Assembly: GCF_027887165.1 (NCBI RefSeq)
Contig: NC_077235.1
Span: forward strand, 51,547,895-51,611,894
DNA length: 64,000 nt
Source of the DNA: Monodelphis domestica
Taxonomy: Eukaryota > Chordata > Mammalia > Didelphimorphia > Didelphidae
Direction: 5' to 3'
A program made the position numbers and the translations under genes. The notes under the pieces are model-generated. The model ran no database searches. It was not told the origin of the DNA and saw only the letters and a list, made by a program, of their open reading frames with translations. Of this stretch, positions 1 to 64,000 are shown in pieces (the first letter of the stretch is position 1; every line of letters starts with the position of its first letter).

Positions 1-93
1 TCCAGCCTTGTGTTCTCCACAGTGATCTATCTTCACAGGAGACACTCAAGAACACTGGCTATCACCACGTCAAAGATCAGATGAACTTTACAT

Positions 94-293
94 TTTTTTA
101 ACCCCTTACCTTCTGTCTTGGAGTCAATACTGTTTATTGGTTCCAAGGCAGAAGAGTGGTAAGTGCTAGGCAATGGGGGTCAAGTGACTTGCCCAGGGTC
201 ACACAGCTAGGAAGTGTCTGAGGCCAGATTGGAACCCAGGACCTCCTGTTTCTGGGCCTGGCTCTCAATCCACTGAGCCACCTAGCTGCCTCC
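94..293 (-). mobile_element. WSINE1-like SINE with TSD
   Basis: Full-length tRNA-derived CORE-SINE in reverse orientation. The CCTTACCTTCTGTCTTGGAG 3' end comes first and the CACCTAGCTGCC head last. ACTTTACATTT flanks it on both sides (about 83-93 and 298-308), which marks L1-type insertion into an older L2 tail. Confidence 0.85.
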
Positions 294-400
294 TGGACTT
301 TACATTTATTAAGGGCCTACTATGTGCCCTCGAGAAGCTCACAGACTAATGGGGAGTAGGGACAGTGAGCTGGCCTTCTGCCCCTTGATGCCAGAGCACT
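294..400 (-). mobile_element. L2 3'-end fragment
   Basis: It reads TTTATTAAGGGCCTACTATG followed by GAAGCTCACAGACTAATGGG. This is the reverse complement of the L2 3' UTR, whose forward form carries 'gtaagctccttgagggcaggg' and 'cctggcacatagtaggc'. It was the target of the preceding SINE. Confidence 0.55.
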
Positions 401-1771
401 GCCTTATCAAGAGCTACCAGTTATGAGTCTGCCTTCCTAGAGAGGAGATGGTGTAGGGGAGAAGATGTCCCTGAAGTGCTGAGGAAATGTTTCCATTTTT
501 GTCCTTTTCACATCTTCAAAGTAAATAGGCCTTTGTAAAAGTTGAAGGTCAAATGAAATACTTTCTTAGCAGGATTCCATAGTCCTGTGCCCCCCATCCC
601 CAGATACTTGTGCTCATTCCTGGAAGCCTCTGCAATGCCTTCGAACTCTTGTCTTGCCTCCATGCACAAGTGCTTCCAGTGTAATGGTTTCCTGATTCCA
701 CTGGGAGGCCTTTGTTTTTGTTGGCCTCCCTCATTTGGCAATGGAGTCTCAGGGACCTCTGGCCCTCATGCTGACTGACTCCATTGCTCAGGTCCTCCAG
801 AGAAGCTGGGAGAGCAGTTGTTAGTCTTTAACACCTCCATAAACCTTAAGTTCCTCCAGCTCAGTGTTTTACCCTGATGCCCCTCTCCATTCAAAAAGGG
901 CTTAGATCTCCTTTTTTAAAGTGAAAGTGGCTTAGAAAGCAACCATCTGGGGCTGTCCAGAATCATGTGTGACATCATCAGCCTTGATAACCAACTTCGT
1001 CTGTCTGTAGCATGTATATGTACACATGTATGTATAAGACTTAAACACACACACACATACACACAAACACATGTTCCTCTCTCCATGCCAGCTCCTCCCT
1101 GGGAAAGACAGACTAATAACTTAGGCCAGTTTCTACATAGAACTGATCCCTCCTAGTTCATATCTAGTTGCCACATGACTGTCAAATGAGTCCTTCCACT
1201 GGCCTGGGGTCCCAGAGGTAACTCTTGAAGATCTTTTTTGTTGCTTGGGGCATCAGAGCTGTCCTGGGGTTACAAGACCTGACCTAGATTCGGACCCCTC
1301 AGTTATTGTATGTGGCTAGATGTCACAGTTGCAATTGAGATCCATGGTTCTATTCTCTGCATCTAGAAAGGGAAGAAATGAATGAAAAAAGCCAAGTGCT
1401 AGGGGCCAATATGGTCCCAGAGGGGTGCGGTGGGCCTTTAACTCTTCCTCTTATATCATCTCTCACTGGACAACACGAGAATCACTCAGTTTTCTGGGAT
1501 GCAAATTAGGCCCTAGTAAAGATTTTGTATTGGAAGAGCCACTTGCTGTAGGAAGGACTGGACATATGAAAGTAGAAATGCAAGCTTTAAAGTGTTGAAA
1601 TGGAGAATTTGTATTTACTAAACAAAACACAACAAAATGTTGGTAACTAGGAAACTGCCCTAGGAAAAGATTTTATTTTGCCTCCCAAAAATATCTAGTA
1701 GTCTCAGTACAGCATTCACCCCCAACTTTGGCTGCTGCTGCTGCTCAGAGAGCAGAAGCAACAGTGATGAT
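401..1771. other. No gene or clear repeat recognised
   Basis: Mixed-composition DNA with one short interrupted CA run near 1,045-1,070. The open frames are short, overlap on both strands and have no recognisable domain, so I see no support for coding. Confidence 0.4.
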
Positions 1772-1958
1772 GGGAGAGTAGCTAGGTAACATAGTGAATA
1801 GAGCACCAGGCCTGGAATTGGGAGGTCCTGAGTTCTAATGTGGTCTCACATACTTCCTAGCTGTGTGACCCTGGGCTAGTTACTTAACCCCCATTGCCTA
1901 ACCCTTGCCCTTTGGTCTTAGAGTTGTTACTAAGACAGAAAGTAAGAATTTTAATAAT
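1772..1958 (+). mobile_element. WSINE1-like SINE, older variant
   Basis: Head GTAGCTAGGTAACATAGTG, then the CORE with TAGCTGTGTGACCCTGGGC. The tail is of the 'TTAGAGTTGTTACTAAGACA' type, not the 'ccaatacacagtattg' type, so it belongs to an older subfamily. Confidence 0.8.
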
Positions 1959-1978
1959 AGTGATAAAAAATTATATTT

Positions 1979-2110
1979 AGGGGCACCTAGGTAGCACAGT
2001 GAATGGAGTGACAGGCCTGGAGGTCCTGGGTTCAAATTTGACTCCAGATACTTCCTAACCATGTGACCTAATTTTCTTAGAATTGACACTAAGGTAAGGG
2101 TTTAAAAAAC
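1979..2110 (+). mobile_element. SINE with internal deletion
   Basis: It starts GGGGCACCTAGGTAGCACAG and ends with a TAAGGGTTTAAAAAAC tail. The middle of the CORE is missing between the CCATGTGACC segment and the tail. It lies about 20 bp after another SINE in the same orientation. Confidence 0.75.
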
Positions 2111-2689
2111 AACAGAAACAATGGGAATCTTCTTGATCATAGCCAAACTTGGTGAGTGGTTCCTAAATTTCTAGCTTACTTGTGGCTGTTTACTCACAAG
2201 CACTGCCATGGGTTGTATGCCAGTCTGTTTGGCTAGGAGCATGTGATCCCTTGTCAGTCATCCACAAGTCATGATTGCCTTGTGATCATGTTCTTGACAT
2301 AGTGTACTTAAGACAGTGAATGAGCACAATGTCGAGTGACTATGTAATATTACACTTGGGCTGCATTGATGATGATACCTTGGACTTGGGCCTCTGGCAT
2401 ATGGCTGATCACACTTAAATTTGGTCCTTCCACCCTCCATCATAATCTTGCTATGATGCTATGATCTATGTGGTCAGTGATGCCAACATTAAACTGAGGT
2501 TCATCCTTGCTCTAAATCTTATTGATTTCCACAGCAAATGAAGGGCAGGGAGAGCTTCTGTCTTGGTTTAGGAACTTGGGCTCCCTCCAGAAAGTTGATC
2601 AGGAGCTATTAGCTCTGGAAGTCACTATACCTTTCATACATGGTAATTGCTGTCATTGAGATCAGTGAAGGGAGGGTGGATAGAACTTA
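2111..2689. other. No gene or clear repeat recognised
   Basis: Unique-looking DNA between a SINE and an L2. The minus-strand frame at 2,258-2,443 is short and has no recognisable motif. Confidence 0.35.
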
Positions 2690-3320
2690 AGTCTCCCATA
2701 GATTCCCTCTCTCCTTACATCTGTTTGGTGTCCTTCCCTCAAATCTTTCCCCATTCTGATCTATCCCCCATGCAGTTGCCAACATGATTTTTCTAAAGTA
2801 CAGATATGCCTTTGTTCCTTCCCCTCCAACTTAATAAATTCCAGTGTCTCCCTACCACTTTTAGATCAAATATAAACACCACTGTTGACCATATAGAGCT
2901 CTTCACAGCCAAGTTCCACATTGTATTTCCAGGCATTTTACATAATACTGCCCTTCATGCATTACAGCCTAGCAACTTGGCCTTCTTGGTGTTCCTCAGA
3001 TGCCAAGTTATCTTCATCCTCTTTGCCTTTGCATTCACTTTTTCTCCTCCCTGGAATGTACTTCCTTACTCGACTCTCTTGGAATCCCTGTTTTTTGTTT
3101 TGTTTTTTTTTTGCTTCAACATAGGTATCATCTTCAGGAGGCCTTTTAAAAAGTCTCCTGAGCTACTTTGTATTTTCTTTACATATACCGATATATGTGT
3201 ACAATTCGCCTCTCTCCTTAGAATGTAAGCTAATCAAGGGTGAAGACTGTTTTAGTTTTTGTCTTTAATAAGCACAGTGCCTGGCACATAGTAGGCATTT
3301 GATAATATGCCTATGGATTT
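2690..3320 (+). mobile_element. L2 3' part
   Basis: It carries the marsupial L2 order: the 'ctaaagtacagatatg' segment, the AATAAATTCCAGTGTCTCCC segment, a CTCCCTGGAATG segment, then AGAATGTAAGCTAATCAAGG and CAGTGCCTGGCACATAGTAG at the 3' end. The 140-aa frame at 2,806-3,228 is a translation of this repeat, not a host gene. Confidence 0.8.
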
Positions 3321-3329
3321 ATTGCTCTA

Positions 3330-3915
3330 GCTTGAACCCATTTCATCCTTTCTAGCAGATTGTCTCATCTAGTCTTTCACTCCCACTCTTTCCCTAATCT
3401 TATGCCACTCCCTGAATACTGGCTATTTCCCTACTGCCTATAAACATGTCCATGTCTCTTCTATCCTCAAAAATCCATCACTTGATCCACCCATCCCTGC
3501 TAGAAATCATCTTGTATCTTTCCTTTCTTTTGTAGCTAACCTCCAACATGCCTCCAGTTGGTATCCACTTTCTTTCTGCTCACTCTCTTCTTACCTCTAC
3601 AGTCTGGCTTCTCCCTTCATCATTCCACCAGAACTACTCTTTCCAAGTTACTTATGATCTTTTAATTCCCAGATCTCTTGGATTTTTCTCAGTACCCAGC
3701 TCTCATGACTTCTCAACAGCCTCTGACACTGTTGGAACACCTTTTCCTCCTTGATAGTCTCTTCTCTCTGGGTTTTCATGACACCGATCTCTAGTTCTTC
3801 TCGTTGTTTGACTGATCTTTCTCAAACCCTATGTAGGATCTTCATCCAGGTCATTCTCATAAGGGTCTGTCTTGGGCTGCCTTCTTGTCTCCCTCCATAC
3901 TTTTTCTCTTGGTGA
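3330..3915 (+). mobile_element. L2 reverse-transcriptase segment
   Basis: The nucleotide order matches L2 ORF2: CACTTGATCCACCCATCC, then a CCAGAACTACTC stretch, then a decayed RT palm (CCTCTGACACTGTTGGAACA, from the family's 'AAFDTVDHPLL' motif). Many changes break the frame, so the copy is old. Sequence that looks like its continuation reappears at about 4,726 after an insert. Confidence 0.75.
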
Positions 3916-4725
3916 TCTCTTGGATTTATTTATCATTTCTATGAGTTCCTCCTGGAATCTCCATTTTGTGGAATGGCCTGGGCCAACCATTCTTCATTCT
4001 TCTAGATCTGTTTGTGATCTTTAGATGTGTCATCTTTTTTGTTTTTCAATCCTTACCTTCTTAGTAATTCTCTTTAAGATGGAGGAGGCAAGGGCAAGGG
4101 CTTGGTGGGGTTAAGTGACTTTTCCAGGGTCACCTGCATTTAAGAAGCACCTGAGGCCAGTTTTGAACCCAGATCCTCCTGATTCCTGGCCTGGCACTCT
4201 ATCCACTGTGCTACTTTAGCTTCCATTATCATCTACTTTCTCACCCCCACTTCCTTTAGCCCTGTGATCTAACCATGGAACATCTCTGTCCCTTCGATCC
4301 CTTTTTCCCATTGTTGAGTTCTCTCTGGAAGCTTCTTTTTGTGGAAAGGCCCAGGCCAACCATCCTTCATTCTTCACCCAAGTGGGCTTCTAACCCTCCA
4401 CACTTCTCTACTATGTCTCAACTGTCTTCTTACCTTGGAAGTTCCCTCATCCCCTGTGGCCTTCTTACTGTGGAACATCCTTCTGTCTCTGTAGGCCCCT
4501 TCTCCCATTTATGAGTTCCTTCTGGAAACTCCAGTTTGAGGAAAGGCCCATTTCTCTGCTGATCCTGCTTCTGACCCTCTGGACTATGCTTCTGTCTCCT
4601 GCCCCCAACTTTGCTCCTACCCCCTTTCAGCTTCTTTTCTCTTTTTCTGTTATGATGTAATTCTTTGAGGGCAGAGATTGCCTTTTTGCTTATATTTCTA
4701 TCCCCAGACTTGACCTGACTGTGCA
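3916..4725. repeat. Insert of diverged ~200-bp units in L2
   Basis: Three related segments begin near 3,941 (TGAGTTCCTCCTGGAATCTC), 4,314 (TTGAGTTCTCTCTGGAAGC) and 4,512 (ATGAGTTCCTTCTGGAAACT). Each continues into 'TGTGGAAAGGCCCAGGCC' or a close variant. The last two are about 198 bp apart. The end (TTTGAGGGCAGAGATTGCC) resembles an L2 or LTR tail. The family is unidentified. Confidence 0.4.
4036..4225 (-). mobile_element. Diverged CORE-SINE
   Basis: Reverse orientation with AAGTGACTTTTCCAGGGTCA, then CCTGAGGCCAGTTTTGAACC, then GGCACTCTATCCACTGTGCT. It is more diverged than most SINEs here and lies between two of the ~200-bp units. Confidence 0.65.
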
Positions 4726-5765
4726 GATGATACTCGGATCTTTTTATGGAGCCCTAACTTCTTGACCTCTAGTTGCAAACTGCCTGAAGGACACTGCAAA
4801 ATGAATATCCTCTAAACTTCTTTTTTTAACCCTGAAATCAACAGAATCAATACTATATATCCGTTCCAAGGCAGAAGAGAGGTAAGGGCTAGGCAATGGG
4901 AGTCAAATGATTTGCCCAGTCACACAGCTAGGAAGTGTCTGAGGCCACATTTGAACTCGGGACCTCCCATCTCTGGACCTGGCTGTCAGTCCACTGAGCC
5001 ATTCAGCTGCCCCCTGGACTTATTAAATAGAACATGTCCAACCTTGAACTATCTTTTTCATCAAACCCCTTCCTCTTCCAAACTTCCATATTAATGTTGA
5101 GAGTAACACTTTTGTCAGGTCCCATCCATTCAACCTTTGAACCCTCTCTCTTTTACCTCTCCCTCCTCCTCCTCTGTCATCACTAGTGCAGGCCCTCATT
5201 ACCTCATGCCTGGACTATTGCAATAGCTGTTGGCGAGTCTGTCTGCCTCAAGTCTCTCCCCACTCAGCTTCCAAAGTGTTCTTCCTGAAGCACATGGCTG
5301 ACCTACCCCTGCAGCTCACACTCAGTAAACTCCAGGGGCTCCTTCAGTTACCTCCAGAATTGCATTATGAAATCCCCTATTTGTCTTTCAAGCCCTTCCT
5401 AACCTGGCCCCTTCCTGCTTTTCCAATCTTACCTATTATTCTCCTCTATATACTTTATATATTTTTCCATAACCACCTCCCATGCCTGGAATGCCTTTTC
5501 TTTTCTCAGTCTCCTGGCTTCTTTAAAAGGCTCAGATAAAATCTGAGCTTTTCTGGAACCCCTCAGTGCTCGTATCTTCCCTCTGAGATTATCTACTATT
5601 TACCCTGAATATATCTTGCATGTGTAGAATTATTTACATCCTGTCTCTATTACACCGAGTTCCATGAGGGCAGGATGCTTTTTGCTTCTCTTTGTATCCC
5701 TGGCATTAGTGGGTCAGTCCCTGGCATATAGTAGGCACTTAATAAGTGCTCGTTGACTAATTCCT
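4726..5765 (+). mobile_element. L2 C-terminal coding part and 3' end
   Basis: It continues the L2 at 3,330-3,915. GATGATACTCGGATC matches the 'YADDSQI' region. Further on, CTCATTACCTCATGCCTGGA and TATTGCAATAGCTG encode ALITSCLDYCNS, the L2 thumb. It ends in a canonical L2 3' UTR, GGCATATAGTAGGCACTTAA. A SINE interrupts it at 4,820-5,012. Confidence 0.8.
4820..5012 (-). mobile_element. WSINE1-like SINE
   Basis: Reverse SINE inside an L2. It has CAATACTATATATCCGTTCC, AAGTGTCTGAGGCCACATTT and the head complement CATTCAGCTGCCCCC. Flanking bases CTTCT and GGACTT give no clear TSD. Confidence 0.8.
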
Positions 5766-5819
5766 CCTCTGTGGCTAATGCTTTTTTCCCCAAGGCAAAT
5801 TATGGTCTTCTCCCTCACC

Positions 5820-6010
5820 TCAGGTTATAGAATTATTCTTCTAGAGCTAGAAGGCATTGCAGATATTATGTGGTCCAACACCGTTATTTTTCAAATGGGA
5901 AAACTGAGATCAAGAGAAATAGAGTGAATTAGGGTCACATAGGCAGTAGAGCCCAGGATCATCTTCAGGTCTCCTGACTCCAAGGGCTAGTGCTCTTGAT
6001 GTTTGGTTGG
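5820..6010 (+). mobile_element. MIR3-like ancient SINE
   Basis: The order AGAGCTAGAAGGCATTGCAG, then TGGTCCAACACC, then AAATGGGAAAACTGAGATC, then AGGTCTCCTGACTCC is that of MIR/MIR3-type ancient SINEs. It is heavily diverged. Confidence 0.5.
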
Positions 6011-6329
6011 ATCCTTGATCTCTTCATCCCTCTACAAGTGCAAGTTACAACCCTCTCTATATACTTTCCCAAGCTGGGAGTCTCGTCTTGATCTGTTCAT
6101 CCATCCTTTATTTATTTGTTTGTTTGTTTATTGGTTTGAAAATTTTTACTTAATTCATTGATTTAGAATATTTTTCTCATCCTTCCTTTAGAAGAGGATT
6201 CAGAGTCACGGGATTTAGAATGAAAAGGAAAGTGTCCTCTCCTTAGAGAAGACTTCTACTTAAGATTTATGGACCTTTTATTGCATTTTACTTTTAGGAT
6301 TGCTGGCCTTTTACTGCTTTTGAATCCTG

Positions 6330-6470
6330 GCTCTGCCCTTTCTATCTCTGTTGCCTGGGGCATGTCCCTTCCCCTCCCTGGGCCTCAGTTTCTGCCTTTG
6401 AAAAAAGAGATTGGATGGGATGGCCCCTGGGATCCCTTCCAGCCCTAGATCCTAAGTAAGATTTGAGATG
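6330..6470 (+). mobile_element. MIR-like SINE 3' part
   Basis: TCCCTGGGCCTCAGTTTCTG is followed by GGATGGGATGGCCCCTGGGA and CCTTCCAGCCCTAGATCCTA. This is the usual MIR-family CORE end and tail order. Confidence 0.55.
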
Positions 6471-6954
6471 ATCATTTCCCAAGAGATGGAGCCAGAAACA
6501 GGGATATTGATAGCTTCTTAGCTGAAATTAAAGAAAGGGGTGAATTCCAGGCAAAGGGAACAGCTTAGGCCTGGAGTTCATCACCTGGGGTCTGGAAATT
6601 TGTTATTTGAGTGTTTTGATCACTAATTGGGCATAGTTAGTGTTTGCTTTGTAATCTTCTGCATTTTATTTATCCAAAACCTTATTCTGAGAAGGGGCCC
6701 ATTGGTTTCCCCGACTTCCAAAGAGATCAGGATGCACAAAAAGATGAAGAAGCCCTGGCCTCAATGAATGCCTGCTGGATGGACAGTTAGCTCCAGGGGC
6801 AGCTTGCCTGGTGCACAAAGAGTTAAAAAACAAGCCAGGTTTCACCTTTCTCTTTGTTTTAATGCTATGGAATCACATTGCCATCTAGTGTCCTTTTAGA
6901 TTGCTGCTAAAAGCACAAAACAGGCTGTTTTCTCTAAATCCTCGCCTTGAATTT
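6471..6954. other. Unique DNA, one CTCF-like site
   Basis: I recognise no gene. The only notable motif is the CTCF-like site at 6,880-6,890, listed separately. Confidence 0.3.
6880..6890 (-). promoter_or_regulatory. CTCF-like core motif
   Basis: The reverse complement reads CACTAGATGGC, close to the CTCF core CCACTAGGGGGC or CACTAGATGGC. Motif only, with no proof of binding. Confidence 0.3.
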
Positions 6955-7170
6955 AATTAGACAAACATTTATTAAGCACCTACGCAGTATGGTAGGCCCT
7001 GAACATGGAAAAATAAAAACGACAAGGGTCCATGGCCTGCAGAAGCCCAATTTTTTACTGCAGGTGCCCATGGCCTGGGAGTGAGGGAGGGGTATGCCAT
7101 GTAGATGATTCTCTTAACAAGGGAGACAATGATGGAGCCTGGGAAAGGAGAGGAAGGCACTGGAAACGCT
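6955..7170 (-). mobile_element. L2 3'-end fragment, weak
   Basis: CAAACATTTATTAAGCACC and TGGTAGGCCCTGAACATGG match the reversed L2 3' terminus. Downstream similarity fades quickly. Confidence 0.4.
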
Positions 7171-7559
7171 GGCTTCAGTCTCTTCCCTCCAAGGTCTCTT
7201 TTTGAATACAGATAGCAGTTATCCGGCCATCACATATACAACAAAATTCTCCTGCTCTCTATACACTCCCTAGAAATGAGCCCCTCCATCTTTTATTATG
7301 TGTACCTGGTATCTATCTCTCAGGGAATCTTGCTAAGTTAAACTGCTTGGGAGAAGGGCGTGTTCAGCTCCATATTTATCACTCTCCAGCTCTACAAGTA
7401 CAGGGATAAGAAAATGGGGTGGTGGACTGAGAGCAGATAGAGGAAGCTGGTAGCTTCCCTGAGGTTTGGGGAGCTGAGCCCTAAAAGAAAGGAAATCCGA
7501 GATCTGGATGGGAAGGGGAAAGAATTGCTGCTGGGAGGGAGAAGCTTGTGTCTACACAG

Positions 7560-7860
7560 ATGGGGTCCATTATTTGGGAGTCAGTTTGACCGAAAGGTAC
7601 AGTGTGTGAAGGGGAATGTTTCTGGGGAGGGGAAGGCAGGGTTAGGAAGATGAGTTCTGATTTGTTGAAATGGTGATGCCTTAAGACATCCTGAGAGAAA
7701 TGTCCAGCAAATAGGCACCTGGTGATGTGGGGATGGAGATCTATCTGGGGTGATTAGATGGATGTGTGACTCATCTGCATAAGAGATAATACTTGAACCT
7801 GTGGGAGCTGATTAAATCACTAAGAGACAGTGCGGGGAGAGGGCCAGAAATCACCTTGGT
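7560..7860 (-). mobile_element. L2 coding-region fragment
   Basis: Reversed L2: ACAGTGTGTGAAGGGGAATG, then GATGAGTTCTGATTTGTTGA, then GTGACTCATCTGCATAAGAG and GAACCTGTGGGAGCTGATTA. The order matches the complement of L2 ORF2 with gaps. Confidence 0.6.
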
Positions 7861-7914
7861 TTAAATTATTTTCTGGATCTGAAAATGACAGTCTTCACCA
7901 TCTTGATTAGTTTT

Positions 7915-8280
7915 TTCCCCCTTTTTTTAAGCAGCAACTAAAACGTTGGCTGCCGCATGAGTCACCCCTGCGGCCATGTGATGGGCTTCAGCCTCCCTGC
8001 TGGGGAACTGTTTTTCATGAGATGTGGCAACATTGCCATCTTTAGGCATCTGGGGATATTGCTGCTAAGAGATCATCAGCACCATGCTCTTTTCTTTTAT
8101 CCCTTAAAAACATATATTTAAAAGCCCCCGACGTTTGATGGATGCCTGTTGTCAGCTGGACATCCACCCTCCCGACTGACTGCTCCCTTGTGACAAAGAA
8201 AAACAATTAGGCAAAAGCAGCAGAGACAGCGCCCGACAATTGCACGCAATCTTCTTTCCTTGTACTTCCTTACCTCTTGA
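7915..8280. promoter_or_regulatory. Possible conserved non-coding element
   Basis: A repeat-free block between two L2 pieces, rich in short transcription-factor-like motifs. These are an AP-1-like ATGAGTCAC, a spaced C/EBP-like palindrome ATTGCACGCAAT near 8,240, and TTTAAAAGC. There is no open frame of note. The regulatory role is inference. Confidence 0.25.
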
Positions 8281-8589
8281 CCAGTCTCAGTTTTCCATGA
8301 CCTTCATTGGGTTTTTTCCCCCCATTTCTCGGAGCATTCTTTTTTCACTGATCTGTTCATTTACATGGCTGTGATTGTGTCTGGTGTTCTGGATCTGTTT
8401 ATTTCACCGTGTTAGTTCATACAAAATCTTTCCTTGTTCCTCACATTCATCATTTCTTACTCTGCAGTAATATTCTATTGTATTTCCACGCCACAGTTTT
8501 TTCAGCCATTCATTGCATCAATTATAAAGCACTTATTAAGCACCTCAGATGGGCATGGTTCAAGGCCTTGAGATTGAGAAATGTTGACT

Positions 8590-9110
8590 GATTGGTTTGC
8601 AAACACCTACTATGTGCTGGCACTGTGCTACATGAAAAATGATCTCTGTAATCTTTTCTCAAAGAGCTGACAAGTAGATTTATTAAGTACACAAATCAAG
8701 TAAATACAAATTCATTAAATTCGAGGTAGTTTGGGAGGGAGGGAGGGCATTCACTGGCAGTTGGGAGGACTGCAAAGGGGGCAGAGAAGGGTTCCAGGGG
8801 GTGGAGATGAGGAGGGAGAATGTTTTATCCATAAGAGGGAAGAGGGACACATAAAGAGAAAGGAAGATTGACCACATGGCCTTGAAGTAGATGGCATTCT
8901 CATTCAGATTGTTGCAGTGAGTGGCTGGGTGGTCTCTCAACAGATTTTTGGAAGTTAGGTGGGAGGAGAAGGGTAATAAGTTGTTCTGCAGACCTGTTGA
9001 ATTGGAGATGCCTATGGGGCTGAATTTGTAGATTTGGAGGCATTTGCAGAGACAATACAGGAACCCAGGACAGTACATGTATGTATGGAAGGAGGAAGAG
9101 GGGGCCCAGA
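8590..9110 (-). mobile_element. L2 fragment
   Basis: It starts with a reversed L2 3' end, CACCTACTATGTGCTGGCAC. It then runs through GGGAGGGCATTCACTGGCAG and GAGACAATACAGGAACC-type sequence. The minus-strand 131-aa frame at 8,683-9,078 overlaps this repeat and is not a host gene. Confidence 0.6.
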
Positions 9111-10419
9111 ACAGAGCTGAACCAAATCTATCAAATTCCAGAAAATTACTGTCTTCACCAATTTCTTTTGACTTAAAAATGTTTTAGGAGAAAATTTACA
9201 CTAAATCTCAATAGACACTGCAATAACTCCTCAGTGACAATTTAAATGAATTAATTTCAGTGTCCATCTGGCTGCTCTCTCCAATCATTTTCTTTTCCTT
9301 CTCTGAACACAATGATTCTTCCCCCCCCCTGCAAACATGTGAAACATTTTATTTGCTATGAGTTGATAGCTTTCAGGCTTTTCAGAAAAACAAGAAAAGG
9401 TAAGAGAAAATAAATGACAAGTTCTTGCTCCCAAACAAAATATCCATTGGAAATGTGCCAGCGCTTTCAGAGTTTCCTACTTAAGCATGGATACAAATCG
9501 AAATCAAGGGTAAGAACAGGTCTGAAACAGACCCCCCCCAAATAAACCCAAACACCTCCTTTTTAAAAAGAAGTGCACTTCAGCCCATAATCAGCAAAAT
9601 GGTTATTGAATGGGGGAACAGCTGGGGGGGGGGTCCTTTGTTGCTGTCTTGTTTTCTTCCCTCCTTCTCTCTCTCCCATCCCTCCCCCAGCAGCAAAGAA
9701 ACAAAGACCCCTCTCCCTTTCCCCCTCCCCTCTCTTTCTGCAGCTACTGTGACGTGGCCGCCCTGGGCTCCATTTTCCTCTCCAGCTCTGCCTGCTCAAG
9801 CTGGAGACAGACGGTGTGTGTAACATGGAGGCTTGACAACAGCGCCTCTGAGGTCTCTGGTTGTGTTGCAGCTTCTCTCATTCCATGGGCTCTGATACAC
9901 TCTTAAGGCTTCTTGGGATAATGCAGCTGAAGGCTGTGTATTTTCCATATTCTCGCCACAGATAGTATACAATGAAAAAATATGGATTGGGGACCTCAAG
10001 CCTGAGCTAGGCATAAAAAGGCAGGAATAACTCAGTGCTTTTTTGCATTGGACTGAGGGATGCTCAGATGCACCCAATTTCATTTGAAGAAAGAGAGAGC
10101 CCTAGCTAGCTAGCCTCTGGTGGGATCAGGAATGCTGAAGACTGGACAGTAACCCTTGAGCTAACTAAATTTAAAAAAAGAGGCAGGAGTAAGGAGAGGC
10201 AGGAGTGAGGAGAACATGCTGGGCATGGGGCAGGTCCTGCCTTGTACAAATACACAAAGAAAGCTTCTCTGATGTCTCTCTCCCCAAGTAGAAATTGTTT
10301 TTCTCTTTCTCAGTTCTTTGAGCTTTAGTTCTGTGATCTCTTGCTATTATCCCTCTTTACTCTGTTTTGTACTTTTCTGGCCATAGCTTGGAGCCCCCAC
10401 ATTGATATTTGGCATATAA
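9111..10419. other. Unique DNA, no gene recognised
   Basis: AT-rich, then polypurine/polypyrimidine-rich around 9,620-9,760 (a run of ten G, then CCCTCCC tracts). Overlapping 74-98 aa frames lie on both strands between 9,563 and 10,083. They reflect this biased composition and show no domain. Confidence 0.35.
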
Positions 10420-10575
10420 TTTATGGTTTTCAGAGTACTTTTTACATTCTCATTTGCCCTCACAATACCTTGAGGTAGATATAAAAATGATTATTCCCAT
10501 TTTACAAATGAAAAACAGGCCCTGAGGGGTTCCATTTGGAATTCAAGTCTTCTGGGATTTCAGGCCCAGGCCTCT
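10420..10575 (-). mobile_element. MIR-like SINE
   Basis: It contains CACAATACCTTGAGGTAGAT, then CCCATTTTACAAATGAAAAA. This is the reversed MIR CORE. Confidence 0.5.
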
Positions 10576-11569
10576 TCTTAGCTCTTGGGCCTTACTGCCA
10601 CAAGGGCAGGGAATGGGCCGTTTTCAATTTTTGTATCATCAATGTCTACAGTAAGTACCATCTTATATAGAGAGCTTAGTAACTGTTCATTGAATTGTAA
10701 AGAAATGTCAAACAAATTAGGTTCCTCCTTTCCCTATAATCACTTGCCCCTGGAAGTACATACGAGCTCCTCTGTATCACAGCCATCCAGAAAAATCACT
10801 GCTGACTCCAGTGGTGAGCATCTCCAAACCTGAAGTGGCCTTACAAAAGAAGCTAGTACAAGAAGAGAAAGGCCTTCCTCTCCTCCCAGGGAAACCAGGC
10901 ACTGTGATTGGACACATAGTGACTAGGATAGTCAAACAAAGCCTCCCTCCTCAAAAGGCCAGGATCACAAAGACCGTACTTAGTCTTGAAGGTGCTGAGC
11001 CCAGTTGCAGAGCTAAGCAGGTGCTGGCCATTGTGCTATTCTCAAATGGGAAGAGAGGAGAAAGGCCAAGCAATCCAGTTCTAAGCTTCATCCTTAAAAA
11101 AACAAATTTGAAGCTTCAAAAACCACCTGTATTCTGTATGCCCATGGTATGTGAACCAACTTTGGTTCTTTGTCCTTTTTTCTTTATAAAAGTGTGCTCC
11201 TTGAAAAGAGGCATCGGGCACTTGAAATCTATCTGAATATGTACAGGAAGACAGCAGTGGCAGCGGAAGTGCCTAGGTTGTCACTGTGCAGTGCCTCATC
11301 CAGCCCTCCTTAAGACCAAGTGCAAATACTTGTAAGCTCTCTTGAGGAGGAAGAAGTGTACAGATCTGGCTTGCAAAACCAGCTACTGCTACTGAACTCA
11401 CCTACCTCAACATCTAAAATTCAAGTTACATACACTATTTCAGTAGTCTTCCTGTTATCAAAACTGATGCTCAACAAGTGGAGCAGCTACAAAACTGTGA
11501 TGCAGTGAAGACTGGGGGTGGGGGGGTTGGAGTCAGAAAACTTAAGATTTGAATCATAAGTATGTTTGA
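10576..11569. other. Unique DNA with unsupported 141-aa frame
   Basis: The plus-strand frame at 10,811-11,236 is the longest non-repeat frame here. It lacks recognisable domains or splice structure, and is Lys/Leu-rich without repeats. I see no firm sign of coding. Confidence 0.3.
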
Positions 11570-11660
11570 TCTGGAGCTTTTAATATCTCTGGGCTTCAGT
11601 TTGCTCATCTAAAATGAGAGGGTGGATTAAATGGCCCTGGAGGTTCAGATAAAAGGTCTA
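11570..11660 (+). mobile_element. MIR-like SINE 3' end
   Basis: TCTCTGGGCTTCAGTTTGCT and AAAATGAGAGGGTGGATTAA match the MIR CORE end, followed by the usual 'ggttcagataaa' tail. Confidence 0.5.
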
Positions 11661-11664
11661 TGGT

Positions 11665-11862
11665 TGGGGCAGCTGGGTGGCTCAATGGATAAAATGTCAG
11701 GCCTAGAGACAGGTTCTAGGTTAAAATCTGGACTCAGACACTTCCCAGCTGTGTGACCCTGAGCATATCATTTCACCCCCATTGCCCAGCCCTTACTGCT
11801 CTTCTGCCTTGGAATCCATTCACAGTATTGATTCCAAGATGGAAGGTGAGGGTTTAAAAAAA
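11665..11862 (+). mobile_element. WSINE1-like SINE
   Basis: Complete, from GGGGCAGCTGGGTGGCTCAA to the ATGGAAGGTGAGGGTTTAAA tail. First of two head-to-tail SINEs. Confidence 0.9.
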
Positions 11863-11870
11863 GTTTAGAG

Positions 11871-12060
11871 GTAGGGCAATCTAGGTGGCTCATTGGATAG
11901 AGAGCTAGGCCTGGAAACAGGAGGCCTTAGGTTCAAATGTGACCTTTGATACTTCCTAGCTGTGTGACCCTGGGCAAGTCACTTCATCCCCATTGCCTAG
12001 CCCTTCTGCCCTGGAACCAATACACAGTGTTGGTTCCAAGATGGATGGTGGAGGTTTAAA
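11871..12060 (+). mobile_element. WSINE1-like SINE
   Basis: GTAGGGCAATCTAGGTGGCT head and GGATGGTGGAGGTTTAAAG tail. It lies 8 bp after the preceding SINE in the same orientation. Confidence 0.9.
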
Positions 12061-13189
12061 GAAAGAAAAGATTATTAAGGCAGTCTGTTTTTCCTTTTGG
12101 TGTTGCTACTAAAAGATTCTAAACAGGCCTGTAAAGCCTTACTGTGTCAGTCCCCATGCTGAGCAAAAAACAAGATAAGGCAAACTGAGCCTCTGCCTGC
12201 CTGTTTTCTAACTAGAGGGACAGTGTCTAAGTAACTAGGCAGGTACACGCTCAGGAGGGTAAACAGAGGCCTCCCCAAAGATCAGATTGGCAGTTTTACC
12301 AGAATCCCTGGAAACCTCGAGTTGTGTCTAGGCAGGGGAGGAGCAGCAGCTGGGTGTTTGCAGCTTCCCACACTAATGCAAATGAAGCCCTTCTGCTGTC
12401 TCCGGGCCTTGAGAGATGCCTGAGGGGTTCACTGTCTCAGCCAAGGGCCAGCCAGTAGGAGGAAGTGAAAGTAGGCCCAAGGAGATTGTATGATGGATTC
12501 TAGAGCTTATTGCACAGCGGGGTGACAAGCTCAGCCTTTCACTTTGGCAGCTATGGGGAACCGATTGAGTGGAGAAGGCCCAGGTAGGGAGCTAGAAGTC
12601 CAGGTTAGGCATCCAGAGCTTTAACTCGAGTCTTGTCATCAATTTTAATCAAATGAACAAACTTCCAAACAGCCTGCCAGGCCCTCTTTTCTATAGTAGT
12701 GTTTGATGCCTCACTGTTCAAGGGAGCCCTTTGCATCTTCACTGTGGCTCCTTTAGGGGTGATGGGTGACATGAAGGATGCCAGATGCCCACATTATACA
12801 CCGGGGACCTCTCGACTCTGGGGGGAATTCACATGAGCTTTATGTGGGGGGTGGGGGAGACAAAGACAAACGAATGGGTTTTCAATCAGATCCATTATAT
12901 GGGGGGCAGAGGAGTGTGTGTGTTGGATGAAACCATGGATGAAAAAGAGGAGCAGGTGGCCCAGAGAGAGCTGGGTCCAAACAGCCTTCTCCCAAGTCAT
13001 CTTAAGCTCCAGAAAAGCCCGGCTTTTTAAAATCTTCAATAAAACCATATGTTCGTGAATTGTTTCTTCTTCCATTAAAATGAATGTGAATTCACCCTAA
13101 GCCTCCTTTTCTTTGTGTCCCTCCCTCCAGCTGCCCATCTGGCCTCCCCTCCCCTCCCTCTCCATTCGTTCTTCACTATTCCTTCTCTG
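12061..13189. other. Unique DNA upstream of CpG block
   Basis: It contains a perfect octamer ATGCAAAT near 12,376. A plus-strand AATAAA lies near 13,039, followed by a T-rich stretch, and could be a polyadenylation site. No coding exon can be assigned. Confidence 0.3.
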
Positions 13190-13640
13190 ATCACAGGGGC
13201 CTCGCACCGCTGCCACTGAGAAACAAAAACGATTTGCAACAATACAAATCAGCTCCTGAAGGGCCAGGTCAGGGTCCGACGAGTGCAGAGCCTGCATTCT
13301 CCAGGGAGGGTCCGCTCTAAGCTTAACGTGCTCCCCCGCCCCGGTTGGCCCGAATCCAAGGCAGTGCCTCAGCCGCGGATCGAGCCTTTTCCTCCAAAAA
13401 CACTCGTTTTTTACCCCAAAGTCGGAGAACTTTGGAGAAGTTCGACCGTCCCATATGCTCTCAGCATGGAGAAACGCGAAAAGGGGGGGGGGGGAACCCC
13501 TCGGTCCCGTCTTTGTAACGTAGCAGTGCCCCCGTTCTGCGCAGGCGCAAGTGCAGCGGCGCCTGGGAAGACTCCGGCCAGTGCTGATGTCGCGACCAGT
13601 TAAAAAAAAAAAAAACGCGCGGGGCCTTCGTTTTCTGGTC
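13190..13640. promoter_or_regulatory. CpG-rich promoter-like block 1
   Basis: CpG density rises sharply against the AT-rich surroundings (for example GCCGCGGATCGAGC, GCAGCGGCGCC, ACGCGCGGGG). A perfect NRF1 palindrome-type site, TGCGCAGGCGCA, lies at 13,538-13,549. It is followed at 13,646 by a CTCF-like site. No coding frame is convincing: the 106-aa plus frame at 13,283-13,603 simply spans the CpG-rich DNA. It is probably the promoter of a broadly expressed gene or non-coding RNA. Direction is unknown. Confidence 0.5.
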
Positions 13641-13645
13641 TCTGT

Positions 13646-13661
13646 CTCCCTCTAGTGACCA
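13646..13661 (-). promoter_or_regulatory. CTCF-like core motif
   Basis: The reverse complement reads TGGTCACTAGAGGGAG, a good match to CTCF's CCACTAGAGGGAG. It sits at the edge of a CpG-rich block. Confidence 0.4.
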
Positions 13662-13689
13662 TTTAGAAAATTGCAACTGGAAAGAAAGG

Positions 13690-13950
13690 GATTAGAAATA
13701 AGACTAGATGATGTTTACAACTGCATTTTAAGGGTGGCAAAGCGCTTTGCGTGTATACCTTCATTGGTTTTATCCTCACAACAACCTTATAATGTACGTA
13801 TTATTGCCATCCTTCTTTTACAAATGAAGAAATTGAGTCTGAGAGCCATTAAGGGCCTTAAACCAAGTCACATAGCTAAAGGGGTAACAGGCAATATTCA
13901 AACTTGGGGTCTTCTTGTCTTTGAAGTCAGGTACCTTCTCCAAGCCATGC
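13690..13950 (-). mobile_element. MIR-like SINE
   Basis: It has TTATCCTCACAACAACCTTA, CTTTTACAAATGAAGAAATT and CAAGTCACATAGCTAA, the MIR order in reverse. The 128-aa frame at 13,671-14,057 is a repeat artefact. Confidence 0.6.
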
Positions 13951-13969
13951 TTGCAGTTTTTCATGTTCT

Positions 13970-14335
13970 ACACATAAACAAAAAAAATTATTTTTTTCTG
14001 CAAAGATATTTTATATTACCAATTCCGCAGAATAACAATTTTCCACATGTTTTCTGAAGTTTTATGATCCAAATTATCTCCTTCCCTCCCCCCTCGAAAT
14101 TTGATCTGGGTTATACATGTATTATCATGCAAAACCTCTTTCCTTACTGTTCCTTTTCAGAAGGGAATAATCACATATAACCAAAACCCCAAATAAACTA
14201 ACGTAAAAAATTGTTGGCTTTGATCTTCATTCCAATTCCCACAGTTCTTTCTCTGGGGGTGGAGAGCAGTGTCTCTGTGAGTCCTTCAGAATTGTTCTGG
14301 GTCATCATGAACATTTTTGAAGAAACAAGCATTTT
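13970..14335 (-). mobile_element. Old L1 3'-end fragment
   Basis: T-rich start, then GGGTTATACATGTATTATCA, GCAAAACCTCTTTCC and GAGTCCTTCAGAATTGTTCT. The same order is seen in the better preserved L1 tail at 24.8-25.3 kb. Confidence 0.55.
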
Positions 14336-14339
14336 TGAA

Positions 14340-14428
14340 GTTTCAACTATATATATACCAAGGTAATGGGGATCCAATTCCTGTCCTCAAGAAGTTCACA
14401 TCCTACTAAGGTATACATACAACACGCT

Positions 14429-14515
<87 letters not shown>

Positions 14516-14612
14516 ACACACACACACACAACTGAGGGAGGAGAGACAAGTCACAAGTGGGAGAATCAGGAAAGACCTGGGTAGGAGATAGCACCTGGGG
14601 CTGAACCTTTAA
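14340..14612 (-). mobile_element. L2 3' fragment split by microsatellite
   Basis: CCTGTCCTCAAGAAGTTCAC is the reversed L2 3' UTR. After the CT repeat the L2 resumes with GGAGAATCAGGAAAGACCTG and AGGAGATAGCACC. Confidence 0.55.
14432..14531. repeat. (CT)n(CA)n microsatellite
   Basis: About 42 CT units with one TT interruption, then about 8 CA units. It produces Ser-Leu and Arg-Glu shadow frames on the two strands. Confidence 0.97.
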
Positions 14613-14628
14613 GTTTACTTTCTTTCAT

Positions 14629-14828
14629 TTTTTAAAAAATCCTCAACTTTTGTCTTGGAATCAATACTGTGTATTGGTTCCAAGGCAGAAGAGGGTAAGG
14701 TGTAGGCCATGGGGGGTGGTGGTTAAGGGACTTGCCTAGGGTCACACAGCTGGGAAGTGTCTGAGGCTGGATTTGAAGCCAGTCTCTAGGCCTGGCTCTC
14801 AATCCACTGAGTTACCCAGCTGCCTCCA
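14629..14828 (-). mobile_element. WSINE1-like SINE
   Basis: Reverse orientation, CTTTTGTCTTGGAATCAATA to CCACTGAGTTACCCAGCTGC. Full length. Confidence 0.9.
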
Positions 14829-15719
14829 GCCTTTAAGCTTTCTAAAAGGCAAAAGTGTGCAGATCAAGTTAAGGTTTTCAAGGCACAAAAAAAGGAATAA
14901 CCTGAGAAAAAACAATGAGGGATGGCAGAGCTGGAGGGCAGAGAAGGTGAGGGTAAAGAAGGGCCACATCCTGGGAATGGTCTCCTACTACACCATCAAT
15001 TCCAATTTCTTCTTGCCATGGCCTAAAAAATGCCCTAGCAACATTCTTAATTGAAAATTTTTCCTGGCTTGCTTTGGAGGGGTCACCCTGGTAACAGGAG
15101 ATTGATGAGCTGCTCCAGCTTGGAGGTGTCATCATTGGCCCCAGCATTCTCAATACCCTTCCCTGGCAGTCCCACCTACTCCTTGCTCTCTCTTAAGTCA
15201 TACAATCTTCCTTTTGTGGGGTCTTTCTTAAAACAAAACGGCCCAATACTGTCAGCATTGACTGGTTTGTCTGATTATTTTGTGAAGCCCCCTCACCCCT
15301 TCCAGCCACAGACTCTGATAGCCCTATTCTCCTTCCATTCCTTCTCTCTCTCAGAACCACCCTGAAGCAGCTAAGTCCCGAATTTGCACATCTCCTGCCA
15401 CACCTGTTAAACCCATCGAGGCACAGGGATGGTCGAATCCTTGTTCTGGAAAATTCCTCCACCTGACGACCATAACCTCCTTTCCTTCCATTTCTTCCGG
15501 TGTTTCATTCCTCAAACATACGGTACAGAAGGCTTGACCTCCTCTCTCCCCCCCCCCCCCCCCCCACCAAGGCCCCAACTGTTTCCCCCGGGGGCTGAAC
15601 AGCTTTTCTGCCCTATGGACCCAGTTCCTACCAAGTGACCTTTTGGGATCCCGTAACCCTCACAAAGCCAGGACTGCACAGTGCAAAGTACAGGAAACAA
15701 TTTGATGGCATTCGGTAAT
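14829..15719. other. Unique DNA with a poly-C tract
   Basis: No gene recognised. An 18-base C run lies at 15,548-15,565. Short frames on both strands (14,773-15,727) show no domains. Confidence 0.35.
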
Positions 15720-16660
15720 TCCGCCAAAGCGTTCTCAAGAAATATTCCCCGGGGATTTCTTTCACAGCAACGTTTTTTGTGGCTGAGAAGCCTAAGGTAA
15801 AGTACGGGAGAGGGGCAATTCTGCTACCCAGTGGGCGACCAGCTTCCCTTGGCCCTCGAGCTATAGGCGTGGGAGAGAGCTCCCGAGCCCTAGGGGCAGG
15901 CCAGGGGGAACCCAGCCCGGAATTTCGGCTTGGCACTTCCATTCCGTTCAGTGACTCCCACCCGCACCCCACTCTGGGCCCAGTCACCTTTGTGTGAGGC
16001 CTTCAAATGTTTGAGGGTCGACGAACTGCACTGGGCATCACAGCATACCAAGGGGTCCTAAAGGTACGATTGGCGTTCCACTCCGCTCGCGGATGAAAAT
16101 GAGGAAGTCCTAGCGGAGGAACATGCACACGCGGATTAACAGGATAGGTTCTCTGTGGCCGCCTGGTGCACAGGCACTGCCACTTCACCCTCTTTCACCA
16201 GGCCCCATCCGCCTCAGAGCGTAAGTTGGCAGCCAGCCAAACACGCAGTGACGCAGAGCACGCACGCTGCTTGGCTCGGCCCAGAGGGCGAGGTCCGCAG
16301 AATTCTAACTACGCAGTTCGGATCGGGGCCTTCTCTTTGTTTCTCTCGCGACCCCCAGCCCTTCGCGTGGCCACCAGTTCCTCCATGCCTCCGCCTCGTT
16401 GGATTCCTAAAACAGCCCCAGCCCCAAAGAAGCCGGCCCAGAGGCCTTTCGCGGAGCAGGAAGGTAAAGGCCTGTTGGGCCAGAAGGCACCCTGGCCTAG
16501 CCCTGCTTTGTTCTGCTCCTACCCCTCCCCCCTACTTACCCCAGCTCAGGGATCGCTGGCGCTGCCGTCTCCCAAATTGCCTTGGCCCCCCCCAGAAAAT
16601 CCTTCGCCATTCGCTTTATTTGGCATTGAAAGCCCCATGCTCTCCTTCCCGGACCCGTCC
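15720..16660. promoter_or_regulatory. CpG-rich promoter-like block 2
   Basis: A broad GC- and CpG-rich interval (for example TCGACGAACTG, GCTCGCGGATG, CTCTCGCGACCCC, CGCTGGCGCTGCCG). It contains two overlapping plus frames of ~188 aa at 16,155-16,732 that look compositional as wholes. It probably includes a transcription start upstream of the candidate first exon at 16,385-16,463. Confidence 0.5.
16385..16463 (+). CDS. Candidate first coding exon, gene unknown
   Basis: A start codon in fair context (TCCTCCATGCC) opens 26 codons reading MPPPRWIPKTAPAPKKPAQR and then PFAEQE. The exon would stop one base into the next codon at GAAG, followed by GTAAAG, a good splice donor. The peptide is basic, proline-rich and presumably disordered. 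It lies in a CpG-rich block as expected for a first exon. The frame stays open past the donor, so this is only one reading. I do not recognise the protein and found no matching second exon by eye. Chance is a real alternative. Confidence 0.25.
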
Positions 16661-17639
16661 CCTTGCACCGCCCCCCCACTCCTTTCTTGCAGGCCTTTTG
16701 TTTGCTCCTCGCACTTGAACCGAAGTCTGTAACTGGACTAGATGGCCTTTAAAGGCTCATCTGCCTCCACATCTGGGAGGCACAATGTTCCACCATGCAT
16801 ACCTTTGCACAGGATCCTTTCCCAGCTTAGCAGAACCACCACCAAATGTTCCGTTCTTGCCTTTCCTGATTCTTTCCCGTCCCCAGATTATGCCTTTTGT
16901 ACTTGCTTAGCTCTGTTCCTGAACTTGAAAGTATTTCTATGTATTTGGTAGCTTTTATTTCTCTTCTTCCTGTCTTTTCTTCCCAGGGGAGTGTAAGTAA
17001 GCATGGAGGCACAGTTTCCTGGGGTTTTTTGTTGTTCCTTTTTTTTGGTTTTTACATTTTCCTTTACTCTTATTGAAATGGGTTGGTTTCAGATCTACCC
17101 AGCCAGTAAGTGGGAAAACAGCGAGAAAGTAGAGAAGGGGGAAAAATGCAGATTAGTTAAAAAAAAAAAGGCCAGCGCTTTATGAGAGTGGGGCACCCCT
17201 GGGCCAGAGGCCTGCATCCAACCTCAGGACTCTCCTTCTCCACTCCGAAGGCTGGGCCATTGAGGGTCTCCCCCTGCCCCCACCCCCACTTTATCTCCAT
17301 ATGTTAAAGGATGGTGGATGCTCCCCGGAGCCTGGGCTTCCCTACAGCCCTCCCTGCCTGCCCTTACCCCAGGAGACACTCTCCTGCCTCTAGTCCTTTG
17401 CTAGGTGAGAAATATATATAGCCACAGGCACAGAAAGGGATCTGGCAACTTCTTTATTAAAAAACCAAACAAACCCCAAACACTATCCCCTTAAGTAAAA
17501 ATGTTACTTAGTACTGTATAGTAATATTAGTTACATTTCTATATCTAATTCTCTTGGTTTCTCTTCAGCTGTCTCCTGGTCACTCAGTGACAGTCTGGGG
17601 GCCTCTGCCCCCTCTGCTGCCTGTCCATACCTCTTAACA
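16661..17639. other. Mostly unique DNA; possible L2 scrap
   Basis: Around 16,780-16,960, CCTTTGCACAGGATCCTTTC and CCCCAGATTATGCC vaguely recall an L2 3' end. The rest, including A-rich 17,159-17,170, is unclassified. Confidence 0.3.
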
Positions 17640-17720
17640 GCTTCAGGCCTTTGCATCCCTGGCATCTAGCACAGGGCCTAGCATGTGGTGGACCCTTAAT
17701 GGCTGTTTGTGTATGGAATC
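17640..17720 (+). mobile_element. L2 3' tail
   Basis: CTGGCATCTAGCACAGGGCC, then TAGCATGTGGTGGACCCTTA. This is the diverged L2 terminal consensus. Confidence 0.45.
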
Positions 17721-17839
17721 ATTCAGGCAGAGGTGACAAAGGATCGTGCTACAGGTATGTGATAGAATATGGAAAGGCTTGTGGTAATGCACAAATGTGG
17801 AAAATAAAATGCAGAATTCAGGGAACAGCAAATACCCTT

Positions 17840-18085
17840 TCCTGGATGTAGTTTAGGAAGGAAAGTAATGGACAAGGATCCTGGGAAATTAGGCCAGGGC
17901 CAGATTTGGGGGTGGCAATCAATACCAGGCATGAGTTTGGGTATTTATATCCAGGCAATAAATAGGTGTTTTTGAGCAGTAGGCTGATATGGTTAGGAAG
18001 ATTATTTTATTAGTTATATGAAGGAAAGGGAGAGAAGCTAGAGTCTGGGAGAGCAATTAGGGACTCCTCATTAATTAGAGCCAGG
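17840..18085 (-). mobile_element. L2 coding fragment
   Basis: Reversed L2 with ATACCAGGCATGAGTTTGGG, then GTGTTTTTGAGCAGTAGGCT and GATATGGTTAGGAAGATTAT. The order matches the L2 section seen at 20.0-20.2 kb. Confidence 0.5.
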
Positions 18086-18186
18086 TGAGAGGCTCTTAAA
18101 CTCAGGGTTTTTATTTCCTGAGTGTGTAGAAAATATGATGAATGCTGGAAGCTGCATTTCCCCCTCTCTTTAAAAAGTTCCTTTGC

Positions 18187-18392
18187 AGGGGTCAACTAGG
18201 TGGCTCAGTGAATTGAGAGCCAGGCCTAGAGATGGGAGGTCCTGGCTTGAAATCTGGCCTCAGACACTTCCTAGTTGTGTGACTCTGGGCCAGTCCCTTA
18301 ACCCCCACTGCCCAGCCCTTACCACTCTTCTCCCTAGGAACCAATACACAGTATTGACTCCAAGATGGAAGGTGAGGGTTAAAAAAAAAAGA
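18187..18392 (+). mobile_element. WSINE1-like SINE
   Basis: CAGGGGTCAACTAGGTGGCT head, CCAATACACAGTATTGACTC, and an A-rich tail. Confidence 0.9.
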
Positions 18393-18465
18393 AATAGAGA
18401 GGTAGATCACTGGAACTAACTAGATAAGCAAAAAATTTTAGAAACAATCGAAAATAACAAAAGCA

Positions 18466-18666
18466 GGGGCAGCTGGGTGGCTTAATAGATACAGACAGAC
18501 CTGGAGACAGGATGTGCTAAATTCAAATCTGACCTCAGACACTTCTAGCAGTGTGACCTTGGACAAGTCCCTTGACCCCCATTGCCTAGCCCTTAACCAT
18601 TCTCCTCCCTAGGAACCAATACACGGTATTGATTCCAAGGCAGAAGGTAAGGGCTTTGTTTTTTAA
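18466..18666 (+). mobile_element. WSINE1-like SINE
   Basis: GGGGCAGCTGGGTGGCTTAA head to AAGGTAAGGGCTTTG tail. It is paired with the SINE about 75 bp upstream in the same orientation. Confidence 0.9.
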
Positions 18667-18984
18667 AGGTTCTTTGGACTTAAAAAACATAGCAAATAGA
18701 AATTTTGCAGTGAACATATAGATACAAATAACTATTCTAATTTGATGCTTATTCTTATATTTAAAAGAATTAATTTAAATGCCTAAAGGATTCTAACACT
18801 TGGTCTTGCCCTGCCAAGTCCCCCTCAGAATCTTCGTTCAATAATTCTTTTTCGTTTTTCCTCTAATGAGCCGAGTAGGTTTCTTTTGAACAAATTGGAA
18901 TATCAACAAAATTGTATTTGCTCAATTTCTCAGCCTTGCTGAAGGCCAAGCCCTAAATGTACAAATACTTTACCAAAGTGCAAA
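18667..18984. other. AT-rich DNA, nothing recognised
   Basis: Low-complexity AT-rich flank leading into the CpG-rich block that follows. Confidence 0.4.
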
Positions 18985-19146
18985 GCGAAGCACCAAGTTC
19001 AACCCTAATCACGCCACGAATTATCTGTAAATTTAAATAATACTTATTTTTTGTTAAAAATTCGATTTAAATAAGGCGGCAAAGTGACGGTAAAGAAAAC
19101 TGCGACGATAAAAAAAATCGACACAGCAGAGGGGCGGGAGAGCTCA

Positions 19147-19159
19147 GTCTCCTAGCAAC
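19147..19159 (+). promoter_or_regulatory. RFX X-box motif
   Basis: GTCTCC-T-AGCAAC fits the X-box consensus RYYNYY N1-3 RRNRAC in both half-sites. Confidence 0.5.
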
Positions 19160-19354
19160 GGAGAAAAATGCGCTCCCCCTCCCTTCTGTGACGCAAAAGC
19201 GTTAGCCTCGCCCTCTTTTTTCTGTTCCGCCCCTTTCGGGCCGTGTGCAAAGTGAGGTCTCAGTGTCTCCCTCGTGTGGACTCATTTCAGATTGCAGTTG
19301 ATTTTTCTGTCGCTGCTTCTGCCTCCTCGCCTTTCCAGCTTTTGAGGTTCACGT

Positions 19355-19370
19355 GCGCCCCCTTGTGGTG
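19355..19370 (-). promoter_or_regulatory. CTCF-like core motif
   Basis: The reverse complement CACCACAAGGGGGCGC matches the CTCF core CCACNAGGGGGCGC. It is the best CTCF-like site in the window. Confidence 0.5.
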
Positions 19371-19454
19371 TACTAGGATATTGTAATTTAAAAAGCCAAT
19401 CTGACGTCATAGTCATAAATTAGATATAATTATACATCACAAATATTAATTTCC

Positions 19455-20245
19455 AGCCTAATATGTGCCGCTTTGCTAGCCACCAGGGATACAAAGACAA
19501 GATCAACTCTGCTTCTCATCTTTTTTTTTTTTTAAACCCTTACCTTCCGTCTTGGAGTCAATACTGTGTATTGGCTCCAAGGCAGAAGAGTGGTAAGGGC
19601 TAGGCAATGGGGGTCAAGTGACTTGCCCAGGGTCACACAGCTGGGAAGTGTCTGAGGTTAGATTTGAACCTAGGACCTCCCGTCTCTAGGCCTAACTCTC
19701 AATCCACTGAGCTACCCAGCTGCCCCCTCTGCTTCTCATCTTAAAGGACATCTTTTCAATGAAGTTTACACTACATATTGAGACAAACACAAAACTTTTT
19801 GAGATGGAGGGAGTGCTAACACATGGAGAATTAGCCAAGATTTGGGGTAGAAAGTGGCACCTGTCTGAAGGAACCTGAGATTTCCAGTACAGAATTGGCT
19901 GGAGCCACTGCACAAAGGTGGGGGTTGATGGAGAAGCTAGTTGGCCAGTTTTTGTGGAATTTGATGAACGCGAGTACCAGTCTGTTGATGATGCGCCTTG
20001 ACAAGTAGCCTGGCACCAGATTGTTCAGCCCCTTAAATACTGGGATAAAGAGTCAGGATTTTCTTTTGGAGGCACTAGAGAGCCATGGAAGATTTTTCAT
20101 TAGAGTCCCACCACTGCCTTTCTGAAACCGCTAGAGAATTGAGGTGGGGAAGCAGGAAGACCAATTAGGCATCAGCAACAGTCCAGGTGAGAGTGGATGA
20201 GGGCTTAAAGTGGGGCAGTGGTTAGAAAGGGTATCTGTGTTCTAA
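19455..20245 (-). mobile_element. L2, long reversed copy
   Basis: Reversed L2 from its 3' end (AATATGTGCCG, GGATACAAAGACAAGATC) into the 3' part of the element (CATTAGAGTCCCACCACTGC; CAGTCCAGGTGAGAGTGGAT). A SINE splits it cleanly at 19,521-19,726. Confidence 0.7.
19523..19726 (-). mobile_element. WSINE1-like SINE with 16-bp TSD
   Basis: Full-length reverse SINE. The perfect TSD CTCTGCTTCTCATCTT lies at 19,507-19,522 and 19,727-19,742. It is well preserved, so it is probably one of the younger insertions here. Confidence 0.95.
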
Positions 20246-20249
20246 AGAG

Positions 20250-20450
20250 GAATTTCACAGTCTTTTTGGAGCTGGAAGAAACTTGCCAAGTCCTGAGTCC
20301 AACCCTCTCTGCTGCAATCACCTGGCAAAGAGGCATCTAGACTTTGCTTAAAAACTTCCAAAAGAACTTTAGAGGTTGAGCATCTTCATGACTGGAAGGA
20401 TGGTGAAATCCTCAATAGCAGTAGGGAAACTCAGGAGAAAGCCTTGTTTA
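20250..20450 (+). mobile_element. MIR3-like fragment
   Basis: TTTTTGGAGCTGGAAGAAAC and CCTGAGTCCAACCCTCTCTG recall the start of MIR3-type elements. The remainder is diverged. Confidence 0.35.
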
Positions 20451-20454
20451 GGGT

Positions 20455-20700
20455 AGGAAATAAGCATTTATTAAGTAACTACTGTGTGGTCAGGCACTGA
20501 GCTAAGAGTTTAAAAAAATGTCTCATTTAATCTTACAGGAATTCTCTGAGGGAGGTGCTAGTCTCTGAATTTAGAGTTGTGGAAACTGAGGCAGTCAGAG
20601 GTTAAGTGACTTGCCCAGGTTTTAGACAGCTAGTTTGATGCCAACTTTAAACTCAGATCTTCCCGATTCCAGGTGAAGCACTCTGTCTACATAGCTACCT
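20455..20700 (-). mobile_element. MIR SINE
   Basis: Reversed MIR: TTATTAAGTAACTACTGTGT, then TTAATCTTACAGGAATTCTC, then GAGGTTAAGTGACTTGCCCA. Confidence 0.65.
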
Positions 20701-20779
20701 TGTTTTGGGGGGTGGGGAGGAATCATAAGCTCTGATTCAGACGTGTTAGATTAGACAGAAGTGTTGTGTTCTGTCTCCA

Positions 20780-21125
20780 CATGACGTCTTGCATCTAACC
20801 TTTTGTCTTCTTCACTCCTTCAGCTCCCACCCTAGTTCAGACTTCCTCACTTTTCTCAGGCTTTGCTGGTCTCCAGGTACATGGTCTGTTTTTCCTCAGT
20901 TCAGCTGAAGTGTTCCCTCTGCAATAGACCTTTCCTGATCTCTGTGATTGCTAGTACCTTCACTCTGAAGTCTCTTTATATGTTTTCCATTTGACTATTT
21001 GTACAAATATTGTTTTCTCTCAGTTGCAGGTTAAGCATTCTGAGCACACGACGTCTTTATTTTCTTTGTTTTTACCAGAAATATAGGAAATACTCCATAA
21101 ATTCTTGTTAACTGGATACATGTCC
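20780..21125 (+). mobile_element. L2 3' end
   Basis: GTTCAGCTGAAGTGTTCCCT, CCTTTCCTGATCTCTG and CCATAAATTCTTGTTAACTG follow the L2 3' UTR order, with a diverged terminus. Confidence 0.6.
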
Positions 21126-21224
21126 AGCAGGCCTTCGCACTTGTGGCTGGAGTTCGGGAATGGTGGCAGTGGAAGGAGCTCTGACTAGAGAGGAAAGCAC
21201 CTGGCTTTGGAATCCTAGTCTTTC

Positions 21225-22155
21225 ATCAGCTCCCAAGAGTCAGTGATCCCCCAGCCCAAAAGGTCTCTCCTGGCCTCCAGGTAATCATAATGGCCTTTTT
21301 TCAGTCCTCATCCATCTGGACTTCTCTGCTGCCTTGAGCACTACGGAGCACCCTCTCTTGTTCCCCTAGTCTTATGTCTCTAACTGCCTGTCAGTCATCT
21401 CAAACTGGCTGTCTTCTATACATCTTCAACTTAGTAGATAGAAAATTGCACTCATTTATCTCGCCCCCCCCCTCCTGACTAACAAGGGTGTCAGCAGCCT
21501 CCTACTCACTGCCCCCTCACTTTTTTATCCCCCATATCCAGTGTCTTGCCAAGGCCTATTTTACATCTCTCCCATATACCTTCTTCTCCTTTCTGACCCT
21601 GCCACTACCCTGGTAGGCCTTGGCCACCTCATGTCTAGACCCTTCCCATAGCTGACTGGTTGGTCTCCTTGCCTCGAGTTTCTGCCCACTCTAGTTGGGG
21701 CCATCCTTCACCTAGCTGTAAAACTAACCTTCCTAAAGTACTGCTTCATCCACATCACTCCTCCATTCAGTAAACTCCACTGGGTCCCCTCTCATCTCTG
21801 GAATCATTGGCAAGCAGTCAGAGTCTCATAGAACCTCGCCCCCTTCCGCCCATCCAGTCCGCTTACGTTTTACTCTAACATTCAGTGACATTGGACACTT
21901 TCTTCTCCTGATCCTGTGTATTTTTGATGGCTGCCTCCCATACCTGGAATACTCTCCTTCCACATTTCCACCTCCTGACTTCCCTGGTTTCTTTCAAGCC
22001 TCAGCACTTTCTACAAGAGGGCTCCCTCAATCACCCTCAGTGCCACACTGGGCCCTTGCCTTTGTTCATTCGTCCACTCTCATTTGTAAATCTGAGCTCC
22101 CTGGCAACAGGGATTGGATTTGGAGTTTTGTTTTTAGTCTTTTGTATCTGAGATC
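21225..22155 (+). mobile_element. L2 ORF2 3' half and 3' UTR
   Basis: RT palm region TCCATCTGGACTTCTCTGCT (from 'LLDLSAAF'), then CTCATGTCTAGACCC, CCTAAAGTACTGCTTCATCC and the 3' UTR with TCCCATACCTGGAATACTCT and GAGCTCCCTGGCAACAGGGA. Several deletions; no intact frame. Confidence 0.7.
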
Positions 22156-23545
22156 TGGGATCCCATCGTGAGAGGAAGGCTGCATAGACAGATTTAGGAG
22201 TTGTATGTCTTTAGAGGCATGAAAGCTGAACCCATAAGAATTGATGAGAATGAAAATAGTGTGGGACTGGAACAGAGCTGGACTGAAGCCAGTCCCTTCT
22301 GAATTGGAGGTTCTTAACTTGTGGTAGAGACCAGGTTGGTGGTAGTTTAAGGGGCCCCTTCTCAGAATGCATTTAAATGTATATAATAAAGTACATAAGA
22401 TTCCAAAGGAAATCAAGTGTACTGACAGACCCCATTCCTTGTTATCTGCAGGGCAATTGTCAGGTGGTAGGAGAACAACCAAAATACTGTCACCAAAGAG
22501 AAAAGAGATGAGATGCAAGCTATTGAGAAGCAGGCACAGAGATCAGGGTGAAGCTCAGCATGGTGGCAGAAGAGAAACAACCTGTTAGCCTCATATGCCA
22601 GTGCCATGGGGTGGTTCAGTTGCTATAACAAATAGGGATTTTGAAAAATCTCTCTTCCCAAACATCAGTATGGAGGATGTTCAGAATGCTCACAGATTGG
22701 AGCGAGATTCATTAAGGAATGAGTGTCAGAAAGGAGTGGGACAAACTACAAAGAGAGAGGCTGGCTAAGCAGAAGCACGAGAAGACAAGGACACAATGAA
22801 GAGTTCACACCAATATCTCGTTCTTCTCCTCTTCGTGGATTTGATCAAAGGAAGACCCAGTTTTGCATATGGTATGCACTTTGGGAAAATTAGAAAAGTC
22901 TGGTGGCTTTACCAATATATTTTCTCTCTGGTTTACATAGCCAAACCCCCCACCCCCACCCCATCATATACATGTGCCATGTAATTGTATTGCAAATTAA
23001 ATATGTCAAGCTTTCCCTGCAAAGCTCCCTAGTGCAGGCTGAAGTAGATTAAAATGTAATGGGAAATTTTTAACAAAACAAGTACGAATACATCATGATA
23101 TAGATATTGCATATTTGTTGTTTTCTCAGTCACTCATCTACTCCCTGGGGTCTGTTTTCAAATCCAATTTGACATCCTTGGTGTAAACAGTACTGCGTTG
23201 TTGTTGGTAGCCAGCATTTGTTCCAAAGATCTGAGAAGAAATGACTTATTTTTAGCAAATCAATTCCTGGGATTTCTATTAACCACTTAAAAATGTCTTT
23301 CTTTTTCTTGGTCCTTGACCATAAAAGCAGCTTTTACCCTATATACAGAATTCGTATACTTGGAGTACCTAAGATTGGAATGGATCACACTCTTCTCAAT
23401 GGATTGCAGAGTGGAAGTTGCTTTGAGGCACCAATCTCAATGGGAAGATTTTAAAGAACAGTTTAATTGGGAAGAAGTGCTTTAAGAGGACACTCCCAAT
23501 GCCATCCTCTGACCTCAGGTCTACAAGTTTTGGATATTGCACATA
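22156..23545. other. Mostly unclassified; L2 scrap at start
   Basis: GAACCCATAAGAATTGATGA near 22,230 is a reversed L2 scrap. The rest is unclassified. The minus 150-aa frame at 22,066-22,518 runs through L2 and flank and has no domain. Confidence 0.35.
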
Positions 23546-23560
23546 TTTTTGGACTTTTTT

Positions 23561-23761
23561 TTTTTTAAACCCTCACCTTCTGTCTTGGAGTCATTACTGT
23601 GTATTGGCTCCAAGGCAGAAGAGTGGTAAGGGCTAGGCAATGGGGGTCAAGGGACTTGCCCAGGGTCACACAGTTAGGAAGTGTCTGAGGTCAGATTGGA
23701 ACCTAGGACCTCCCATCTCTAGGCCTGGCTCTCAATTCACTGAGCTACCCAGCTGCCCCCG
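23561..23761 (-). mobile_element. WSINE1-like SINE with 15-bp TSD
   Basis: Full-length reverse SINE. TTTTTGGACTTTTTT lies at 23,546-23,560 and again at 23,762-23,776. Confidence 0.95.
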
Positions 23762-23989
23762 TTTTTGGACTTTTTTGATATAGTCATCAGTCATGTGTTT
23801 TTCCATTTTCTTTTTCATCCTTATAGATTACTTATACTCGGGATGACTATCTGGGAGAGGAAGAGTGAGAAACACTGAGGTTACACAATGAAGTAATAGC
23901 AACAATTTTTACAGCAAGTTTCTCTGATAAAGACCTCATTTCTCAAAAATATACTGACAATAACTAAAACAAATTTCTAAAAATAAAAA

Positions 23990-24800
23990 CCATTCCCCAA
24001 TGAATAAATCATTAAAAGATATTGGCAGGCAGTTTTCAGAACTCAAAGCCATCTACAATCAAATGAAAAAATGCTCTAAATCTTTTGATTAGACAACTGA
24101 GGTACCATCTCACCTGTCAGATATGACAAATGCTGGAGGGGATGAGGGAAAAATAAGTACACTAATGAAATGTTGGTGGAGTTGTTAACTGGCTCAACCA
24201 TTCTGGAAAACAATTTGGAATTGTGCCCAAAGTATAATAAAACTATGCATACCCTCTGACCTAGCACTTCTACTACTAGGTCTGCATCCCAGAGAGATCA
24301 AAGAAAAAGGTAAAAAGACCTCTACGTACAAAAATGTTTCTAGCAGCTCTTTTGTGTTGGCAAAGACTTGAAAATTAAGGGGGATGGCTGAACAGGTTGG
24401 TTGTGATGGAGTATTATTGTGCAGGGGAGGTAGTTTCAGAAAAACAGCAACACTTATGTGAACTGATGCAATGAAGTGAGAACAACTGGGACATTATTGT
24501 GCATAGTAGGAGCAATGTTGTAATGATGATCAACTGTGAAAAGACTTGGCTACTCTGCCTAATACAGTGATCCAAGACATTTCCAAAGGACCCAAGATGA
24601 AAAAACACTACCTCCAGAGAAAGAACAGTGTAAATCGAAGTATAATTTTTGCACTTATTTTTGCAATATGGATAATATGGAAATATTTTTTGCATGATTT
24701 CACATGTCTGATATATTGCTTGCCTTCTCAGTGGGGGAGAGAGGAAGAGAATTTGGGACTCAAAATTTGGAAAGAAAAGAATGAAAATAATTGTTTAAAA
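23990..24800 (+). mobile_element. Old L1 3' end
   Basis: ORF2 C-terminal and 3' UTR order of marsupial L1 on the plus strand: AGACAACTGAGGTACCATCT, then AATTTGGAATTGTGCCCAAA, then CTTCTACTACTAGGTCTGCA, then TGATGGAGTATTATTGTGCA. It is heavily mutated. Confidence 0.75.
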
Positions 24801-24809
24801 TTTTTTATT

Positions 24810-26430
24810 TCTTCCCACAAATTTTTAACATCTTTTCTGTTTCATATTCCCTCTATGTCTCTGCCTTCCTTTTTCCCATCCCCTCTCCCTGAGACGGTAA
24901 GAAATCGCATATAGATTTTACATGTGCAATCATGTAAAATATTTTTCCATAGTAGTCATTTTGTGGAAGAGAATCCAATCAAAGCACATCCCCCAAAATG
25001 AAGAAATGGAAATATTGGGTGTTTCAGTCTACATTCAGACTCCATTCTTTCTTTGGAGATAGATGGCATTTTTCATCATGAGTCTTTGGAAATTCTTAGA
25101 TCACTTTATTCCCCCTCCCCCCCAATGGATTTTAGTTGTGTATTTTATTTTTAAAAAATATTTTTCCATGTTTCCATGATTTGTTTTCTTTCCCTTCCCT
25201 CTTCCCTCTCCACTCCTGGAGCCAACAAGCAATTCCACTGGGTTGTACAAACGTTATCTATTAGATCACTTTATTACTGAGAATAGGTAAGCCATTTACA
25301 ATTGTTCATCATACCAATATTGCTGTTACTGTGTCCGATGTTCTCCTTTTACTCACTTTACGCTGCCTGCATCAGTTTGTGTCTCATTTCTTATAGCAAA
25401 ATCACATACCACAACTTGTATAGCTTTCCCCAACTAATGAACAGCCTCATAATTTCCAATTCTTTGTCACCACAAAAATGCTGCTAGAAATATTTTTGTA
25501 CAAATGGGTCCTTTCCCTCTTTAAAAAAATCTCTGGGATACAGATCTAGTATAAGTATTACTGGATCAGAGGGGTATGCACAAGTCTAAAGCCCTTTAAG
25601 ACATAGTTCCAAATTGCTCTCCAGAGTGGTTGGATCAGTTCACAACTCCACCAGCAATGCATTAGTGCCCCAGTTTTCCCACACCCCCTCCAACGTTTTA
25701 TCATTTTCCTTTTCTGCCATATTAACCAATCTGTTAGATGTGAGGTGGTACCTCTGAGTTATTTTAATGTGCACTTCTCTAATCAAGAGGGATTTAGAGC
25801 ATTTTTTCATATGGCTATAGACTTGATTTCTTCATCTAAAAACTGCCTGATCCTATCCTTTGACCATTTTCTCAATTCAGGAATAAGCAATATGTATCCT
25901 TAACTAACTTGACTCCATTCTCTATATATTTATGAAATTAAGCCTTTATCAAGATACTTGTTATAAAAAAAAATTTCCCCTAGCTTTCTGCTTTCCATCC
26001 AAGCTTGGATGCATTAGTTTAATTTGTGCAAAAACTTTAATATAATCAAAATGATCCATTTTTAATCCTATCATATGATCTGCCTCCGTTCGCTATACAT
26101 CTGACAGATAAACTTCATGCTCTTAGTTTTGCTTATCATGTTTAAATCATGTACTCATTTGACCTTAACTTTGTATACATCATAAGATGTTGGTCTATAA
26201 CGTACCATTTTCTATTTTTCCCAGCAGTTTTTGTCAAATAGTAAAATCTTGTCTCAAAAGCTTAGATCTTTGGGTTTATCAAACACTAGATGACTAGTCA
26301 TTTATGTGGCCATAGACCATTCATTGAATGGACATTTACTACTGTGTCTTAGGTACCTAATCTGTTCCACTGATCAACCACTTTATTTCTTAGCCTGTAC
26401 CACATTGTCTCGATGCTAAAAATAATCTAG
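24810..26430 (-). mobile_element. Old L1, 3' part, with nested insert
   Basis: Head-to-head with the preceding plus-strand L1. It runs from the 3' UTR (CAATCATGTAAAATATTTTT) through the ORF2 C-terminal region (AGTTCCAAATTGCTCTCCAG; CCCAGCAGTTTTTGTCAAAT). A 150-bp piece at 25,111-25,260 is bracketed by a perfect 15-bp repeat, so it was inserted later. Confidence 0.75.
25111..25260 (-). mobile_element. Short L1 3'-like insert with 15-bp TSD
   Basis: TTAGATCACTTTATT occurs at 25,096-25,110 and 25,261-25,275. Between them lies an L1 3' UTR-like segment (CCATGTTTCCATGATTTG; AAGCAATTCCACTGGG). Confidence 0.6.
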
Positions 26431-26439
26431 AAAAAAAAA

Positions 26440-26872
26440 ACAATAAAAACTTGTCTTCAAAAATCAAGATATGAATATCACATCAGTATAAGGTTGTTTA
26501 TATATATAGACAAGTCTAGCTCTAACCATGATTTTCCTCCAGGCCAATAGGAGAGATGTTAATACCATTGTTACTATCTGATTCATCTCCATGTAGATGT
26601 ATAAAAGCTTTTAAATGTTCCTGACTCAAAAAATGGGTAGGATAGAGGTCATTTCCCTAAAGAAAAAGCAACACTGGGCATCAGTAGTGAACTCAAGTTC
26701 TTCTGGTCTACCCTCCACATCCTTCTGCTAACACTGGAAGAGAAAGAGCCAATGGCTTTACATTTGAGTTCTAGGAAGGTACTGATTCCTCCATTTTTGG
26801 TAAGACCTTTTGAGAGGGTCATAGGCTAGTAGGAGCTTTACATCTTTGCTTTCTTCATTAGACAAATTTATT
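26440..26872. other. Unclassified DNA
   Basis: AT-rich with no gene-like frame and no repeat I recognise. Confidence 0.35.
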
Positions 26873-27073
26873 TTTTTAAACCCTTACCTTCTGTCTTAAA
26901 ATTGATACTAAGTATTGATTCTAAAACAGAAGAGTGGTAAGGGGCAGGCAGTTGGGATTAAATGACTTGTTACTGGGTCACAGAGCTAGGAAATGTCTGA
27001 GTTCACATTTGAACCAGTACCTCTCCTCTCTAGGCCTGACTCTCTATCCACTGAGCTATCAACTAGCTGTCCT
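26873..27073 (-). mobile_element. SINE, diverged, with TSD
   Basis: Reverse SINE of the 'TCTTAAAATTGATACTAAG' subfamily. GACAAATTTA flanks it at about 26,863 and 27,074. Confidence 0.85.
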
Positions 27074-27999
27074 GACAAATTTAATTACAAATAACTTCTT
27101 GACTGCCCCCAACTACAGACCACTAAATAAGGTACTTTGCAGAACACATTGTTTCATAAATTAACTGTACAAGTAATTGGCCTTTTTACTTTTGTGCTCA
27201 CCATAAGATATTTGAGTAATGGAAATGTTTTTTCTCTCCTTCACAGTCTACTACTGAGCTTTACCTAATCTTAATGTTTACATAATCTATATTTCTTTTT
27301 AAATAAACTTCTGAAAATTTTAAAAGGGTATTTTAATAAACATACTAAAAATTAAGATCATGGACCTCCAAAGGCCAAGAATCCCTATTCTCAGTTTCCT
27401 TATTCTTTAGAAAAGTACTTTCTAGACCTCTTTTGTGTTTCCTACTTTTTTAAAGCAAATGTTTAAAGGAAAATTCCTTTTTTTTTTAGAGGAATGTGAA
27501 CAATCATCGTGGCTTACTGACCTTTTATAAGAATCTCTGCCCTAAAAATCTTAAAGCATTTTTTCCCCCTCCTGCTCACCAGTCCCCATTTGGGTCTTTC
27601 CTCCAATGGATCTTCACTTTTCCTCTGGTCCTCCTCCTCTCCCATGCACAAATATGGAAACTGAACATTTTTCTCTGCAGTGAACTGATAAAGGTGCAAC
27701 TGTTTTGCAGTTCACTTCAAACCACCCAGGGACTGGTCCTGTGATTTCAGCGATTGAGAAAACAACTGTTAATGCAGGTCAGTATCTTCTTGGCAATTCG
27801 TAGCCTTCCTTAGATCACGGGGGCATTAGCCAGGTATGCGTGAACTTGCTTTTAAAAAACCTTTTGCTAACTATTTCCCAGTATAATTGGTTTCCTTTGT
27901 AATCCTGTGTATTTTATTCCCTGAATTTAAAAAGGATTTTGAGAAAAGGGTCCATAGGTCCCACCACCCTGCCAAATAGAAAAAAAGGACCAGAACCCT
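27074..27999. other. Unique DNA upstream of CpG island
   Basis: A pyrimidine tract ending TTTTCTCTGCAG near 27,679 and a donor-like GCAG|GTCAGT near 27,778 enclose a short possible exon. Its end is open as FTSNHPGTGPVISAIEKTTV, but a TGA in the same frame directly follows the upstream acceptor. Unsupported otherwise. Confidence 0.25.
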
Positions 28000-28760
28000 T
28001 GCTTTAAAAGAGGCTGCAGCACTGGAAAGGTTAAAGCTGGTCCGGCATATCAGAGGTCGGTCTTTTCTGGCGCCCAGGCCAGGCCTCTCCCCACCGTACC
28101 CTGCTGTCCCCAAAGAGGAAGGTCAAGGCTAAATGAACCTAGAATCGGCATTTCCTAGAGGACGTAGGGGCTTCTAAGTCAGCCGGAGTCCAACTCCGTC
28201 TTGGTTCCGAACAGACGCGGGCCCGAGGTTTTGCCCTCCAAAACCCGCCCGATTTCACCCTTAAGGCTAAAAGTCGCCAGATTGGGGCAGTTTACCGTTT
28301 CCGGATAGTTTTGTGGTTCCCTCTACGCTCGGGGCAGAGAAAGAAAAGGAGAAAAAAAAACTTCCCCTCCCGTCCGGCTGAAGTTTGGCCGGCGCGCTGG
28401 TGACGTCATGACTGCGCCGCGGGCGCACCGGTGACGCAGCACTAGCGCGCCGCGGCCTATTTCAGTTTGCTTGTCGGCACTGTGGGACGCGTCTGAAATG
28501 GGGCGTCCCTGGGCTGCCGGCCACTTTTTTGCCCCCACTTGTCTGTGGGGAAAGGTCGTAAAAGCGCTCTGGTAAATATATGGGGTTCCGCAGCCACGAA
28601 GGTGTCCCAGCCGCGCTGTGGCGTGTCCTAACACCGGCTGTGTGCCGTAGAATCAAACTAAGCAGAACTTTAGTGGCTCCCCTGGCCTGGCCTGGCCTCG
28701 GGGCTGCGGAGAGGAAGCGGGATATGGCATTCCTTTGGGGCAAAGGGGTGGAGAGGTAAG
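28000..28760. promoter_or_regulatory. CpG island 4 with CRE; probable promoter
   Basis: This is the densest CpG stretch in the window (GGCCGGCGCGCTGG; CTGCGCCGCGGGCGCACCGG; AGCGCGCCGCGGCC). Motifs are a perfect CRE TGACGTCA at 28,401-28,408, a second GTGACGCAG near 28,430, and an ETS-like TTTCCGGA near 28,300. A donor-like GAGAGGTAAGG near 28,753 follows a short frame, ATGGCATTCC onwards (11 codons), and could end a first exon on the plus strand. The minus-strand frames of 93-103 aa look compositional. Confidence 0.6.
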
Positions 28761-28984
28761 GGGAGAATTGTAGGAGGTGAGGAGCGATGGGAACACAGGA
28801 GTTTGCTCTTAGCCAAGTACTTCAGGGAAAACCGAGGAGGAAGAAAACACTTTCAGCTGTGAAGGTTCAGGGACGGCCCCTCAGGAGAGGCGAGCCTCTG
28901 AGGAAGAGCACGAAGGAAAGAGTATTTTCTGGTAATTTGTTCAGCAGGCTCGTACATAGGTCAGACTGAGGAGATTGTTGTGGG

Positions 28985-29330
28985 GGCTACCGAAGACTTG
29001 GCAAAGGGAGTGACATTCTTAGATCTTTATTTTAGGAGCATGATTCGCCAGAGATGTGCAGCATGAATTCAAGAGAGTACAGACTGGAAATAGAGACCAC
29101 TTAAGGGATTATTGCAGCAGTCTGTCCAGTTGAGAGGGAATAATTTGAACTCCAGCGGGGTGTTTGTGAGAGTCAAGAACAGGACTGTTGGAAGAGATGT
29201 TTCAGAGGTAGAGTAAGCAAGACGGCAACTGATTGGAGGGGGGGGGGGGGGGAAGGGCGGGGCACGCGAAAGTGGAAGGAATGTTTATCTAAAAAGTCCA
29301 CTGCAGGCAGAAGATTCATTAAATAAATTT
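28985..29330 (-). mobile_element. L2 coding fragment
   Basis: Reversed L2: AAGGGAGTGACATTCTTAGA, then TATTGCAGCAGTCTGTCCAG and GCAAGACGGCAACTGATTGG. A poly-G tract sits inside it. Confidence 0.6.
29238..29264 (+). repeat. Poly-G tract, G-quadruplex potential
   Basis: Fifteen G, then AAGGGCGGGG. This gives several G-tracts within 27 bases. Confidence 0.7.
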
Positions 29331-29399
29331 GAAAGAGCGGCCTTGTGATTAGTTTGACTAGTTACCTTCTTAACTGGTTTACTTTTGGATAAATCTGAG

Positions 29400-29640
29400 C
29401 TTTGCCAATCCTGCTTGTCCCATCCTGGCTATACTTCAGATTTTCCAGGACTTCCCCACTAGCTCCCTGCCCTCTACCCTTATTTTCAGCTCCCTTTTAT
29501 GTGTTGCCTCCCCCACCCCCTTTAGAACTTAAGCACCTTGAGTGAAGGAACTGTCTTTCTTTTTGTTTGTATTTCTAAGCACTTAACACAGAACTGAGCA
29601 CATAGTAAGGGCTTAGTAAACCTTGTTGCTCTTCCCTTCC
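29400..29640 (+). mobile_element. L2 3' end
   Basis: TTTAGAACTTAAGCACCTTG, then CTGTCTTTCTTTTTG, then CAGAACTGAGCACATAGTAA. L2 terminal UTR. Confidence 0.65.
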
Positions 29641-30174
29641 CTTTTCTGTGAGTTACCTGGACAGGGCAGATTGCCTGAGAGATGGAAGTCTTTACCTTCT
29701 AGATGGAATCTGATAATCCTTTCCCCCCACCCTGTCACTTGACTCCTTTTGCTGAAAGAGCATCATCACTCAGATGCCTTTTATTTCTATTTACTTCTTC
29801 CCCCCTGTCTAGAAGGCCAAGCCCTCTACCTTCACAAGTGATCCTATTCCAACCTCTAACCTATCTTCTCTGACAGAGTGCTCACCTATTATCCTACTGC
29901 CTCAATAACCTTCAGTTTCTCTATATCTACTAGTTCTTTGCTGTCCACAAACATACTCTTATCTAGGCCATCCTCAAAAAACCTTTACTGGATCCACCTA
30001 TTCTCAGTAATCATCTTGCTTCCTTTTTGTGGCTAAAGTCATTGAGAAGGCCATCTGCAATCATTGCCTCCATTTCCTCTCCTCAGAGTTTCTTCTTAAT
30101 TCTGCAGTCTGGCTTCTGAATTCATTTTTCAGGTAAAACTCCTTTCTTTAAAGTTTCTAATGATCTTTCTAATA

Positions 30175-30415
30175 TATTGGCAACTAGGTGGCATAATGGA
30201 GAGAACAGTGGGCCTGGAGTTAGGAAGGGCTGAATTTAAATCTGGCGTGTACTAGCTTTGTGGCCCTGGGCAAGTCATTTAACCTCTACCTCAGTTTTTT
30301 TTACTATAAAATAGGGATAACAGCACCACCACTTTACAGATTTCTGAGGATCAAATGAGATTATTTCAGTAAAGGATTTAGCACAATTTCTTACTCATAA
30401 CAATAGGTGCTATAT
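30175..30415 (+). mobile_element. MIR/CORE-SINE inside L2
   Basis: GCAACTAGGTGGCATAATGG, then CCCTGGGCAAGTCATTTAAC, then ATTTCTGAGGATCAAATGAG. MIR-type CORE and tail. Confidence 0.7.
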
Positions 30416-30782
30416 TAATGCTTATTCAACCTCCCTTTCATCTGGTCTCCCTTAGATATAATAGTCTTTTCTCAGTCTTCATCACCTTTTTCTCAATAAT
30501 AGTCTTCTCTCTAGATTTCTGTGACACCTTTCTTGGTTCTCATCACACCTGTCTATTCAGTCTTCTTTGCTGGCTCTTCATTCAGGCTACATTGATTCCC
30601 ACCCACCACCACCATTACCCCCACCCCCAATTATCCCTCAGGTTTCTGGCCTGGCCCTTGTTCTCTTATTTCATTTGGTGATCTCATCAGTTCTGATGGG
30701 GTCAATTACCATCTCTATGCTGGTGATTGATATATATTATTCTCCAAATACCTATTGGACATCTCAAACTGGATGTTCCATT

Positions 30783-30957
30783 AGTCTTTTTTTTTCGTCT
30801 TAGTAACAACTCTGGGCCTGAAGGGTAAACATGTTGGGCAAATGGGATTAAGTGACTTGCTTAGGGTGACACAGGAATTGTCTCAGGCCAGATTTTGAAC
30901 TCAGTTTATCCCTGCTTCAGGCCTGGTGCTCTATCCACTATGCCATCTAACTACCCC
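30783..30957 (-). mobile_element. Diverged CORE-SINE inside L2
   Basis: Reverse orientation: AAGTGACTTGCTTAGGGTGA, then CCAGATTTTGAACTC, then GGTGCTCTATCCACTATGCC. Confidence 0.75.
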
Positions 30958-31325
30958 CCTCCATTAACATCTTAAATTCATTTCCAAAACTATACTCATC
31001 TTTCTCTGTAAAACCTCCCTTTTCCTAACTTCCCTGTTACTATTGAGGGTACCACATCTTCCAATCACCCAGACTTGTAGCCTGAGGGTCACTTGAATGC
31101 CCTTTCTTGTCCCCATCTATTCTGTTGCTAAGTTCTGTCATTTCTAGCTTCATAACATCTCTTATGTGTTCCTTTCTCTCTGATTCTGCTGCTATCCTGG
31201 TGCAGGCCCTCATTCTCTCACAACTTGACTATTGCAGTAGCCTGCTGGTTGATTTCCCTGCCTCAAGTCTGGCCCCACTCCAGTGCATCCTCAGTGATGC
31301 ACCATTGAAAGTAAATAGATAATGC

Positions 31326-32939
31326 CTTAGGCATTTTTAAATGATGCATAACATTTTAGTACAGCAAACAAAATGTTAAGACTTAATATGTGTTCAATTA
31401 ACTATGTATACTGACAAACAAAAAACAACTAATCATTTGGTTCCATTCTTAATAAACATTTTTTCCTGACAGTCAAGTCACATTAGGAGTAGTGCAAAGT
31501 GTGGCACATTCAGGAAGGCAAATAATTGATGTGTTTTATTTGGCTTTAATATATGGTGCATAACAAAATTCATGCAATCAGTATATCCTATAAGCCCCCC
31601 CTCATGTTCTTGTATTCATTAGAGTTTGCATTATTCCTTATGACATTATAAATTAAATGTTACCTATAGTACAACCAGATAACTGCTGCTTGACAGAATT
31701 GTTCCAGGTTACCATTTGGTTTGAAATAAGAGAAACAGATCCTCAAGGGAGTAAGCATTTGCTGCCTATAACATCCTCAGCACTGGGCAGTTACTTGACT
31801 ATGCTGTACTTTTTTGTGACTTTTCTAAGTCACAACCTTGGCCCTTCTTGTCTAGTCCATCAGGTGATACTCTATCAGGACCATTCCTAGCTTCCTGGTT
31901 GTCCCTTTTTCCTGAATTAATCATAGGACTTCCTTTCCCTTATCTCCTCTTAACCCCTTATGACCTTCCATTTAACTATTCCCAATATCCTTGGGAAGCT
32001 CCAGAAAAAGAAGCACTGGGGAGGGTAAGGCCAAGGAAGGAACTTTGGGGATGAGAATGTCCTTGGCTTTCCCTTATTTGCTGTAGACTTGTCAGGTCGA
32101 GGAGGTTGTAGCATTTTTCTGGAAAGTCAAGGTCTACAGCAAATTGCTTTTCTAGTGGTGCTTTTTGGAGTTTGGTCTTTCCAGCTTTGACTTGCTTCAG
32201 TTTTCTCCCTGCAGTCTTTCAGTGTTAGCCACAAGAAACTGCATGTTGCTGCATATCAGTAATCTTGTCTGCTTAGGTTCCTATTATTGTTTTGTTGTCT
32301 TTGGGAGCTTTGCTACCGGTATGTGGTTCTGTTGGCTCTTTCCCCTTCTGAAATGAGGAAAAGGAGAGTGCTTGAGCCCTTGTCAAAGAATCCTGGCTTT
32401 TCTGGCACGCGTTTCTTGGGAGCAGAATCAAACTTCTGAGACACAGGCCTACCTGGGCCATCAGACCTACCTTTGAAAGATGGTTTGCACAGTGTCGTCA
32501 GGTGAGGAGGATTAGTTTGGCCTTTCCACCTTTCTTCCTATGTTGCCCTTTTCCGACTCTCCTAGGTAAGTTACAGCTGCTTCACGTGGCCATGCTTTTG
32601 TAATTCCAGTGATTATTGAGCTTACTCAATTTGTATCAGCTTCCTGGCCTCAAAAACATAGGTAGCTGCCCTTTTGTGCTAGGAAATAGCCTCTTCATAG
32701 CCTGCTGCTAATAGCTGTTCTGTTGATGAGCCAGGCTGAGGGACCATCACTTTCATAGACTCCAGAGTGAGAGGTGGTAGCACTCCAGCACATAAAAGGC
32801 AGGAGAAAGATAGTGCTGGGCAGGCCCCACCAGCTAGCTCCTTATACATAGCCCAGAAACCAGCTCTTAGTGCTGCAGAAGCTACATACCCACTGCTTCT
32901 TCCTCTTCAGCTGCTGCCACTAGAACCTCTCTGGTTTTA
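31326..32939. other. Unclassified DNA
   Basis: No confident repeat or gene. The minus strand of 31,900-32,520 has short, stop-ridden stretches (for example 'FDSAPKKRVPEKPGFFDKG') that could be a decayed processed sequence. I cannot name it. Confidence 0.3.
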
Positions 32940-34420
32940 AAATTTTTTATCATCAGCCTCTATTTCAGTGAAGTTTCCTTTTTTTTTCTCCTGTGAGATT
33001 ATACTGAGTTTTTCTGGGTAAGTTCTCAGCTATAAGCTTATATTTTTTCTTCTGAAACATTATATTCCTAGTTCTGCTTCTTCCAGTGGTGGCTGCTAAA
33101 TCATATGTTATTTCTATCATGACTCCTTGCTATTTCAATTCTGAATTTACAGTTGCTTGCAGTATTTTAAGATTTTTTGAAATCATGGTGCCCAATGAGT
33201 CTTAATTTTTTAAAATTAAATTTGTTTCCCAGGGCAGTTGTTTTTACTTTATATTTTTCTTTTACTTTTTTGTGTTGTTTTTTTTTAAACAGACAAAAAC
33301 CATTTTTTGTTGCCTGGATTCCAAGCCAATGCCATGCATTGGTTCCAAGGCAGAAGAGTGGTAAGGGCTAGGCTGTTGGGGTTAAAAAGCTCTGTGTCCA
33401 GGGTCACAGAACTAAGAAGTGTTGGATGCCAGCTTTGAATCCAGATTTGAACTCCTGTCTCTAGACCTGGCCCTTAATCCACTGAGCCACCTAGCTGCCC
33501 CCTATAAAAAATTATTTTTAAAAACTTAATTACTTCTAGAAATCCTAATTGAGTTTGTGCCCAGTCTGTTTTTATTTGAGGCTTTGCTTCTAGATGGTTT
33601 AGAGTCACCCTCTTCTCCTGGATTTGGATCTTGAGCCATCCCTGTCACCATAATAGTCCTGTATGGTGGAATTTTTTTTGTTTTCTCATTCTTCCCAGCC
33701 TACTTCCTGACTTTGGACTTGATATTATGGCAATGCTTTATATACTTTTGGAGGGAAGGTCTGTGCTGATCTTGTTGCTGCTTTCTTTGGGTATTGAGTA
33801 CTGTGTTATTCTAAGATCTCAGGGACAGGCTGGGAACCTATAAGCTTTTGGTGCTCCTTAAGTGGTCTGATCCAGGGTAAAGTCTGAATGCTTTCCCCTG
33901 ATCTGAGTGCTCCAAATTCCTGATCTAGGTTCAGTCTGAGACTGCTACTGAACTGAGCTATAGCCAGTTATTTGGGGACTTCTGCTAGTTCAGTGATAGA
34001 ACTTGGGGCTCCCCTTTGGTCTGGGATTCTGCCCTCATTATTCCTCTGCAGGCTAGAACTTAGACCCCATTCTGCTCCTGGGGTCCAAGCCATACCACTG
34101 CTATCTATTTCCAAACTTGTCTAGGGCCTGTGACTGCTCCTTATCTTGGAATGCCACTCCAGGGTAGAGATCCCTTTTCTCAGTCTGCCCTGGCTCTGTG
34201 ACCTAGAACTGGGGAGTGGTAGACAAAACTACCAGTTGACATCTGTTCCCATGCCTTCCTTGTGGTGCCCTAATAATTAGGGGATAGAGCTCACTCTGAC
34301 CTTTTCTTGTATTTCCTCATCAGGATTCATCTGGTGCATTGTATCTATATGTTAAGAGTTCGGAGGGCAGCCTACACTGTGCTTCTTCCTCTTCCTCTGC
34401 CATATTGGCCTCACCTCCCA
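32940..34420 (-). mobile_element. Old L1 ORF1 and 5' UTR fragment
   Basis: It is reversed. GGTGGCTGCTAAATCATATG and TTGCTTGCAGTATTTTAAGA fit L1 ORF1. Then comes a GC-richer 5' UTR (GATCTCAGGGACAGGCTGGG; CTGGGGTCCAAGCC). It ends with GCCATATTGGCC, whose complement GGCCAATATGGC is a decayed YY1-like start. A SINE splits it. Confidence 0.45.
33297..33502 (-). mobile_element. WSINE1-like SINE
   Basis: Reverse SINE: CATTGGTTCCAAGGCAGAAG to CACTGAGCCACCTAGCTGCC. Confidence 0.9.
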
Positions 34421-34429
34421 CCAGTACGT

Positions 34430-35269
34430 TGTCACTGGTGCCGAGGATGCTATTTCAGAAGGCAAAAACAAAAGTGATAAAAACAGTGAAATGGAGGACT
34501 TTGGTGAAAGTCAAGAAAACTATTTAGGAAAATGCAGCTTGATATGGAACCTGTTCTGTCTGGACCCTGCTTTTCTTTCTCCACACTCATTCTCTTGGTG
34601 ACCAGTTCAGCTCTTGTGGCTTCAGAGATCTTTCCTTCCAGAATTCAGGCCTTTCTCATCTTTGTTTTCAGATTCCTTTTAGTCCTTCAAAGCTTGACTA
34701 TGCAGTCTTCTCTAATCCCTGACACCTAAAAGTCTTCTTTCTTTGCTTAGTTTCCCCCCAGAGTATTTGGACAGTATCTTTCTCTTTTACCCCCATCACT
34801 CCCTACTTTTTATTACAGTAATCTGTGTAGATGGACATCATACATCAGCTCCCAGTAGAATGTGCATGGACTGTGTAATATTTCATCTGTGCATCTCCAC
34901 AAAGGGGCCTGGCATGTTTCATTTCTGGCTACTGCTAAATGTTTATTTGATTTGGCTTTAATTGGTTTAGAATTCAGAAACAAAATCTAGCTTAAATATT
35001 CTTTTCAGATCAATAGCTTTAACAAAGATCACTAGATGGTGCTCTTGATTATTTTTAAAGCTTAAAAACAGGTTAAAATTTATTGGGGTGAAGCTAATTA
35101 GAGACGATCACTCTTATAATTGGAGACATGATAAAATAATTTTTCAGAAAGAGATGGAAAGGGATCCAAACAAGGAAGATAAGGGACCTTTGAGGTGACC
35201 TAATCTCCCCCCCCCCACCTTATTATGCAAAAGGAAGATAATGAGACCTTGGTATCCCAGATCAAAGAT
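34430..35269. other. Unclassified; L2-like tail and CTCF-like site
   Basis: Around 34,850-34,945, TAGAATGTGCATGGACTGTG and GGGGCCTGGCATGTTTCATT resemble a very diverged L2 3' end. A CTCF-like motif lies at 35,030-35,044. Confidence 0.3.
35030..35044 (+). promoter_or_regulatory. CTCF-like core motif
   Basis: CACTAGATGGTGCTC matches the CTCF core variant CACTAGATGGCGCT at all but one position. It is the only one of the four such sites in forward orientation. Confidence 0.35.
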
Positions 35270-35470
35270 AGGACCATAGAGCTAGAGCTGGAAGAGACCC
35301 TAAAAGACATCTAGTCTAGTTCCTTTATTTTACAGAAGCAAGACACTGAGATCTGGATAGGTTTAATTAAAATTGCTCTAGGTCACAGTGGTAATAAGTG
35401 TCAGAGGTGGTGTTTGAACTCATCTTTCATATCTAAAGCCAGTGCCCTTGCTGTTCTGCCATGCTATTTC
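35270..35470 (+). mobile_element. MIR3-like SINE
   Basis: AGAGCTAGAGCTGGAAGAGA, ATCTAGTCTAGTTCCTTTAT and GTCAGAGGTGGTGTTTGAAC follow the MIR3 order. Confidence 0.6.
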
Positions 35471-35514
35471 TCGAATATCGAGTCTACTGAGATAAATTGC
35501 AAATCTGTTTCTGA

Positions 35515-35780
35515 GGAGCAGCTAAGTAGCACAGTTCCATAGAATGCCAGGCCTGAAGTCAGGAGGACCTGGGTTTAAATTTGATCTCCAAAATTTGCTA
35601 ATTGTGTAACCTGGGCACATCACCTAATCTCTGTCTGCCTTAGGTTCCTCATCCCTTTGAATCAATGATAGCACCTACCTTACCAGGTTGTTGGGATGTT
35701 CAAATGAGATAATCATTGTAAAGTGTTTAGCACAGTGCCTGGCACGTAGTAGACCTTGTTCTTTTGGATTTTCTCTCTTC
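35515..35780 (+). mobile_element. MAR1/MIR-type CORE-SINE
   Basis: AGCAGCTAAGTAGCACAGTT head, then the CORE (AATTGTGTAACCTGGGCACA). The MIR-type 3' part follows, CAAATGAGATAATCATTGTA and GCACAGTGCCTGGCACGTAG. Confidence 0.75.
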
Positions 35781-35839
35781 CTGCTGGGTTTTTTTTTGGT
35801 GGTTGTTGGTAATTTCAAGAAATAGTGGTGATTAATATG

Positions 35840-36770
35840 GATTTATTTTATACCCTCAGCTTTGCTGTAGGTACTAATTATTTCCATTTTTTAGTTCACT
35901 ATCAAGGACTCTCTAAATTAACCCTCATATCATCTGCACAAAGCGATGGTTTTATTTCCTTTTTTGCCTGTGCTTAGTCCTTCAATTTCTTTTTCTTGCT
36001 TTATTGCTATACCTAGAATTTCTAGCACTATATCAAACAGTAATGGGGATATTAAACAGCCTTGCTTTATTTGCCTCTGATCTTATCGGAAAGGCCATTA
36101 TCCTCGTCATGTATGGTGCTGGCTCTTGGTTTTGGGTAGGATACTGTTTACTGTATTAAAGAAAGATCCTTTGCTTTTTAGTGTTTTTATCAGCAATGGA
36201 GGTTGTATTGTGTCAAAAGCCCTTTCTATTTTCATTGTTTTTGTTATATGATATGTTGATAATTTTCCTGATATTGAACTAAAAAAATTATACATTACTG
36301 GTCTAGAGTGTCATGTTTTTGATATGTTACTGTAGCTGCTTTGCTTTTAATGCTTTAACATTTTTGCATTAATACTCTGTGAGGATATTGGCCTGTGGTT
36401 TTCTCTGTTTTGTTTCTCCTTGGGTTTAGCTATCAAGAACTTATCTGTGCAACAGAAAGAATTTGGTAGGATCCCTCCTTTTTTTCTATATTTGCCAACA
36501 GTTTGTGTAATATTGCCATTAACTGTTCTTTGAATGTTTAATAGAATTCATTTGTAAATCCATCTGGGCCTGAGATTTTTTTTCTTTGGGAGTTCAATTA
36601 TGTGTCATTCAATTTATTTTTCTGAGGTTGAGTTATTTAAGTTTTCTGTTTCTTTTACTAGTTTGAGCATTTAATATTTTTATGAATATTAATCCATTTC
36701 ATGTAAGCTGTCACTTTTATTGGCATGTAATGGGGCAAAATGGTTTCGAATAATTTCTTCTTCTTTTTTT
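35840..36770 (-). mobile_element. Old L1 ORF2 RT fragment
   Basis: Reversed RT region: ATCATCTGCACAAAGCGATG (the FADD-region codons), CAAACAGTAATGGGGATATT, and TTTATCAGCAATGGAGG. It is old and stop-rich, and ends close to the palindromic element. Confidence 0.75.
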
Positions 36771-36780
36771 TTTAAATGTT

Positions 36781-37661
36781 TGATGGGAGCCATCAAAGAC
36801 CAAGCTGTTTGGCATGGTCACATGTGGAAACTGGGGACTGCAAAGCAGCCCCCAGGAAGGATGGAAACACCCACTGAAACCCCTCTAAATGACTTTCCTT
36901 ATTAACATCCCCTTGTTATTGGAATTGCTATGATTATTATTCTTACTTAGCCCTGGGAAAAATAGATGAGAGCAACATGCTTGCAGGGTTAATACAGATA
37001 TCCCACTCTGTCCCCCAGAATATTACCAGGAGATCCCACATACAAAATTAAACCTAAGGATTCTTATATACCCACTTAGATAGGATCCTCTTTTCTAGGC
37101 ATAAAAACTTCTGGCAAATCTGTGCTCTGAATTCCCCAACCTATATCTGGGTCAGATGGCAGAATGGCCTAGGCATCACTCAGTGTTCTGCTATTGCACA
37201 GGGTTTGGTTTATTTTATAGCTTCAGTGAGTACATGCTTTTCTGGCACACAATCATTTTTCAACATACATGTTTCCATAGAACCTAACAGATGCGTAGCC
37301 TAAGGAGATAGTCAACAAAGCATTGTTGCTAAGTACAGGGTCAGAGGGTAGAATCAACATGACTCATAAGATTATAAGAATCCTTAGGTTTAATTTTGTA
37401 AGTGGGATCTCCGGGTAATATTCTGGGGGGACAGAGTGGGACGTCTGTATTAACCCTGCAAGCATGTTGCTCTCATCTATTTTTCCCAGGGCTAAGGAAG
37501 AATAGTAATAATTGTAATTCCAATAATAAGGGGATATTAATAAGGAAAATCATTTAGGCGGGGGTGCAGTGGGTGTTTCCATCCTTACTGGGGGTGGCTT
37601 TGTAGTGCCCAGTTTCCACCTGTGACCTTGTCACACAGCATGGTCTTTGATGGCTCTCAGC
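36781..37661. mobile_element. Palindromic LTR-like element, 7-bp TSD
   Basis: The left arm 36,784-37,069 and the right arm 37,373-37,659 are inverted copies of each other, about 90% identical by eye, with a ~300-bp spacer. AAATGTT lies directly on both sides (36,774-36,780 and 37,662-37,668), so the whole structure behaves as one insertion. Right arm plus spacer resemble the reversed 5' part of the element at 60,464-61,417, including the CTATAAAATAAACC core. It is a fossil and looks non-coding. It is either an LTR rearranged into a hairpin or a long-TIR DNA element. Confidence 0.65.
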
Positions 37662-37668
37662 AAATGTT

Positions 37669-38039
37669 CATAGCTATTAATCTTTAAAAGGGGTAAAAGT
37701 ACCTGACAATACTGAAAATTCATAAAAATGTAATGAAAATTAATTGTACATTATAGACACAATTTCTAAATGTGAGCAATAAGTCACAATCTAGCAACTA
37801 CTTAAAATTATGAGGCAATTAAAATTTCATGTTAGAAAAATATCTTGCTAATTTGAATATGATCCATCTTTACAATAAAACCTACAATTTAGCTTAATTA
37901 GGTTTTACAGGCTAAGTGTCACTTGAATTAAGGAAAGTATTATAAGAGTAATTTTCACAAAATTCACAAAAAATAAACTTCTCAAAACTAGGTTGACACA
38001 AATCAGATTAAACTAACTGGCTACAAGTCACTCAACCAG
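37669..38039. other. AT-rich unclassified DNA
   Basis: No gene-like frame or recognisable repeat. Confidence 0.35.
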
Positions 38040-39890
38040 AGCTACCCTCTTCTCTGAAGTTACTAACGATTTCTTAGTTGCCAAATCTAATGATCTTTTT
38101 CTTGATTCTCAACCTTCTTGATCTGCCTGCAACCTTTGAAACTGTCTGGGTACTCCCTTTTCTTTATAGGTTTTTTTTTAATAATATTTTATTTGATCAT
38201 TTCCAAGCATTATTCATTAAAGACAAAGATCATTTTCTTTTCCTCCCCCCCCACCCCCAGTAGCTGACACGTGATTCCACTGGGTATCACATATGCCTTG
38301 ATTCGAACCCATTGCCATGTTGTTAGTATTTGCATTAGAATGTTCATTTAGAGTCTCTCCTCTGTCATGTCCCCTCAACCGCTGTAGTCAGGCAGTTGCT
38401 TTTCCTTGGTGTTTCTACTCCCACAGTTTATCCTCTGCTTATGAATAGTATTTTTTCTCCTAGATCCCTGCAGATTGTTCAGGGACATTACACTGCCCCT
38501 AATGGAGAAGTCCATTACATTCGATTATACCACAGTGTATTAGTCTCTGTGTACAATGTTCTCCTGTTTCTGCTCCTTTCACTCTGCATCACTTCCTGGA
38601 GGTTGTTCCAGTCTCCATGGAACTCCTCCACTTTATTATTCCTTTTAGCACAATAGTATTCCATCACCAACATATACCACAATTTGCTCAGCCATTCCCC
38701 AATTGATGGGCATCCCCTCTTTATAGGTTTTTAGAAGTCTATCTTCTCTCAATTTTCCTCCTACCTCTCTGACCGCTCCTTCTTAGTTTCCTTTGCTGGA
38801 TCTTCATCCAGCTCATACCCGTCTGCTGTGGGCAGGTCAAGCTTCTGGCACGGACCCTCTTTCCCCTCTGTTATTTCACTTGGTAATGTCACCAGCTCCT
38901 ATAGATTGTTTATCATCTCTATGCTGATTATGCTTAATATGCTAGCTTTGCCAAGTAGATCAAGTTTTATTCTGCCCTAACCTTTCTGCTAAACTCAGAT
39001 CTCACCTATACGACATCTCAAACTTGATATGCCATAGATAATTTAAATTCAGTATGTCCAAAACTGAACTCCTATTCTTTCTCCCCAACTCACACCCTTT
39101 TCCTGACTTCCCTGTTACTATTAAGGGTACCACCATCCTCTGAGTCACACATGCTTAAAACCTACAAGTCATCCCTAACTCTTTCCCTACTGTCATCCTC
39201 CCCATATCCAATATGGTGCCAACTTCTGTTGGTTTTACCTTTGTAACATCTCTCACATATTCCTCCTCCTTCCCTCCTTGGACACTGTCACTATCCTGGT
39301 ATGGGCCCTTACCACCACCATACACCCAAACTATCACATAAGCTTGCTAGTGAGTCTGCCTGCCTTACATCTTTCACCACTCCATTCTATCCTCTTCACT
39401 GTCAAAGTGATCTTCCTAAAGGTGTAGGTCTGACAGTGTCCCTTTCCTACTCAGTAAATTCTGCTGGCTCCTTATTACCTCCAGGATCAGATAAAAAAAT
39501 CTTCTATTGGGCCTTAAAAACTCTTCAAAACATGGTGCCACCCCTTCTGGTCTTATATCATATAACCTTCTCTGTACTCTTTAGTCAGATGATACTGGCC
39601 TCTTTGCTGTTACTTAAAAAGATACTTCATCTACCTACTTCATTCCTTTTTCTTGGTATTCTCCCATGCCTGGAATGCTTTTCCTTATCATCTCTCATTT
39701 CCTAGCTTCCTTAAAGTCCCAGCAAGAATCCCATGATTTTATCCCACAGATCACTTGCTCATCCATATTGTTTGTATCTTGGCTTCCCCCATGAGACTGT
39801 GAACTCCTTGAGAGCAAGAACTGTCTTTTGTTTTTCTTCGTATCCTCACCAATTAGCACAATACTTAGCTTAATAAATGTTTATCAATCA
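38040..39890 (+). mobile_element. L2 ORF2 and 3' end, split by L1
   Basis: One of the most complete L2s here. It starts at AAGTTACTAACGATTTCTTA and includes the RT palm (TTGATCTGCCTGCAACCTTT). After an L1 insertion come ACCTCTCTGACCGCTCC, the YAD-region and thumb, then the 3' UTR with CATGCCTGGAATGC and ATGAGACTGTGAACTCC. The 134-aa frame at 39,301-39,705 belongs to it. Confidence 0.8.
38175..38717 (-). mobile_element. Truncated L1 3' end with TSD
   Basis: Reversed L1 3' UTR and ORF2 C-terminus (GTTGTTCCAGTCTCCATGGA; CACCAACATATACCACAATT). It is flanked by TCTTTATAGGTTTTT (38,161-38,175 and 38,718-38,732), which fixes it as an insertion into the L2. Confidence 0.9.
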
Positions 39891-39894
39891 ACAA

Positions 39895-40829
39895 CTATAA
39901 CTTCATTTGGTCATGTGCTTGGGACTTGCCAAACTGACATTAGCTGATGTGTTACACCAAAATTAAATATAATATGTGCTCTTTTGGAGAAAAGGGAATT
40001 GGAGAAAAGGGAATTGGAGGCCAGGCCTTTACCTGTCTTCTGCGTCTTGAATAGATTTCAATTTTCAAAAGAAATTATCAAATGAGGATTTATGATTTTT
40101 CCTTTTAAATTTAAAAGAACTGCAGTAAATCATGAGCACCTTTTTCAAACAACATTCTTTCCAAAATTATAATTCTTTTCATGAGAGTTCTCTTTCCCAT
40201 CATTTTCAAGTACTGTTAGGACTCAAGTGCAGAGATTTAATTTATGTAAGTCTAGACAGGCCAAATCAGGGACTGTGACTGGGAGACTTTCCTGAAACCC
40301 CTCTAAAGGATCTGTATCTGCTGCTTCCTTCCAGATGAGATGGGTACAAAACCCATTTGAGCCTCTTGCTATCTCCTAAGAGGCTGGGTGTTTATAATGG
40401 CTTCCTAACAAGCTCTGAGGACAGACCAACCCCTTTTAGTGCTGTTTTTGATTTGACAGGTGCTGGCTCAGAGACCCCTAGAGTTACCCAAACATTCAGT
40501 ATGCCTTAGAAGCTTTCTTCTCTTTCCTTTCCACTAGGGCTGCCTCTGACCTTAGTGCCTTTCTTTTTGTTTTCTTTAGTTTTATTTTTTTTTAGGGTAA
40601 AAGCTTTCTCATCTTCCTCCTCATTTTGCTGAAATGAGAATTACCCTTGGAATCTTCACTTATAAGGTCTTATTCAGGATTACTTAATATTTGTTCCCTT
40701 CATAGTTTTCTATAAATAAATTCATCTGTTGTAGCATTGTTTGGATGTGACTTTTCTCTGCCTAGGATTAATAGGAGAATCATTTCCCTTAGTAATCTTA
40801 TTCAGATCTTGACATTCTTGGGTGCCAGT
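39895..40829. other. Unclassified DNA, possibly ERV interior
   Basis: It includes a short perfect tandem duplication (AGAAAAGGGAATTGG twice, 39,988-40,017). The end next to the LTR carries a PBS-like stretch. I recognise no coding domain. Confidence 0.3.
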
Positions 40830-41257
40830 TGTAATGGTGAGGATGGATTTGACAAAATTATAAGAGTAAAAAAAAATGTTGTGGTTGCTGTTTATAGAAT
40901 TTAACCCATAAGTTGCAAGACTGTTAGCTCCAATAGCGTTATTATGGAAAGATAAAGATAAGAGAGAGAAATATAGAAAGGGGGCAAAGAATTACCTAGA
41001 CTATCAACCTAGTCCAAATCTCAGCTTTAGAACTCCCCTTCCTGCTGGGTCTCTTTATATGCTGTTCCCTTCACCCACTAGCTCTCCTATATCACCCCCC
41101 AGGAACCAATCATAATTCTTCAATTTGCCTGACACCACCTGGGGGGCAATACCTGTGAGATAAATTCCCTGGTTGCTGATTGACCCCAATTCAAAACAAA
41201 TGGAGGGGAAGTCTAAATCTCTGATCAAATCAAAATACAAATTCCCTCCTCACACAA
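40830..41257 (-). mobile_element. LTR fossil with possible PBS
   Basis: On the minus strand it starts TGTGTGAGGAGGGAATTTG and ends CCATTACA. A TATA box GCATATAAAGAGACC lies mid-way. Two bases after the end comes TGGCACCCAAGAA, shaped like a tRNA primer-binding site. This suggests a 5' LTR with some interior, not a solo LTR. Family and age unresolved. Confidence 0.55.
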
Positions 41258-41271
41258 TGATTAACCTAGGA

Positions 41272-41737
41272 CAATGATGGTGAACCTTTTAGAGATGGAG
41301 TGCCAGGTTCTGCTCCCACCCCCCAAACTGAGTGCCATGCTCCCCCACCCATGATGGGTATGTGCCCCCCCTTCCTTACCCCACACAGGGGAGGGAGGAA
41401 GCACTCGATTGGGCTGCTGGATGGAGGGGTGGGTAAAGCAAGGGATATCCTCAGTAAGTATAGAGAGGGGGAGGGGAGTGGTCTGAGTGCCCCACTTCCC
41501 TGAAGCTCTGCCATTTGTGAGCTGCCAGTCTTACCCCCTGTGTACTCCCTTTGGGCTGCTGGACAGAGAGGCAGGTACTGTGAAGAAATGTCAGGCATGG
41601 TGGAGAGGGGGAAGGGAGCAGTTCCATCTGAGTCCTTCTGCCTTTCTACGTAACAAACTCTGGAGGGTGGTCAAGTGCTCACAGAGAACACTCTGCATAC
41701 CATCTTTGGTACTTGTGTCATAGGTTTGCCATCACTG
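41272..41737. mobile_element. Non-autonomous hAT element
   Basis: The ends CAATGATGGTGAACC and (complement) CAGTGATGGCAAACC form ~15-bp inverted repeats, and the flanks ACCTAGGA / ACTTGGGA look like an 8-bp TSD with two changes. Length 466 bp and no transposase. The CAGTGATGGCGAACC-type end is known from mammalian hAT MITEs. Confidence 0.75.
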
Positions 41738-42160
41738 ACTTGGGAAATTCCTGCATTGATGCTGCATCTTTTAAATCTCCCTAATAGAGCTTGTCACCCA
41801 AGACCATCTTTTTGTTAAATGTTTTCCACTTGGAGTGCTGTTCTTTATGACCACTTAAAAATCATTTCTCTTGTTTTTCTCATTTTACCTCCTTTAGTAT
41901 TTTCTGGCTGAAGTTATAATCTAAGAAACAATTCCATCATCATTGTTGTCAGAGTCCCTGTACTGGGAGTGATTAGTTTTTTTTTCCCTTTAAAATGCAT
42001 ACTTTTATTTGAATGGATCTTTAGTTAGTATACAGATAAAACTCTTCTCTCCTCCTAACTACTGGAATTGTTCTCATGGAACTTCTGGGGAAACTGTAAA
42101 AAATTTTCATTATCCTTTTATATTGGGGAGCAGAGAGGGAAAGGAGAGCACTGTCTTGGG
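41738..42160. other. Unclassified DNA
   Basis: Nothing recognised between a hAT element and a SINE. Confidence 0.35.
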
Positions 42161-42331
42161 TGTACTTTCTGTCTTACAATATTGTATTTTGGTTCTATGG
42201 CAGAAGAGTGGTAAGGGCTAGGCAGTGGGGTGGCATGCCTAAGGTCATAGCCAGGAAGTATCTGAGGCCAAATTTGAACCCAGAACCTCCTGTCTTGTCT
42301 CTCTATCCATTGAACCATCTAGCTGCTCCCC
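42161..42331 (-). mobile_element. WSINE1-like SINE, diverged
   Basis: Reverse SINE: TTTTGGTTCTATGGCAGAAG, GGAAGTATCTGAGGCCAAAT, CTATCCATTGAACCATCTAG. Confidence 0.85.
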
Positions 42332-42497
42332 TAACAATGTTTTAAATGGAAAAAAACATTAAGGCAGAAGATCAGAAATTTTGATTTTGTTATCTTAGGA
42401 CTACCTAATTGACATGTAATCAATACTATTACTCTCCCCATACTCTCCTCCCTTGTCTGGATTTAATTAGCTCCTTTCATAGGTCAGTGTAGTTTTT

Positions 42498-42655
42498 ATT
42501 AAGGCAAGTAACTTTCTGGATAGAACACCAGACCTAGAATTGGGAGCACCTGGCCTCAAACACTTCGTAGCTGTGTGACATAGGCAAATCACTTAACTCT
42601 TTACCTATTGCCTTTCTTAAGAGTTGTTACTGAGTTAAGGAGTAAGGATTTTAAA
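42498..42655 (+). mobile_element. SINE, old and 5'-degraded
   Basis: GGATAGAACACCAGACCTAG, CTTCGTAGCTGTGTGACATA and GAGTTGTTACTGAGTTAAGG. Plus orientation. It touches the 3' end of the actin pseudogene. Confidence 0.75.
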
Positions 42656-42659
42656 AAAA

Positions 42660-43800
42660 TACATCATATGAATTTTGGAACAAGTATTTTAAAAAATAAA
42701 AACCAAATGTACAGAATCTAAAAGACAGACTGTGGACAAATGTTTGCTTCCAACATACTTTTAGACTCATCACCTTCACCATTCCACTTATTAAATTCTG
42801 AAACAAGCACCAAAAAACCCCCACGTAAAGCCATTCCAATCTTATTTCTTTGTGTGGGGCAGGGATTTTCATGTCATTCTTTGACCAAGAAATAAAACAT
42901 TAAATCCATTTAGAATCATTTGCAGTGGCCAGTGGAGATCTCGGATTTGTCTGCCCCTTGCAACTGGGTCACATCTATTGGAAAGTAGACAGAGAAAGCC
43001 TGGATGGGACCTTCAATCCAGAGGACTTGCTTTCAGGTGAGACCATGATCTTGATTCTTATGGCCCTGGAGGGCAGGGCTGTGATTTCCTTCTAGTATCC
43101 TGTTATCAATGCCTGGATACTTAGTGGTATCACTAGACAACATGGTATTGGTTTATAGATGCCAGTAACCTTGATTAGTTGAAGGTAGTTTCATGGATAC
43201 AACATGATTCTATTATCTAAGAAAGATGGTTGTAAGAGAGCCCCTGGGCACCTGAACCTTTGATTCCCAGTGATGATAACCAGATTGTCAGGGAGCTCAT
43301 AGCTCTTTGCCAGAGAAGACCCAGATATAGCAGTGATCATCTGTTCAAAGTCTAGAGCAGCGGGACACAGCATCTCCTAGACATCACAAACAATTCCTTT
43401 CTCCTCTGTAGAAGTGAAGCTGTAAGTTTTCTCAGGCGGGATCTCCATGAGGTATTCTGTGGAACCACAGCCTGAAATAGATGGAGGATGGCCCAGGGAA
43501 AGAAGTGTTTAACCTTCATAGATGGCCGCAGTGTGGGTTATACCACCATTACTGGAGTCCATCTAGAGGCATAGAGAGAGAGCACAGCATGCATGGCAAC
43601 ATGGCTGGGGCACTGAAGATCTCAAACATGATGCGTGGCATCTTAACTCTTTTATCTTGGGTATTGGGGTGGGGCTGGAAAGGGGTGGTGGCATAGTAGC
43701 AACTTCTCTGAACAAGGGTGTTGTGTCCTGCAGATCCAGCTTTGCAGATTCTAGAGCCATTGTCAACCAACAAGGGCAGCCATATCATTATTCCTGACCA
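42660..43800 (-). pseudogene. ACTB: Processed beta-actin pseudogene
   Basis: Intron-free actin copy on the minus strand. Recognisable blocks in order are LVDNGSRICKAGSAG near the start (43,788), MPRIMFEIFSAPAMLP (actin MTQIMFETFNTPAM), [20 protein letters not shown] with ELPDN following, then [14 protein letters not shown] and a decayed C-terminus ending near 42,910. Deletions and stops interrupt it: ~890 nt against 1,128 for a whole CDS, with the middle of the protein shortened most. Downstream, GATTGGAATGGCTTTACGTG and GGAATGGTGAAGGTGATGAG match the ACTB 3' UTR, so the source was the cytoplasmic beta-actin mRNA and not gamma or muscle actin. It is a typical L1-mediated retrocopy, not functional. 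Confidence 0.85.
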
Positions 43801-43804
43801 GCTT

Positions 43805-44265
43805 TGAAGTGGTAAGTTTAAACCCTAATTCAAAGAAAAGATAGTACAACATTGAGGTGGGGTGGGGTAGGGATTGGCATAGCTCACACTGGAGGAGCTC
43901 ACAGCTCAATTGACTTATTATTGTATTATTTTATAATTGACTGGTTTTCATCATAGTTGAAGTCTGCTGAGGTCAGTCAGGGAGCTGAAGAACTCAGAGC
44001 TTCAAAATGCTAGTGTAAACTCAACCATAGAACCATTCCCACTGAAAACCAAGTGCTAGTTTCTTTTCTGTTTTGAGTACTTTTTCATTTTTGATGCTAG
44101 TAACTTCATTTTCTTTAGTTTTGACTAGTATTTTGATTTTTGTAGTTTCTGTTTTGCTATTTAACTGAGGTTTGAAATCTCTTGGTTTTCAAATTTTTGC
44201 ATGTTTTATTGATCAAAGTGTTTAGAGATCTGAATTTTCCCGAGGACTGCTTTGGCTACAAAGTC
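43805..44265. other. Unclassified DNA
   Basis: 5' flank of the actin retrocopy; nothing recognised. Confidence 0.35.
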
Positions 44266-45009
44266 TCACATAAGCCACCTCCAAAATAACATGAATCATT
44301 TTGTGCCTTCAGTTCATCTCTCTGTTGGGAGCATGTTTCGTTCTGGGTCTTCTGGAATCCTGGTTGCTCATTACATACATTGATCAGAGTTCTTAAGTCT
44401 TTCAAAGTTGTTTGTCCTTACAGTGTTTCTTATTGCACAAATTGTTCTGGTTCTGTTCACTTCACTCTGTATCAGTCATTACAAGTTTCTCTGAAACTTC
44501 TTTTTGTCATTGCTTTTGGCACAATAGTGTTCCATTATATTCATATGCTATATTTCAGCCATTCCCTAATTGGTGAATACTCCCATAGTTTCTAGTTCCT
44601 TATCATCCCTCCACACTCCAAGCTGATAGAAATGTTTTTATACATATGAGTCATTTTCATTGTTATTTGATCTTTTTAGAGTTTGGCCTCATAGTGGTAT
44701 CTGAGTCAAAGGTTTTGTACAGTTTAGTTACTTTTGGTTAAAGTTCCAAATTTCTTTCCAGATTACACAAAGGAATTGTTTTTCACTGGCAGTGCATTAA
44801 TGTACTATGTTCTCCCACCCTCAGTCCAACATTTGTAATTTTCCTTTTTTCATTAATTTTGCCAGTCTAATAAGTACAAGGTAGAACCTTAGAGCTGCCT
44901 TAATTTATTTACATTTCTCTAATTATTAGTTATTGGAGTGTTTTTTCATATGGCTGTTTATAGCTTGGATTCTTCCTCTGAAAAGGACTTAATAAATTCC
45001 TTTTATTTG

Positions 45010-45583
45010 TGTAATTAGAATCTGTTACTCTAAAAACTACAATTACCAGCACCCATTCTCTTCATGTTCTGTTCTGATGTGGGGAGGATATAAATTTGGT
45101 GTAGAGCCCTGCCTCTCACTCTTATCTTCCAGTTGGGGCTTTGATGGAGTGGGCTTTCTTAAAATTCATTTATTTATCTTTGCATTTTTTTATTCATTTA
45201 TTTATTTGTTTGTTTATTTAAGGCCCTTATTTTCTGTCTTGGAATCAATACTGTGTATTGGTTCCAAGGCAGAAGAGTGGTAAGGGCTAGGCAATGGGGG
45301 TTAAGTGACTTACCCAGGGTCACACAGCTGGGACCTGTCTGAGGCCAGATTTGAACCTAGGACCTCCCATCTCTAGGCCTGGGTCTCAATCCACTGAATT
45401 ACCCAGCTGCCCCCTGGAGTGGGCTTTTTAAACAGGCAAGGAAAACTTAGTCACGTGATCTTAATTTTGTTAAATAATTGGATTTTTTAACTTCTATTTC
45501 CTTTTTATTCCTTCTACTTCAAGTGATTATTAATAAATTTTATAAAATTAATACTTGGAGCTGTTGGATATTTAAATCCTACA
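45010..45583 (+). mobile_element. Solo LTR fossil
   Basis: It starts TGTAATTAG and ends TCCTACA, with TATTTG / TATCTG on the two sides as a probable 6-bp TSD. It holds a TATA-like GGATATAAATTTGG and an AATAAA near its end. A SINE lies inside. Without the SINE it is ~310 bp. Family not named. Confidence 0.65.
45164..45414 (-). mobile_element. WSINE1-like SINE with TSD, ATTT-rich tail
   Basis: Reverse SINE whose tail region is an ATTT/GTTT repeat (45,166-45,222). GGAGTGGGCTTTCTT / GGAGTGGGCTTTTT flank it. It is inserted in the LTR. Confidence 0.9.
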
Positions 45584-45806
45584 TATCTGTCAATTGAGGA
45601 ATGGCTCTTATGTATATAAATTTATATATCTTGAAAATGAGGCCTTTGTTAAAGAAATTTCTTGCAAAGATTTTTTTTCTTTCTCAGTTACCTTCTAATT
45701 TTAGTTACATTGATTTCATATTTACAAATCTCTTTAATTTTACATACTCAACATTGTCTAGTTTATCTTTTATAATCCTCTCTACCCTTTGTTTGGTCAT
45801 GAGCTC

Positions 45807-46554
45807 TGTTAAAATTAATTGTGGTTGAGACTGATAATATATTAGGTAGTCACCTGGGATTTAATTTCTAAATCCCAAAATGAATTACTAAAGTAAGTGG
45901 AATTTATGGTAGTTTATTTATAATATTTACAATAGAAAGAAGATATTAAGGAATGAGAGAGAGAAAGAAAACTCTGGCTGCTTCTTATACCAGTTAGAAT
46001 TTCTAAGCCCCAGCTAGGGGAAGAGAATCTCAAGAAGATGGGCAGGGTCACTAAGTCAGCCTTTCACTCACCAACGATGAACATCTAAATGAAAAGCAGT
46101 CTGAGGTCTCCTTCACAAGTTCCTCCAGTTCCTTCAGTCCAACTCCATCTGAATGTCTGAATCCGAATGTCCATCTTCCCTTCAGCTCCAAGTGACTAAT
46201 CCTTCACTCCAAGCCCGGGTGATTGACTGTCCTCTTCAGTCTTTTTTTCCTCTATTTAAAGACCTTTTTCTCTTGTGTCACCTCCTCTAAATTTTAACAT
46301 CTACCAGTCACAACAGATGCTTTTCTACAGGACTGCCCATTCTTTAGTTCTCTCCTTTGGTTAGATTTTCTTTAGGGACTGTCCATTCTTTAGTTCTCAC
46401 CTTCTTTGGATAGATTTTCTTTTTGAGTTACTTAACACCTCTTTTGTTAAGTTCACCTTTTGTAGCCACTTTAACACCTTTTTGTGGATAAAGTCTAAAA
46501 ATAGATTGTAGCTTACAATTCTAGCTTCACTATAAAGAAAGAGCTAAGTACACA
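45807..46554 (-). mobile_element. Solo LTR fossil (group A)
   Basis: Plus-strand ends TGTTAAAATT and AAGTACACA, with a 4-bp TSD GCTC (45,803-45,806; 46,555-46,558). A 4-bp TSD fits class I (gammaretrovirus-like) elements. It shares its 3' segment (complement of TAGTCACCTGGGA) with the LTRs at 56.3, 62.1 and 63.3 kb. Confidence 0.75.
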
Positions 46555-46664
46555 GCTCTTGTCCATAGGTCTTAAAGTTAATTTCTTCCTTGTTCCTGTA
46601 ATTTAATCACAACATCATCCTTTATTGCTATTTTGAGTTCATATCTCTTCTAAGTATACATGAC

Positions 46665-46915
46665 CTTGCTCTCTCCTGGTTCTCTTTTTAATTGTCTGAC
46701 CACTCTTCCTCAGTCACCTTTGCAAGGTCTTCACCCACAACAACCCTGCTAACCATGGTTATTTCTCAAAGCTTCAGTCCCATGCCTTTATTTCTTCCTC
46801 TGTAATCAAATTCTTAAATCAATTCTTAACCTTAACCTTTCTGCTTAGCTCCATTTTCCTATCTCCAACTGTCTATTGAACATCTTGAACTGATGTCCAT
46901 CGCCATCCTAGTGTG
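46665..46915 (+). mobile_element. L2 RT fragment
   Basis: GCTCTCTCCTGGTTCTC, TTGTCTGACCACTCTTCCTC and ATCTCCAACTGTCTATTGAA follow the L2 palm order. Confidence 0.6.
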
Positions 46916-47148
46916 TGGTATACTTCCCCTCATGGTGTGTCTGCCTGCCACCCTTATATGTTGCTGTAGTACATACCATCTATTATTTTTTTCAATAATA
47001 CTGGGAATGCCATGTTGCTATGTGTTTGCATACAGTTTTTGCTATAGATTTCTGCCATGTGCTTCCCTGTGTACTATTTTTTTATGTGTATATACCGTGT
47101 TTTGTTCTTACTTTACTGACCTGGCTACTCCACCCCTGCAGTGAATTT
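46916..47148. other. Unclassified DNA
   Basis: A short stretch between an L2 fragment and an LTR-like region. Confidence 0.3.
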
Positions 47149-48190
47149 TGTGAGGTATAAAGATTAAAATTAATATACAATAACTAAATAGTATATTTTA
47201 TAAAGTTTTATTAATAATAACTAAAGCAAAAGAACTTCCTGAACTCAGCCCAGTCACAGGTCAAAGGGAGGTAGAGGGAGGACTTACAGCCACTTAAATA
47301 CAATTACACAAAACGTGAGAATACAGGAAAGGGAAAAGGATTTTAGGTAAAACAGAAAAGAATTTCAGTTTTTTTTTTGAGGTTCAAGAATTTCTAACTA
47401 TACATTCTCCCTGATGATCATTTGGGAGACTTGTCTCCCCAATTGATCATTTAACATAATCAACTTTTAAATTCCAATAATTTGGGAATAAAAGGGAAAA
47501 AGAACAAGCCAATGATTGCTAAGTTGACAAAAAAAGTCAATTTGGGGGCAGTCCCCTTTGACATAGGAGTATACATTCAAAACAAAAGCATTTCAACCCC
47601 CCCATGGTTCAATTCACATCCCAAAGTTCGTTCTGGATCTTATGGTGCAACATGTGGTTTCTGCAGCATCTTCACGGTGCCTTCTGGATTCTGGGAGGTA
47701 GCAGATTTCTTATCCTAAAATTGCTCAAATTTAAATCAAAGTTCAAACAATAACATAGACTCTCCTCAGGTGAATATTAATAAATTCCCCTTTGAGGAGG
47801 ATAGAGGGATATACATAGGAATCACACAGGGATGAATTATGAGGTATCAATCAGTTTGAAAAAGAAAATCCAAGGTATCAAAACAAATCCAAACAAAAAA
47901 GAAAAAATAACTTGTGGATAAAATATAAAATATCAAAGTCTTATGTCTAAAAATCTAAGTAAAGGAAAAACAAATCTATAACAGGTCCTTGAATCAGAAC
48001 CCAATTAAAATTATTTAAGCAATTATGCATTTACCCAATCAGTAGCCAGGACTACAGAAAGTTTGTCCTACCATGAGAGACAGAAAAGGGACTAGATTTA
48101 TGGGAGCCAGCTAGGAGCCAAATTTGAGGTATTTGGTAGAATGGGACAAGGAAGACCTACCTTTGACCTATGTCAAAACAGCTGCAACCT
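47149..48190 (-). mobile_element. LTR-like fossil, boundaries uncertain
   Basis: The complement of the left end reads as an LTR 3' end: AATAAAACTTTATAAAATAT, ending ACCTCACA. The A-rich interior and a CAGTCCCCTTTGACA stretch are ERV-like. No clear right end or TSD found. Confidence 0.35.
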
Positions 48191-48394
48191 TGAACCCCAA
48201 ACAAGTTCAAGTCTTCTTGTCTTGGTTTAAAGTTACATCAGTCCCACTGGGATCTGTTCTCTTTGACCTTGTGTTCCATAGGCACTTGCAGGTGCTCTGT
48301 GCTTCTTCAGCACTGTACAGTGGCTCTTTTTGTATTCCCTTCTTCTGGAATCAGACAGAATCATTAAACAAAGTCCCATAATTTTTTTTTTGCC

Positions 48395-48740
48395 ATCAAG
48401 AAACTTACATTTTATTGGGGGAAACAACATGCCTATCAAAAAGTATATGTAGAACACACATATATAGGTTTACATACATATATATCCATTACATACAAAA
48501 TAAATACAAAGTGATTTTAGGGAGCAGAGTCAAGCTAGGTGGAGGGAGACACTAGCAACTGGGATGATCAGGAAATCCTTCCAGGGGAATCCCCCAGATG
48601 GAAAACAAAACGTTTCACCATTTTTAAAAACTAATCAATCAGCAATGATTTATTAAGCACCTACTGTGTGCCAGACACAGTGTGCAGTGCTGGTGAAACA
48701 AATGTGCAAAGAATGGAATGAATCCTACCCTTGAAGAGCT
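48395..48740 (-). mobile_element. L2 3' fragments
   Basis: CATCAAGAAACTTACATTTT and GATCAGGAAATCCTTCCAGG, then a second reversed L2 terminus TTATTAAGCACCTACTGTGT. Confidence 0.6.
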
Positions 48741-49259
48741 TAAGTTAGAGCTTCACAATTCCCTGAGCTCACTGCTAATTATTCTTTTCTCTGACCTCTT
48801 TTTTGTTGGTTGGTTGATTGGTCTGTGTCTAACTTAGTCATTTCCCTTTTTCTGATCACCCCACATCCACCCTTCTTTCCTTTACTGCTATAGTAATCTT
48901 TCTTTTTTTTTTTAGTTTTTAAACATTATTTTATTTGGTCATTTTCATACATTATTCATAGGAAACAGAGATCATTTTCTTTTCCAACCCCTCCCCCCCC
49001 CCCCCCCCCCACCACCACACCTCCCCTAGCTGATGAGCGATTCCACTGGGTATCACATGTGTCCTTGTTCCAAACCATTTCCTTGTTGTTGGTATTTGCA
49101 TTAGGGTATTCATTTAGCATCTCTCCTCAATCATATCCTCTCAACCCCTGTAGTCAAGCAGTTGCCTTTCCTCGGTGTTTTTACTCCCACAGTTTGTCCT
49201 CTGCTTAAGGATAGTGTTTTTTCTCATAAATCCCTGCAGATTGTTCAGGGACATTGCAT

Positions 49260-52200
49260 TGCCATTAATGGAGAAGTCCATTACGTTTGATTGTACCACA
49301 GTGTCCCAGTCTCTGTGTACAATGTTCTCCTCCTTTCACTCTGCATCACTTCCTGGAGGTTGTTCCAGTCTCCATGGAATTCCTCCACTTTATTATTCCT
49401 TTTAGCACAATAGTATTTCATCACCAACATATACCACAATTTGTTCAGCCATTTCCTAATTAAAGGGCTTCCCCTTATTTTCCAATTTTTGGCCACCACA
49501 AAGAGCGCAGGTATGAATATTCTTGTACAATTCTTTTTTCCTTATCTCTTTGGGGTACAAACCCAGCAGTGCTATGGCTGGATCAAAGGGCAGACAGTCT
49601 TTTAGCGCCCTTTGGGCATAGTTCCAAATTGCCCTCCAGAATGATTGGATCAATTCACAACTCCACCAGCAATAAATTAATTGCCCGACTTTGCCACATC
49701 CCCTCTAGCATTCATTACTTTCTGTAGCTGTCATGTTAGCCAATCTGCTAGGTGTGAGATGATACCTCAGAGTTGGTTTGATTTGCATCTCTCTGATTAT
49801 GAGAGATTTAGAACACTTTTTCATGTGCTTATTAATAGTTTTGATTTCTTTGGCTGAAAACTGCCTATTCATGTCCCTTGGCTCATTTTTCAATTGGAGA
49901 ATGGCTTGATTTTTTGTACAATTGGTTTAACTCTTTATAAATTTGAGTAATTAGACCTTTGCCAGAGGTTTTTGTTATATTGTTTTCCAATTTGTTGCTT
50001 CCCTTCTAATTTTAGTTACATTGGTTTTGTTTGTACAAAAACATTTTAATTTGATGTAGTCAAAATTATTTATTTTACATTTTGTGACTCTAAGTCTTGT
50101 TTGGTTTTAAAATCTTTCCCTTCCCAAAGGTCTGACATGTATACTATTCTGTGTTCACCTAATTTACTTATAGTTTCCTTCTTTATATTCAAGTCATTCA
50201 CCCATTATGAGTTTATCTTGCTGTAGGGTGTGAGGTGTTGATTCAAACCTAATCTCTCCCACACTGTCTTCCAATTTTCCCAGCAGTTTTTATCATATAG
50301 TGGATTTTTGTCCCAAAACCTGGGGTCTTTGGGTCTGTCATAAACTGTCTTGCTGAGGTCATTTATGCCAAGTCTATTCCACTGATGCTCCTTTCTGTCT
50401 CTTAGCCAGTACCAAATTGTTTTGATGACCACTGCTTTGTAATATAGTTTGAGATCTGGGACTGCAAGGCCACCTTCCTTTGCATTTTTTTTCATTATTT
50501 CCCTGGATATCCTTGATCCTTTGTTCTTCCAAATGAACTTTGTTATGTTTTTCTCTAATTCAGTAAAAAAAGTTTTTTGGAAGTTCAATGGGTATGGCAT
50601 TAAATAGATAGATAAGTTTGGGCAGGATGGTCATTTTTATTATGTTAGCTCATCCCACCCATGAGCAATCAATGTTTTTCCAATTGTTTAGATCTAGTTT
50701 TAATTGTGTGGAGAGTGTTTTGTAGTTGTGTTCATATAGTTTCTGTGTTTGTCTCGGCAGATAGATTCCTAAGTATTTTATATTGTCTCGGGTGACTTTA
50801 AATGGAATTTCTCTTTCTAATTCTTGCTGCTGAACTGGATTGGAGATATATAGAAATGCTGATGACTTATGTGGGTTTATTTTGTATCCTGAAACTTTGC
50901 TAAAGTTGTTGATTATTTCGACTAGCTTTTTGGTTGATTCTCTAGGATTCTTTAAGTATACCATCATATTGTCCGCAAAGAGTGACAGCTTGGTCTCCTC
51001 ATTGCCAATTTTAATACCTTCAATTTCTTTTTCTTCTCTAATTGTTACTGCTAGTGTTTCTAGTATAATATTAAATAATAAAGGTGATAATGGGCATCCT
51101 TGTTTCACTCCTGATCTTATTGGGAAGGCTTCTAACTCATCCCCATTGTAGATGATGTTTGCTGATGGTTTAAGATATATACTGTTTATTATATTATTAT
51201 TTGTTATAGAAGAAAAGGCCCTTCTATTCCTATACTATCTAGTGTTTTCAAAAGGAATGGGTGTTGTATTTTATCAAAGGCTTTTTCTGCATCTATTGAG
51301 ATAATCATGTGATTTTTGTTGGTTTGCTTGTTAATGTGGTCAATTATGTGAATGGTTTTCCTAATATTGAACCATCCTTGCATTCCTGGTGTGAATCCTG
51401 CCTGGTCATAGTGGATAACCCTTGTGATGACTTGCTGGAGTCTTTTTGCTAGTATCCTATTTAAGATTTTTGCATCTATATTCATTAGGGAGATTGGCCT
51501 ATAGTTTTCTTTCTCTGTTTTTAACCTGCCTGGCTCTGGGATCAGTACCATATTGTGTCGTAAAAAGAATTTGGTAGAACCCCTTCTTGGCTTATTCTGT
51601 CAAATGGTTTGTATAATATTGGGATTAGTTGTTCTTTGAATGTTTGATAGAATTCATTTGTGAATCCATCTGGAGCTGGGGATTTTTTCGGGGAGTTCTT
51701 TGATGACTTGTTCAATTTCTTTTTCTGATATGGGGTTGTTTAGGTAATTTATTTCTTTTTCTTTTAGTCTAGGCAATTTATATTTTTGTAAGAATTCATC
51801 CATATAACCTAGATTGCCATATTTGTTGCTATAAAGTTGGGCATAGTAGTTTTTAATGATTGCCTTAATTTCCTCTTCATTAGAGGTAACTTCTCCCTTT
51901 TCATCTTGGATACTGTCAATTTGTTTTTTTTCTTTACTTTTTAAAAATAGACTGACTAGTACTTTATTTTATTTGTTTTTTCAAAGTACCAACTTTTAGT
52001 TTTATTTATTAAATCAATAGTTCTTTGACTTTCAATTTTATTGATTTCTCCTTTGATTTTTAGGATTTCTAATTTAGTCTTCATCTGAGGATTTTTAATT
52101 TGTTCACTTTCTAGCCCAATTCATTGACTTCTGCCCTTCTTAATTTGTTTATACATGAACTCAAGGATATAAATTTCCCCCTGAGTACTGTTTTGGCTGC

Positions 52201-53000
52201 ATCCCATAGGTTTAGAAAGGATGTCTCATCATTGTAATTTTCTTTAATGAAGTTATTAATTGTTTTTATGAATTGTTCTTTAGCCAGTTTTGGAGAATCA
52301 TATTGTTTAATTTCCAATTAATTTTTGATTTATCTCTCCATGTACTCTTACTAATTATTATTTTCATTGCATTGTGGTCTGAGAAGGTTGTATTTATTAT
52401 TTCTGCCCTTTTGTACTTGTTTGCAATATTTGTGTGCCCTAATACATGGACAATTTTTGTGAATGTACCATGTGCTGCTGAAAAGAAGGTGTATTCCTTT
52501 TTGTCCCTGTTTATTTTTCTCCACATGTCTACTAATTTTTCTAAGATTTCATTCACTTCTTTCACCTATTTCCTATATGTTTTTTTGGTTTGATTTATCT
52601 AGTTTGGATAGAGGAAGGTTCAGGTCTCTCACTAGTATAGTTTTTCTATCTATTTTATCCTTGAGCTGCACTAGTTTCTCCTTTAGACATTTGGATGCTA
52701 TGCCATTTGGTGCATACATATTGAGTACAGATATTTCCTCATTGTCTATACTACCTTTTATCAGGATGTAATTACATTCCCTATCTCTTTTAACTAGATC
52801 TATTTTTACTTTGGCTTTGTCAGATATCATGATTGCAACTCCTGCCTTCTTTTTTATCAGTTGATGCCCAATAGATTTGGCTCCACCCTCTTACTTTCAC
52901 CCTATGCGTATCTACCTTCCTCATGTGTGTTTCTTGTAGACAGCATATGGAAGGTTTTGGATTCTAATCCACTCTATTCGCTTGCTTTTTATGGGTGAGT
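49260..53000 (-). pseudogene. L1 ORF2 remnant (endonuclease-RT)
   Basis: Endonuclease pieces: SVLNMYAPNG and TILVRDLNLPLSKLDKS at 52,573-52,830, then HVLGHTNIANKYKRAEI. RT pieces: [22 protein letters not shown]-like [19 protein letters not shown] and [19 protein letters not shown] at 51,204-51,551, then KQGCPLSPLLFNIILETLA. The usual FADD active site reads FADN (near 50,970), so a catalytic aspartate is lost. The C-terminal part ends with KNWKIRGSPLIRKWLNKLWY near 49,450. At least six frame breaks separate these blocks. Confidence 0.9.
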
Positions 53001-53542
53001 TCATTCCATTCACATTCAGAGTTATGATTACTAGCTGTGTATTTCCCAGCATTTAGATTTCTACTCCTGGTCCTGCCTTTTCTTCTTTCACTATTTTCTT
53101 CTACACCAGTGTTTGTTTATAATCAATCCCCCTAGTTCCCACCCTTATTTTACTTCCCTTTCTACCCCCCTTCTTATTCCCCCCCTTATTTTCCCCTGTA
53201 GTCTTTTTAACCCCCCCCCCTTTCCCTTATATTGCTTCCTTCCCCACCAGTTTGTTTTTTACCCTTCTACTCCCCTATAGGGCGCAAATCTATTCTCTCC
53301 CCCAATGGATTGGATTGTTCTTCCCTCTTTGGGTCAGTTTCAAATCACGTAAGAGTTGAGTATTTCTTATCTCCAACCTCTTTACCTTTCCAGTGTATCG
53401 ATGTTCTCCCCCTTCCCGCCATGAGCTTCTTTGTGACATATAAATTTACCCCTATTTGTTTCTTTTCCCATTTCTTTTAGTATTAACCTCTTTTTTTTAG
53501 CTCTGGTTGTGTGTATATATATATATATATACACACACATGT

Positions 53543-56179
53543 GTTCAGAATGGCGAACAAATATAAAACAACGTGGATGCACCCAAGATCAAAACAGTGG
53601 CATCTCATTGACTACATCATTGTACGCCGGCAAGACATCCAGGATGTACAGATCACCAGAGCCATGAGAGGAGCTGAATGCTGGACAGACCACCTATTGG
53701 TTAGAGCGACTCTTCAAATGCTCATTGCGCCTTGCCATCCAAAATGTGCCCAGACAGTTTGCGCATTTTACAACGTGAGTCTTCTTAGAGATCCATCTTA
53801 TTTGCAAACATTCCAGTCCTGCCTGGACAACAAGCTGTCTGCCAAGGGACCACTCACTGGAAGCTCAACCGAGAAATGGAACCAGTTCAGAGACGCAGTG
53901 AAGGAAACATCAAAGGCAGTCCTAGGCCCCAAACAACGCAACCACCAGGACTCGTTCGATGAGAACAACACTGCTATTGAAGACCTATTGAGCAAAAAGA
54001 ACAAAGCCTTTATGGAGTGGCAAAATAACCCAAACTCTGCTCCTAAAAAGGACAGTTTCAAGTCTCTCCAAGCCACGGATCAGTGTGAGATCAGGAAGAT
54101 GCAAGACCGATGGTAGGGGAAAAAAAGGCAGAAGAAATCCAGTGGTTTGCTGATATGAAAAACTACAAACAATTTTTCAGTGCCCTCAAGACTGTCTATG
54201 GGCCATTAAAACCCACCACCACTCCCTTGCTATCCTCTGATGGTGACATTCTCATAAAAGATAAAAAAGGCATCAACAACAGGTGGAAAGAACACTTCAG
54301 TCAGCTTCTCAAACGACCCTCTTTAGTCGACCAAAGCACCCTTGACCAGATCCCCCAAAACCGCTCCATTGAACAACTTGACGTCCCTCCTTCAATAGAG
54401 GAAGTCCAAAAAGCCATTAAACAAATGAGTGCAGGCAAGGCACCCAGTAAAGACAGGATCCCAACCGAGGTGTGTGAGGCCTTAAATGGAAAGGCGCTTC
54501 AGGCATTCCACATAGTGCTGACCAGCATATGGGAAGAGGAAGACATGCCCCCAGAACTCAGAGATGCCTCCATCGTAGCCCTATACAAGAACAAAGGCGC
54601 ACGAGCAGCCTGTGACAACTACAGAGGCATCTCACTACTCTCCACTGCTGGAAAGATCCTCGCCCGTATTATACTCAACAGACTCCTGTCATCTGTTTCA
54701 GAGCAGAACCTGCCTGAATCACAATGTGGCTTCCAACCAGATCGCAGCACCATTGACATGGTCTTCACAGTGAGGCAAATGCAGGAAAAATGCCTTGAGA
54801 AGAACCTGAGTCTCTACATTGTCTTCATAGACCTGACAAAGGCGTTCGACACAGTGAATAGGGACGCATTGTGGGTGATCCTTAGCAAGCTCGGTAGCCC
54901 AGCAAAATTCGTCAAACTGATCCAGCTCTTTCATGTCGACATGACAGGGAAAGTCGTATCTGGTGGAGAGACTTCCAATCGCTTCAACATCTTCAATGGC
55001 ATGAAATAAGGCTGTGTCCTCACTCCGGTACTATTCAACCTATCCTTCACCCAAGTATTACGACATGCTGTGATGGATCTAGACCTGGGCATCTACATCA
55101 AATACCGACTGGATGGCTCACTATTCGACCTTCGCCGCCTGACTGCAAAAACAAAGACAACAGAGAGACTCATCCTGGAAGCTCTCTTTGCAGATGACTG
55201 TGCTCTCATGGCCCACCAAGAAAATCATCTTCAAACCATTGTGGACAGGTTCTCCACTGCAACAAAACTGCTTGGCCTGACTATCAGCCTCAGCAAAACA
55301 GAGGTGCTGTTCCAATCTGCACCAGGGAGGCCAACGAACCAGCCGTGCATAACTATCGATGGCAAGCAGCTTTCTAACGTCAACACTTTCAAGTACCTGG
55401 GCAGCACCATCGCCAACGACGGGTCCCTAGACCACGAGATTAATGCCAGGATCCAAAAGGCCAGCCAGGCACTCGGGCAGCTGCGCTGCAAAGTCCTCCA
55501 GCACAGAGGTGTAAGCACTGCGACGAAGCTCAAAGTGTATAACGCAGTGGTCCTCAGCTTGCTCCTGTATGGTTGCGAGACATGGACACTGTACCAGAAG
55601 CACATGAAACGAAGCAATTCCACCAACGCTCCCTCCGGTCAATCATGAGGATCCAATGGCAGGACCGAATCACCAATCAGGAAGTCCTCAGCAGAGCCAA
55701 CTCCACCAGCATCGAAGTCATGGTCCTCAAAACCCAGCTACAATGGTCTGGACACGTCATCTGCATGGACCCACAGAGAATACCAAGACAGGTATTCTAT
55801 GGTGAACTGTCAGCTGGACTCAGGAAACAAGGTCGACCAAAGAAAAGATTCAAGGATCAGCTAAAGTCAAACTTAATGGGCTGGCATTACACCAAAGCAA
55901 CTAGAACTCACTGCCTCTGTCAGAAGCAGCTGGCGAACCCACATTCACCATGCCGCCACCACCTTTGAAGATGAGCGATGTCGATGTCTTGCCGCTGCGC
56001 ATGAAAGCCGACACCAGGCCACAATCGCACCTCCCATAACAACTGGCGTTCCATGCCCCATGTGCCACAAACTCTGTGCCTCAGCCTTTGGACTCCAAAG
56101 CCACATGAGGGTACACCGTAGATGAAACTGCACAAAGACAATAGTCATTCTCGATTACCGAGAGACTACCACTACTACT
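53543..56179 (+). mobile_element. 5'-truncated RTE-group non-LTR retrotransposon
   Basis: It is inserted in the L1 in opposite orientation, with the TSD ACACACATGT at 53,533-53,542 and 56,180-56,189. It is 2,637 bp long. It lacks the 5' UTR and most of the AP-endonuclease, keeps the endonuclease end, RT, C-terminal domain and a C2H2 finger, and closes with a 54-nt 3' UTR. The tail is ACT-type trinucleotides, not poly-A, as in RTE-like clades. The frame is broken four times. It differs clearly from BovB and L2, and resembles in my memory elements of tapeworms, flukes and molluscs. Confidence 0.85.
53546..56125 (+). pseudogene. RTE-group polyprotein remnant: APE end, RT, C2H2 finger
   Basis: Order of parts: the APE C-terminus WMHPRSKQWHLIDYIIVRRQ and CWTDHLLVRA (53,570-53,710); a linker (RKMQDRW) then KKAEEIQWFADMKNY and FFSALKTVYGP; RT with GKAPSKDRIPTEV, CDNYRGISLLSTAGKILAR, LPESQCGFQPDRSTIDMVF, the catalytic FIDLTKAFDTVNRDALW and LFADDCALMA (55,187-55,216, both Asp kept); then FKYLGSTIANDGSLDHEINA and IQWQDRITNQEVLSRAN. 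A terminal finger CPMC-x12-H-MRV-H ends in TGA (56,054-56,125). Breaks: a frameshift near 54,115; TAA at 55,007 in place of the conserved Gln of the NGxKQGC motif; frameshifts near 55,610 and 55,900-55,935. Confidence 0.85.
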
Positions 56180-56333
56180 ACACACATGTATATATATATA
56201 TATATACACCTATTTATGTCTTTTCCTTTCATTCTATACTTTGTCACTATTCTCTCTAAGTGTAATTCTTCTAGCTGCCCAGGTGATAGCAACAGTTTTT
56301 AAGAGTTACCAATGACCTCTTTTCTTATAGGGT

Positions 56334-57288
56334 GTTAAAAGGGAATCACTTTAAAAGACTGATATATATTAATTTAAGGTCGCCAAGGAATCAGCAATGT
56401 AATTCCTAAATGAAACTTAGGTCAGCCGTCAATCTTTTATGGAGTTTAATTACAATAGGAGGAAGTAATTAGAGATAGAGAGAGAGAAAAGGGAGAGAAG
56501 GAAATAGGGCTTAAATACCCCTTCTGTTTAGGCTGGGCCAAAAGGCCCAAGCCCTTAGATAGCTGGGGCAAAGAAAAGAGATCAGTCCCTATTACTCACG
56601 TGACCAAAATGGAGAAACAGTCTCAGAGGCCCCCACCTTCAGCTTCCTTCAGAGCAAGCTTCTCAGAGCCCCACACGAACCACACAGACCAACTCCTCAA
56701 CCACCCCTGGAGTCTTCAGACCCCCTATCTTTAAGGAAACCATCCAAGTTGCCTCCCCTCAGTCCTCACATCTACCAATCACTGTTCATCAATTTCCCTG
56801 TGCCAATGGAGGCTCTAGCTTAACCCAGGACCGCCCAGAGGTTTCTGGCTTTTGCACATGTCTGTTGAAGGTCATATTTTCAAATGATTAAATCTTTGCT
56901 CCTTTGCTACAGCCCTTTCTAAATCCTGTTAACCTGAGTAGGGTAGAGATTGGAATAATTAAATTTTGATCTAGGCTGCAGCCCTTACTCAATCCTGTTA
57001 GGACTGAATAGGTTGGAGATTGATTCAAGTATCTCCATTGTATCAATTCTAAAATCAATCAAGACTCAAAGAAATTCTGTTCTATGCTTAAGCATAGGTC
57101 AAAGTCCTTTCCATTGTTCAGCAAAAGGTTTCTGTCCTAAAGTAATCTTAAGAAGGGAAGAGAAGGAACCTCCCATGCCAATGGGGTTCCCATTCCAATA
57201 GACTATCAGTAAGAAATTTTCCAAGTATGAAATATCCCAATGGTGAAATTTCCAACATTTATAAGTCTAAGGAAATTTGAGGTTTACA
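56334..57288 (-). mobile_element. Solo LTR fossil (group B) in L1
   Basis: Plus-strand ends TGTTAAAAGG and GGTTTACA, with the 4-bp TSD AGGG (56,330-56,333; 57,289-57,292). Removing it rejoins the L1 as TTCTTATAGGGATACATATC. 955 bp, class I-like by TSD. It is related to the LTRs at 45.8 and 62.1 kb. Confidence 0.85.
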
Positions 57289-57384
57289 AGGGATACATAT
57301 CATTTTAACTTATTGAGTCACTTAAAAATTTTTTTTTGTTGTTTTGTTTTGTTTTCCCCCTCTTTTTTAATTACCTTTTGCTGA

Positions 57385-58547
57385 TTATCTTGAGTTCTGT
57401 GCTTGGATATCAAATTTTCTGTTCAGATCTGGTCTTTTCTTAAAGAAAGCTTGGAATTCTTCTATTGTTGAATGATCATACTTTCCCCTGTAAGAATATA
57501 GTCAGTTTCGCTGGGTAGTTGATTCTTGGTTGTATATCTAGTTCCCTTGCATTCCAAAATATCATATCCCATGCCTTTCGGTCCTTCAGTGTGGATGCAG
57601 TCAGATCAATGTGTTTCCATGGTATCTGAATGGCTTCTTCTTGGCAGCTTGTAATATCCTTTCTTTGGTCTGATAGTTTTTGAATTTGGCTAAAACATTC
57701 CTGGGTGTTATCAGTTGGGGATTAAATACAGGAGGTGATCTGTGGATTCTTTCAATCTCCACTTTCCCCTCTTGTTCTAGGATATAGGGACAATTTTCCT
57801 GAATAATTTCCTGTAGTATTATGTCCAGGCTTTTTCTTTTGTCATGGTCTTCTGGTAGACCAATGATTCTTAAATTGTCTCTTCTCGAACAATTTTCTAA
57901 ATCCTCTGTTTTGTGAATGAGATGCTTCATATTTTCCTCAATGTTTTCATTCTTTTCATTTTGTTTTATAGTTTCCTGCTGCCTTGTGAGGTCACTTAAT
58001 TCCAGTTGTTGTATTCTGGTTCTGGATTTCATCCCTGGATTTTTGGTCATCCTTTTTCTTCTGGTCTGATTTTCTTTGAAAGTCGTCATCTTTCATCCTC
58101 TTTACCTCATCTTTCATCCTCTTTACCTCATCTTTCATCCTCTTTACCTCATCTTTCATCCTCTTTACCTCATCTTTCATCCTCTTTACCTCATCTTTCA
58201 TCTCCTTTGCCTCATCTTTCATCTCCTTTGCCTTATTTTCCAGCTGGTTGATTTTGGCTTTTAGGACACTATTTTCTCGTTTTAGTTCAAGTGCCTCTGT
58301 TTCCAGATGACTTATCTTAATTTTTAAGTTCTTCTCCCAATTGTCTTCAGCCTCTCTTAATTGTGTTTTGAGTTCTTCCACAGCCTGTATCCAATTTGCT
58401 GGGATTTCTGATTTATTGTTTGCTGATCTCTCCCCCTCTGTTCTGTTTGCTGAGTAGAAGCTATCTATTGTAGTTTTTCTTCTTTCTGTTTGTTCAAATT
58501 CACCCCTTCTTTACTCCCTGTATTTGTCTGCTCTTGCTCCTCTCATT
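57385..58547 (-). pseudogene. L1 ORF1 remnant (RNA-binding chaperone)
   Basis: ORF1 probably starts at MRGARADKYRE (58,547). A stop follows directly, then TERRKTTIDSFYSANRTEG and a coiled coil. The coiled coil holds seven copies of a K(E/R)MKD(E/D)x heptad, listed separately. After a frameshift near 58,050 comes the RRM-like core LENCSRRDNLRIIGLPED with NVLAKFKNYQTKERILQAA. A further frameshift leads into the C-terminal domain (HIDLTASTLKDRKAWDMIFW; INYPAKLTIFLQGKV). In living L1s ORF1p forms trimers through the coiled coil and coats L1 RNA. This copy is dead. Confidence 0.85.
58086..58234 (-). repeat. 21-bp minisatellite in L1 ORF1
   Basis: Seven tandem 21-bp units. Five read AAGATGAGGTAAAGAGGATG or a near-identical form on the minus strand and two read with GCAAAGGAGATG. 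Each unit encodes one 7-residue heptad (KRMKDEV or KEMKDEA/V), so the array extends the coiled coil in register. Confidence 0.9.
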
Positions 58548-59251
58548 TTTTTAGTTTTGGGGGCTTCTGTCAGTCTCCCCTCTTGAAGCTTTAACTGGAG
58601 ATCTCTCAGTGTAGTCACTGGTGGGGGGTTGTTGGGGTTTGAGCTTCCCTGTCCTCTGGAGGCTTTTGATTGGATTAATGGCCAGCAGTTAATAAGGATA
58701 GGTGTGGAGTCTGGGCTTCCCTGAGTTCTGAAGACTTTTGATGGGATTAAGTTTAGCTTAGTTGGGCTGGGTGTGCTCTGAGTCATAAATTTCCTGGAAG
58801 GCTGGAGCAAATATGGAGGATCTCCACAGCTCTGGCCAGACTGCCAGGCCTATGCTCCCTCTCTAGCTCCTTCTCCGTCGTCTGTGTTGGATGCTCTGAA
58901 CTTGGCCAGCCCTACTCACAAAGTATGCCCTTCAGACCAGCACCTTTGCCCACCCAGAAGTTCCAGCTGCCTCTGGAATCTCAGCACTCTGGGTGGGAGG
59001 TGGGATGGGTCCTGGGGCCTTCTTTCTGTTTTCCCCTTAAACCCGAGTGTTCTCAGATTCAGGCTTTTTGGGGGACATACCTTTTGAATTATGTCCAGCA
59101 GGGGGGTTCCTTGGCTCTCTTTTGTTGTTAAGTTTGATTTTCAGTCCCCTGGGAGCATTCAGTTTGTGATCAGTTAGGAAGGATATTCAGAGGTCTGAAC
59201 TTCTGCTCCTTCTAGGCCGCCATCTTGACTCTGCCTCCTCCCATAATTTTT

Positions 59252-59880
59252 TTATTTAATTTTATAGTATTTTATTTGATCATTTCCATGCATTTTTCAT
59301 TAAAGACAAAGATCATTTTCTTTTCCTCCCTCCCACCCCCCGTGGCCGACGTGTGATTCCACTGGTATCATATGTGTTCTTGACTTGAACCCATTGCCAT
59401 GTTGTTAGTATTTGCATCAGAGTGTTCGCTCAGAGTCTTTCCTCTGTCATGTCCCCTCAGTCATTGTAGTCAGGCAGTTGCTTTTCCTCGGTGTTTCTAT
59501 TCCCTCAGTTTGTCCTCTGCTTTTGGATAGTGTTTTTTTCTCCTTGATCCCTGCAGATTGTGCAGGGACATTACACCACCACTAATGGAGAAGTCCATTA
59601 CGTTCGATGATACCACAGTGTGTTTGTCTCTGTGTACAATGTTCTCCTGGTTCTGCTCCTCTCGCTCTGCATCACTTCCTGGAGGTTGTTCCAGTTCACA
59701 TGGAAATCCTCCACTTTATTATTCCTTTGAGCACAATAGTATTCCATCACCAACATATACCACAATTTGTTCAGCCATTCCCCAATTGATGGGCATCCCC
59801 TCATTTTCCAATTTTTGGCCACCACAAAGAGCGCAGCTATGAATATTTTTGTACAAGTCTTTTTGTCCTTTATCTCTTTG
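59252..59880 (-). mobile_element. 5'-truncated L1 3' end with TSD
   Basis: 3' UTR and ORF2 C-terminus (KNWKMRGCPSIGEWLNKLWY). CTCCCATAATTTTTT flanks it at about 59,238 and 59,882. It inserted next to the 5' end of the large L1. Confidence 0.85.
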
Positions 59881-59896
59881 CCTCCCATAATTTTTT

Positions 59897-60456
59897 AAAC
59901 AATCAATGCCATCATTTTTATAGTCTGAAGCTTTTTGAGTATGCATCAATATTAGAACAAATGTATTTTAAACTTATTACTGCAAAATCAAAATAAAAGT
60001 TAATGAAAAATCTCAATACTGTTGATATATGCTTCAGATACAAAAAGGAGAGAAAAAATAAAAACTCAAATGCTGTATTGCACATGCAAAGAAAAACACT
60101 AATCAAAAAGTTTTCCAAATCAAAAATATATAGCTTACAATCAGTGACTCACTTAGCCAAGGAGATGTAGAATACAAAGGTTTCTCACCAAAAAAATGAG
60201 ATCCATTTCCTTTTTAACTTGACCATGACCCACTGTGTGAGTGCAAATGATTTTCAGAGTAAAACAATACAGTAGTACAGTAGATAATGCACATTCAAAG
60301 AAGTATCAAAGTCCCCAACATTTACAATAGCTCAGTTAATGATAATAGCAAACAAACCTGCGATTGTATTTCATATGAGTTGCTGAGTGACATTTTAAAA
60401 ACCTATGAATTGATATTTGTCACAATTTTTGTAGATGTGGTAAATCTTTCAACCGT
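59897..60456. other. AT-rich unclassified DNA
   Basis: No coding frame or repeat recognised. Confidence 0.35.
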
Positions 60457-60463
60457 GGCAAAT

Positions 60464-61417
60464 TTTGGAGAGCCATCATGTGATCCCTGTTGTCTGACAG
60501 AGTCACAGTCTGGGGAAATGGAGACTGCAAAGCATCCCCCAGAAAATAAGGCACCCACTGAATCTCCTTCTGTGTGACTTCTCCCTGTCTATCTTCCCTT
60601 ACTAATGGAATTTATGACTATTGTTCTCTCCCTAATACAGTAGAAATAATATGAGAGCAAATACTTTTAGGGTTAACACACATATATCCCACCTTATTCC
60701 CCCCGATTATTACCCCAAAAGGTTACATTCACAGAATTAAAACAAGATTATTACCTATTACCCCACTCCTTCCCTCTCCACAGAGTTACATTCACTCCCA
60801 TTACAAGCCAGGCAAACCAAGAACATCAATCATCTTCAAGACCAGGTCTATAGGACAAGCTTCACCAAATCTATCTGTGGACAGAAAGCAAGCAACACTG
60901 CCAGCTGCTTTAAAATAACAAGAAAAATAGAACTTGTAAATTGAGGAAAACCCCAAATCTCATCTGTCATTAAATTATCCTCTTCCCGTGTACCCAGCTA
61001 CGAAATGTTTTGTTACCCATCTCCTAAGTAATTGTGATTGGTTGTGAAATCTGACCAAAAGTAACAATGATTCTCCTAATTGGTCATCCTTTAGGTCAAG
61101 AGGAACTAACCTCCAAATCACTCTATCCCTTTCATTTATCTCCATCTCTGTTGTAGCAATGTTTCTTGACTATCTCCTTGGGCTTTGTGTCTGTTGTTAG
61201 GTTTTGTGCAAACATGTATGTTGAGAAATGATTGTGTGCCAAGAGTATGTACTCACTGAACCTATAAAATAAACCAATCCCTGTGCTATGGCAGAGCACT
61301 GTGTGATGCCTGACACAGGATTGAGCATGCAGTGCCTCTCATTCATTGTTCAACTGAATCATCCCACTTAGCCAAAAGGTCCCTCTCCTTTGAGAGACCA
61401 CTGGCTTGGCTCTCAAA
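60464..61417 (+). mobile_element. LTR-like element with 7-bp TSD
   Basis: The ends TTTGGAGAGCC and (complement) TTTGAGAGCC are directly flanked by GGCAAAT (60,457-60,463; 61,418-61,424). Inside are TATAAAATAAACC (near 61,264) and a GGTTAACACACATATATCCC stretch. It shares its 5' ~290 bp and the TATA region with the palindromic element at 36.8 kb at lower identity (roughly 65-70%). It is unclassified: an LTR with two extra end bases, or a DNA element. Old and non-coding. Confidence 0.6.
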
Positions 61418-61424
61418 GGCAAAT

Positions 61425-62084
61425 ATATTTTTTTAAAAAGTAAAACTTATTTGGATCCAGAACATCACCAAGAAATCTAGATTGTTATGGTGGAAGTAAA
61501 TTAAACTGATGAGTTCAATTATTATGCATGTATAGAAGTTCTTTTTGACTTTCTGCTTTATATAAATTTTTTTACCTTTAATACAACATTCTTTATAATA
61601 TATATAAATATTAAAAAATGATCCATTCAGAAACCACTAGTTAATTAAAATTATTTATGAAGACCCCTTCATTTAAATTCTTAGCTCATTAAGTTCTCCA
61701 AACGTTGCATATAATTTGACCAGTTTTGTTGAAGTCCATCCATCATCATCTATTAGACAAGAGTTTGGTCAAAATGTTCATGGGCTTATACAACAATATT
61801 TTTTTCTTCAGCAAAGGTAAACGTACAAATTAAAGATCAATATAGGAAAAACATAGTAGCTTAAAATGATTCAGTATTACAGAAAGGTATTGATTAGATT
61901 AATACAGATAAACTGAAAAAAATTTAAACCATAAAGCAATCAGTAAATACAGTAATATAAGCAATGTGAGATTTAAAATGGTTGAGGTCTTAAACTGTAG
62001 TGGTTAAAATAGTGGAAGATATAAATTGTGATAGATATAAGAGAGGGTGAGTAAGTTTGACCACAGAAATATGTTTCACTACAG
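61425..62084. other. AT-rich unclassified DNA
   Basis: Nothing recognised. Confidence 0.35.
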
Positions 62085-62879
62085 TGTCTTGGGTTTAAAA
62101 TCAAATATAAGGTGGTCGCCAGGGAAATATTCCCAATTATTCAAATACCCAAGTCAATTGGGTTTTATAGAGATTTTAATTAACAATACAATGAGTAATC
62201 AAAGAAAGAGAGAGAGAGTAAGAAAGGAATAAGTATGAAGGGCCTCAAAGCCAATATGGCCTAGACCTGAGTCTTAAAAGAGAAATCAGTCAGTTTTTTA
62301 TAACTCACCATAAGATCTGTCTAAGTAAGGATTTCTAATGACACCAGGCCAGCAGCATCTCAGCTGCTTTCACCAGCTCCCTCCTCCATCTGAATGTTTC
62401 AGTATCAGTCTCCTCAGAATGAGTCTCTCCAATCTGAATGTTTCAGAATGACTTCTCAGCTCTTCCCTGAGATCTTATTTTTAAGGGAAAAATCTTCTAT
62501 GTCACCTCCCCTAAGTCCTTAATCTACCAATCACTGTAGATGTTTCTAAAGGACCGCCCATTCTTAGTCCACACCTAAGAAGGTGTGGATTTTTGAGTAA
62601 CTCACACCAGGAAAGCTCTGAGTAAGTTTTCCAGTTCTTTGTTCCTTGTAAATTCACAAGTTTCTTGACCTTTATAGGTACTTAGCTTAAGAAAAGTATG
62701 GGTTTAAGTACTTTTCATTGTTTAGAAAAGAGTTTATAACTTTATCTTCCCCTAGGGCAGACCCAAGTAGGTAAAGTAGAATTCTCACATTCCTGCTTTA
62801 AGTAGAGTTCACTGCCCAAATGGGGAATGGTCTTAATCCAATCTTATAAAGTAGGGTCTGGGAAATTTTAAGGTTTACA
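62085..62879 (-). mobile_element. LTR fossil (group C)
   Basis: Right end AAGGTTTACA as in group B; left end near TGTCTTGGGTTT. The 3' segment (complement of GGTGGTCGCCAGGGAAAT) and CACCTCCCCTAAGTCCTTAA link it to groups A and B. No TSD visible. Confidence 0.65.
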
Positions 62880-63338
62880 GCAAATGATAAGGTGCAGGCA
62901 GTGCAGTCAAAATCCTTTTCATCAATCCAATAGACTTGTTCTATATTATAGAATAAACTCAAGATAGTTAGCAATAAACTTCTAGATCTCTTTTAAAGTT
63001 TCATTCTCCTCCCCCAGTATTCATCACCCATTCATATTTTGTTAGAGCTCTGAAGTTCATCATAGGGAGAATTCTGTACTACACATAGTATGGAGGGATC
63101 TCAAATTGGATGTATTGTAGAGGTTGGGCAGGCCCAAATGCCAAAGGTGTGTAGGAAGATGAATCCCAGGATTGTTTAAGCTGGACGCAAGGACCATTGC
63201 ACCCAGGAACAGTAGTAGGAAAAGACACTCCAAAACTTTGAACTGCTTGAGATAGGTAATGTACTGCTCTTTTAAACAAAAGGAGACCCTGATCAAAGAT
63301 AAAGAGACATTTTTTTAGGGTTTTTTACTAAAGGGTTT
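62880..63338. other. Unclassified DNA
   Basis: It lies between two oppositely oriented LTRs. No coding domain seen. Confidence 0.3.
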
Positions 63339-63339
63339 T

Positions 63340-64000
63340 GTGAATTTTAGATTTTACTCCACCCTGCTTAGTCTTTAGAATTCTAGCAACCATGAATGTA
63401 TACACCCCCACTTAAGGATTAACTGTGAGGAGGATGGCCTATGACTGACATGTGCTAGCAAGTGACAAATCAGAAATGACTGACAGACCCCCTGAACTGT
63501 CCTAAGCCAAGCTTAAGTTACCATTGGTACATGTGAGACGCAGGAAGTGATGTAAAGAACTGCCTATATATTTCACATCTCTCTCATTGGGCTCTCGCTC
63601 GGTGACGTTGGGAGTTCTCGGCGGCGTTTTGGCCTGCTTGCGGGTTTTGGGTCTGTAGCGTGGTTTAGGTGAGGCGTCTTCCCTGAGCTACCTTATTGAG
63701 TTATTAGGCTGATTCCTCCTTTCCTTGACCTCCTAAAAAGCACTATCCTCAAGAAGAGGTCCCTCATCTGGGAGGGGAGACCTCGTGGCTGGAATCCGAG
63801 CTAGATTTAATCTTCTGAGAAGACCCCTTATCTAAGGCCTCTGAACTTCCCTTGGCTTAGGCTAGGCTGGAGAAAATCTTATACTCCTTTTCCTCTTCTT
63901 CTTTTTAATTTCTTCCTACTATTGTAATTAAACCACCATAAAAATTCCAAACTGACTTGAGTATTTTATTGGGATTGAATTGAAATCCTTGGTGACCACT
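63340..64000 (+). mobile_element. LTR fossil (group D), runs off window
   Basis: Likely start TGTGAATTTTAG. A TATA-like CTATATATTTCACATC lies near 63,564, followed by GGCTCTCGCTCGGTGACG, a typical start region. The 3' part has AATTAAACCACC and ends in CCTTGGTGACCACT at the window edge. That is the forward form of the group A-C 3' segment. Confidence 0.65.

What the first reader, a model, noticed from the sequence alone, without database searches (positions are those of the whole stretch)
53543..56179. RTE-group retrotransposon with C-terminal zinc finger in a marsupial L1
Seen: TSD, APE end, RT with FIDLTKAFDTV and FADD, and a C2H2 finger (C-x2-C-x12-H-x3-H) right before the stop. From memory of families: the closest likenesses (LIDYIIVRR, CDNYRGISLL, CGFQPDRSTIDMVF contexts) are in tapeworm, fluke, mollusc and arthropod 'endonuclease-reverse transcriptase' elements. 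Mammals normally carry L1, L2, CR1/L3 and BovB. Inference: this may be a lineage gained by horizontal transfer, perhaps through parasites, or a poorly described vertebrate RTE-X/Proto2-like family. Only four frame breaks in ~2.6 kb suggest a moderate age, younger than the L2s.
Basis: partly seen in the sequence, partly recalled or inferred. Interest (0 to 1): 0.8.

Follow-up and report, generated by a model that had tools for sequence, protein, structure and literature searches.

The report
Dead opossum RTE retrotransposon inside L1
A broken copy of a jumping gene of the RTE group sits inside an older jumping gene in opossum-like DNA; its nearest relatives are similar copies in the gray short-tailed opossum, so it looks like a true resident of opossum genomes, although a recent paper took the only mammal match of a seemingly related group for contamination.

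Summary
One stop and three frameshifts make it dead. It lies in a minus-strand L1. Its nearest relatives are Monodelphis domestica proteins (14 of 120 listed hits, 87-91% identity); the tree places it among them (100/98). It is not BovB (28-31%). The finger is usual in this group (53 of 60 relatives that reach it). Non-BovB RTE families of marsupials are already in print. A 2026 survey of related Perere-3/Sr3 elements found one mammal, the opossum Gracilinanus agilis, and called that hit likely contamination; this nested copy and the Monodelphis copies argue otherwise, if they belong to the same group (inferred, not compared directly). Transfer into opossums is possible but not shown: opossum plus turtle as one clade is not rejected (AU p 0.118). 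New member of a known kind. The host genome could not be searched.

The parts
53533..53542 (.). left copy of the probable target site duplication ACACACATGT
53543..56179 (+). 5'-truncated RTE-clade LINE copy, 2637 bp
53543..54110 (+). end of the AP endonuclease and linker; about 188 N-terminal residues are missing compared with P0032
   Evidence: tblastn of P0032, 59% over 212 aa; roughly the first 18 columns of that alignment are flank
54113..55612 (+). linker and reverse transcriptase frame, broken by TAA at 55007-55009; motif A at 54824-54856, FADD at 55187-55198
55609..55896 (+). region after the RT, in another frame (frameshifts near 55608 and 55895)
55877..56125 (+). C-terminal frame ending in TGA
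56054..56116 (+). C2H2 zinc finger C-x2-C-x12-H-x3-H
56142..56168 (+). 3' UTR hairpin, 10 base pairs, -9.9 kcal/mol, z -3.13
56166..56179 (+). CTA-repeat tail
56180..56189 (.). right copy of the probable target site duplication
50809..57721 (-). older L1 that holds the insertion: ORF1 dsRBD at 57476-57721, ORF2 endonuclease-like reading at 52266-52890 (by eye), RT-like stretch at 51911-50809; outer limits not determined

Best explanation
It is a dead, 5'-truncated copy of an RTE-clade LINE that multiplied in opossum genomes. Shown: the anatomy, direct repeats at both ends, its place among Monodelphis copies, separation from BovB, and a finger shared with the wider group. Inferred: the protein of a source copy nicked an AT-rich site in an old L1, copied its own RNA from the 3' end (hairpin and short tandem tail being the part recognised), stopped early inside the endonuclease region, and the gap was sealed with a short duplication of the target. 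The C-terminal finger most likely grips RNA or target DNA, as C-terminal cysteine/histidine motifs of other LINE proteins are thought to do (recalled). The copy then decayed.
For: RVT_1 matches; 14 Monodelphis clusters among the 120 listed of 2025 hits, holding the first four places, and one among the 120 listed of 851 in a second search, its best hit; the window inside the Monodelphis set of the tree, 100/98; 31 of 469 residues different from the Monodelphis majority; direct repeats; hairpin; L1 on both sides; finger in 53 of 60 relatives that reach it. SR3 of schistosomes, an RTE element, has TSDs of 10-12 bp and prefers AT-rich sites (PMC1291365, passages).
Against: The host assembly could not be searched (13 unanswered genome-search runs), so copy number, full-length copies and the empty site were not seen. 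None of the 14 Monodelphis proteins is among the 60 that reach the finger, so within opossums the finger is seen only here. The direct repeat lies in a microsatellite. No DNA of a relative was available, so the hairpin rests on one sequence. The window's species is not known; Monodelphis copies are its nearest kin, not proof of the host.
Confidence: 0.88

Rival explanations
1. Origin by vertical descent: the lineage came down from an amniote or older ancestor and expanded again in opossums, while placentals lost it or kept only fossils.
For: Opossum plus turtle as one clade against fish and invertebrate rows is not rejected (AU p 0.118). [quoted passage not shown]
Against: Unnamed sequences stand closer to the opossum than the turtle does (98/99 and 80/98).
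Confidence: 0.55
2. Origin by horizontal transfer into a marsupial ancestor from another animal, perhaps through a parasite.
For: The group is patchy and its tree disagrees with the host tree in print (PMC13155389, sections 10 and 11). Here opossum, turtle and the fish Metynnis as one clade are rejected (AU p 1.15e-5), and Metynnis, Nucella and Stylophora proteins are 72.7-80.5% identical across phyla in the 12 pairs printed (the 4 pairs with P0041 fell below the 70 rows printed).
Against: That rejection rests on the fish, not on the opossum. With P0002 as query the turtle is at 69%, Metynnis, mantis shrimp, snail and coral at 60-67%, Oryzias, Branchiostoma, sea slugs and the bird Manacus at 50-53%; no close donor is named.
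Confidence: 0.35
3. Contamination: the element is foreign DNA in the assembly.
For: PMC13155389 calls the single mammal hit, Gracilinanus agilis, likely contamination.
Against: The copy is nested in an L1 with repeated target bases and is decayed; similar proteins are filed under Monodelphis.
Confidence: 0.02
4. It is a BovB-type element.
For: BovB is the best-known mammalian RTE (recalled).
Against: 28-31% identity to seven BovB rows, separate branch 100/100, finger in 0 of 120 BovB hits.
Confidence: 0.01

Closest known systems
Monodelphis domestica RT proteins in UniRef (e.g. P0002), probably a Repbase family such as RTE-1_MD or RTE1_Mars (guess)
   Same: 91.4% identity over 396 aa and same clade
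Perere-3/Sr3-like LINE-RTEs (Schistosoma, snails, turtles, fish, corals)
   Same: RTE group; SR3 has 10-12 bp TSDs and AT-rich targets (PMC1291365, passages); turtle, fish, snail and coral relatives in both; the sole mammal reported is also a didelphid opossum
   Different: No schistosome sequence was compared here; SR3 ends in TAAG repeats after a 177-bp 3' UTR, this copy in CTA repeats with 54 nt after the stop
RTE-2_OV of octopus
   Same: RTE with a C2H2 finger, called relatively rare in RTE elements (PMC9115989, passages)
   Different: Cephalopod element; its sequence was not compared
BovB
   Same: Endonuclease and RT in one protein (recalled; RT confirmed for P0267)
   Different: 28-31% identity, finger in 0 of 120 hits

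Membership tests
RTE clade | One protein with AP endonuclease then reverse transcriptase | tested here: met
   End of the endonuclease and RT in the window; of nine non-BovB relatives scanned, P0053, P0027 and P0032 show Exo_endo_phos and RVT_1, the others are too short at the N-terminus or show RVT_1 alone
RTE clade | Very short 3' UTR ending in short tandem repeats | tested here: met
   54 nt after TGA, ending in CTA repeats; feature as given in PMC1291365 section 8
RTE clade | Grouping with labelled RTE-1 or SR2 sequences | not tested
   No labelled RTE-1 or SR2 sequence was obtained; only BovB references were in the tree
BovB | Falls inside the BovB branch | tested here: not met
   Separate branch, 28-31% identity
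Monodelphis RTE family | Falls among Monodelphis copies | tested here: met
   Starred set of 7 rows, 100/98; nearest P0002, 94/84
RTE-1_MD / RTE1_Mars (Repbase names) | Nucleotide match to the Repbase consensus | not testable with these tools
   Consensus sequences not held; names seen in papers only
Perere-3/Sr3-like group | Nucleotide or protein match to Perere-3 or Sr3 | not tested
   No schistosome sequence is named in the listed hits
Perere-3/Sr3-like group | DUF6451 beside endonuclease and RT | tested here: inconclusive
   Weak match E 0.14 and 0.11 in the window, below cut-off; not listed at E up to 1 in nine non-BovB relatives
RTE-X / Proto2 | Grouping with labelled members | not tested
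   No labelled sequences were obtained

The most novel reading that the evidence does not exclude
Opossums gained a Perere-3/Sr3-like RTE lineage by horizontal transfer, which makes them a true mammalian host of the group that also moved between snails and schistosomes; the published contamination verdict for the only mammal is wrong.
Probability: 0.28. Interest if true: 0.72.

Novelty: new member of a known kind. Interest (0 to 1): 0.42.

Why it matters
A 2026 survey of metazoan genomes (3,446 searched; PMC13155389) found Perere-3/Sr3-like elements in one mammal only and set that hit aside as likely contamination. An integrated, decayed copy in an L1, with kin filed under Monodelphis, indicates that opossums carry this kind of element as residents. 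That makes inheritance against transfer into mammals testable with marsupial genomes.

Tried and rejected
Rejected: BovB; contamination; the finger as a special trait; a SINE in the window sharing the tail (apart from the element itself only matches of 11-21 bases). A BovB-type tail motif recalled from memory was not found in the window. Led nowhere: scans of viral contigs and genome contigs with P0002 and with alignment A1 found no relative; Rfam listed nothing at gathering thresholds; PMC1899126 (Gentles et al. 2007) is not held. Rough age (conversion and rates recalled, no tool): 6.6% amino-acid difference from the majority suggests about 3% neutral DNA divergence, of the order of 10-20 million years; the majority is not the true source copy, so this is weak.

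Full report
What is there. The element occupies 53543-56179 on the plus strand. Reading frames give the end of an AP endonuclease (from VFRMANKYKTTWMHPRSKQWHLIDYIIVRR), a linker, an RT with intact motif A and FADD, a region after the RT, and a C-terminal C2H2 finger just before TGA. Pfam finds RVT_1 on both sides of the internal stop, E 5.5e-17 and 3.9e-8, and nothing in the endonuclease remnant. Compared with P0032, whose endonuclease domain Pfam recognises, about 188 N-terminal residues are missing. There are four breaks: frameshift near 54110, TAA at 55007, frameshifts near 55608 and 55895.

Ends and setting. ACACACATGT stands at both ends. In 2000 random pairs of places at the same distance in the window none had an abutting repeat as long; the pairs were not matched for the microsatellite in which this repeat lies, so its length is uncertain. 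The 54 nt after TGA hold a 10-bp hairpin (z -3.13, 2 of 200 shuffles as good) and end in CTA repeats. Around it lies a minus-strand L1: ORF1 dsRBD at 57476-57721 (E 4.1e-7), an endonuclease-like ORF2 reading at 52266-52890 (Pfam E 0.037 for one of its two pieces; L1 by eye) and an RT-like stretch at 51911-50809. So the RTE came later than the L1, by insertion.

Relatives. A search with the RT region gave 2025 proteins at E 1e-3 or better among 7983 scored candidates, 120 listed. Of these 14 are named Monodelphis domestica, at 87-91% in the listing; six of them measured again gave 86.8-91.4%. A second search with a shorter piece gave 851 proteins, 120 listed, one more Monodelphis cluster as its best hit. 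The 15 clusters stand for 51 member sequences by the listings; members are not named one by one. Next come P0122 (unnamed, 85%) and P0051 (unnamed, 78%), then unnamed ones at 70-74%, box turtle 66-70%, Metynnis, snails, mantis shrimp and coral at 57-65%, and Oryzias and Branchiostoma at 49-52%. Bovine, goat and lizard BovB rows are at 28-31%.

Tree. Of 360 proteins fetched, 57 were chosen for a tree with the window (58 rows; 7 rows fill under half of the columns, two have long branches). The window falls among the Monodelphis rows (7 rows, 100/98), joined by P0122 (97/87) and P0051 (100/99). BovB stands apart (100/100). The order of the deeper forks, turtle included, is unresolved. Two clade tests, chosen after the tree was seen: opossum, turtle and Metynnis (12 rows) against nine invertebrate rows is rejected (p 1.15e-5); opossum with turtle (9 rows) against Metynnis and the invertebrates (12 rows) is not (p 0.118). 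Unnamed rows, P0122, P0051, Oryzias, Manacus, Branchiostoma, the sea slugs and BovB were not constrained. The first result comes from the fish, which groups with snail and coral at 72.7-80.5% identity among the 12 printed pairs of the three animals; the 4 pairs with P0041 fell below the 70 rows printed.

The finger. Of the 120 hits, 58 carry C-x2-C-x12-H-x3,4-H within 40 residues of the end; 0 of 120 BovB hits and 0 of the 120 shorter hits do, the latter being RT fragments of 134-342 aa. Of the 60 hits that run at least 75 residues past a W-G-H motif, 53 carry it; the other 7 are variants (C-x4-C in one, a last cysteine in three) or end in unrelated letters (three). None of the 14 Monodelphis proteins is among the 60. 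The finger is therefore an old part of this branch, not a marsupial gain. The octopus paper calls a C2H2 finger relatively rare in RTE elements (PMC9115989, passages); in this branch it is the rule.

Age. The window copy differs from the Monodelphis majority at 31 of 469 residues (6.6%); of 15 database clusters 13 differ at 3.5-7.2% and two at 14.0 and 16.2%; P0122 and P0051 differ at 15.7 and 15.8%. This fits a burst of moderate age in the opossum lineage.

What is known. PMC3747384 (passages) lists RTE-1_MD, RTE-2 (MD, ME) and RTE-3_MD as LINE partners of marsupial SINEs. PMC9004415 (passages) has RTE1_Mars under RTE, apart from BovB, and finds RTE fossils in human. PMC2910653 and PMC3403934 (passages) report RTE-driven SINEs in marsupials. 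So RTE activity in marsupials is known; which Repbase name applies could not be tested. PMC13155389 (sections 10 and 11 read; passages) surveys Perere-3/Sr3-like LINE-RTEs: snails, schistosomes, turtles, amphibians, fish, corals, one bird and one mammal, Gracilinanus agilis (28 hits over 1 kb, longest 1,619 bp, 60.4%), and says that the bird and mammal hits likely represent contamination. Gracilinanus and Monodelphis are both Didelphinae. My reading: the Gracilinanus hits are the same resident opossum family. This is inferred from the shared set of host groups and the shared opossum subfamily; no schistosome sequence was compared, and DUF6451, which that paper shows as a third domain, is matched here only weakly (E 0.14 and 0.11) and is not listed in nine non-BovB relatives. 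That nobody else has linked Monodelphis to this group was looked for only in the searches and 60 of an open-licence library.

Verdict. Observation confirmed; ordinary in mechanism; a member of a known kind that offers a correction to a recent survey. Descent or transfer stays open.

Noticed in passing
proteins P0022, P0031, P0041 (Metynnis), P0028, P0034 (Nucella), P0036, P0056 (Stylophora); Fish, snail and coral RTE proteins group together and are 72.7-80.5% identical in the 12 of 16 cross-phylum pairs printed (350-633 aa), more alike than opossum and turtle ones (69%): a candidate transfer between phyla, or contamination.
   Followed up: partly
plasmid record NZ_CP104070.1, 20232-21725: A 39.8-kb record filed as an Alicyclobacillus plasmid encodes, with no annotated feature under the match, a LINE-like RT 28% identical to the opossum element and 26% to BovB; perhaps eukaryotic DNA in the record.
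   Followed up: partly
proteins P0244, P0245, P0252, P0355: Proteins 93-98% identical to the BovB probe are filed under Staphylococcus aureus, Mycoplasmopsis arginini, Babesia ovata and Mycolicibacterium malmesburyense: bovine DNA in public records, most likely.
   Followed up: no
window 93-294, 18186-18387, 19527-19728, 23560-23760, 45209-45415 and others: A repeat of about 200 bp with many copies, roughly 70-94% alike, on both strands; probably a SINE, not identified by name.
   Followed up: no
window 56343-57000 and 53100-53300: The stretch between the RTE and L1 ORF1 was not examined and may hold another insertion; on the other side is a pyrimidine-rich tract.
   Followed up: no
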